Source: a virus. From it: DNA of 31,854 nucleotides. Every line of letters starts with the position of its first letter. The stretch's first letter is position 1. Position numbers and translations under genes: made by a program. The DNA lies in IMG/VR virus record IMGVR_UViG_3300025083_000132, positions 1 through 31,854 of that record. One strand, given 5' to 3'. Shown one piece after another: positions 1 through 31,854 of the stretch. The notes beneath the pieces were generated by a model. That model searched no databases. It saw nothing but the letters and a program-made list of their open reading frames with translations, and had not been told where the DNA came from.

Positions 1-35
1 CTTGACATCAAGAATAATCAGAGTGGGATAAATTT

Positions 36-2183
36 ATGGAATACGACAAAGATCAAGAAATCGAAGAGTTACAAGTAGAAGATTCTTACAATGAAGAAGA
101 ACTACAAGGCGTACTTAAATCCGAAATGGATGACGCTAAAGACTTTATCGACCAGATAGACGAAGACAGAGCTGATGCTACTGATTATTACCTTGGTAAT
201 TCTCCAACAGCACAAAGTTCTATGCAATCAGAATTTGTATCAACCGATGTTAGAGACAGCGTGCTATTCATGTTGCCTTCCATCATGCGTACATTTTTTG
301 GTACAACCAAAATAGTAGAGTTTATACCTCACGGCCCTGAAGATATAAACCTAGCCAAACAACAAACAGATTACATCAACTATGTAATCCAACAAAAAAA
401 TCCAGGCTTCAAAGTTTTATACGATGCTTTCAAAGACGCACTTATTAGAAAAACTGGTTATGTAAAAGCCTACTGGGATGACAGCATTACCGCATCAACA
501 CACGAATACACAAATATTTCTCCAGAGGCTTATCAAGCTATTACTCTTGACCCTAATGTAGAAGTGATTGAAGAAAAAATTGAAATGCAAAGCATGACAA
601 TTATGAATCCTGAAACTGGTGAAGAGATGACACAAGAAACACCAGCTAGTTATGACGTAAAAATTAGAAGAATTAAACCAAAAGACCAAGTGGTTATCGA
701 AGCAGTCCCAACTGAAGAAGTATTGATTTCAAGACACGCTAGAGATTTAAACTCATCACCTTATGTAGCACACAGAATGGTTAAGACCGTAAGTGACTTG
801 GTAGCCATGGGTTATGACAAAGAACAAATGGAACAGTTTGCTGGTTCTGGAAGTGCGGTCGAAGAAGACTCTTACGATTTAGAACAAGCAAGAAATCCAT
901 ACGCAGATTTTTCTGGCGTTGATAGAGCAGATAGTAATAGTAAAAATGTTCTCTATGTAGAGCATTATGTTTTTTATGATTTAGATGGTGATGGTATAGA
1001 TGAAAGGATTAGAGTATGCACTGTAGGGAATGGATTAAATATTGTTAATGCAACACCCTGGGATGATTTACCTATTACACTCTTCTGTCCCGATCCAGAG
1101 CCACATACCTCCATTGGCTCATGCCCCGCGGACTACTTGATGCCTATTCAAGCAGCTAAATCTCAGATAATGAGAGATACCCTTGATAGTCTAGGCCACG
1201 CCATCTTCCCGAGAATGGGTATAGTAGAAGGACAAGTTAATATTGACGATGTTCTTAATACTGACATAGGACAACCAATAAGAATGAGAGCACCAGGAAT
1301 GGTTCAGCCTTTCTCTGTGCCTTTCGTTGGTAAAGAAGCCTTCCCTGTACTCTCTTATCTTGACGAAGCAAAGGAGAACCGCACAGGCGTTTCTAAGGCT
1401 TCCGCTGGACTAAACGCAGAAGCATTACAATCTACAACTTCCGCAGCTGTATCAGCAACTATGTCTGGTGCTCAAGGAAGAGTAGAGCTTATATGTCGTC
1501 ACTTTGCTGACGGAATGAAAGATTTATTTAAACTTGTAAACTCTCTTGTAATCAAACACCAAGAAGGTCAAGACATGATGAGACTTAACAACGAGTTCAT
1601 ACCTGTCGATCCTAGATACTGGGATGCTGATAAAGATATGGTAGTTAATGTTGGTATTTCTAAAAACTCTGACGAAGAAAAGTTCCAAGTCTTAACAGCA
1701 CTATCACAAAAACAAGAACAGATTATGCAAACACTAGGCCCTAACAATCCTTTGGTTAATTTACAGCAGTATGCAAACACATTAACAAAAATGATTGAGA
1801 TGGCTGGATTTAAAGATGCTACAACATTTATAAATACAACTGTACCGCCTATGCCTCCGCAACCGCAAGAACCAGCTAAACCTTCTCCAGAAGAAATGTT
1901 GGCACAAGCTGAAGCAATGAAGGCACAGAACTTAGCACAAAAAGCAATCATAGATGCAGAGACAGATAGAATGAAAATAATCATGGATGACGATAGAAAC
2001 CGTGATGAACATGAAGCTGATTTAAAACTTAAGATTGCAGAACTACAAGCTAAGTATGGTGCACAAATTAATGTTGCAGAAATAAATGCAATTATGGAAA
2101 GAGATAGAGAAGCTATTAGACAGTTGGCAAAAAGTCAATCTCAAGGAATGTTTACAAATGGCAACGACCAACCAATCGGATAA
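36..2183 (+). CDS. Portal protein (P22-like)
   Basis: Dodecameric portal ring at the capsid vertex through which terminase packages DNA and to which the tail attaches. The 715-residue length is close to P22-type portals. The first 35 residues are very acidic. The core has the family-like stretch around residues 60-130 with FLPSIMRTFFG-like wording (LPSIMRTFFG) followed by a region rich in YINYVIQQKNPG. The C-terminus (about 600-715) is Pro-rich and then a long charged helix with many Ala, Gln and Lys, as in the barrel/crown part of P22-type portals. ATG at 36 follows GTGGGATAAATTT. It sits immediately after what should be the end of terL on a circular map, the usual terL-portal order. The 3' end overlaps the next gene by 26 bases. 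The call rests on family resemblance by eye. Confidence 0.9.
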   Translation: MEYDKDQEIEELQVEDSYNEEELQGVLKSEMDDAKDFIDQIDEDRADATDYYLGNSPTAQSSMQSEFVSTDVRDSVLFMLPSIMRTFFGTTKIVEFIPHGPEDINLAKQQTDYINYVIQQKNPGFKVLYDAFKDALIRKTGYVKAYWDDSITASTHEYTNISPEAYQAITLDPNVEVIEEKIEMQSMTIMNPETGEEMTQETPASYDVKIRRIKPKDQVVIEAVPTEEVLISRHARDLNSSPYVAHRMVKTVSDLVAMGYDKEQMEQFAGSGSAVEEDSYDLEQARNPYADFSGVDRADSNSKNVLYVEHYVFYDLDGDGIDERIRVCTVGNGLNIVNATPWDDLPITLFCPDPEPHTSIGSCPADYLMPIQAAKSQIMRDTLDSLGHAIFPRMGIVEGQVNIDDVLNTDIGQPIRMRAPGMVQPFSVPFVGKEAFPVLSYLDEAKENRTGVSKASAGLNAEALQSTTSAAVSATMSGAQGRVELICRHFADGMKDLFKLVNSLVIKHQEGQDMMRLNNEFIPVDPRYWDADKDMVVNVGISKNSDEEKFQVLTALSQKQEQIMQTLGPNNPLVNLQQYANTLTKMIEMAGFKDATTFINTTVPPMPPQPQEPAKPSPEEMLAQAEAMKAQNLAQKAIIDAETDRMKIIMDDDRNRDEHEADLKLKIAELQAKYGAQINVAEINAIMERDREAIRQLAKSQSQGMFTNGNDQPIG

Positions 2184-2340
2184 AATTTACGACTTAGAAT
2201 TTCTTGATGGAGATTTTATTTATTCTGGAAATGACATAAAGGCTAAAAGCCTAGAAGATGCTAAGAGAGTGGCTTTGATATTTTTACAAATACCCCACGA
2301 TTCAGAATTAATATCTTCTAAAGTAACTTTAATACATTAA
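2158..2340 (+). CDS. Small hypothetical protein, overlaps portal end
   Basis: A 60-residue protein starting MATTNQSDK, followed by an alternating polar/hydrophobic segment (DLEFLDGDFIYSG) and a helix (SLEDAKRVALIFLQ). The reading frame is open further upstream, but ATG 2158 is chosen because AAGGA lies about ten bases before it and the upstream extension is a shadow of the portal gene. It overlaps the portal by 26 bases, suggesting translational coupling. No family is recognised. Confidence 0.6.
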   Translation: MATTNQSDKIYDLEFLDGDFIYSGNDIKAKSLEDAKRVALIFLQIPHDSELISSKVTLIH

Positions 2341-2342
2341 CT

Positions 2343-2594
2343 ATGGCAATAACATACAGAGGCGAAAGGTTCGCTGGTTATAATAAACCTAAACGTACAC
2401 CAGGAAAGTCAAAGAAGTTTGCTGTCTTAGCAAAGGTTGGCGATAAGATAAAACTTATTCGTTTTGGTGATCCTAATATGACAATTAAAAAAGACCAACC
2501 AGCTAGACGTAAATCTTTTAGAGCTAGGCATAAGTGTGACACCAATCCGCCTAGTAAATTAACCGCAAGATATTGGTCTTGCAAAAAATGGTAA
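2343..2594 (+). CDS. Small conserved basic protein of marine phages
   Basis: An 83-residue Lys/Arg-rich protein. It starts with a YRGERFAGYNKPKRTP segment, has a central segment GDKIKLIRFGDPNM, and ends with SFRARHKC...ARYWSCKKW. This pattern (K.IRFGD, RRKSFRARHKCD, YW.CKKW) is one I recognise from short proteins found near portal or capsid genes in marine phages; the function is not known to me. Two Cys and one His near the C-terminus could bind a metal, but the spacing is not a classic zinc ribbon. It starts two bases after the previous stop and is followed by a strong AAGGAG site for the next small gene, so it lies in a tightly packed portal-holin run. Confidence 0.75.
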   Translation: MAITYRGERFAGYNKPKRTPGKSKKFAVLAKVGDKIKLIRFGDPNMTIKKDQPARRKSFRARHKCDTNPPSKLTARYWSCKKW

Positions 2595-2604
2595 GGAGAT
2601 AATT

Positions 2605-2751
2605 ATGCCAAGTAAACCTACGAACCCAAGTCTGTATTCAAGAGTGAAAGCAGAAGCTAAAAAGAAATTTAAAGTTTATCCAAGTGCTTATGCAAATGGA
2701 TGGCTTGTAAGAGAATATAAAAAAAGAGGCGGTAAATACAAAAATGCCTAA
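2605..2751 (+). CDS. 48-residue basic protein
   Basis: A complete short frame, ATG at 2605 with an excellent AAGGAGATAATT leader, ending TAA at 2749-2751. The protein starts MPSKPTNPSLYSRVK and ends YKKRGGKYKNA, with SAYANGWLVREYKK in between. Short proteins of the form 'K.PSLYSRVKAEAKKK...S.YA..WLV..YKKRGG.Y' recur in marine phages beside portal genes, so I take it as real despite its size. Function unknown; its strong positive charge suggests nucleic-acid or capsid interior contact. It overlaps the next gene by eight bases. Confidence 0.75.
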   Translation: MPSKPTNPSLYSRVKAEAKKKFKVYPSAYANGWLVREYKKRGGKYKNA

Positions 2752-3016
2752 AGACACAGAGGGATTAACTAAATGGTTCAAAGAGAACTGGGTTGACATA
2801 GGCTCCAAGAAAAAAGGCGGGGGTTATGAAAAGTGCGGTAGAAAATCTAGTAAAGGATCTAAAAGAAAATATCCCAAATGTGTACCAGCTTCAAAGGCTG
2901 CATCAATGACTGAATCACAAAAGAAAAGTGCAGTTAGAAGAAAACGAGCAAAGGCTCAAGGTGTAGATGGTAAGCCTACAAATGTTAAAACTATAATTAA
3001 AAAAAGGAGTAAATAA
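2744..3016 (+). CDS. Small Lys-rich protein with YPKC motif
   Basis: A 90-residue very basic protein. Visible elements are GLTKWFKENWVDIG, a GGGYEKCGRKSSKGSKRKYPKCVP block with two Cys, and a C-terminal helix (MTESQKKSAVRRKRAKAQG). The 'W...W..I......YE.CG.........YPKC.P' layout matches a family of unknown function found in phages and large viruses (I recall it under a DUF name such as DUF5872/DUF6321 but cannot confirm which). It overlaps the preceding gene by 8 bases, and its TAA shares one base with the next ATG (TAATG), so the run is translationally coupled. A DNA-condensing or head role is only a guess. Confidence 0.75.
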   Translation: MPKDTEGLTKWFKENWVDIGSKKKGGGYEKCGRKSSKGSKRKYPKCVPASKAASMTESQKKSAVRRKRAKAQGVDGKPTNVKTIIKKRSK

Positions 3017-3105
3017 TGCCAAAAGGAAAAGGAACATACGGAAGTAAAGTTGGAAGACCACCAATGAAAAAGGGTAAAAAGAAAGCCGCTAAAAAGAAAA
3101 AGTAA
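3016..3105 (+). CDS. 29-residue Lys-rich peptide (GTYGSKVGRPP type)
   Basis: ATG at 3016 shares a base with the previous stop and has AAGGAG upstream. The peptide opens MPKGKGTYGSKVGRPP and ends in a Lys/Ala tail with 12 Lys among its last 13 or so residues. Peptides of the form 'PKG.GTYG..VGRPPKKK' are common in marine podo- and myoviruses, which is why I call it despite having only 30 codons. Function unknown. Confidence 0.7.
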   Translation: MPKGKGTYGSKVGRPPMKKGKKKAAKKKK

Positions 3106-3106
3106 C

Positions 3107-3223
3107 TTGTCTTACTTGCTTGGTAAATTTTTAGAATGGTCTTTTAAAAGAAAAGCTAAAAAACTTTTTAATAAATATTCACATGAATACAAAAAAACAG
3201 AAACCAAAAAAACAAACAGTTAA
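3107..3223 (+). CDS. Possible 38-residue basic peptide (TTG start)
   Basis: An open frame from TTG 3107 to TAA 3221-3223. It would encode an amphipathic peptide (LLGKFLEWSFKRKAKKLFNKYS) with a Lys/Thr tail. It follows the previous stop by one base, but there is no clear ribosome site, only A-rich sequence. It fills part of the 160-base stretch before the holin. Plausible, not proven. Confidence 0.3.
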   Translation: MSYLLGKFLEWSFKRKAKKLFNKYSHEYKKTETKKTNS

Positions 3224-3296
3224 TTCTTTTTCTAAATTAAAAGCATTAATTAAACTAAGAAATTATGATAGAAAACCTAATAAAACCAGTAAGTAA
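3183..3296 (+). CDS. Possible 37-residue basic peptide
   Basis: ATG 3183 to TAA 3294-3296, overlapping both the preceding candidate and the first 32 bases of the holin gene. The peptide is Lys/Gln-rich with a short helix (SFSKLKALIKLRNYDRK). No ribosome site stands out. It could be a real overlapping peptide of the basic-protein run or chance in A-rich DNA. Confidence 0.3.
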   Translation: MNTKKQKPKKQTVNSFSKLKALIKLRNYDRKPNKTSK

Positions 3297-3645
3297 AATA
3301 CTAGATAAATTTGTTGTTGATAAAGATTTAAAATTAAAATTACAACACGAACTTAATCAAGAGTTACACAAAGCAAACATAGCACAACTTGAAGTTAATA
3401 AAGTAGAAGCTGCTCATCGAAATGTTTTTGTTGCTGGCTGGCGACCCTTTACAGGCTGGGTATGTGCGAGTGCATTAGCATATCACTTCATCATAGAGCC
3501 TATTGTTGTTTTTGGTCTTGCTTTATATAACATTCAATTAACATTACCACAGTTTGATATGGGATCACTTTTAACTGTTCTCATGGGTATGCTTGGCCTT
3601 GGTGGATTAAGAACTTTTGAGAAATCTAAAGGTTTAACAAAATGA
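3265..3645 (+). CDS. Holin, 3TM gene-transfer-agent/phage type
   Basis: A 126-residue inner-membrane protein expected to form the lesion that lets the endolysin reach the wall. The N-terminal 50 residues form a charged helix. Next comes the signature VFVAGWRPFTGWVCASALAY, hydrophobic segments at about 62-90 and 99-115, and the C-terminal motif LLTVLMGMLGLGGLRTFEK. The 'F.AGWRPF.GW' plus 'LMG.LGLGG.RT.EK.KG' pair is typical of the GTA-type 3TM holin family (PF11351). It overlaps the M15 peptidase gene by four bases (ATGA), giving a holin-endolysin cassette in the normal order. Confidence 0.88.
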   Translation: MIENLIKPVSKILDKFVVDKDLKLKLQHELNQELHKANIAQLEVNKVEAAHRNVFVAGWRPFTGWVCASALAYHFIIEPIVVFGLALYNIQLTLPQFDMGSLLTVLMGMLGLGGLRTFEKSKGLTK

Positions 3646-4013
3646 CTTGGGAAAACTTCAAAGAAGAAGAGTTTGCTTGCAAACATTGTGGTAAAAATGG
3701 TATTTCACACGAACTAATAAATAAGTTACAATCTTTAAGAACAGAGCTGGATTTTCCGTTTATTATAACCTCTGGGTACAGGTGTGAAGACCACCCCATA
3801 GAAGCGAAAAAGAAAACTCCAGGAACTCATGCAGAAGGACTGGCTGCTGATATATATGTAAGAGGAGACAAAGCACTCCAGATTGTATCAAAAGCTAAAG
3901 ATTATGGATTTACTGGTATTGGCGTAAACCAAAAAGGCAGTTCTCGATTTATACATTTAGATATCTCAGAAGAACAAACAAACAGACCAAGACCACACAT
4001 TTGGAGTTATTGA
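3642..4013 (+). CDS. Endolysin, M15-type peptidase
   Basis: A 123-residue zinc peptidase of the D-Ala-D-Ala carboxypeptidase/M15 (Peptidase_M15_3-like) fold, expected to cut peptidoglycan cross-links. The zinc set is visible: His63 and Asp70 in GTHAEGLAADI, and His105 in RFIHLDI. ITSGYRC (42-48) is the usual substrate-side loop. It has four Cys; C13 and C16 in CKHCG could add a second metal site. There is no signal peptide, so export should depend on the holin upstream. The start overlaps the holin stop by four bases, and the TGA shares bases with the next ATG (TGATG). Confidence 0.9.
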   Translation: MTWENFKEEEFACKHCGKNGISHELINKLQSLRTELDFPFIITSGYRCEDHPIEAKKKTPGTHAEGLAADIYVRGDKALQIVSKAKDYGFTGIGVNQKGSSRFIHLDISEEQTNRPRPHIWSY

Positions 4014-4249
4014 TGGACAACCCTATTTTATTTTGGAACGCGATCATTACGTTGGTGTATGTTCCTATTATTTATAGTATTCGTACTAACGCTTCAGATA
4101 TTCAAAGAGTAGAAATACTACTTAACAAAACAAGAGAAGAGATACCAACACGCTACGCAACCAAACAAGACTTACATTTGGACATGCAAAGAATATTTGA
4201 TAGACTAGATAAACTAGATGAGAAGATAGATAAACTAATCAGAAGCTAA
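4013..4249 (+). CDS. Membrane-anchored coiled-coil protein, spanin-like candidate
   Basis: A 78-residue protein with one hydrophobic segment (about 6-26, ILFWNAIITLVYVPIIYSI) followed by a charged helical region with heptads (IFDRLDKLDEKIDKLI at the end). I chose ATG 4013 over the in-frame ATG at 4001 because it overlaps the endolysin stop as TGATG. The position directly after holin-endolysin and the N-in/C-out topology would suit an inner-membrane spanin, but no outer-membrane lipoprotein partner is seen, so the spanin role is inference. Alternatives are an antiholin or a general small membrane protein. Confidence 0.65.
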   Translation: MDNPILFWNAIITLVYVPIIYSIRTNASDIQRVEILLNKTREEIPTRYATKQDLHLDMQRIFDRLDKLDEKIDKLIRS

Positions 4250-4509
4250 TGGCATCACAAGAAGAAATTTTAAATTCAAACGAAGCAGAGTTAATCCTTA
4301 ACGCTGAAACTTTCACAAACGCAATCGAAGAACTTAAAAATGAATATATAAATTTATGGTTATCATCAAAAGAAGATGATATACATAAGAGAGAAAATTT
4401 ACACAAAGCAATCAAATTACTTCCAGAAGTTGAAAGACATCTACGCATTATCGTAGAGAAGGGTAAGATTACAAAATCCCAATTAGGAAGATTGCATAAA
4501 GTGGTGTAA
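4249..4509 (+). CDS. Conserved hypothetical helical protein
   Basis: An 86-residue, almost wholly helical acidic/basic protein. The C-terminal half (KAIKLLPEVERHLRIIVEKGKITKSQLGRLHKVV) looks like a compact helical bundle. Its ATG shares a base with the previous stop (TAATG). It is the last gene of the portal-lysis run before a 51-base gap and the scaffold gene. Proteins of this shape occur beside lysis or head genes in marine phages, but I do not recognise a function. Confidence 0.65.
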   Translation: MASQEEILNSNEAELILNAETFTNAIEELKNEYINLWLSSKEDDIHKRENLHKAIKLLPEVERHLRIIVEKGKITKSQLGRLHKVV

Positions 4510-4560
4510 TTTTTCATTTAGTATTGTTAAAATATTACTTTACATTTTTAAGGAATGAAC

Positions 4561-5553
4561 ATGACCAACAACGCAAAGCCGATTGGTTTACAAACAAACA
4601 TGCAAGAGACAGAACAATCTTTTGAAAGTTTTTTGACTCCATCGGAACAACCAGAAAACGAAATAGAAGAAGAGGCAACTGAAGAGTTAGTCGACCAACA
4701 GGAAGTTATCGAAGATGACGAACCTTTTGAAGAAGAACTTGAAGCTGCCGAAGAAGAAGACGAACCTCAAGAAGATCAAGTAGAAGAAGAGGAGTCCGAG
4801 CAACCACAGCTATATACAATTAAAGTAGATGGCGAAGATACACAGGTCACGCTTGAAGAACTCCAAAACGGATACAGTCGCCAAAGAGATTATACGAGAA
4901 AAACTCAAGAGTTAGCTGAACAGCGTAAAGCTATTGAAGCTCAACAAAAAGAGGTTTCTCAAAAAGACGAAATTTATTCACAGTTGTTACCAAAAATGGA
5001 AGCGACTTTGAAGGGCGAGTTAGGAAACGAGCCAGATTGGAACGCACTATACGAAGCTGATCCTATTGCTTATGTCCGTGAAAAAGACGTATGGAATGAG
5101 AAGAAGCAAAAGTTGACTGCTATACAAGAAGAAGCAACTAGACTGCAAGAAGAGTCTGCTGCTAAACAAAGAAAGGAACTCGAAGAGTTCGTTCAGTATG
5201 GCAACCAACAATTACTTCAACTAATTCCTGAATGGCAAGATAATGAAGTGGCATCAAAAGAAAAGATGTCAATTCGTAATTATGGTGTTAATGTTTTAGG
5301 GTATACCCCTCAAGAAATGGACAGCGTTTATGACTACCGAGTTTTACTTGGTTTAAGAAACGCATGGATGCATGACAAAACATTAAAAGCGACTAAAGTG
5401 AAACCAACTGAAAAGAAAGCAGTTGCTCGTACTGCAAGACCTGGCACTTCAAACGTACCAAAGACAACAACTCCTGTGAAGAAAGCTCGTCAAAAATTAG
5501 CTAAGACTGGAAAAGTCCAGGATGCGGCTAAATTATTTGAACAATTAATATAA
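4561..5553 (+). CDS. Capsid scaffolding protein
   Basis: A 330-residue internal assembly protein placed directly before the major capsid gene. Residues 15-90 are extremely acidic (runs of EE and ED), then a conserved-looking segment (YTIKVDGEDTQVTLEEL and YSRQRDYTRKTQEL), a long charged coiled coil (about 110-215), and a basic Lys/Thr/Pro C-terminus that would contact the capsid protein. This acidic-coil-basic layout plus 'YTRKTQEL' is typical of scaffold proteins in SU10-like and marine phages. ATG 4561 is preferred to ATG 4555 because TAAGGA at 4549-4554 sits six bases before it and only touches the other start. Confidence 0.88.
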   Translation: MTNNAKPIGLQTNMQETEQSFESFLTPSEQPENEIEEEATEELVDQQEVIEDDEPFEEELEAAEEEDEPQEDQVEEEESEQPQLYTIKVDGEDTQVTLEELQNGYSRQRDYTRKTQELAEQRKAIEAQQKEVSQKDEIYSQLLPKMEATLKGELGNEPDWNALYEADPIAYVREKDVWNEKKQKLTAIQEEATRLQEESAAKQRKELEEFVQYGNQQLLQLIPEWQDNEVASKEKMSIRNYGVNVLGYTPQEMDSVYDYRVLLGLRNAWMHDKTLKATKVKPTEKKAVARTARPGTSNVPKTTTPVKKARQKLAKTGKVQDAAKLFEQLI

Positions 5554-5580
5554 ACTTTTTAAACATAGGAAATAAATATC

Positions 5581-6516
5581 ATGGCAAAAGTAACAAACGC
5601 ATTTGATACTTACTCAGCGACTTCCGATAGAGAACAACTGAGTGACGTAATATATAACATCTCACCACAAGCTACTCCATTTATGAGTGCTATTGGTAAA
5701 AACTCAATCAAGAACGTAGTCTTTGATTGGCAAACAGAAACTCTACCTACAGCTTCAGGTGCAGGTCAACTAGAAGGTTTTGAACTTTCAAGAGCTGCTT
5801 CTACAGCAACATCTAGAGTTAGTAACGTAGCACAAATCTCATCAAGAGATGCAACTGTGACTGGTTCACAACAGGCTTCTGACCCAGCTGGTAAGAAATC
5901 TGAAATGGCTCATCAGTTAGCTATTATGGCTAAAGCATTAAAAAGAGACATGGAAACTGCTCTTTGTCAAAAAGGTGCTAAGACAACTGGTAATGCTACA
6001 ACTGCTCGTGTAACTGGTGGTTTTGAATCTTGGATTACATCTAACGTATCAAGAGGAACTAACGGTGCTGGTAACGGTGGCGGAGCTGCTCCAACAGACG
6101 GAACTCAAAGAGCTTTAACAGAAGCACTACTTAAATCAGTATTACAAGATTGTTTCTCCAATGGTGGAGAGCCTTCAATGGCAATCTGTGGCCCTGTAAA
6201 CAAGCAAGTAATTTCTGGTTTCACAGGTAGAAGTTCAGCTAGACAAATGGTTGATGCAAACACAGTAGAGGCTTCTGTTTCTATTTACGCATCAGACTTT
6301 GGCGAGTTAAAAATCGTTCCATCTAACTTCAGTAGAGAAAGATCATTACTATTAGTTGATCCTGACTATGCTAAAGTTTCTTACCTAAGAGACTTCAACA
6401 CAGTCGACATCTCAACAATAGGTGATGCTCAAACTAAAATGATTTTATGTGAGTATGGATTAGAAATGAGCAACGAAGCTGCTCACGGTATAGTCGCAGA
6501 CTTAACAACTTCATAA
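5581..6516 (+). CDS. Major capsid protein, SU10-type
   Basis: A 311-residue HK97-fold shell protein. The N-terminus has the characteristic TYSATSDREQLSDVIYNISP followed by TPFMSAIGK, as in the SU10-type/DUF5309 capsid family (PF17236). The middle is Gly/Thr/Ala-rich, and the C-terminal part has LKIVPSNF and LLLVDPDYAKVSYLRDF, consistent with the P-domain/A-domain wording of this family. No cleaved N-terminal delta domain is evident. It lies 27 bases after the scaffold gene with a weak A-rich AGGAAATAAATATC leader, and is followed by a hairpin that could reduce transcription into the connector genes. Confidence 0.93.
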   Translation: MAKVTNAFDTYSATSDREQLSDVIYNISPQATPFMSAIGKNSIKNVVFDWQTETLPTASGAGQLEGFELSRAASTATSRVSNVAQISSRDATVTGSQQASDPAGKKSEMAHQLAIMAKALKRDMETALCQKGAKTTGNATTARVTGGFESWITSNVSRGTNGAGNGGGAAPTDGTQRALTEALLKSVLQDCFSNGGEPSMAICGPVNKQVISGFTGRSSARQMVDANTVEASVSIYASDFGELKIVPSNFSRERSLLLVDPDYAKVSYLRDFNTVDISTIGDAQTKMILCEYGLEMSNEAAHGIVADLTTS

Positions 6517-6531
6517 GTTAGTTAGAATTTA

Positions 6532-6563
6532 GGGAAGGCTTCGGCCTTCCCACCCTTATTTAA
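6532..6563 (+). terminator. Hairpin terminator/attenuator after major capsid gene
   Basis: A perfect 8-bp stem (GGGAAGGC at 6532-6539, GCCTTCCC at 6544-6551) closed by a TTCG tetraloop, followed by ACCCTTATTT. The stem is strong but the T-tract is weak, so read-through into the connector genes is expected. A partial terminator after the capsid gene is a common way to keep capsid messenger high. Confidence 0.75.
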
Positions 6564-6564
6564 C

Positions 6565-6864
6565 ATGGCAACAAAACGTACAATCACCGACCATAAAACT
6601 GGTTACAAATCAGAGTTCATTACCGAAGATGACAAGCTGGTTTATCATACGACTCAAGATGTTGCTCCCGTCATTGACCACGTTAAGAAACTAAGAGACA
6701 ATACACTTAAGCCTGGAAAAGATATGCGACACATTGCTGAAGTCCCTATGATTATTTGGCAAAAGGCATTACGCGAAGGTTGGTCAAAAGATTCAGCTAA
6801 ATGGAAACTATGGCTCAACGACCCAGATAATAAAGTATTCAGAACATGGCAAGGTAAAGTATGA
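6565..6864 (+). CDS. Conserved hypothetical protein between capsid and adaptor
   Basis: A 99-residue protein with VYHTTQDVAPVIDHVKKLRD near the middle and PMIIWQKALREGW and KWKLWLNDPDNKVFRTW at the end. The Trp-rich C-terminus and location between capsid and adaptor genes match a conserved marine-phage protein of unknown role; a head-completion or decoration function would fit but is inference. ATG 6565 comes straight after the terminator hairpin, with no good Shine-Dalgarno sequence. It overlaps the adaptor gene by four bases. Confidence 0.75.
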   Translation: MATKRTITDHKTGYKSEFITEDDKLVYHTTQDVAPVIDHVKKLRDNTLKPGKDMRHIAEVPMIIWQKALREGWSKDSAKWKLWLNDPDNKVFRTWQGKV

Positions 6865-7508
6865 CGTATGCAGAACTTAAAACAGCGATAGCAAACTATC
6901 TAAATAGATCAGACCTAACTTCTGATATAGATACATTTATAGATAATGTTGAAGCGGAACTTAATAGAAGGTTAAGAACTAAAGACATGATTAAAAGAGC
7001 AACGGCTACAGCTGATGCACAATATTTATCAGTTCCCTCAGATTGGTTAGAAGCAATCAACGTGCAAATAGATAGTAATGATTTTAGTCCTCTGTTCCAG
7101 CAATCTATTGAATCATTAGATGTTTATAGAAAAGGAAATAATAACCTTACTGGTCAACCTGTCTATTATGCAATGGTTGATGACACTATAGAATTAGCAC
7201 CAACTCCAGACGTAGAATATACCCTACAGCTAACTTACTATGCTAAAATATCTTCATTGAGTGATTCTAATACAAGCAACTTTGTATCAGTCTCACATCC
7301 AGATGTTTACCTATATGGTGCATTAAAACACGCTTCTATTTATTTGATGGAAGACGAAAGAATACCAATGTTTACTCAACAGTTTGAGAAAGCATTAGAA
7401 GAAATGAGACTCGAACAAGAGAAGTCTGCATTTGGCAAAGGTTCATTAATGATGCGAAGAAGAACCTACGGAAAAAGACAAAAGAAAAATTATTACTACG
7501 GTAATTAA
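6861..7508 (+). CDS. Head-tail adaptor (connector) protein
   Basis: A 215-residue protein with the typical adaptor opening: YAELKTAIANYLNRSDL, then FIDNVEAELNRRLRT, and later YLSVPSDWLEA, TIELAPTPD and LTYYAKI. This wording is that of SU10-like/gp6-type adaptor proteins that form the ring below the portal. The C-terminus is Arg/Lys/Tyr-rich (RRRTYGKRQKKNYYYG), which could insert into the portal. ATGA overlap with the preceding gene. Confidence 0.85.
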   Translation: MTYAELKTAIANYLNRSDLTSDIDTFIDNVEAELNRRLRTKDMIKRATATADAQYLSVPSDWLEAINVQIDSNDFSPLFQQSIESLDVYRKGNNNLTGQPVYYAMVDDTIELAPTPDVEYTLQLTYYAKISSLSDSNTSNFVSVSHPDVYLYGALKHASIYLMEDERIPMFTQQFEKALEEMRLEQEKSAFGKGSLMMRRRTYGKRQKKNYYYGN

Positions 7509-7522
7509 TAAAGGAGAATAGA

Positions 7523-7915
7523 ATGGCTGGATTTTCAGATTATTTAGAAGACAAAGTTTTAGAACATGTATTTGGTGGTAATGCTTATACAGCACCAGGA
7601 ACTTTATATGTTGCTTTGTATACAGTAGCACCAACAGACACAGGTGGCGGTACCGAAGTATCAGGCGGAGGATATGTAAGAAAATCAGGAGCTTTTACTG
7701 TTTCTGGCACTAACCCAACAACAGCAAGCAACACATCAGCTATTGAATATCCAACAGCTACAGCTGACTATGGTACTGTAGTTGCGGTAGGTATCTTTGA
7801 TGCTTCATCATCTGGTAACTTATTAGCTTATGCTAACTTAACATCTTCTAAAGTTGTTAGTAGTGGAGACGTATTTAGATTTAATGCTAGTGATTTAGAT
7901 ATAACATTGGCATAG
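7523..7915 (+). CDS. Gp80-like tail protein
   Basis: A 130-residue beta-rich protein: FSDYLEDKVLEHVFGGNAYT, then LYVALYT, GTEVSGGGYVRKS, VVAVGIFDASSSGNLLAY, and ending VFRFNASDLDITLA. This is the layout of a common phage family ('sdylE..ll.hv....ytap.tlYvaLyT...GIFDA..gGnll..g.L......GD...f...dldi.l') usually annotated as tail or fibre-associated, Gp80-like. Good AAGGAGAATAG leader. Position after the adaptor suggests a tail or head-tail accessory role. Confidence 0.8.
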   Translation: MAGFSDYLEDKVLEHVFGGNAYTAPGTLYVALYTVAPTDTGGGTEVSGGGYVRKSGAFTVSGTNPTTASNTSAIEYPTATADYGTVVAVGIFDASSSGNLLAYANLTSSKVVSSGDVFRFNASDLDITLA

Positions 7916-7919
7916 AGTT

Positions 7920-8462
7920 GTGGCTAGTATAGGCTACAACAAAGGTTATTATTCAAGATCAAAGTATAATAATCTTTCCATACAATGTGAGGCGACTATT
8001 CAGGCAACCAGTGGCGGAAGTGCTACTGGAACACAAGTAGATAGAACCACAGCAATCATACAAGCTGTTTCTGGTTTTAACGCTTCTGGAACACAAATAG
8101 ATAAAGCAACTGCAACCATTGTTGCGGTATCAGGTCTTAATGCTATAGGAAGTCAAACTCATAGTGCTAAATCTACAATTACAGCAACATCAGATTTTGA
8201 CTCACAAGGATTTATAACTGCTGTTGGAACATCAACGATTGCAGAAACATCTGGCCTTGATGCAACAGGTAGAGCAACCTTTATAGGTGTTGCAACTATT
8301 AATGAATTAAGTGGATTTGAGGCAGAAGGTGGTCTAAAATGGAATGATATTGTAGTTCCATCGGATAATTGGACAGATCAAATAGTTGCTAGTGCAACAT
8401 GGACAGATCAAACAAACCCCTCAACTACTTGGACTGAATTAGACAAACAAGAGGCGGCGTAA
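7920..8462 (+). CDS. Tandem-repeat tail protein (20-residue and 10-residue repeats)
   Basis: A 180-residue protein from a GTG start. Residues 24-140 are six units of exactly 20 residues, each with a TI/II pair and an SG (SD once) pair: SG falls at 31, 51, 71, 91, 111 and 131. This is followed by Trp at 141, 151, 161 and 171, a strict 10-residue period with WTDQ or WTEL. Such periodicity suggests a beta-solenoid or stalk, as in fibre shafts. No domain is recognised. The start GTG 7920 has only a weak leader (AGAGTT). The stop shares bases with the ATG of the first large fibre (TAATG), so the two are probably translated together. Confidence 0.75.
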   Translation: MASIGYNKGYYSRSKYNNLSIQCEATIQATSGGSATGTQVDRTTAIIQAVSGFNASGTQIDKATATIVAVSGLNAIGSQTHSAKSTITATSDFDSQGFITAVGTSTIAETSGLDATGRATFIGVATINELSGFEAEGGLKWNDIVVPSDNWTDQIVASATWTDQTNPSTTWTELDKQEAA

Positions 8463-10909
8463 TGGCAGACACATTTACAACGAATTTAAACTTAACAAAA
8501 CCAGAACCAGGTGCAGCGGAAGATACTTGGGGTATTTCTCTTAATGCAGACTTAGATGCACTTGATGCAATCTTTAGTTCTTCTGGTACACAGATCAACC
8601 TAAACCCAAATCAAGTTAACTTTGGTGATAACAAGAAAGCAGTATTCGGTGCTGGTAATGATTTACAGATTTATCATGATGGAAACCATAGTCGTATTGT
8701 AGAATCAGGCAGTGGTGACATGATTATACAGGGTGATGAATTCTCCCTTATGAATGTTGCTGGTACTGAATATATGATTTTTGCAGACAATGATAGTTTT
8801 GTTAAATTATATTATGATGGTTCTAATAAACTAGCCACAACCTCAACAGGTATAGACGTAACAGGTACAGCCACAATGGATGGTTTGACTATTCAAGGAG
8901 ATAACTCTGCAACGCCTTTAACAGTCAAAGGCGGTACAGGTTCAATAGCATCTATTGATTTGCTAGGTGGAACTAATGCAACAGACAATTCATCTATAAG
9001 AAGTAAATACAGTCTTTATTTAACTTGTAATTCAACTAACGCTATTTCAAATCGGTCTATTATTTTTGGTAATGGAACTTCAGAATTTGCAAGAATCGAT
9101 GCCTCTGGAAAATTAGGACTGGGTACATCTTCTCCAAGTAGTTATTTATTCGGAGACTTAGCTGTAACCAACGGAACAAGTGCAGGAATAACTCTTGCAA
9201 GTACAACTAATAGTATTGGTACTCTTGCTTTTGCTGACGGAACTTCAGGCAATAGTGCTTATAGAGGTTTTGTTCAATATAATCATGCCTCAGACAGTTT
9301 ATCTTTAGGAACTTATGGTGCAACAGCACTTACTATAGATAGTAATAAAAACGTTGGAATCGGAACATCTTCCCCAGCCTCTAAACTATCCATTGAAAAC
9401 ACTGGTTCATCTACAGTAGATGCTATCACATTAGACTGGGAGCATTTATCAACAACAACAAACATTGAGCAAAGGATTCAATGGAGATTTGGCGATGATG
9501 CTACAGCAGATACATTTTTAAATGCAGGTTATATTGGCTCTGGTAAACAGGGTTCTTGGCAGAGTGGGTCTGAAAGGGATTCTTATTTATCTTTTGGTAC
9601 TACAAACGATAATACACAAACAGAGGCTATGAGAATATCAGCAGATGGCTCGGTTGGAATCGGAACGACTTCGCCAACTCCTTTCCTTGCTAATTCAAAA
9701 ACTTTAGAAATATCAGATGACTCAGGTGTTGGTTCAGAATTAATTTTAACCAATAATTCTGCTATGTCTGCTAATGAAATTGTTGGTAGTTTAATATTTA
9801 AAAATACAGATTCTAGTGGTAATCCAAATCATTTTGCAGGTTTAAGAGCTAGAGCAGAATCTACATTCGGAAGAATGGATTTAGAATTTTATGCTGGTAG
9901 AAGCAGAATGGAAGGTGGTACTCCAGATATGGTAATCATACCAAATGGAGCAGACGCACAGGCAAATGTTGGAATCGGAACGACTTCGCCAAGTGCTAAA
10001 CTGCATGTAAGTGGCTCTTCTAGTAATGTAGAAGCTAAGATTGAATCAACTAATGATAATGCTATTTTAAGAATATCAGCAGACTCTGGTGGTACTGGCT
10101 TTGGTGGAAATAAAGACCCATTTTTAATATTCCAAAGTGGCGGTAGTGATGTAGCAAAAATTTATCATGATAATGCAGCGGGTGCTTTAATATTTAATAA
10201 TGGTTCTGAAAGAGCTAGGATAGATAGCTCTGGAAATCTACTTGTTGGAACTACAAGTTCAGCTAATACCACTGATGGTGTAAGAATCACTAGCGGTGGT
10301 TACATAACTATTGCACAAGATGCTGCTTCTGTTCCTACTTTATTTTTAAATAAAATTACAAACGATGGTCAATATATTCAATTTCAAAAAGATGGTTCAG
10401 AAGTTGGAAGTATTGGTACGCACTCTGGCGGCGGTACATATTTCTACAGCAATTCTGGTAGTACTTCGGGATTGACGTTCTGGAGTAATGTTATTGCCCC
10501 ATCGACTTCTTCTGGTGGATTCAGGGATGCGGTTATAGACTTAGGTGCTCCAGGCGGTCGCTTCAAAGACATCTATGCAACTAACGGAACTATCCAAACC
10601 TCAGACATAAACGAAAAACAAGACATAGAAGATTTAACAGATGCAGAAACTAGAGTTGCAGTTGCAGCTAAAGGCTTACTTAAAAAGTACAGATGGAAGT
10701 CTGCTGTTGAAGAGAAAGGCGATGACGCTAGAATTCATTTTGGAATCATGGCTCAAGACCTACAAAACGCTTTTACTGCTGAAGGATTAGATGCAGGTGA
10801 TTATGGTATGTTTATATCAACCACTTGGACTAATGATGATGGAGTAGAGCAAACTAGGTTAGGAGTCAGGTATAATGAACTCTTAGCATTTATTATTGCA
10901 GTAATTTAA
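8462..10909 (+). CDS. Tail fibre 1 with S74 chaperone domain, shortened C-terminus
   Basis: An 815-residue receptor-binding fibre. The N-terminus ([19 protein letters not shown]) matches fibre 2 and is likely the virion-attachment part. The body repeats NVGIGTTSP-type units (several copies) separated by beta-rich segments, typical of marine fibre shafts. The C-terminus carries an intramolecular chaperone autoprotease: Ser714 followed by Lys719 in TSDINEK, then HFGIMAQDLQNAF and YNELLAFII. Ser and Lys five apart fit the S74 catalytic pair. The protein stops three residues after FII, without the trailing trimeric coiled coil that fibre 2 has, which suggests truncation. Confidence 0.85.
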   Translation: MADTFTTNLNLTKPEPGAAEDTWGISLNADLDALDAIFSSSGTQINLNPNQVNFGDNKKAVFGAGNDLQIYHDGNHSRIVESGSGDMIIQGDEFSLMNVAGTEYMIFADNDSFVKLYYDGSNKLATTSTGIDVTGTATMDGLTIQGDNSATPLTVKGGTGSIASIDLLGGTNATDNSSIRSKYSLYLTCNSTNAISNRSIIFGNGTSEFARIDASGKLGLGTSSPSSYLFGDLAVTNGTSAGITLASTTNSIGTLAFADGTSGNSAYRGFVQYNHASDSLSLGTYGATALTIDSNKNVGIGTSSPASKLSIENTGSSTVDAITLDWEHLSTTTNIEQRIQWRFGDDATADTFLNAGYIGSGKQGSWQSGSERDSYLSFGTTNDNTQTEAMRISADGSVGIGTTSPTPFLANSKTLEISDDSGVGSELILTNNSAMSANEIVGSLIFKNTDSSGNPNHFAGLRARAESTFGRMDLEFYAGRSRMEGGTPDMVIIPNGADAQANVGIGTTSPSAKLHVSGSSSNVEAKIESTNDNAILRISADSGGTGFGGNKDPFLIFQSGGSDVAKIYHDNAAGALIFNNGSERARIDSSGNLLVGTTSSANTTDGVRITSGGYITIAQDAASVPTLFLNKITNDGQYIQFQKDGSEVGSIGTHSGGGTYFYSNSGSTSGLTFWSNVIAPSTSSGGFRDAVIDLGAPGGRFKDIYATNGTIQTSDINEKQDIEDLTDAETRVAVAAKGLLKKYRWKSAVEEKGDDARIHFGIMAQDLQNAFTAEGLDAGDYGMFISTTWTNDDGVEQTRLGVRYNELLAFIIAVI
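9653..9992 (+). repeat. 25-bp exact direct repeat within fibre 1
   Basis: The same 25 bases occur at 9653-9677 and 9968-9992 (beginning GTTGGAATCGGAACGACTTC), coding for VGIGTTSP. The copies are 315 bases apart, exactly 105 codons, so recombination between them would remove or duplicate an in-frame block of the fibre shaft. A diverged copy lies near 9354. Confidence 0.85.
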
Positions 10910-10923
10910 CACAGGAGAATAAA

Positions 10924-11235
10924 ATGGAATGGAATGTAAAAACAGTTGACGTACACCCTAAAGAAGAAGGGCATGATGATGTGATCTATAATGTGCATTG
11001 GTCAGTATCTAAAGAAGATGGAGAATACTCTGCATCATCTTATGGTACTCAAAGCATAGATACATCTGATTTATCTAACTTTAAACCTTTTGATGAAGTA
11101 ACATCAGAGATGGTTCAAGGTTGGGTTATAGACGCTATGGGCGAAGAAGAAGTTGCTAACTTAGAAGCAAATTTAGATTCACAAATAGAAAATGAAAAAA
11201 ATCCAACTTCAATTACTAAAACTTTAGATTCTTAG
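10924..11235 (+). CDS. Small acidic protein between the fibre genes
   Basis: A 103-residue acidic protein opening MEWNVKTVDVHPKEEGHDDV, followed by IYNVHWSVSKEDGEYSASSYG and an acidic helical C-terminus. The 'W.V......DVIY.VHW......Y....YG' pattern resembles short proteins that travel with fibre genes in marine phages (I recall a DUF7936-type name, unconfirmed). A fibre-assembly or attachment role would fit the position. Strong CAGGAGAATAAA leader; it follows fibre 1 by 14 bases. Confidence 0.7.
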   Translation: MEWNVKTVDVHPKEEGHDDVIYNVHWSVSKEDGEYSASSYGTQSIDTSDLSNFKPFDEVTSEMVQGWVIDAMGEEEVANLEANLDSQIENEKNPTSITKTLDS

Positions 11236-11236
11236 T

Positions 11237-11344
11237 ATGGAAGCAATCTTTGAAATAATTATCCTAGTGGTAGTTATTGGGTTTATAATTAATAAAAAGA
11301 AACCAGAGTGGATTGATTGGATTAAATCCAAATTAACGAAATAA
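11237..11344 (+). CDS. 35-residue single-pass membrane peptide
   Basis: ATG 11237 to TAA 11342-11344. The peptide has a hydrophobic stretch (IFEIIILVVVIGFII) then a basic, Trp-containing tail (NKKKPEWIDWIKSKLTK), a typical N-out/C-in single-pass layout. It follows the preceding stop by one base and precedes fibre 2 by six. There is no clear Shine-Dalgarno sequence, so coupling to the upstream gene would be needed. Function unknown. Confidence 0.5.
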   Translation: MEAIFEIIILVVVIGFIINKKKPEWIDWIKSKLTK

Positions 11345-11350
11345 AATATT

Positions 11351-12934
11351 ATGGCAGATACAGTTACAACAAACTTAAATTTAACCAAACCAGAAGTAGG
11401 AAGTTCTACTAATACCTGGGGTACAAAATTAAATACAAACCTAGACTTAGTTGACCAAGTTTTTTCATCCAATGGTAGTGGCACAGGCGTTGGATTAAAT
11501 ATTGGTGGCACATTAAGATTTACCGATACTAATAGTTCTAACTATGTTGGTTTTGAATCACCAACATTGTCGGCTAACCAAATATGGAAACTACCAACAG
11601 CAGATGGTACTTCTAATCAGGTTATAAAAACAGACGGCTCTGGTAACTTATCTTTTGCAACCATATCAGGAACAACGATCAACAATAATGCAGACAATAA
11701 AGTTATTACAGGAAGTGGTACAGCCAATACTTTAGAAGCTGAAACTAACTTTACTTATAACGGTACTGTAGTTGGAATGGGAACACACGGAACCTCTGTT
11801 GCTGCTAACTCTAATACAGGAACAGGATTACAAATTGCTAATGGTGGATATGGTTATGGAACACCTAGCAATACAGGTGACTTATTAATATACAACAATG
11901 TTAATGCAACCTTAACACTTCACTCAGGTGGATATCACCCAAGCACTCCAAATGGAACTAGCAAAATTCAATTTAACAAAGCAGTTGACAGCAGTCCACC
12001 TGTTGAAAATACTATTGATGTAGGTTCTATTGAATATACTAATAGTTCAAACACAATGACTTTTAAGACAGATAATTCTACTGCTTTAACAATAAGAGAT
12101 GATGGAGATGTAGGTATTGGGGAAACTTCTCCACTGGGTAAACTTCATGTTAAAACTGGTGATAGTGGTGGTACTGTTTCTGGTGACGCAGATGAATTAG
12201 TTTTAGAAGGTGGTGCTGAAGCTGGATTAACTATTTTAGGTACAAACTCAAATAGAATATTTTTTGGTGATGCTTCAAGTCCTGCTATTGGTTGGATAAG
12301 ATATTTTCATAATGATAACCATATGGATTTTGGAGTAAATGAATCCACAGCTATGTCTATTGATAGTAGTCAAAGATTATCATTTGGTGCAGATGCAACT
12401 AGCACACCTAGATTACATTATCCTAACAATGACCCTCAATTTGTAACAAAGGTAGGGTCAACTTCTAGTAGAACAGCTTTTTTATTTAATAATCCTAACG
12501 GAACTGTAGGAGATATAGCTACAAGTGGCTCATCAACGTCTTATAACACTTCTTCTGATTACCGATTAAAAGAAAATGTAACAGATATAACAGGTGCTAT
12601 TAATAGAGTTAAACAATTACAACCAAAAAGATTTAACTTTATTGCAGATGATACAAATACACTTATTGATGGTTTTATAGCACATGAAGTATCTAGCATT
12701 GTACCAGAGTCTATTACTGGCGATAAAGATGGTATGGCTAAAATTTATTATCAAGAAGATGATGAAATTCCTGAAGGTAAAAAAGTTGGAGATTTTAAAG
12801 AATACTCTACAACTGAAATACAACCACAAAGCATTGACCAATCAAAATTAGTTCCTTTACTGACAAGTGCCTTACAAGAAGCAATTACAAAAATAGAAAT
12901 ACTCGAAGCAAAAGTAGAAGCATTGGAGAATTAA
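11351..12934 (+). CDS. Tail fibre 2 with complete S74 chaperone domain
   Basis: A 527-residue fibre paralogous to fibre 1 over its first 45 residues ([22 protein letters not shown]). The shaft has Gly/Ser/Thr-rich beta units including one [13 protein letters not shown] repeat. The C-terminal domain is a full intramolecular chaperone: [10 protein letters not shown] with Ser402 and Lys407 as the likely autocleavage pair, [13 protein letters not shown], and a terminal coiled coil ([24 protein letters not shown]). After trimer folding the chaperone is expected to cut itself off. A/T-rich leader; it follows the membrane peptide by six bases. Confidence 0.87.
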
Positions 12935-12936
12935 TC

Positions 12937-14433
12937 ATGGCATTAATCCAAGTCACACCGCCAGCTGGTATCGTTACCAACGGTACTGAGTATGCAAATA
13001 AAGGTAGATGGATTAATGGCAATTTAGTACGTTTTGAAAATGGTTATCTAAGGCCTATTGGTGGTTGGGAAAAAATAAAAACAACTGCCCTAGATGGAAC
13101 TCCAACCAATATGTTTTCCTACATCACCAATGATGGAACGAATATATTAGCAGTAGGCACAAGACAAAAAGTATACGTCATGGTTGGTGATACTTGGTAT
13201 GACATCACACCATCTGGCTTTGTTAATGACTCATCACTAGACCCACTGGGTTATGGTGCATATCATTGGGGCGTTGAAGATTATGGTGATGCTCGTTCAC
13301 AATCAGGTTTAGATTTTAATACTAATAACTTTTCTTTTGATAACTTTGGTGAACTATTAATATTCTGTTCATCATCAGATGGTAAAATATATCAATGGAA
13401 TCCAGCTTCTCCTAGTTCTATTGCAACAGTTGTAACTAATGCACCAACAAATTGTCAGGGTATTTTTGTTACAAACGAAAGACATGTTGTAGCCTACGGA
13501 GCTGGTGGCGATCCTAGAAAGGTGCAATGGTCATCAAGAGAAACACTAACAACATGGACAGCTGCAGCAACTAATACAGCTGGTGATTTACAAATACCAA
13601 CAGGCGGTAGAGTATTACATGCTGCTAAATGGCAAACAGATATTATTATCTTTACCGATACAGGTATTGCTAGAATGTACTATACAGGTTCTCCTTTTAT
13701 TTATGGTATTCAAGATGCAGGAACAAACTGTAAAGCTGTAAGTCCTAGAACAGTTGTAACAGCTGGAGCTTTTTTAACTTGGATGGGTGAAAACTCATTC
13801 TTTATATTTGATGGTACAGTTAAAGAAATATCATGCGATGTGCATGACTATATATATGACAATCTAAATACAACCTACAGAAAGTCATCGTGCGGTGGAC
13901 ATAACTCTAACTACAATGAAATGTGGTTTTTCTTTGCCTCTGGTGATTCACAAATACCAAACAAATATGTTATATGGAATTATGTTGAAAATGTATGGAG
14001 TATAGGAACTTTAGATAGAAGTTGTTGGTTAGATCAAGGCGTATTTGATTTTCCAATAGCCTGTGATAGTTCTGGATTTATATATCAACACGATAGCACC
14101 ACATTAAATAACTCTGAAAATTTAGGTAACTCCGTACCTTTTTGTGAGAGTGGCCCAATAGAAATAGGCAATGGTGATAACTATGTGCAATGTAATCAGA
14201 TTATTCCAGATGAAGAAGCAGCTGCATTACCAGGAGTAAGTTTAAGTTTTAAAGGAAAGTTTACACCACTAGGAGCAGAAACAGATTTTGGTACATTTAC
14301 TTTTAATAGTGATGGTTACACAGACGCAAGATTTACAGCAAGACAAGTTAAAATGAAAATTACAGGTGATACTGACCAAACATTTCAGGTTGGTAAGATA
14401 CGATTAAACGTAAGAAAAAGAGGGCGTAGGTAA
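12937..14433 (+). CDS. Tail nozzle/DNA stabilisation protein (P22 gp10-like)
   Basis: A 498-residue beta-rich protein with propeller-like repeats: PAGIVTNGTEYANKGRW opening, NLVRFENGYLRPIGGW, GDTWYDITPSG, AYGAGGDPRKVQWSSRETLTTW, IIIFTDTGIARMYY, FFIFDGTVKEISCDVHDYI and FFFASGDSQIPNKYVIWN. This wording matches the gp10/'packaged DNA stabilisation' type tail protein common in marine podoviruses, which plugs and extends the short tail. The C-terminal 60 residues form a separate beta domain ending in basic residues. It follows fibre 2 by two bases and shares TAATG with the next gene. Confidence 0.85.
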   Translation: MALIQVTPPAGIVTNGTEYANKGRWINGNLVRFENGYLRPIGGWEKIKTTALDGTPTNMFSYITNDGTNILAVGTRQKVYVMVGDTWYDITPSGFVNDSSLDPLGYGAYHWGVEDYGDARSQSGLDFNTNNFSFDNFGELLIFCSSSDGKIYQWNPASPSSIATVVTNAPTNCQGIFVTNERHVVAYGAGGDPRKVQWSSRETLTTWTAAATNTAGDLQIPTGGRVLHAAKWQTDIIIFTDTGIARMYYTGSPFIYGIQDAGTNCKAVSPRTVVTAGAFLTWMGENSFFIFDGTVKEISCDVHDYIYDNLNTTYRKSSCGGHNSNYNEMWFFFASGDSQIPNKYVIWNYVENVWSIGTLDRSCWLDQGVFDFPIACDSSGFIYQHDSTTLNNSENLGNSVPFCESGPIEIGNGDNYVQCNQIIPDEEAAALPGVSLSFKGKFTPLGAETDFGTFTFNSDGYTDARFTARQVKMKITGDTDQTFQVGKIRLNVRKRGRR

Positions 14434-14660
14434 TGGCAAGACGAGCCTTAACAAGACCAGGCCCCGTATTTAATACTGAATATCAAAACTACTTGGTATC
14501 AGAAATAGAATATAGAGATGGCTTAACCTTTAAAAAGGGAGAGCGTATTGAAGCAAATGGCCCAGATCAAACTGAGCTAGTATTAATAAGTCCAAATGGA
14601 ACAAAATATAAAGTCGAAGTTGACGATAGTGGAAACCTCTCAGCAACAGCAACAGTCTAA
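14433..14660 (+). CDS. Small beta-rich tail protein
   Basis: A 75-residue protein with a basic N-terminus (MARRALTRPGPVF) and a beta-rich body (GLTFKKGERIEANGPDQTELVLISPNGTKYKVEVDDSGN). It looks like one small beta domain. The start overlaps the nozzle stop as TAATG. It lies between two virion genes and its 3' end overlaps the next frame by up to 65 bases. No family is recognised; a tail-tip or assembly role is inferred only from position. Confidence 0.65.
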   Translation: MARRALTRPGPVFNTEYQNYLVSEIEYRDGLTFKKGERIEANGPDQTELVLISPNGTKYKVEVDDSGNLSATATV

Positions 14661-15021
14661 AGAAGACTGGGAAATAGAGTTTGATAGGTTAGAGCATCAT
14701 ATTAAACGTGCATTACAGCACCAAGATATGTATAATTTAACTGATATTAAAGAAAATATCCGCCAAGCCAGATTACATATTTGGGGCGGTAAAAATTCAG
14801 TAATGATAACTTATTTTACTGAATATCCTCGCTACAAAGTATTAAATATTTTGATTGGTGCAGGAGATTATAAGGAGCTAGAAAAAATGTTTTCTAGCGT
14901 AGAAAAATTTGCAAAACAATTTGGATGCAAAAAAATATTTTTAGGTGGCCGTAAAGGATGGCTAAGAAAAATTAAACACCTAGGATTTGAAAAATTACAT
15001 TTTATAGAAAAGGAGTTATAG
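14596..15021 (+). CDS. GNAT-like phage structural protein, start uncertain
   Basis: Up to 141 residues. The body reads WEIEFDRLEHHIKRAL, then LHIWGGKNSVMITYFTEYP, KVLNILIGAGDYKELEKMF, and ends FAKQFGCKKIFLGGRKGWLRKIKHLGFEKLHF. The end resembles the last strands of a GNAT acetyltransferase fold, but no acetyl-CoA loop (Q/R-x-x-G-x-G/A) is obvious, so it may be a non-catalytic relative. Proteins of this sort occur between nozzle and ejection genes in marine podoviruses. ATG 14596 would overlap the previous gene by 65 bases; the in-frame GTG near 14629 is an alternative. The two-base gap to the next gene suggests coupling. Confidence 0.7.
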   Translation: MEQNIKSKLTIVETSQQQQQSKEDWEIEFDRLEHHIKRALQHQDMYNLTDIKENIRQARLHIWGGKNSVMITYFTEYPRYKVLNILIGAGDYKELEKMFSSVEKFAKQFGCKKIFLGGRKGWLRKIKHLGFEKLHFIEKEL

Positions 15022-15022
15022 T

Positions 15023-16033
15023 ATGGCATCAGCAATCGGAGCTATAGGTGGAGCATTGGGAAGTGCTGGTTCAGCAATAGGATCGGCTATAGGCGGAGCT
15101 TCTGCTGGTCAAATAATTGGCGGACTTGGTTCTGCTGCCTCTTTACTTGATGGTGGTGGTGGAGACTCGGCTACAGCCACAACCTCAGTAGACCCAGCAA
15201 CAGCAGCCAGGTATGCAGACTTATATAACAGGGGTTTACAATTATATAACACTCCCTTTACTCCATACACAGGCAATAGAGTTGCTGGTTTCACTCCAGA
15301 CCAGTTAGCAGCACAAGGTCAATATAAAAACATGCTTGACCAATCATTAAGATTTGACCCTAGAAATCAATTAAATGAACTAGCAGGACAAGGCCCTCAA
15401 TCTGTAAATGTTAAATCTTTATTAGATGGAGATATAGGAGCATATCAAAATCCATTTACTGAACAAGTTATAGACAATACTTTAGATGACTTAAACGATG
15501 CAAGATTAATGCAGTTACAAAAAGACCAAGATGCAGCAATAGGTAGGGGTGCATTTGGTGGTTCACGTTCAGCAATATTAGAGTCAGAAACTAATAAAAA
15601 CTTTTTTGACAAAGCTGGCGATATAACATCTATGTTAAGAAAGCAAGGTTTTGATAGTGGTATGAATTTAATGGGTCAAGATATTAACAGACAGTTTGAT
15701 GCGGATAGATTCAATTCTAATCTTGGTATGCAAAATAGAAACTTTCAGTCTAATCTATTAAATAATCAATTAGCAGACCAATATAGATCACTTGGTTTAT
15801 TCTCTAATGTTGGGAATCAACAACAAGGACTTAATCAAGCACAAAATGACTTTGATTATAGTGAGTTCTTAAGACAAATAAATTATCCAAGAGATCAGCT
15901 AGGCATGTTGCAAGGAACTGTTTTTGGTATGACACCAGGACAGACACAAACTGGAAATGTAAACACAGGAACGGTTAATCAAATTAATGATGCTCTTGGT
16001 ATTTACGAAGGCATTAGCGGACTTTTTAGCTAG
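15023..16033 (+). CDS. Internal virion/ejection protein A
   Basis: A 336-residue protein with a Gly/Ala/Ser-rich hydrophobic N-terminus (first 45 residues, repeated GxxxG such as GAIGGALGSAGSAIGSAIGG) that could insert in a membrane. A helical middle includes DDLNDARLMQLQKDQDAAIGRGAFGGSRSAI, and then a Gln/Asn-rich part (about 215-290). The 'AAIGRGAFGGSR' motif is common in marine podovirus proteins at this locus, usually annotated as internal or DNA-transfer proteins. First of three consecutive genes of this class, with an AAAAGGAGTTATAGT leader. Confidence 0.75.
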   Translation: MASAIGAIGGALGSAGSAIGSAIGGASAGQIIGGLGSAASLLDGGGGDSATATTSVDPATAARYADLYNRGLQLYNTPFTPYTGNRVAGFTPDQLAAQGQYKNMLDQSLRFDPRNQLNELAGQGPQSVNVKSLLDGDIGAYQNPFTEQVIDNTLDDLNDARLMQLQKDQDAAIGRGAFGGSRSAILESETNKNFFDKAGDITSMLRKQGFDSGMNLMGQDINRQFDADRFNSNLGMQNRNFQSNLLNNQLADQYRSLGLFSNVGNQQQGLNQAQNDFDYSEFLRQINYPRDQLGMLQGTVFGMTPGQTQTGNVNTGTVNQINDALGIYEGISGLFS

Positions 16034-16042
16034 GAGAAATAA

Positions 16043-17194
16043 ATGAATCAAAACGACTTAAGAAGATTAGCAGCTATAGGTGGTATGGATTTAACTCAAC
16101 CATCTGTATCTTTTAAAGATTTTAATATGTTTAAAAACAAAGGTTTTGATTTGTTACAAGATTATCAAAATACAAATAAATTTATTGCAGATAATAATTT
16201 AATGCAGCCTCCTGTAGATGAGGAAGCAGATAAAAAGGCTAAAAGAAAAGAAGGACTTCAAAACTTAAGAGATACACTATCAATCATAGGAGCAAGACGT
16301 TCTGGTAAATATGCTTTGGCAGAACAAATGAAACAACAAGTTGATTTAAGAAAGCAACAAGAAGAACAACAGAAAAAACAATCTGAATTACTTTCATCCA
16401 TGTCACCTGAACAAAGAAGAATTTATGAAACCTTTGGCCCTAATGCTGCGTTTGCTTATGAACAGCAACAAAACAACGCAGAGATAGCAGCTTTACAAGA
16501 TGTAAGACAAAGACAATCTTTAAAAGATGCAGGTTTTAGTGACAGAGAAATAAATTTGTTTATTGGTGCTGGCATGGAAGCAAAAGATATTATTGAATTA
16601 AGAGATGTAGAACCTGATGGTTTTAAATCTTTTGACCAATTACAAAAAGAAATAGAATCACAATACGTTCCGTCTGAAGGTTTACAAGTAATAGACCAGG
16701 CATTTGGTATTAAAGATACAATAGATAATGTTGTTAATAAAGCAGTAGGCCCTATTTTTGGAACTCCCGCTAAAGAAACAAATGCTGCTATAAACTCTAA
16801 GGGTATTTTGAATGAAAATCTTAGAGAAAGATTTGTAAATCAATATTCTGGAAGACCTAGTGTTTATTTAAATCAAAGAATTGATGCGTTACTTCCAATG
16901 GGAACTTACATTTCAGAGTTTGACGCTATGCAAAAATACCAAGAAATTAAAAGAGTGTTAGATCAAGGAAAAGCAGAGCTAGAAGAAAATATAAATAGTG
17001 GAATGTTTGAAGGTCAAGATTTACTTACTTTACAAAACGAATACAAAAGCACATCTTTTTTACTTAAAGATTTAGAAACAGTAATTGGAAACTTAACAAA
17101 AGATGATTCGACAAGTTTAGATATTGTTTCTGAGGGTAAAAACTCAGGACAAATGACAGGACAATTTGGCCCATTCTTTGGCGTAACAGAATAA
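16043..17194 (+). CDS. Internal virion/ejection protein B
   Basis: A 383-residue soluble, helix-rich protein with a Gln/Lys/Glu coiled coil at about 65-125, an Ala/Phe segment (ETFGPNAAFAYEQQQNNAEIAAL) and a Gly-containing C-terminus. There is no enzyme motif. Its place between two Gly-rich membrane-active-looking proteins suggests it belongs to the same set delivered with the DNA. It has a clear TAGGAGAAATAA leader, and its TAA is directly followed by the next ATG. Assignment by context. Confidence 0.65.
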   Translation: MNQNDLRRLAAIGGMDLTQPSVSFKDFNMFKNKGFDLLQDYQNTNKFIADNNLMQPPVDEEADKKAKRKEGLQNLRDTLSIIGARRSGKYALAEQMKQQVDLRKQQEEQQKKQSELLSSMSPEQRRIYETFGPNAAFAYEQQQNNAEIAALQDVRQRQSLKDAGFSDREINLFIGAGMEAKDIIELRDVEPDGFKSFDQLQKEIESQYVPSEGLQVIDQAFGIKDTIDNVVNKAVGPIFGTPAKETNAAINSKGILNENLRERFVNQYSGRPSVYLNQRIDALLPMGTYISEFDAMQKYQEIKRVLDQGKAELEENINSGMFEGQDLLTLQNEYKSTSFLLKDLETVIGNLTKDDSTSLDIVSEGKNSGQMTGQFGPFFGVTE

Positions 17195-19156
17195 ATGGCT
17201 ACATTACAAGAGCTTAAACAAAAAGAAGAAGCTAAAAAACTTTTTGAACAAGTAAAATTAGAAGGTAGTCGTTATCTCAAAGAAGGTAAAATAGACGCTA
17301 AAACATATTATGCCAAAACAAGGGAAGCTGGTATTGAACTTGGTCTTATTGGTGAAAACGAATATCCTGGAAGATTGCCAAAATGGGTTGAACCAACTCT
17401 TGAAGTTATAGGTGGTATTGGCGGAGCTATTGGTGGTGGAATTTTTGGTGGCCCCCCTGGAGCTGTTGCGGGTGCTGGTGGTGGTTCAGCTACCATGTCT
17501 TTAGCATCTGATTTTTTGGGTGATTTATTATCTCCTGATATGCCATCACCAACAACAAAAGAAAGATTAACAGATGCAGCTTTAACTGGAACTATCGATG
17601 CTAGTTTGACAGCAGCAGTACCAGTTGTTGGCAAAACAATATCTCCATTAATTAGAAAAACAATACAAGGTGGTCAAAAAGTATCTGATAAAATTAAAAC
17701 ATCAATACCCAGTTCTGAAAAAGGAGTTGGTCTTGTTGAAAAAGGACTTGGCATTACCGATGATGCCGTACAAAAAGCAAAAATATTGGGCAATGAGGGT
17801 ATAGAGCTATCTTTAGGTCAAGCCTCTTCAAATCCATTAATGCAAGGTGCTTATAACTTAACCAGTAGAATGCCTGTGGTTGGTAATCCTGGTAGAAAAC
17901 AATTAGAAAATGTTTTTTCACAAGTTAATACAGCATTAGAAAAAAGAATATCTCCATCTGCAAAACTTAAACCATTAACCGAGTCTGAAAGATCAGATTT
18001 AATTAAAGAGGTTGGTTTAGAAAACTTTAATACTTGGAAAAAATCTTACACTAAAATATATAAAAAAGCAGATTCCCTAAATAAGGACAAAGGCAGTTTT
18101 TTTGATATGACACCCTTGGCAAATACAGCAAATAGAGTTACCTCTCCAAGTAAATTTACAGATGCTCCAAAAGAAATAGTAGATTTACTTGATGAGTTAA
18201 AAATAAACAAGGGTAATAAAATAAAATTTGTTGATGTAAAAGCATTAGACACTAGACTTACTGATTTATCTAAAAAATATGACCCTGCAAAAGCAGATGT
18301 ACCAAATAATTATGCTTTTAGAACGTCAAATGCTTTACTTGATACAATGAAAAAACAACTTAGAAATCCAAACGATGAAGCTGGGCGTTTATATGCAGCT
18401 GGCGATAAAATGTTTAAAGAATTTATGCAAAAAGTTGAAAACAAAACTGGTAAAGAGTTCCAAAAAGCATTGGGAAGAGGGGCATTAAGACCTGGTATTG
18501 GAAGACCTCCTACCGCAAGAGTTGAGGATTTATATAATAGAACTTTTGGTCAAAATAAAAGTCCTGAAGCGGTAAAAGAACTTAGGGCCTTGATTGGTGA
18601 TGATAATGTTAATAGATTAGCTGGTAGCTATTTAGATGATATATTTAAAAAATATATCAAACCAGATGGTGGAGATTTTAATAAGTTATTTGATGAACTT
18701 GGTTTATCAAATCCTGGTAGTTTAAAATATGAAGCAACAGAAGAATTATTAAAAACATATAAAAATACAAACGTTAAAGATTTATCAAACTTCTTAGGAG
18801 CATTAAAACAATTTCCAGAAGTGTTACCAGATGTAAACACATTTATTATGAGATCGGGTGCTTTGAGAGCAGCCTCAAACATTGGCCCGTCTGCTGTGAT
18901 TGGTGCTACTGGTGCTGGTGCTGGTCTTCCAGGAATAGGAATGTTGTATTTAGTTAATAAATTCTTAGCAACTCCATTTAACAAACAATTAATTAAAGAA
19001 GCAAGTCAATCTAATACAGCTAAAGCCAAAGAATTAATAGATAGATTTAAACAGTTTTTACCAAATTCAATGCAACAATTACCACAAGGGGTAACACCTG
19101 GAATGTTAGCAGTACAACCTCTTTTACCAACAGTTGAAGAAGGTCTTTTGAACTAA
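17195..19156 (+). CDS. Internal virion/ejection protein C, Gly-rich membrane segments
   Basis: A 653-residue protein. After a charged helical N-terminus it has a Gly-rich hydrophobic hairpin at about 70-105 (VIGGIGGAIGGGIFGG then AVAGAGGGSA). Next is a long helical body with LSLGQASSNPLMQGAYNLTSRMP, and a second hydrophobic segment near 565-590 (AVIGATGAGAGLPGIGMLYLV). Large, helical, with Gly-rich membrane-seeking stretches and ending the virion block: this is the profile of the biggest ejection protein that crosses the cell envelope. No transglycosylase motif is evident. The start immediately abuts the previous stop. Confidence 0.72.
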   Translation: MATLQELKQKEEAKKLFEQVKLEGSRYLKEGKIDAKTYYAKTREAGIELGLIGENEYPGRLPKWVEPTLEVIGGIGGAIGGGIFGGPPGAVAGAGGGSATMSLASDFLGDLLSPDMPSPTTKERLTDAALTGTIDASLTAAVPVVGKTISPLIRKTIQGGQKVSDKIKTSIPSSEKGVGLVEKGLGITDDAVQKAKILGNEGIELSLGQASSNPLMQGAYNLTSRMPVVGNPGRKQLENVFSQVNTALEKRISPSAKLKPLTESERSDLIKEVGLENFNTWKKSYTKIYKKADSLNKDKGSFFDMTPLANTANRVTSPSKFTDAPKEIVDLLDELKINKGNKIKFVDVKALDTRLTDLSKKYDPAKADVPNNYAFRTSNALLDTMKKQLRNPNDEAGRLYAAGDKMFKEFMQKVENKTGKEFQKALGRGALRPGIGRPPTARVEDLYNRTFGQNKSPEAVKELRALIGDDNVNRLAGSYLDDIFKKYIKPDGGDFNKLFDELGLSNPGSLKYEATEELLKTYKNTNVKDLSNFLGALKQFPEVLPDVNTFIMRSGALRAASNIGPSAVIGATGAGAGLPGIGMLYLVNKFLATPFNKQLIKEASQSNTAKAKELIDRFKQFLPNSMQQLPQGVTPGMLAVQPLLPTVEEGLLN

Positions 19157-19167
19157 CATGACATATC

Positions 19168-19641
19168 ATGCCACGCGAGACGGAGCGGATAGGTAGGAGT
19201 GGTGAATATTTAGCCTGCTCAGTTCTAGCGAGAGAATCAGACACCGTTACAATAATGCCTCATACATCCCATGCCGATGTGATCTTTGAGTGGAAACATA
19301 AACTATATAGATGCCAAGTTAAAACAGTTACACATATAGAAAAGACAAAAAAGAACTGGCGGTTTGATATTCGTAAAGGCATTACCACCACAGGAAGACA
19401 TTATAAAAAAAATCAAATAGATATAATCGCAATGGTTAATCTTAAATACCAGACTGTATGCTTCAGAGCCTTTTCTGATTGTCAAACAACACAAATCACG
19501 ATAAAGGACGAAATTATGAAATCAATCAATTCTATTGAAAGTTTAAAAGAAGCTATGGAGTCGATTGTTTTGGCGACTGATAGTCGACAAGGCAAAAATG
19601 AGTCGACTTCTGGTGCTGAAAAAACTGCAATAAATGGCTGA
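19168..19641 (+). CDS. PD-(D/E)XK endonuclease
   Basis: A 157-residue protein with the nuclease core spelled out: Glu13 in GRSGEYLA, Asp37 in HADVIFE, and Gln50-x-Lys52 in RCQVKT. This matches the small PD-(D/E)XK family that includes group I intron-type and phage endonucleases (PDDEXK_11-like). The C-terminal 45 residues are helical and then polar. ATG 19168 lies 11 bases after the last ejection gene with no clear Shine-Dalgarno. The last third contains four TCGAC-type motifs that look like integrase arm sites, so its 3' end doubles as part of attP. Possible roles: host DNA degradation, superinfection exclusion, homing or recombination. Confidence 0.8.
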   Translation: MPRETERIGRSGEYLACSVLARESDTVTIMPHTSHADVIFEWKHKLYRCQVKTVTHIEKTKKNWRFDIRKGITTTGRHYKKNQIDIIAMVNLKYQTVCFRAFSDCQTTQITIKDEIMKSINSIESLKEAMESIVLATDSRQGKNESTSGAEKTAING

Positions 19642-19653
19642 TTTCTGCTCTTT

Positions 19654-19691
19654 GACCCCTTCGTCTATCGGTTAGGACACCTGGTTTTCAT
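19654..19691 (+). other. attP: attP core: 5' half of tRNA-Glu(UUC)
   Basis: The 38 bases read as the first half of a tRNA-Glu. There is a 7-base acceptor strand (GACCCCT), TC, a D arm (GTCT, loop, GGAC), A26, the 5' anticodon stem CCTGG and the loop TTTTCAT with anticodon TTC. From 19692 the sequence (TCTTA) no longer pairs with CCTGG (CCAGG expected), so the tRNA resemblance stops at the 3' edge of the anticodon loop. There is no T arm. A half tRNA directly upstream of an integrase gene is the hallmark of a phage attachment core matching a host tRNA gene. Confidence 0.85.
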
Positions 19692-19748
19692 TCTTAAATA
19701 TTATCCATCACACAGTTTCTCGACTCTACATTATTTCCCTAAAAACCC

Positions 19749-19778
19749 TTGTTTTCTTTACAAGATTCGATTTATAAT
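19749..19778 (+). promoter_or_regulatory. Candidate integrase promoter
   Basis: A perfect TATAAT at 19773-19778 with TTGTTT at 19749-19754 (18-base spacer). Transcription would begin near 19785, about 75 bases before the integrase ATG, and the leader would contain three of the TCGAC-type sites, so integrase binding there could repress its own gene. The -35 match is weak. Confidence 0.5.
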
Positions 19779-19859
19779 CTACTGAATAGGTAATTAAAAT
19801 ACACGTCATTTCGACACTAAAGGTCGACTGTATGGCGACTCTGCTTGGAGGTACGAGTT

Positions 19860-20939
19860 ATGGCTAGATATAAAAGAGATACAAAGGTAAACAATTTATT
19901 AATCACAGAAAAAACTTATAGAGTCTTCTATCGCATCAATGGAAGGAAGAGAGAACTAACTCTTGGTACTAGAGACATACCAATCAATGTAGCAAGAAAC
20001 AAAGCACAACAAATACTTGGTGAAGTTGCACAAGGTATTGATCCATTAAATACCAGAGGTGGGGAAACTTTAAATAAAGCGTTTGAATATTACATTGATA
20101 AGTTAATACAAAATAAAAGAAGAGTTGCTATGCCTAACAAGAACGGTAAGCCTGGCGAGTATGTAAGAATGTGGGATAAAGATGTTAAGAATGATTTAGG
20201 TAAAAGAATTCTAACAGATATAAACAGGGGTGATATTACAAGATTACATTTAGAAATATCTAAAAGAGGTTCTTATACTGCTAACAGGGTTATACAGATG
20301 ATATCTGGTTGTTATAACCATGCGATAGCATTATCACTGGTAGAAATAAATCCTTGTAAAATTAAACTAAACAAAGAACTGATTAGTGAGAATGAAATAT
20401 CAGACAAAGAGTTTGCTGAATTACAAAGACAAATAAACATCAAGAGACAAACTGTTCGACCTAACTTTGTTAGCTCTTTAGATTACATAGAACTTTGTAT
20501 GCACTCTGGCGGTAGATGTAAGAGTGAGATAGGCAGTGCCAAATGGTCTGATTTAAAAGATAACAAGATAGTTCTAAGCGAACATAAGACCGACCATGAA
20601 ACTAATGAAGATAGAGTCATCTATCTAAGCAATCAAGCTATGATGGTTATTAATAAGCTAGAGAGAAAGGGAGAATACATCTTAGATGTAGATTACCCTG
20701 TAAAGATGTGGAAACAACTAGCTAAAAAGATTGGTAGACCAGAACTAAGGTTGCATGATCTAAGGCATAACTTTTGTACTATGGCTGGTGAGATTATGGA
20801 ACTACCAGAACTAATGAAACTATCTGGTCATAAGAGTATGTCTGCTGTTTTACGGTATCGTAAAGTAAGAGAGCCTAGAGCAATCAAAGAAATGCAAAAC
20901 GTAGGCGACTATATGACCAAGATAATGATGTCTAATTAA
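19860..20939 (+). CDS. int: Tyrosine integrase
   Basis: A 359-residue site-specific recombinase. An N-terminal arm-binding-like part (NGRKRELTLGTRDIPINVARNKA, typical of the P4-type integrase opening) is followed by a core-binding helical domain and the catalytic domain. The active-site set is visible: Arg219 (GGRCKSEI), Lys243 (EHKTDHE), His299-x-x-Arg302 (LHDLRH), His324 (SGHKS) and Tyr333 (LRYRKV). ATG 19860 is chosen over the in-frame TTG 19845 because GGAGG at 19847-19851 lies eight bases before it. It sits 168 bases after the half-tRNA core. Its 3' end overlaps the convergent gene by four bases. Confidence 0.93.
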   Translation: MARYKRDTKVNNLLITEKTYRVFYRINGRKRELTLGTRDIPINVARNKAQQILGEVAQGIDPLNTRGGETLNKAFEYYIDKLIQNKRRVAMPNKNGKPGEYVRMWDKDVKNDLGKRILTDINRGDITRLHLEISKRGSYTANRVIQMISGCYNHAIALSLVEINPCKIKLNKELISENEISDKEFAELQRQINIKRQTVRPNFVSSLDYIELCMHSGGRCKSEIGSAKWSDLKDNKIVLSEHKTDHETNEDRVIYLSNQAMMVINKLERKGEYILDVDYPVKMWKQLAKKIGRPELRLHDLRHNFCTMAGEIMELPELMKLSGHKSMSAVLRYRKVREPRAIKEMQNVGDYMTKIMMSN

Positions 20940-21193
20940 TCTAAAGGACTGCCTTCTGGGTAAATTTTATTTACAAACTTTTGGACATATTTAGGTAATT
21001 CATGTGAACAATTATTTGGGTAAACTTCAACAAAATCAAAATCATCTTCACCATACCATCTTTGTATTTCTACAGACAAAGAGTTATCATTTTTATTATT
21101 ATCAATATCTTTTGTTACTTTTTTATAATCTTTCAAATCCCAATACCAAACATTTTCACCATGTTGAGTATATATATAAAATTCATAATGCAA
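20936..21193 (-). CDS. Hypothetical protein ending PEGSPLD
   Basis: An 85-residue acidic protein rich in Tyr, Trp, Asp and Asn. Start is TTG at 21193-21191, chosen because AGGAGGT lies eight bases before it and a promoter with a perfect extended -10 lies upstream. The last seven residues (PEGSPLD) almost equal those of the neighbouring DUF3310 protein (PEGNPLD), and the 3' ends of the two genes are near-identical over about 26 bases. No domain recognised. It runs opposite to the integrase and converges on it with a four-base overlap. Confidence 0.7.
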   Translation of the reverse strand: MHYEFYIYTQHGENVWYWDLKDYKKVTKDIDNNKNDNSLSVEIQRWYGEDDFDFVEVYPNNCSHELPKYVQKFVNKIYPEGSPLD

Positions 21194-21227
21194 TTTTTCT
21201 ACCTCCTAAAGTTTCAATGAAAAACCC

Positions 21228-21256
21228 ATTATATCACAAAAGTAGTAATAAGTAAA
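21228..21256 (-). promoter_or_regulatory. Promoter for leftward gene at 21193
   Basis: On the minus strand: TTTACT (21256-21251), 17-base spacer, TATAAT (21233-21228) preceded by TGA, giving an extended -10 (TGATATAAT). The transcript start would be near 21220, about 27 bases before the start codon and just before the ACTTTAGGAGGTA leader. Confidence 0.65.
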
Positions 21257-21284
21257 ATTGTGTAAACTAAGATTAACTGTAAAT

Positions 21285-21560
21285 TTAATCTAAAGGATTA
21301 CCTTCTGGGTCAACACCATAGACCATTTCTAATTCTAGTTCGATATAGTGAATTGCTTTTCGTAAGTCTTTCACTCTATCTTCTTTTTCTCTAGTCACAT
21401 ACTTAACTACATTGGTTAAGTTAGGCGTTAGTCCATTACTATACGCATACTCTAAAGGTTGAATACCTTTATCTTTATAATGGCTTCCACCAATTTGTTT
21501 TTGTGTTGCTTTCATTCTAGCTCTGTCCCACTCTCCAGGAGTTACGTTATCTATACTCAT
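21285..21560 (-). CDS. DUF3310 protein
   Basis: A 91-residue protein with the DUF3310 signature: QIGGSHYKDKGIQPLEYAY, SNGLTPNLTNVVKYVTR, and KDLRKAIHYIELELE. The family is widespread in phages; the biochemical role is unsettled (it is sometimes labelled a nucleotide-kinase-related protein). Usual family length is 60-120 residues, so it looks complete. It ends GVDPEGNPLD, almost the same tail as its downstream neighbour. The minus-strand leader is TGGAGGAATAAATG, a strong ribosome site. Confidence 0.88.
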   Translation of the reverse strand: MSIDNVTPGEWDRARMKATQKQIGGSHYKDKGIQPLEYAYSNGLTPNLTNVVKYVTREKEDRVKDLRKAIHYIELELEMVYGVDPEGNPLD

Positions 21561-21723
21561 TTATTCCTCCAAATTAATGATTAAATTTTATTGATAATTT
21601 TTCTGTAATTTATTTCTGAAGTTTAAATCTCAATAATATTTCTATTATTTTTGTTCAGTTACTTGCTTTATTAAAATTACTTCGAGTAGAATAACATAAT
21701 CCACACAGTAATAGGTAAACAAC
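21561..21723. promoter_or_regulatory. Divergent control region between DUF3310 gene and excisionase-like gene
   Basis: 163 AT-rich bases between divergent genes. It contains an inverted repeat AATAATA-TTTC-TATTATT (21632-21649). It also holds a possible rightward promoter, TTGCTT (21663-21668) and TAGAAT (21687-21692) with an 18-base spacer, placed about 30 bases before the HTH gene. A repressor operator is expected here because the lysogenic and early genes diverge; the exact site cannot be fixed by eye. Confidence 0.4.
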
Positions 21724-21906
21724 ATGGAAGAAAAAATATTTTTAAATCAAAACGAACTTGCTGAACGATGGGGAATGTCTCCAAGAACACTAGAGAACTG
21801 GCGTTCACATGGCAAAGGACCATCTTATGTAAAGCTAGGCGGTCAAGTCAGATACAAGTTTGAAGAAATCATAAAGCTAGAAGAAACATCACAAGTCGGA
21901 GAGTAG
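21724..21906 (+). CDS. Excisionase/AlpA-like HTH protein
   Basis: A 60-residue DNA-binding protein. NQNELAERWGMSPRTLENWRSHGKGPSYVKLGGQVRY is a MerR-type winged helix-turn-helix (HTH_17/AlpA-like): the recognition helix is at about 18-26, followed by the GPSYVKLGG.VRY wing. Proteins of this size act as recombination directionality factors or small transcription activators. As the first gene of the rightward early operon and a near neighbour of the integrase, it could direct excision and/or switch on the early genes. Confidence 0.82.
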   Translation: MEEKIFLNQNELAERWGMSPRTLENWRSHGKGPSYVKLGGQVRYKFEEIIKLEETSQVGE

Positions 21907-21907
21907 T

Positions 21908-22330
21908 TTGGTCAATGCACGAAACAAAGGTCGCAGAGGTGAGCGAGAAGTTATTGATGAAATTAAAGAACTTCTAGGTATTCAATTAGAAGTTAATTAC
22001 TCACAAACATTTGGTGGTGGCCACGACTTACTAGGCTTAGATGGTTTTGCCATCGAAGTTAAAAGAAGAAAAGTCATAACGCCAGGAGACTTAAAAAACT
22101 TCTGGGAACAAACAACCACACAAGCAAGGAAGGTAAGACTCTTACCATGCTTATGGTTCAGAGCTGATAGATCAGACTGGCGTGTGATGATAGCTAACAC
22201 ATACGCACTTAAAAATAATTTATTTGAAATGGAAGATTTCAATGTTGCAATGAATATTTCTACAGAACTATTTGCATCATTAATAAGAGAGGAGTACGGA
22301 CTTGTCACACGCGATATTGTCACCCAGTAG
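21908..22330 (+). CDS. Holliday-junction-resolvase-like PD-(D/E)XK nuclease
   Basis: A 140-residue nuclease: Glu12 in GRRGEREV, Asp40 in FGGGHDLLGLDG, and Glu50-x-Lys52 in FAIEVKRRK, followed by FWEQTTTQA and PCLWFRADRSDWRVMI. This is the fold and order of phage resolvase-like nucleases (Hjc-related), which cut branched recombination intermediates before packaging. The start is TTG 21908 with GGAGAG upstream; no in-frame ATG exists near it. It begins one base after the HTH gene and overlaps the next gene by 29 bases. Confidence 0.82.
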   Translation: MVNARNKGRRGEREVIDEIKELLGIQLEVNYSQTFGGGHDLLGLDGFAIEVKRRKVITPGDLKNFWEQTTTQARKVRLLPCLWFRADRSDWRVMIANTYALKNNLFEMEDFNVAMNISTELFASLIREEYGLVTRDIVTQ

Positions 22331-23036
22331 TATTAGTAGAATTATTAGATGTCCAGCTAGTGCAAAGATAAATGCAGCTGCGGAACGTAAGGGTAGCATG
22401 GCAGCAGCTAGGGGTACTTCTACTCACGAAATGGTAGAAGCCTTACTTAAAAACAGATTAGAGGGAATAACATTAGCTGACTATTATCTTGGTAGAACAG
22501 TAGATGTAGATGGTTTTAGTTTTGATATAACCCGAGATGATATCGACATGGCAGAAATCTATGTTGATTACATTAATAAAAGAACTGAAGAACTAAACGG
22601 TAAATTACTTGTAGAAGAAAAAGTAAACGCTCCAGATATAAACGATAACCTTTGGGGAACTGCTGATGCAGTTATCCTTGGAGAAGGTAATAGAATGGTC
22701 GTAGGTGATTTAAAGTCTGGTGCATGGGCGGTAGATGTCGTGATGAACGAACAGCTAATGTGCTACGCCCTAGGTTGCCTATCCAGATGGGGCAACGAAG
22801 ATACTGTCATTGAAATGACAATCATACAACCAAACAAAAGAGCCTTTCATAAAGACGGGCAAATAAGAACTTGGGATATTCAAGCAGTTGATCTTGTCGA
22901 TTGGGGTTTGAATATTCTGAAACCAGCTTGTGATGAAGCGATGGGTGATGAGCCTAGCTTTAATGCTGGAACTTGGTGCAAATTCTGTTCACACAAAGAA
23001 GTTTGCGAAACCTATAAATCCATGGAGGATAATTAA
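22302..23036 (+). CDS. Cas4-like Fe-S nuclease (DUF2800)
   Basis: A 244-residue RecB/Cas4-type exonuclease of the DUF2800 family. It opens HAILSPSSISRIIRCPASAK, with Cys17 as the first Fe-S ligand. The nuclease motifs are His42 (GTSTHE), Asp122 (GTADAVI), Asp136-Leu-Lys138 (VGDLKSG) and Gln151 (NEQLMCYALG). The last three cluster cysteines are Cys226, Cys229 and Cys235 (CKFCSHKEVC). All four cysteines and the catalytic residues are present, so it should be active. It probably resects DNA ends for the Sak4-like recombinase two genes downstream. Start TTG 22302 follows AGAGGAGTACGGAC and overlaps the previous gene. Confidence 0.9.
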   Translation: MSHAILSPSSISRIIRCPASAKINAAAERKGSMAAARGTSTHEMVEALLKNRLEGITLADYYLGRTVDVDGFSFDITRDDIDMAEIYVDYINKRTEELNGKLLVEEKVNAPDINDNLWGTADAVILGEGNRMVVGDLKSGAWAVDVVMNEQLMCYALGCLSRWGNEDTVIEMTIIQPNKRAFHKDGQIRTWDIQAVDLVDWGLNILKPACDEAMGDEPSFNAGTWCKFCSHKEVCETYKSMEDN

Positions 23037-23037
23037 A

Positions 23038-23337
23038 ATGGTAAATGAAAAGAAGAAGGAACAACCTCTCTTAAGTTTTCAAGATAAAGATGGAAACCCT
23101 AGAGAGATATATGAGAGAGACTTAACTGATGCAACTGCACCTTTGGTAGAAGAAATCAGCAGAGACTTAGGAGCAGAGAAGCAGTTGATGGAAGCCTATC
23201 AACTAGCAACTAAAACTGTTCATCACATGGAAGCGGTAAGAAAAAATGTAGCTAACACTTTAGAGAAGTTAGAAGCAGAACTACCTCCATATAAAAAGCC
23301 TGTCAAGATAGAGGGCGTTACTAAGGAGATTAACTAA
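23038..23337 (+). CDS. Small helical protein of the recombination module
   Basis: A 99-residue helical protein (MVNEKKKEQPLLSFQDKDGNP, then VEEISRDLGAEKQLMEAYQLA and a second long helix VHHMEAVRKNVANTLEKLEAEL). The frame is open upstream, but ATG 23038 is preferred because ATGGAGGATAATTAAA gives a good ribosome site and the upstream part is a shadow of the nuclease gene. Proteins like this occur between DUF2800 and Sak4-type genes in other phages; possibly a partner of one of them. It overlaps the next ATG by one base. Confidence 0.7.
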   Translation: MVNEKKKEQPLLSFQDKDGNPREIYERDLTDATAPLVEEISRDLGAEKQLMEAYQLATKTVHHMEAVRKNVANTLEKLEAELPPYKKPVKIEGVTKEIN

Positions 23338-24119
23338 TGTCTTTAGCAGCAATACAAAAGAAAGCAAAAGCGAAACCAAGTATTGTAATTATCTATGGCC
23401 CATCTGGGTTAGGTAAAACAACACTTGCAGTAGGAAGTAAAAACCCTGTTGTCTTACAAACAGAAGAGGGTTTAGGAATCTTAACTAATAATAGAGATAT
23501 ACCTCACTTTCCTTTATCAAAAGATTACGATACCTTTCATGGTTATCTAAAGTCTTTAGTTGATGCAGATGAACTTGAATACAACACTTTGGTTATTGAT
23601 AGTCTTGATTGGTTAGAGCCACTCATTCATGCAAAGACTTGTGAAGCACATAAACAACCATCAATAGAATCTTTTGGTTATGGTCGTGGTTATGCAGAAG
23701 CGTTGAAGTATTGGAGAGAGGTTCTTGATTTAGTAAATATATTAAGAAACGAAAAGAAAATGCGTATCGTTATGATTGCTCATAACCAAATCAAAGCATT
23801 TCACGATCCATCTACAGAAGCATACGATAGGCATGAACTTAAAATGCACAAAGCAGCAAGTGCCTTGGTACTTGAAGCAAGTGATATGTGTTTATTCTTA
23901 AACTACAAAAAAGGAACTGTAAAAGTTCAAGGTAGTAAAGGACTAACAAGTAAGACTGTTCAATCTGGAAGGATATTAGTAACTACTGAATCCCCAGCCT
24001 GTGTAGCCAAAAACAGATACGGATTACCAGAACAAATCTCAGTCGTAGAAGAAGGCGATGACTTTATTGTTAGAGCTGAAAAGACGTGGACTGAGATTGG
24101 TAAACTGATTGCGAAGTAA
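23337..24119 (+). CDS. Sak4-like AAA ATPase (single-strand annealing/recombinase)
   Basis: A 260-residue RecA-fold ATPase of the AAA_24/Sak4 group. Walker A is GPSGLGKTT (21-29) and Walker B is YNTLVIDSLDW (82-92). IVMIAHNQIKAFHDP near 143-157 is the sensor-type strand. Sak4 proteins are short RecA-core recombinases that promote strand annealing together with a phage SSB; the SSB-like DUF669 gene two places downstream fits that pairing. It starts in TAATG overlap and ends in TAATG overlap with the next gene. Confidence 0.85.
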   Translation: MSLAAIQKKAKAKPSIVIIYGPSGLGKTTLAVGSKNPVVLQTEEGLGILTNNRDIPHFPLSKDYDTFHGYLKSLVDADELEYNTLVIDSLDWLEPLIHAKTCEAHKQPSIESFGYGRGYAEALKYWREVLDLVNILRNEKKMRIVMIAHNQIKAFHDPSTEAYDRHELKMHKAASALVLEASDMCLFLNYKKGTVKVQGSKGLTSKTVQSGRILVTTESPACVAKNRYGLPEQISVVEEGDDFIVRAEKTWTEIGKLIAK

Positions 24120-24313
24120 TGGCAACTCAACAAGAAAAACTAATATTCTTTATGCGTAAAGCTAAAATTTTAGTTGAAGATTGTATGGATAAAAACGGAG
24201 ATGATGACCTTATTCTCCCGTTAGGTGCAAACAGAGTCTTAGCAGATATTGTTGATGCCCTTGAAGAAGAAATAAGTCGAGCAGATGATTACGAGGAATA
24301 CGACCCTGGGTAA
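24119..24313 (+). CDS. Small acidic hypothetical protein
   Basis: A 64-residue acidic protein (FFMRKAKILVEDCMDKNGDDDLILPLGANRVLADIVDALEEEI, ending in Asp/Glu/Tyr). Its ATG overlaps the recombinase stop (TAATG). It looks like a two-helix protein; no family is recognised. Its place between the recombinase and the SSB suggests an accessory of that module. Confidence 0.65.
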   Translation: MATQQEKLIFFMRKAKILVEDCMDKNGDDDLILPLGANRVLADIVDALEEEISRADDYEEYDPG

Positions 24314-24350
24314 TTAATTATTAATTGTTAAATTTTACGGAGGTAATAAC

Positions 24351-24848
24351 ATGGATTTAACAGAATTTGGTTTGGATAAAATAGAAGCTGGAGAAAGCTC
24401 TGGCGGTGGAGATAGGGTAAAGCCTGGAAGATACAACTTTGAATACGCTGGTTCAGAAATGATTGAGGGTAAGAATGGTTGGAAGGCTTTAAAGATTCAC
24501 TTTGATGTAGAGGGCGAGATTATAAAAGTTAGTCATGCGTTCACAATGGCACACAATAATGACAAGCCTGTTGAGATAGGCAGAGAGTCATTGGTGAAAA
24601 TGCTAAATGCAATGGGAGTAGCGTCAATGAAAAACTCTGATGAACTTCTTGGTAAAAAAGTCGAAGGCGAATTAGTCGTTGGCGAGAAGGGTTATTTAGA
24701 AGTCAAAGATGACTTTGGTAATGGTTGGAAGCCTTATGGTTCTACTGCTACTGAAGATAACGCTGACCCTAAAGACGTATTACCAAAAGAAGATAAAGAG
24801 GAAATGTTCCCTAGCGATGTCGAAGACGAAGACGACCTACCTTTTTAA
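24351..24848 (+). CDS. DUF669 single-strand DNA-binding-like protein
   Basis: A 165-residue protein of the DUF669 family: GRYNFEYAGSEMIEGKNGWKALKIHFDVEG, then a helical part (GRESLVKMLNAMGV), a second beta part (KVEGELVVGEKGYLEVKDDFGN) and a disordered acidic tail. The tail ends EDEDDLPF, which matches the acidic tip (DDDIPF) by which bacterial SSB proteins recruit repair and replication enzymes. Together with the Sak4-like gene this supports a phage SSB. Excellent ACGGAGGTAATAAC leader after a 37-base AT-rich gap. The codons for the acidic tip are overlapped by the next gene in another frame. Confidence 0.85.
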   Translation: MDLTEFGLDKIEAGESSGGGDRVKPGRYNFEYAGSEMIEGKNGWKALKIHFDVEGEIIKVSHAFTMAHNNDKPVEIGRESLVKMLNAMGVASMKNSDELLGKKVEGELVVGEKGYLEVKDDFGNGWKPYGSTATEDNADPKDVLPKEDKEEMFPSDVEDEDDLPF

Positions 24849-25194
24849 TAATGATGATCTAAAGTATCGAAGGCCAAGTCTATGTTCATACTGTCATGGA
24901 CTTGCGTCTCCGCTACTTCATATTCGCAACGGCAAGATAAAAGGTGCCTGTTGTTATGAACATCTTAAATTTATTGGAGAAGGTAAAAAAATGGAGCAAA
25001 TTAAAAATTTCGCACAGATTAACGAGGAGCTGTTATCTGTTGCACTAAGTGATAGTAAGTCAACGTACCTAGAAGTTTCTAAGAAAAATAAATCCTTTGT
25101 CCTGCATGAATGGACTAAAGAAGATAGGATTAGTTTTATAAGAAGGCTTGTGTCCAGTTATCTCAATAACTCCAAGGCACAGGCTGATGACTGA
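24817..25194 (+). CDS. Cys-containing small protein overlapping SSB tail
   Basis: A 125-residue protein if started at ATG 24817. The N-terminus is read out of frame over the last 32 bases of the DUF669 gene; after it comes a Cys/His knuckle (LCSYCHGLASP, then GACCYEHL) that could bind zinc, and a helical C-terminus (RISFIRRLVSSYLNNSKAQ). The frame is open further upstream to 24709, but that part is a shadow of DUF669. No start codon lies between 24817 and the Cys block, which is why 24817 is favoured. It overlaps the primase by eight bases. Function unknown. Confidence 0.6.
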   Translation: MSKTKTTYLFNNDDLKYRRPSLCSYCHGLASPLLHIRNGKIKGACCYEHLKFIGEGKKMEQIKNFAQINEELLSVALSDSKSTYLEVSKKNKSFVLHEWTKEDRISFIRRLVSSYLNNSKAQADD

Positions 25195-27043
25195 CTTAAC
25201 ACAATTTTATGGTGATAAGGGCGTTGTCTTAGATGACAACTATGCCTTTAGTAATACAAGTAAATCTAATGCTGATTTAATTAATGAGATGCGTTCTCAT
25301 GGTTTGTTAGTTGATTACTTAGATACAACGGGAAACTTAGTTAGAGTTCCTGTAAGTGCTGGTATAAATCATAGACCAGATAAAGGTGGAGAGCGTTCTG
25401 GGTATTATGTTTATAATCAGTTAGATCAAAACTTTGTATGCGTTTATGGTAATTGGAGAACCAATTTAGAGAACAAGTTTACTTCTTACAATCCCAATGA
25501 GATGTCTGCGGAGCAAAAAAGGATATTACAATCCAAGCTCGAAGAGGCACAAAAGAGGCGAGAAGAGGCTAAAAAAATACAACATGAACAAGTTGCCGTA
25601 TATGTCAAAGAAAAGTTTGCTAGTGCGAATGAAGTTATAGAGCATAAGTATCTCACAAATAAAAAGATTAAAAATTATGGGTTAAAAACGATTAATGGAA
25701 ACCTATTAATCGGTGTGAATTCTATCATAAAGAATAGTGATAATGGAATATTAGTTTCAGAAATAAAGTCCCTTCAATACATCATGCCAGATGGCAGTAA
25801 AAAGTTTGCTGGGGGCGGTGAAGTAAAGGGTAATGTATTCTTAATTGGTTGTGAGGCACATGAATTACCTGGTTTAGAAACAATTATTTTATGTGAAGGA
25901 TACGCAACAGGAGCCTCTATATACGAAGCTACGGGTTTACCTGTCGCGGTGGTATTCTCTGCAAATTTCTGTGTCTCTGCGTGTACGAGATTGCGTTCTA
26001 TCACTAATGCAAAGTTTATTATTGCACTTGATAACGATACATCTGGGATTGGCGAGAAATGTGCCAATGAAGTAGTCAATAGTATTACTAATGCAGTTTC
26101 CAGATTGCCCTCTATCATTGGTGACTTCAATGATTTGTATTTAGAGAAGGGTTTAGAACAAGTTAAGTTAGAGTTAGTTGAGTCTAAATTTAATATTAGA
26201 CAATACGCTATTAGAAACTTGGTTGAAGAACCAAAACCAATAGAGTGGTTAGTAGATAGTTTCATTCCTTTTGGTAAACCAGGAATCATTGCGGCTGTCG
26301 GTGGTGTTGGTAAATCTTTATCAATGATTCAATTAGCTTTAGGCATTGCAACTGGAGGTGATTGGTGGGGTAAAACTATAAAACAAAAAGGCTCTACTGT
26401 AATTTTTGCAGCTGAAGACGATCTTGGCGAGGTGCATAGAAGGATTGATGCGTTAGACCCATTAGGTTTACGTTTTCAATCCGAGTATGACGTTTATGTA
26501 TTTCCTATTCCAGAACAAAAAGAACCAATGATTTTATTAAGAGAAGAAGGTATTACGTCCCAAGCAACTGAATTAGTAGAAGAATTAAAGACAATACCAA
26601 ACTTAAAACTGGTTGTATTCGACCCATTACAAGCATTTACGACTGGAAATATTAGTTCAAGTAATGAAGTTGGTCAGTTATGGGGTAGTTATTGTGCAAA
26701 TATAAGTGCAAGACTGGGTATTACCTGTCTCACAGTTCATCACTTGGCAAAATCTGCCCTTACTAATGATTCAGATGATGCACTTTCGCATAGAGCCGAG
26801 ATAAGAGGTGCTTCAAGTATTACTGATTCAGTTAGGTTTGCGATAGCTATGTGGTTAGCGGATAACGATACTTGCGAGAAGATATGTATGGAGCAAGGTA
26901 TTGAAGTAGATAGAATGGCAGTTGTTAAAGCCAGTCTAGTTAAAAGTAATTCTGGCAACGTAGATTATGCAACCAAAACACTGGTTAGACGTGGTGCAGT
27001 TTTAGAAATTTTAGAAAATAATAAATCCTTTGATTGGGATTAA
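25187..27043 (+). CDS. Primase-helicase (Toprim plus RepA-type ATPase)
   Basis: A 618-residue replication enzyme. The N-terminal 140 residues resemble the DNA-binding region of phage primases. Toprim catalytic parts are Glu237 (ILCEGYATGA), Asp282/Asp284 (ALDNDTSG) and DFNDLYLEKGL (313-323). The C-terminal half is a RepA-like hexameric helicase: Walker A AAVGGVGKS (369-377), Walker B LKLVVFDP (473-480), TVHHLAKSA, and the finger-like RGASSITDSVR (540-550). It should unwind and prime DNA for host polymerase. ATG 25187 is preferred over the in-frame TTG 25148 because it overlaps the previous stop. An iteron-like repeat block lies 300 bases downstream. Confidence 0.88.
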   Translation: MTDLTQFYGDKGVVLDDNYAFSNTSKSNADLINEMRSHGLLVDYLDTTGNLVRVPVSAGINHRPDKGGERSGYYVYNQLDQNFVCVYGNWRTNLENKFTSYNPNEMSAEQKRILQSKLEEAQKRREEAKKIQHEQVAVYVKEKFASANEVIEHKYLTNKKIKNYGLKTINGNLLIGVNSIIKNSDNGILVSEIKSLQYIMPDGSKKFAGGGEVKGNVFLIGCEAHELPGLETIILCEGYATGASIYEATGLPVAVVFSANFCVSACTRLRSITNAKFIIALDNDTSGIGEKCANEVVNSITNAVSRLPSIIGDFNDLYLEKGLEQVKLELVESKFNIRQYAIRNLVEEPKPIEWLVDSFIPFGKPGIIAAVGGVGKSLSMIQLALGIATGGDWWGKTIKQKGSTVIFAAEDDLGEVHRRIDALDPLGLRFQSEYDVYVFPIPEQKEPMILLREEGITSQATELVEELKTIPNLKLVVFDPLQAFTTGNISSSNEVGQLWGSYCANISARLGITCLTVHHLAKSALTNDSDDALSHRAEIRGASSITDSVRFAIAMWLADNDTCEKICMEQGIEVDRMAVVKASLVKSNSGNVDYATKTLVRRGAVLEILENNKSFDWD

Positions 27044-27055
27044 GGAGAAAGGAGA

Positions 27056-27214
27056 ATGAAATGTTGGCAATGTAATGAACAATTAATATGGGGTGGCGAC
27101 CATACGGGTGAAGATTATGGAAATGAAGATTATGAAATTGTCACTAATTTATCATGCCCTAAATGTGATGCGTTAGTTATGGTTTACCACCAAAAAAAAG
27201 AAGGAGTAAATTAA
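27056..27214 (+). CDS. 52-residue zinc-ribbon protein
   Basis: ATG 27056 with AAGGAGAAAGGAGA upstream, TAA at 27212-27214. It has two CxxC knuckles, Cys3/Cys6 (KCWQCNE) and Cys34/Cys37 (SCPKCDA), with a Gly/Asp/Glu-rich linker (WGGDHTGEDYGNEDYE): a minimal zinc ribbon of a type often found in phage early operons. Function unknown; single-strand or protein binding is typical of such ribbons. It directly precedes the next small gene. Confidence 0.78.
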   Translation: MKCWQCNEQLIWGGDHTGEDYGNEDYEIVTNLSCPKCDALVMVYHQKKEGVN

Positions 27215-27346
27215 ATGAATGGAAAGGGAAGTGACCAACGACCAAGACAAATAGATAAGAAAATATTTGAGGATAATTGGGATAGGATATTTAGTAAGAA
27301 AAAGACCAAAAAAGAGTCTAAAAAAGATAAAAATAAGGATAATTGA
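27215..27346 (+). CDS. 43-residue conserved phage protein (RPxxxxxxFxxNWDxIF)
   Basis: ATG 27215 directly follows the previous stop; GGAG lies about eight bases before it. The peptide opens MNGKGSDQRPRQIDKKIFEDNWDRIF and ends in a Lys-rich tail. The 'GKG..RP......F..NWD.IF' pattern is a widely distributed short phage protein that I recognise from cyano- and pelagiphages, function unknown. It is the last gene of the rightward early operon; its stop lies at the edge of the repeat block. Confidence 0.75.
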   Translation: MNGKGSDQRPRQIDKKIFEDNWDRIFSKKKTKKESKKDKNKDN

Positions 27347-27420
27347 TTGGGTACCCATATACCCAATAGCAGGGTACCCATATACCCAATGATTGACCAT
27401 ACGGGTACCCATATATCCAA
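27346..27420. repeat. Iteron-like repeats, candidate replication origin
   Basis: Three copies of a 17-19 base unit at 27349-27367, 27372-27390 and 27403-27420. The unit is GGGTACCCATATACCCAAT; copy 3 has TATCCA in place of TACCCA. Each contains the palindrome GGGTACCC and two TACCCA-type heptamers, giving six heptamers in a row. Copy 1 also forms an 8-bp inverted repeat (ATTGGGTA/TACCCAAT). Spacings are 23 and 31 bases. GC-rich repeats beside a primase-helicase gene fit an origin recognised by a Rep protein, or an operator for the HTH proteins downstream. Confidence 0.6.
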
Positions 27421-27433
27421 GACTAGACTAATA

Positions 27434-27462
27434 GAGAGAGTGAGCCTGTCGGCTCATCTCTC
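27434..27462. other. Strong hairpin downstream of iterons
   Basis: A 12-bp stem with one bulged G (GAGAGAGTGAGCC at 27434-27446, GGCTCATCTCTC at 27451-27462) and a TGTC loop. No T-tract follows on either strand, so it is not a standard terminator; it could be a structural part of the origin, or a terminator of another kind for the early operon. Confidence 0.6.
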
Positions 27463-27474
27463 AGGGATAAAAAG

Positions 27475-27495
27475 TATCAGTAATATTTACCGATA
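27475..27495. promoter_or_regulatory. Imperfect 21-bp palindrome, candidate operator
   Basis: TATCAGTAATATTTACCGATA reads the same on the other strand except at two symmetric pairs and the centre. It lies 60 bases before the winged-helix gene, with a TATAAC box (27513-27518) between, a good place for autoregulation. Confidence 0.45.
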
Positions 27496-27555
27496 ATGTT
27501 GGGTTGTAATACTATAACAAATCATTACATGAATCGATAAAACTTTAGGAGCAAA

Positions 27556-27921
27556 ATGAAACAGTTAGAAGCAAGAATGGTAGAAGCGAGAGATGAATTT
27601 TATAGGAATAAGCGGAGGAAAGGTTTCATGGCGTTCTGGTGGTTAGACCCGTTGCATTATTTATTAGTGTTGGAGGTTGCTATTGCTGACGCGAGTAGCA
27701 AGAGCATTAATTTTGAAGCAATAGTGAAACTATTGCCGAACAGTATGGGGAGTCGGTCAACGGTAGCAACGGTGTTAGACGACTTTGTGGCGAGAGGATA
27801 TATGTGCAAGAAGGTAGGGAAGGATAAAAGGGAGAGAGTCTATACGATTTGCCCAGACTCGATGGTGTTAATGAATGATTGGTTTACGAAAAGGGATTTT
27901 AGTCTCAAGGCGGTTAGTTAG
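27556..27921 (+). CDS. Winged-helix DNA-binding protein
   Basis: A 121-residue protein. After a basic helix (EARDEFYRNKRRKGF) and a Trp/Leu helix (FWWLDPLHYLLVLEV) comes a winged-helix core: NSMGSRSTVATVLDDFVARGYM (recognition helix about 66-80) and a wing KKVGKDKRERVYTICP. The pattern 'S..TV...LDDFV.RGY......KD.R...Y' is MarR-like. Leader ACTTTAGGAGCAAA. Third codon positions carry clearly more G and C (gcg, acg, cgg, agg) than in the structural genes. A regulator of the early or leftward operon is likely; the target is unknown. Confidence 0.72.
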   Translation: MKQLEARMVEARDEFYRNKRRKGFMAFWWLDPLHYLLVLEVAIADASSKSINFEAIVKLLPNSMGSRSTVATVLDDFVARGYMCKKVGKDKRERVYTICPDSMVLMNDWFTKRDFSLKAVS

Positions 27922-28359
27922 TTGAAGGATACGAAATGGTGGTTGGTAGTCGAAGCGATTGAAACGCCAGAGAAGAGTGGGTTGATAACCTACGGTGTAG
28001 CCATGAAGTATAAAAGCTACTCGAAGCTTAAGAAGGTTGTGTGGAAGTGGTACAAGAAGCATTTAGGCAGAACCGATTTAAAGGGTAGGGAGAAGCTCGT
28101 ATTGTATGCTTTATGTGAGAGGTATTCGGCTCAAGATTATTCTAGCCATGATGCGGTTAGCTACTTGGCATTAATGATTGGTATGAACAGGAAGACCGTT
28201 AGTAAAGGTATTCAGAATCTTATGGATCAGAACATTATTTGGTGTGCGATTGACGGAGAGAGGAAAGTATTGCGAAGCCTAAAGAGAGGGGTTCAGCATA
28301 AGCATTTCTTATTTGTTGGTTTAGGTGTGATGTTGGAGAGAGAAAGCCAAGAAGAGTAA
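27922..28359 (+). CDS. HTH_36-like DNA-binding protein, possible replication initiator or regulator
   Basis: A 145-residue basic protein starting at TTG 27922, directly after the previous TAG. The core LKGREKLVLYALCERYSAQDYSSHDAVSYLALMIGMNRKTVSKGIQNLMDQNIIW (about 53-107) is the helix-turn-helix arrangement of replication-initiator and primosome-type HTH_36 domains. The N-terminus is Trp-rich (TKWWLVVEAIE; VVWKWYKKHL). With iterons some 500 bases upstream it could be the origin-binding protein; a transcription regulator is the alternative. Its base usage is shifted to G/C like that of its partner upstream. The stop codon is part of an inverted repeat. Confidence 0.7.
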   Translation: MKDTKWWLVVEAIETPEKSGLITYGVAMKYKSYSKLKKVVWKWYKKHLGRTDLKGREKLVLYALCERYSAQDYSSHDAVSYLALMIGMNRKTVSKGIQNLMDQNIIWCAIDGERKVLRSLKRGVQHKHFLFVGLGVMLERESQEE

Positions 28360-28391
28360 TATACTTTAGGGGGTTGAGGGTTTACTCTTCT
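28350..28391. terminator. Inverted repeat between convergent genes, possible bidirectional terminator
   Basis: AGAAGAGTAA (28350-28359, including the stop of the HTH gene) pairs with TTACTCTTCT (28382-28391) around a 22-base loop that contains CTTTAGGGGGTTGAGGG. It lies where the rightward and leftward operons meet. The stem is AU-rich with a large loop and no long T-tract, so termination is tentative. Confidence 0.4.
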
Positions 28392-28407
28392 CAGCTTCCG
28401 TGATTGG

Positions 28408-28632
28408 TTAATTATACCTTAAACAAGATTGAATGAATGAAGTATCTGCTTCATCATACGTTTTAAAATATTCAATGTCTGAATAAATACCGCTTTTTCT
28501 TTTTGGTTCGTATTCATCGCCTTTGTATTTAAGAACATCAATATAGTATTTATCGCCTTCTTGTTTTAAAAGCACATAAGGTTTTTTAGTTTCTTTGTGC
28601 ATTATTCTGCTTTGTAGTAATGTTTTAGTCAT
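28408..28632 (-). CDS. Small hypothetical protein, last gene of the leftward array
   Basis: A 74-residue protein (KKPYVLLKQEGDKYYIDVLKYKGDEYEPKRKSG, ending with DEADTSFIQSCLRYN), beta-rich at first and then helical. The start has GAGAGGTATAACTAAA upstream. It begins one base after the stop of a 55-codon gene. No family is recognised. Confidence 0.65.
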   Translation of the reverse strand: MTKTLLQSRIMHKETKKPYVLLKQEGDKYYIDVLKYKGDEYEPKRKSGIYSDIEYFKTYDEADTSFIQSCLRYN

Positions 28633-28633
28633 T

Positions 28634-28801
28634 TTAGTTATACCTCTCTTTTTGATAAGTTTCTTTAATTTGGTTTTTAGTTACTCTTCTTACTTGTTTG
28701 GTCTCCTCGTCAAGAAAAGCAACTCTTTTGAGTTTATTGTCTTTGTAGTCTCCTCGGACGTAGCCGAAGATTGTTGTTCCGTGTATTTGTACTCTTATCA
28801 T
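28634..28801 (-). CDS. 55-residue basic protein
   Basis: Minus-strand ATG at 28801-28799 to TAA at 28636-28634. The product is MIRVQIHGTTIFGYVRGDYK followed by a Lys/Arg-rich strand-helix (KRVAFLDEETKQVRRVTKNQIKETY). It lies exactly between two other leftward genes, one base from each, and AAAGGGATATTAA precedes its ATG. Below 60 codons, so easily missed; the tight fit is the main evidence. Confidence 0.72.
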   Translation of the reverse strand: MIRVQIHGTTIFGYVRGDYKDNKLKRVAFLDEETKQVRRVTKNQIKETYQKERYN

Positions 28802-29074
28802 TTAATATCCCTTTTTAATTTTAAAAAATTTATCTATGAAATCCATAAGCGGATAGTTCTTTTCACATTCCGCCCATGCGGTTATTTCATCGGCGAAGTG
28901 CAAAAGCGTTTCTTTGCTTTCAGGTTCGTAGCGTTTAATTCTAGATTTAAAGTTCTTGTTATCTTCTGCTTCTAGGTGTTGCGTTGCTAGTTTCCTTGCT
29001 TGTTCGTAAATATATTTATTAGTCTCTAGTATAAATGCGGTTGCTTGTTCTAGTTGGTGCGGGTCAATCTTCAT
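28802..29074 (-). CDS. Helical hypothetical protein
   Basis: A 90-residue protein opening MKIDPHQLEQATAFILETNKYIYEQARKLA and ending with FIDKFFKIKKGY, all-helical and charged. The frame is open to 29122, but ATG 29074 is preferred because it overlaps the upstream stop by 11 bases and matches the coupling seen throughout this array. Function unknown. Confidence 0.65.
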   Translation of the reverse strand: MKIDPHQLEQATAFILETNKYIYEQARKLATQHLEAEDNKNFKSRIKRYEPESKETLLHFADEITAWAECEKNYPLMDFIDKFFKIKKGY

Positions 29075-29303
29075 TTTTAACGTGTTTAATAACTTCTTTA
29101 TAATAAAAGGTATCGTTTTCAATTTCTTGAATGATTGCCCTGCCTACTTCTTCCCTCGTTGGTTCTTTGTTGCCTACGAATATATTAAATTCAATGGGCA
29201 TAAACTCAACGGTATAGACTCTCTCAACATCTTTTATTGGTGCCGATTTTAAGTCGCGTTCTATTTCTATCAGTTCTCTTGTTCTATCTCCTTCATTAGA
29301 CAT
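29064..29303 (-). CDS. Small acidic hypothetical protein
   Basis: A 79-residue protein (MSNEGDRTRELIEIERDLKSA, then VERVYTVEFMPIEFNIFVGNKEPTREEVGRAIIQEIEND). A beta strand pair followed by a helix. It overlaps the upstream gene by eight bases and the downstream one by 11. No family is recognised. Confidence 0.65.
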   Translation of the reverse strand: MSNEGDRTRELIEIERDLKSAPIKDVERVYTVEFMPIEFNIFVGNKEPTREEVGRAIIQEIENDTFYYKEVIKHVKNED

Positions 29304-29544
29304 TTTTTTGCCTCCTAGCTTTCGCTTTCTTGTTGGTGTTATCTCTCACCATTTGTATATCGGGTTGGATATCTTCTAAGATTGTTTTTCTAACTTCGCT
29401 AACTGTTAGGCCGTTTAGGTCTTTAGTTAGTATTTGAATATCTGCGATCTTGGGTATCCATGTTTGATGATATTGCTTCTCTTGGTTGTTTATGGTGTAG
29501 CACCAGTCAATGATTAAGCCGTTGATGTTTATTGAAAATATCAT
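29296..29544 (-). CDS. Small hypothetical protein
   Basis: An 82-residue protein with a beta-rich opening (MIFSININGLIIDWCYTINNQEKQ), a helix (LTVSEVRKTILEDIQPDIQMVRD) and a basic tail. The second half is similar in plan (strands, then 'TV.EVR..I.....') to its downstream neighbour, which has EEVGRAIIQEIEND; this might mean old duplication but is weak. ATGA overlap with the upstream 28-residue peptide. Confidence 0.62.
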   Translation of the reverse strand: MIFSININGLIIDWCYTINNQEKQYHQTWIPKIADIQILTKDLNGLTVSEVRKTILEDIQPDIQMVRDNTNKKAKARRQKNV

Positions 29545-29627
29545 CTATCTTTATCCTTGACGATTAACGCGACTGCATAAAGGCATACGGCCATTATTAT
29601 TAGTATTGGTAATATTTGTATGTCCAT
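29541..29627 (-). CDS. 28-residue single-pass membrane peptide
   Basis: Minus-strand ATG 29627-29625, TGA at 29543-29541. Nearly all hydrophobic (ILPILIIMAVCLYAVALIV) with a short charged end (KDKDR). AAAGGGGGAAATA gives a ribosome site, the ATG shares a base with the upstream stop and the stop overlaps the next ATG (ATGA). The coupling on both sides argues it is translated. Role unknown. Confidence 0.65.
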   Translation of the reverse strand: MDIQILPILIIMAVCLYAVALIVKDKDR

Positions 29628-29806
29628 TATTTCCCCCTTTGTGTTGGTTTACCATTTGGAAAGGTTAAAGCGGTGCTAAACGCTTTCCAGTCCTTTGGAG
29701 ACATTGCTATCTCTACTTTGTGAATAGGCGTATTGTCTTTTAGGCCGTACTTCTTGCGAAGCTGTCCTATGATGCTTTTACTTGATTTGGTTTTTGGTAT
29801 GCTCAT
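29627..29806 (-). CDS. 59-residue basic protein
   Basis: Minus-strand ATG 29806-29804, TAA at 29629-29627. The protein opens MSIPKTKSSKSIIGQLRKKYGL, continues DNTPIHKVEIAMSPKDWKAFSTAL and ends in a basic tail. GAGGTG lies five bases before the start, inside the upstream gene. The 31 bases around this start closely match those around the start of the next upstream gene (29991). No family is recognised. Confidence 0.68.
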   Translation of the reverse strand: MSIPKTKSSKSIIGQLRKKYGLKDNTPIHKVEIAMSPKDWKAFSTALTFPNGKPTQRGK

Positions 29807-29991
29807 TGTGTCACCTCGTCACCATATCCACCCTCGTTGTACGTTTGCCAGTGATTGCGAAAGTATTTATTAAGGTATCTAGCAAGACGCACTATTTCTT
29901 TTTGTGTCATGGTGTGCGTTTCAACTTTACCAGTAGAGTAATTATATATATTCCTTACTGGCCTAATTATTATGTTATTTGGTGTACTCAT
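29803..29991 (-). CDS. Small hypothetical protein
   Basis: A 62-residue protein (MSTPNNIIIRPVRNIYNYSTG, then MTQKEIVRLARYLNKYFRNHWQTYNEGGYGDEVTQ). The C-terminal half is a helix with aromatic residues. It ends DEVTQ, and the gene upstream ends DEVAQ. Start preceded by GAGGTGGCGCA; ATGA overlaps on both sides. Confidence 0.66.
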   Translation of the reverse strand: MSTPNNIIIRPVRNIYNYSTGKVETHTMTQKEIVRLARYLNKYFRNHWQTYNEGGYGDEVTQ

Positions 29992-30335
29992 TGCGCCACC
30001 TCGTCATTAACGTATTCACATAAACCATAAGAGCAAAGTTGCTCACCTATAATATATGTATACATGTTCACTATCTTTTCGGGGTCGCTAAAGTCTGTAT
30101 AGACTTCGCCAAAGTTATACATTTCATATTCTTTTATAAAATCAATAACATTAAAGACTTCATTACCTAGCCATTCTTTAGCTTTGTAAGTTCCTATGAT
30201 GTAGTAATCAGTATTAAAAGCATCATGATGTACTTCTTGGTTATCATTGTTAATTAAATATTCGCTATCATATTCAATCGCATCTTTTAAAAAGTCTTCT
30301 AAGTGTTCTCTTATTTCTTGTTTCTTGTAGTTCAT
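29988..30335 (-). CDS. Acidic hypothetical protein
   Basis: A 115-residue acidic, Tyr-rich protein (QEIREHLEDFLKDAIEYDSEYLIN, FNTDYYIIGTYKAKEWLGNEVFNVIDFIKEYEMYNFGEVYTDFSD, MYTYIIGEQLCSYGLCEYV). It is the largest gene in the leftward array. The acidic, aromatic composition resembles that of phage proteins that mimic DNA or bind host enzymes, which is only suggestive. It has an AGGAGGT leader identical over 20 bases to that of the first gene of the array. Confidence 0.68.
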   Translation of the reverse strand: MNYKKQEIREHLEDFLKDAIEYDSEYLINNDNQEVHHDAFNTDYYIIGTYKAKEWLGNEVFNVIDFIKEYEMYNFGEVYTDFSDPEKIVNMYTYIIGEQLCSYGLCEYVNDEVAQ

Positions 30336-30374
30336 GTCATTTACCTCCTAAAGTATTTGTTATGACTCTCACCC

Positions 30375-30397
30375 AAAAAGCCCACATAAGCGGGCTT
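30375..30397 (-). terminator. Rho-independent terminator inside the leftward operon
   Basis: On the minus strand AAGCCC (30397-30392) pairs with GGGCTT (30383-30378), followed by TTTTT. It lies just after the first gene of the array and only about 40 bases before the next, with no clear promoter in between, so it probably acts as an attenuator. Confidence 0.75.
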
Positions 30398-30414
30398 GTT
30401 TGGTTGGGTTGGGG

Positions 30415-30639
30415 TTAGTTGTTAATCCATATCATGTGGTTAATTGTTTTTATGGTGTCGTTCATAGAGAGTTGTAAATTATTGGTGCATACCTCAACGG
30501 CTCCATTATATGCCTTATCCATTAAAGTTTTATTTCCTTCTCTCTTTGCTCTAATTAATGCCTTAACTCTCATGGCTACAATTTTCATGTGTAGTTGGTT
30601 TTCGTTTATTGATTCAACTTTTTTTATTATCTCGTTCAT
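30415..30639 (-). CDS. First gene of the leftward array, helical hypothetical protein
   Basis: A 74-residue all-helical protein (MNEIIKKVESINENQLHMKIVAMRVKALIRAKREGNKTLMDKAYNGAVEVCTN...). It is nearest to the leftward promoter and followed by a terminator, so it should be the most abundantly made product of the array. AGGAGGTACTTACAAA leader. No family is recognised; a small DNA- or protein-binding helical bundle is possible. Confidence 0.68.
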   Translation of the reverse strand: MNEIIKKVESINENQLHMKIVAMRVKALIRAKREGNKTLMDKAYNGAVEVCTNNLQLSMNDTIKTINHMIWINN

Positions 30640-30682
30640 TTTGTAAGTACCTCCTAAAGTATTTGTTTTCCTTACAGTACGA

Positions 30683-30712
30683 ATTATAACTCTAATTTAC
30701 TCTATATTACAA
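30683..30712 (-). promoter_or_regulatory. Promoter of the leftward small-gene array
   Basis: On the minus strand TTGTAA (30712-30707), an 18-base spacer and a perfect TATAAT (30688-30683). The start site would be near 30676, about 37 bases before the ATG at 30639, leaving room for the repeated leader. Confidence 0.6.
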
Positions 30713-30739
30713 ACACTTAGACAATAAATCTTAGTGTTT
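30711..30739. other. Inverted repeat in the divergent terS/array intergenic region
   Basis: AAACACTTAGA (30711-30721) and TCTTAGTGTTT (30729-30739) pair over 10 of 11 positions around a 7-base loop, followed by TT. It abuts the -35 box of the leftward promoter and lies ahead of a TAATAT box (30755-30760) facing terS, so an operator controlling both directions fits better than a terminator. Confidence 0.5.
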
Positions 30740-30792
30740 TTATGAGGAATGCTGTAATATAAGGGTCTAAGGAGCATAAAAAAATTTCAAAT

Positions 30793-31305
30793 ATGGAGCA
30801 ATTTTTGAGTAAAAACGACAATAAACCTATAAAAAAAGTAGGTAGAAAACGTATTGAATTAGATTTGGAGCAAGTAGAAAACTTAGCTTCTCGTGGTCTT
30901 GGTACTACTCAAATTGCCCGTGCTTTGGGTGTTTCCTGGAATACTATAGACCGCAATAGAAAGCGTTTAGGTGAATTTGAAGACGCTTTAAAAAGGGGGC
31001 AAGCGAAAGGGTTGGCACAAGTGACTAATTCTCTTTTTACTTCGGCAACTGATGGCAACGTCACTGCCCAGATATTCTATTTAAAGAACCAAGACCCAAA
31101 GACATGGAAAGATCGAGTCGAGAATGTTCACGCTACTATCAATCTAAATGATGTTTTGACTGGTGCAAAAGATAGACTCGGCGACTCTATGGCGACTATA
31201 AAGAAACCCAAAGTTATAAACGCCGTTAAATCAACAGATATAGACTCGGGACAACTGGTAAATAATCAGAACGATATAAAAAACAATGATAATAAGGGTG
31301 ATTAG
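30793..31305 (+). CDS. terS: Terminase small subunit
   Basis: A 170-residue packaging-initiation protein. Residues 24-60 are a helix-turn-helix (LEQVENLASRGLGTTQIARALGVSWNTIDRNRKRL) for recognising the phage DNA. Residues 61-105 (FEDALKRGQAKGLAQVTNSLF and GNVTAQIFYLKNQDPKTWKD) are the oligomerisation region typical of phage small terminases. The C-terminus is polar and likely disordered. It precedes terL with one tiny gene between. The nearest AAGGAG is about 20 bases before ATG 30793, unusually far, so translation may be inefficient or start elsewhere. Confidence 0.85.
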   Translation: MEQFLSKNDNKPIKKVGRKRIELDLEQVENLASRGLGTTQIARALGVSWNTIDRNRKRLGEFEDALKRGQAKGLAQVTNSLFTSATDGNVTAQIFYLKNQDPKTWKDRVENVHATINLNDVLTGAKDRLGDSMATIKKPKVINAVKSTDIDSGQLVNNQNDIKNNDNKGD

Positions 31306-31470
31306 CTAATTCACATAAAAGGCATTACCGCTAATAGCAAGGGTTCGCCCATGATTTGATTTGCTCATGCTCCGAGCATAAATAATCATACCCCCCCCTT
31401 GCATTTTTTCGCACGGGTATATTACGTGTAACTGTTGAACTAATTTTTTTTAATTTTTTTTGAGTAGAAT
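31306..31470. other. Non-coding segment between terS and the terL leader gene
   Basis: 165 bases with no convincing gene. It holds a GC-richer patch unlike its surroundings: the dyad ATGCTC-C-GAGCAT (31367-31379), a run of eight C (31391-31398) and GCACGGGTATATTACGTG, then T-rich TAATTTTTTTTAATTTTTTTT. A terminase recognition site (pac/cos) or a promoter is possible. Confidence 0.35.
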
Positions 31471-31560
31471 ATGAAAGAGGCAATAACTGGAATGATAGAA
31501 ATACTAACCATAGCTGGACTTGGTAATCTTTTATTATTTATAATTTTGGTAAATATATGA
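31471..31560 (+). CDS. 29-residue membrane peptide between terS and terL
   Basis: ATG 31471 to TGA 31558-31560. The product has a polar start (MKEAITGMIEIL) and a hydrophobic segment (IAGLGNLLLFIILV). The TGA overlaps the terL ATG (ATGA), so it may simply couple translation of terL, or be a functional membrane peptide. No strong ribosome site (TTTTGAGTAGAAT). Confidence 0.55.
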   Translation: MKEAITGMIEILTIAGLGNLLLFIILVNI

Positions 31561-31854
31561 AATACGGTGCTGAAGCTGAACAACAACTAATGACCGAAGT
31601 TTGGTCACCTCAAGTTGCTGATGATCCATACAACTTTGTAATGTTCATCTTCCCCTGGGGACAGAAGGACACCCCCCTCGAAGATTTTACAGGCCCAAGA
31701 GAGTGGCAGAAAAAAATTTTAAAAGATTTATCAATTCACATACAAAGAAATAAAGGCGAAGTAACACCAGAGATGTTTAGACTTGCTGTTGCTTCAGGTC
31801 GTGGAATAGGAAAGTCTGCCTTAGTTGCATGGTTAATCTTATGGATGCTATCAA
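31557..31854 (+). CDS. terL: Terminase large subunit, 5' part (cut by window end)
   Basis: The first 99 residues of the packaging motor ATPase-nuclease. WSPQVADDPYNFVMFIFPWG and TGPREWQKKIL form the adenine-binding/Q-motif region, and the Walker A P-loop is SGRGIGKSA (80-88). 'FPWG', 'PREWQ' and 'ASGRGIGKSAL' are typical of the terL type found with P22-like and SU10-like heads. Walker B and the nuclease domain lie outside the window. Start overlaps the membrane peptide stop (ATGA). Confidence 0.9.
   Translation, partial: MKYGAEAEQQLMTEVWSPQVADDPYNFVMFIFPWGQKDTPLEDFTGPREWQKKILKDLSIHIQRNKGEVTPEMFRLAVASGRGIGKSALVAWLILWMLS

Follow-up and report, generated by a model that had tools for sequence, protein, structure and literature searches.

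Positions 19654..19691 (plus strand, GACCCCTTCGTCTATCGGTTAGGACACCTGGTTTTCAT) of the window, by which we mean the whole stretch of DNA analysed, one entire IMG/VR virus record of 31,854 bases, are very probably the attP core of a phage that targets the tRNA-Glu(UUC) gene of its host. The core corresponds to positions 1-38 of the tRNA, the 5' part of the gene. A wider reading, which we find plausible but put forward tentatively, is that the window belongs to a phage family nearly all of whose members integrate via the 5' part of a tRNA with one CCWGG-N7-CCWGG geometry, that the target has moved between the D-arm of tRNA-Pro and the anticodon loop of tRNA-Glu by in-register exchange of the core, and that promoters are traded on integration, the host promoter going to int and an essential tRNA coming to depend on phage transcription. 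Attachment sites made of a 5' tRNA half are on record, though uncommon; what is new here is that a whole family uses one, under a single site rule and with a change of target.

The core is identical in 38 of 38 positions to positions 1-38 of intact tRNA-Glu(TTC) genes in three GTDB genomes of streamlined marine alphaproteobacteria, AG-319-E03 (L063), SI047_bin126 (L064) and AG-313-N13 (L065), and the match also includes the T at 19653. Phage and host differ from 19692, where the phage reads TCTTAAAT and the host CCAGGAAA (next host bases CCAGGAAAGAGG). The 3'-most base of the anticodon loop, position 38, is the last one shared. A 35-base pattern of the core was found in only three stretches of a collection of 84,980 species. 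In IMG/VR it occurs in 24 contigs, each of which continues as phage sequence to the left and to the right of it. A chance match of the core to tRNA-Glu is excluded. ARAGORN found no complete tRNA in the window, and Rfam gave no match at the core. The first-pass annotation had read this segment as the 5' part of tRNA-Glu(UUC), with its end exactly at the anticodon loop, and had named the host gene from it; its coordinates are right, and the exact matches in the three genomes bear out both the target and the end point.

The core sits 168 bp upstream of the ATG (19860) of a tyrosine integrase gene and is flanked by CGAC repeats. These repeats look like arm-type integrase sites, and we presume P-arm sites at 19572..19608 (plus strand, CGAC cores at 19574, 19584 and 19603) and P'-arm sites at 19809..19842 (plus strand, CGAC cores at 19812, 19824 and 19836). 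In the L027 group, whose integrase N-terminus has only about 13 of 40 residues identical, tandem CGGAT repeats are found at the places of the CGAC repeats, as would be expected if the N-terminal domain of the integrase reads them. An IHF-like site AATCAGCCATTTA in the P arm (19631..19643, minus strand) matches WATCARNNNNTTR exactly, which is weak evidence by itself since WATCARNNNNTTR occurs 8 times in the window against 6.6 expected; the site GGCTGATT is kept in many relatives. To the right, 15 bp from the core, a conserved element ATCACACAGTTT (19707..19718, plus strand), recognised by the ATCAC spacing described below, has a position like that of IHF site H'. We read an int promoter TTGTTT-18-TATAAT at 19749..19778 (plus strand), kept in relatives and overlapped by an inverted repeat CTTGT-N7-ACAAG. 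This inverted repeat, CTTGT-TTTCTTT-ACAAG (19748-19764), covers the -35 region of the promoter, is likewise kept in relatives and is a possible operator. On the other side of the core, a gene for a PD-(D/E)XK-like protein (19168..19641, plus strand; phrog_5018, E 5e-13; PF11645, E 6e-4, below the curated cut-off) has its stop codon 12 bp before the tRNA core. A palindrome GGTC-TTT-GACC that precedes the tRNA in some relatives was dropped as a candidate element, being not kept (the window reads GCTC).

The tyrosine integrase (19860..20939, plus strand) is intact, co-directional with the tRNA core, and has both an arm-binding and a catalytic domain (PF00589, E 7e-11; PF13356, E 2e-8; phrog_1, E 4e-38; PF22022, below its cut-off). 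Residues R218, R301, H323 and Y332, numbered from the second codon, are invariant in the family alignment. A candidate excisionase of the HTH_17 type is encoded at 21724..21906 (plus strand; PF12728, E 7e-9; PHROG excisionase families, E about 1e-7). The portal and major capsid genes of the window are SU10-like, and isolates resembling the window include Pelagibacter phage HTVC106P and others. HTVC106P has a major capsid protein 44% identical to that of the window but, unlike the window, no annotated integrase. A DNA search with the attP/int region against the phage collection gave no match, and a protein search with the integrase returned only distant integrases.

We infer the crossover position, the half-sites and integration itself from the sequence, and propose the following course. 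The integrase would bind the CGAC arm-type repeats on both sides of the core, as in a lambda-like attP, and strand exchange would take place in the 7-bp anticodon loop TTTTCAT, between CCTGG and CCAGG of the host. At attL, the int end, the host promoter would be followed by a truncated tRNA and then by int. At attR, the far end, an exact and complete tRNA-Glu would stand with phage DNA upstream in place of the host promoter, the restored tRNA landing there because the phage carries the part of the tRNA left of the crossover. The predicted attR is 19600-19691 joined to CCAGGAAAGAGGAGTTCG, and the predicted attL is the host tRNA-Glu promoter, the core and TCTTAAATATTATCC. ARAGORN called a complete tRNA-Glu in this virtual attR and none in attP or attL, with the same outcome for tRNA-Pro, at which most relatives would integrate likewise, using the same integrase geometry on CCTGG-TAGCGCA-CCTGG.

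The promoter of the host tRNA-Glu in G003 is TTGAAA-18-TATAAC, and after integration transcription from it would pass along the truncated tRNA and on into int. The restored tRNA would have the PD-(D/E)XK-like gene directly upstream, and it is possible that read-through from that gene could transcribe it. Upstream of the phage Glu core, the best sigma-70-like match did not exceed that of shuffled sequence (mean best match 7.9 of 12, against 7.9 in shuffled sequence), in a scan that is weak since it does not pick out the host tRNA-Pro promoters either.

The 24 Glu contigs and the Pro contigs of the window's family in IMG/VR are all of the attP form, with an attL or attR in 0 of the 24 Glu contigs and in none of the Pro contigs. 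In 162 genomes of the host order, incomplete MAGs and SAGs, none of about 160 tRNA-Glu and tRNA-Pro sites had a phage flank, and the match to attP DNA ran no more than a few bases past the core at any of 81 tRNA-Glu and about 82 tRNA-Pro loci. The family integrase was not found in these 162 genomes at 1e-15, and 385 genomes of the class gave only generic longer integrases. Some host genomes (e.g. G110) have contigs that break at tRNA-Pro; we considered these breaks as prophage junctions and rejected them, as they showed only host sequence. The prophage junctions at host tRNA-Glu that the first-pass annotation led one to look for were thus not seen in the 162 genomes. Nor was its description of the phage as temperate borne out, since no integrated copy was found in these genomes and no repressor was recognised.

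Both observations would agree with a phage whose attP is real and serves only for rare, unstable integration during the lytic cycle, as in T7-like cyanophages, with no true lysogeny. The failure to find a promoter upstream of the core would fit as well, as the restored tRNA would then need none, and a precedent is described in PMC8776855. We consider this possible, though on the doubtful side: the window encodes a candidate excisionase, dozens of contigs retain attP and integrase, repressors in unknown phages often go unrecognised, and the host genomes searched are incomplete. Integration at the 5' part of a tRNA gene, which we prefer as the mode of the window, is supported by two contigs of an unrelated phage group. 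In brief, contig L168 has head genes, the 5' part of tRNA-Pro (4713-4756) and an integrase, and contig L154 has the same phage arm (99.9% identity over 4,756 bp) followed by an intact tRNA-Pro (200-277). The two are a probable attP/attR pair, with the L154 arm joined to what is probably host DNA; alternatively, L154 may come from a phage variant that carries the complete tRNA gene. In a further contig, L139, an intact tRNA-Pro is accompanied by genes for an endolysin and a glycosyltransferase.

The cores of tRNA-targeting phages typically include the 3' half of the tRNA (PMC10865867), and use of the 5' half is known from archaeal pTN3-like integrases and seldom met in bacteria (PMC8371274), in line with the earlier remark that a 5' core is unusual. 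As predicted for the window, pTN3-like integrases of Thermococcales use the 5' half of a tRNA as attachment site, and the tRNA that they restore is uninterrupted but separated from its own promoter (Cossu 2017 PMC5495485; Badel 2021 PMC8371274). These integrases are suicidal, the gene being split on integration, whereas attP of the window lies upstream of an intact int. The restored tRNA is said to be expressed from the integrase promoter (PMC8371274; PMC5495485); in the window, int would instead land behind the host tRNA promoter. The window works like the pTN3 mode but falls outside the pTN3 group, because attP is 168 bp upstream of int and int is not split.

Mycobacteriophages with 3' cores (PMC10865867) share with the window a tyrosine integrase, a core of about 28-45 bp, arm-type sites (presumed in the window) and a functional tRNA restored at one junction (predicted for the window), but they leave the promoter in place, whereas the window carries the 5' half. 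The Fionnbharth type of tRNA-dependent lysogeny has a short, non-restoring core and a phage-encoded tRNA, whereas the window has a long restoring core and no tRNA gene. Marine phages of a similar kind are the T7-like cyanophages P-SSP7 and S-TIP37 (PMC8776855) and an HTVC019P-like contig (PMC3861242), all with an integrase and an exact partial tRNA as attP; these use tRNA-Leu, in contrast to tRNA-Glu in the window. The two cyanophages integrate without stable lysogeny (PMC8776855).

We found about 60 further contigs of the family in IMG/VR by scans with the integrase, the integrase alignment and both cores. Among the relatives whose integrase reaches an identity of at least 50% and whose upstream sequence is long enough, all except L014 and L017 have the 5' part of a tRNA in the corresponding position. 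Positions 1-38 of tRNA-Glu are used by the clade of the window and by L053/L196 (integrase 65% identical). The remaining relatives carry positions 1-26 of tRNA-Pro, up to the D-stem; this block, TCGGGGAGTAGCGCAGCCTGGTAGCGCA, is given with the single base that precedes the tRNA.

In an ungapped alignment, the CCTGG pentamers of the two core types, which belong to the anticodon stem in Glu and to the D-loop in Pro, share one attP column. Host identity stops seven bases past CCTGG, at the last base of N7, in both types of attP, and ATCAC follows exactly 21 bp past CCTGGT in all 25 Glu-type attPs and in 34 of the Pro type. The host sites read CCTGG-TTTTCAT-CCAGG (Glu) and CCTGG-TAGCGCA-CCTGG (Pro, D-loop to anticodon stem), and both fit CCWGG-N7-CCWGG, with N7 in the anticodon loop of tRNA-Glu and in the D-arm of tRNA-Pro. 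We presume that the pentamers are core-type half-sites and that N7 is the overlap. In the window, the left half-site would be CCTGG at 19680..19684 (plus strand; tRNA-Glu 27-31, anticodon stem), taken from the column shared with Pro CCTGG, and the 7-bp overlap TTTTCAT at 19685..19691 (plus strand; anticodon loop 32-38), placed by the end of the identity. An overlap at CCTGGT was also considered and rejected, since half-sites, not overlaps, should stay constant between two targets.

It should be noted that the two sites explained by the CCWGG rule are also those on which it was built, and that the right half-site on the phage side does not read CCWGG, which counts against it. Of the 3,538 possible pairs of block ends in the two tRNAs, only 4, the observed pair among them, give identical left pentamers together with nearly equal right ones. 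We recovered 23 tRNAs from the incomplete genome G003, and CCWGG-N7-CCWGG is present in Glu and Pro but in none of the others.

The anticodon loop is a classical position for crossover. The claim that the block ends at the anticodon loop is true for the window, but not for the family: the tRNA-Pro block 1-26 ends at the D-stem in the same register, and the block end is therefore probably set by the 7-bp crossover region and not by the anticodon loop as such. The crossover segment predicted by the first-pass annotation would lie within the block, with its boundary best read as the end of a 7-bp overlap in the register common to Glu and Pro. The block is 38 nt long, though an overlap needs only about 7 bp of identity, and exchange could be placed further left, e.g. 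in the D-loop of tRNA-Glu, with identity up to position 38 serving only to restore the gene. We think this improbable, as identity in tRNA-type cores normally stops at the crossover side, and the register and end point common to both tRNA types are best explained by N7 at 19685-19691 as the exchange region. Phages can acquire tRNA fragments by chance capture, but the fixed distance to the integrase gene, the register shared by Glu and Pro cores and the repeats flanking the core leave hardly any chance that the fragment is a leftover of host DNA or a tRNA-fragment decoy, and not an attachment site.

A tRNA-Glu within three mismatches of the core is present in 81 of 162 genomes of the host order (HIMB59 at a guess; the record titles give Alphaproteobacteria and Pelagibacteraceae), and the exact core only in G001-G003; where present, the pattern occurs once per genome. 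The prevailing tRNA-Glu allele of the order has TCAGG..CCTGA, without the CCWGG pattern. The CCWGG rule fits this host range, since the common allele lacks the pattern and only G001-G003 match exactly. The tRNA-Pro core was exact in 26 of the 27 sampled genomes having a match. The earlier suggestion of a SAR11 host does not hold for SAR11 at large: what stands is the exact tRNA-Glu match in 3 of 84,980 genomes, with differences of 1-3 bases in other members of the order. In many hosts, tRNA-Glu and tRNA-Pro are about 8.26 kb apart on the same strand (e.g. G003:C7, 47467 and 55729). The DNA immediately downstream of tRNA-Pro varies between host genomes.

In a tree of the catalytic part of the integrase, the Glu users form one clade, which encloses the Pro contig L011 (listed as L189) and the coreless L014 (listed as L192). 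L011 is a mosaic: only its integrase body (L011 3190-4045) is of the window type, and the sequence to either side of it matches the Pro-type L020 at 99% identity. We rejected the reading that L011 had swapped its core and kept its integrase, in favour of an L020-like phage into which an integrase body of the window type had come. This single contig suggests that integrase bodies are exchangeable over one attP, and it may be a natural recombinant or an assembly artefact. In L014 and L017 (about 2830-2900), the integrase is 96-98% identical to that of the window, and the whole attP core and arm region are missing. The integrase frame of L017 is also broken, and with the core and arm region gone, its integration module looks lost.

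Nearly all tRNA-targeting elements preserve the promoter of the tRNA, and the family of the window would do the opposite. The targets occur once per genome in streamlined marine bacteria, so survival of a lysogen with an essential tRNA under phage control can be tested. Two tRNA types in near-identical attP frames, with a shared rule, would make a natural case of integrase target switching, and the site rule together with the tRNA types narrows the predicted Glu-type host to a few species.

Two intergenic structures elsewhere in the window were also seen. The ATATGGGTACCC repeats at 27341-27417 can fold into a long hairpin and had a chance-level Rfam match to mir-1473. At 30374-30402 there is a GC-rich, terminator-like hairpin, AGCCCACATAAGCGGGCT.
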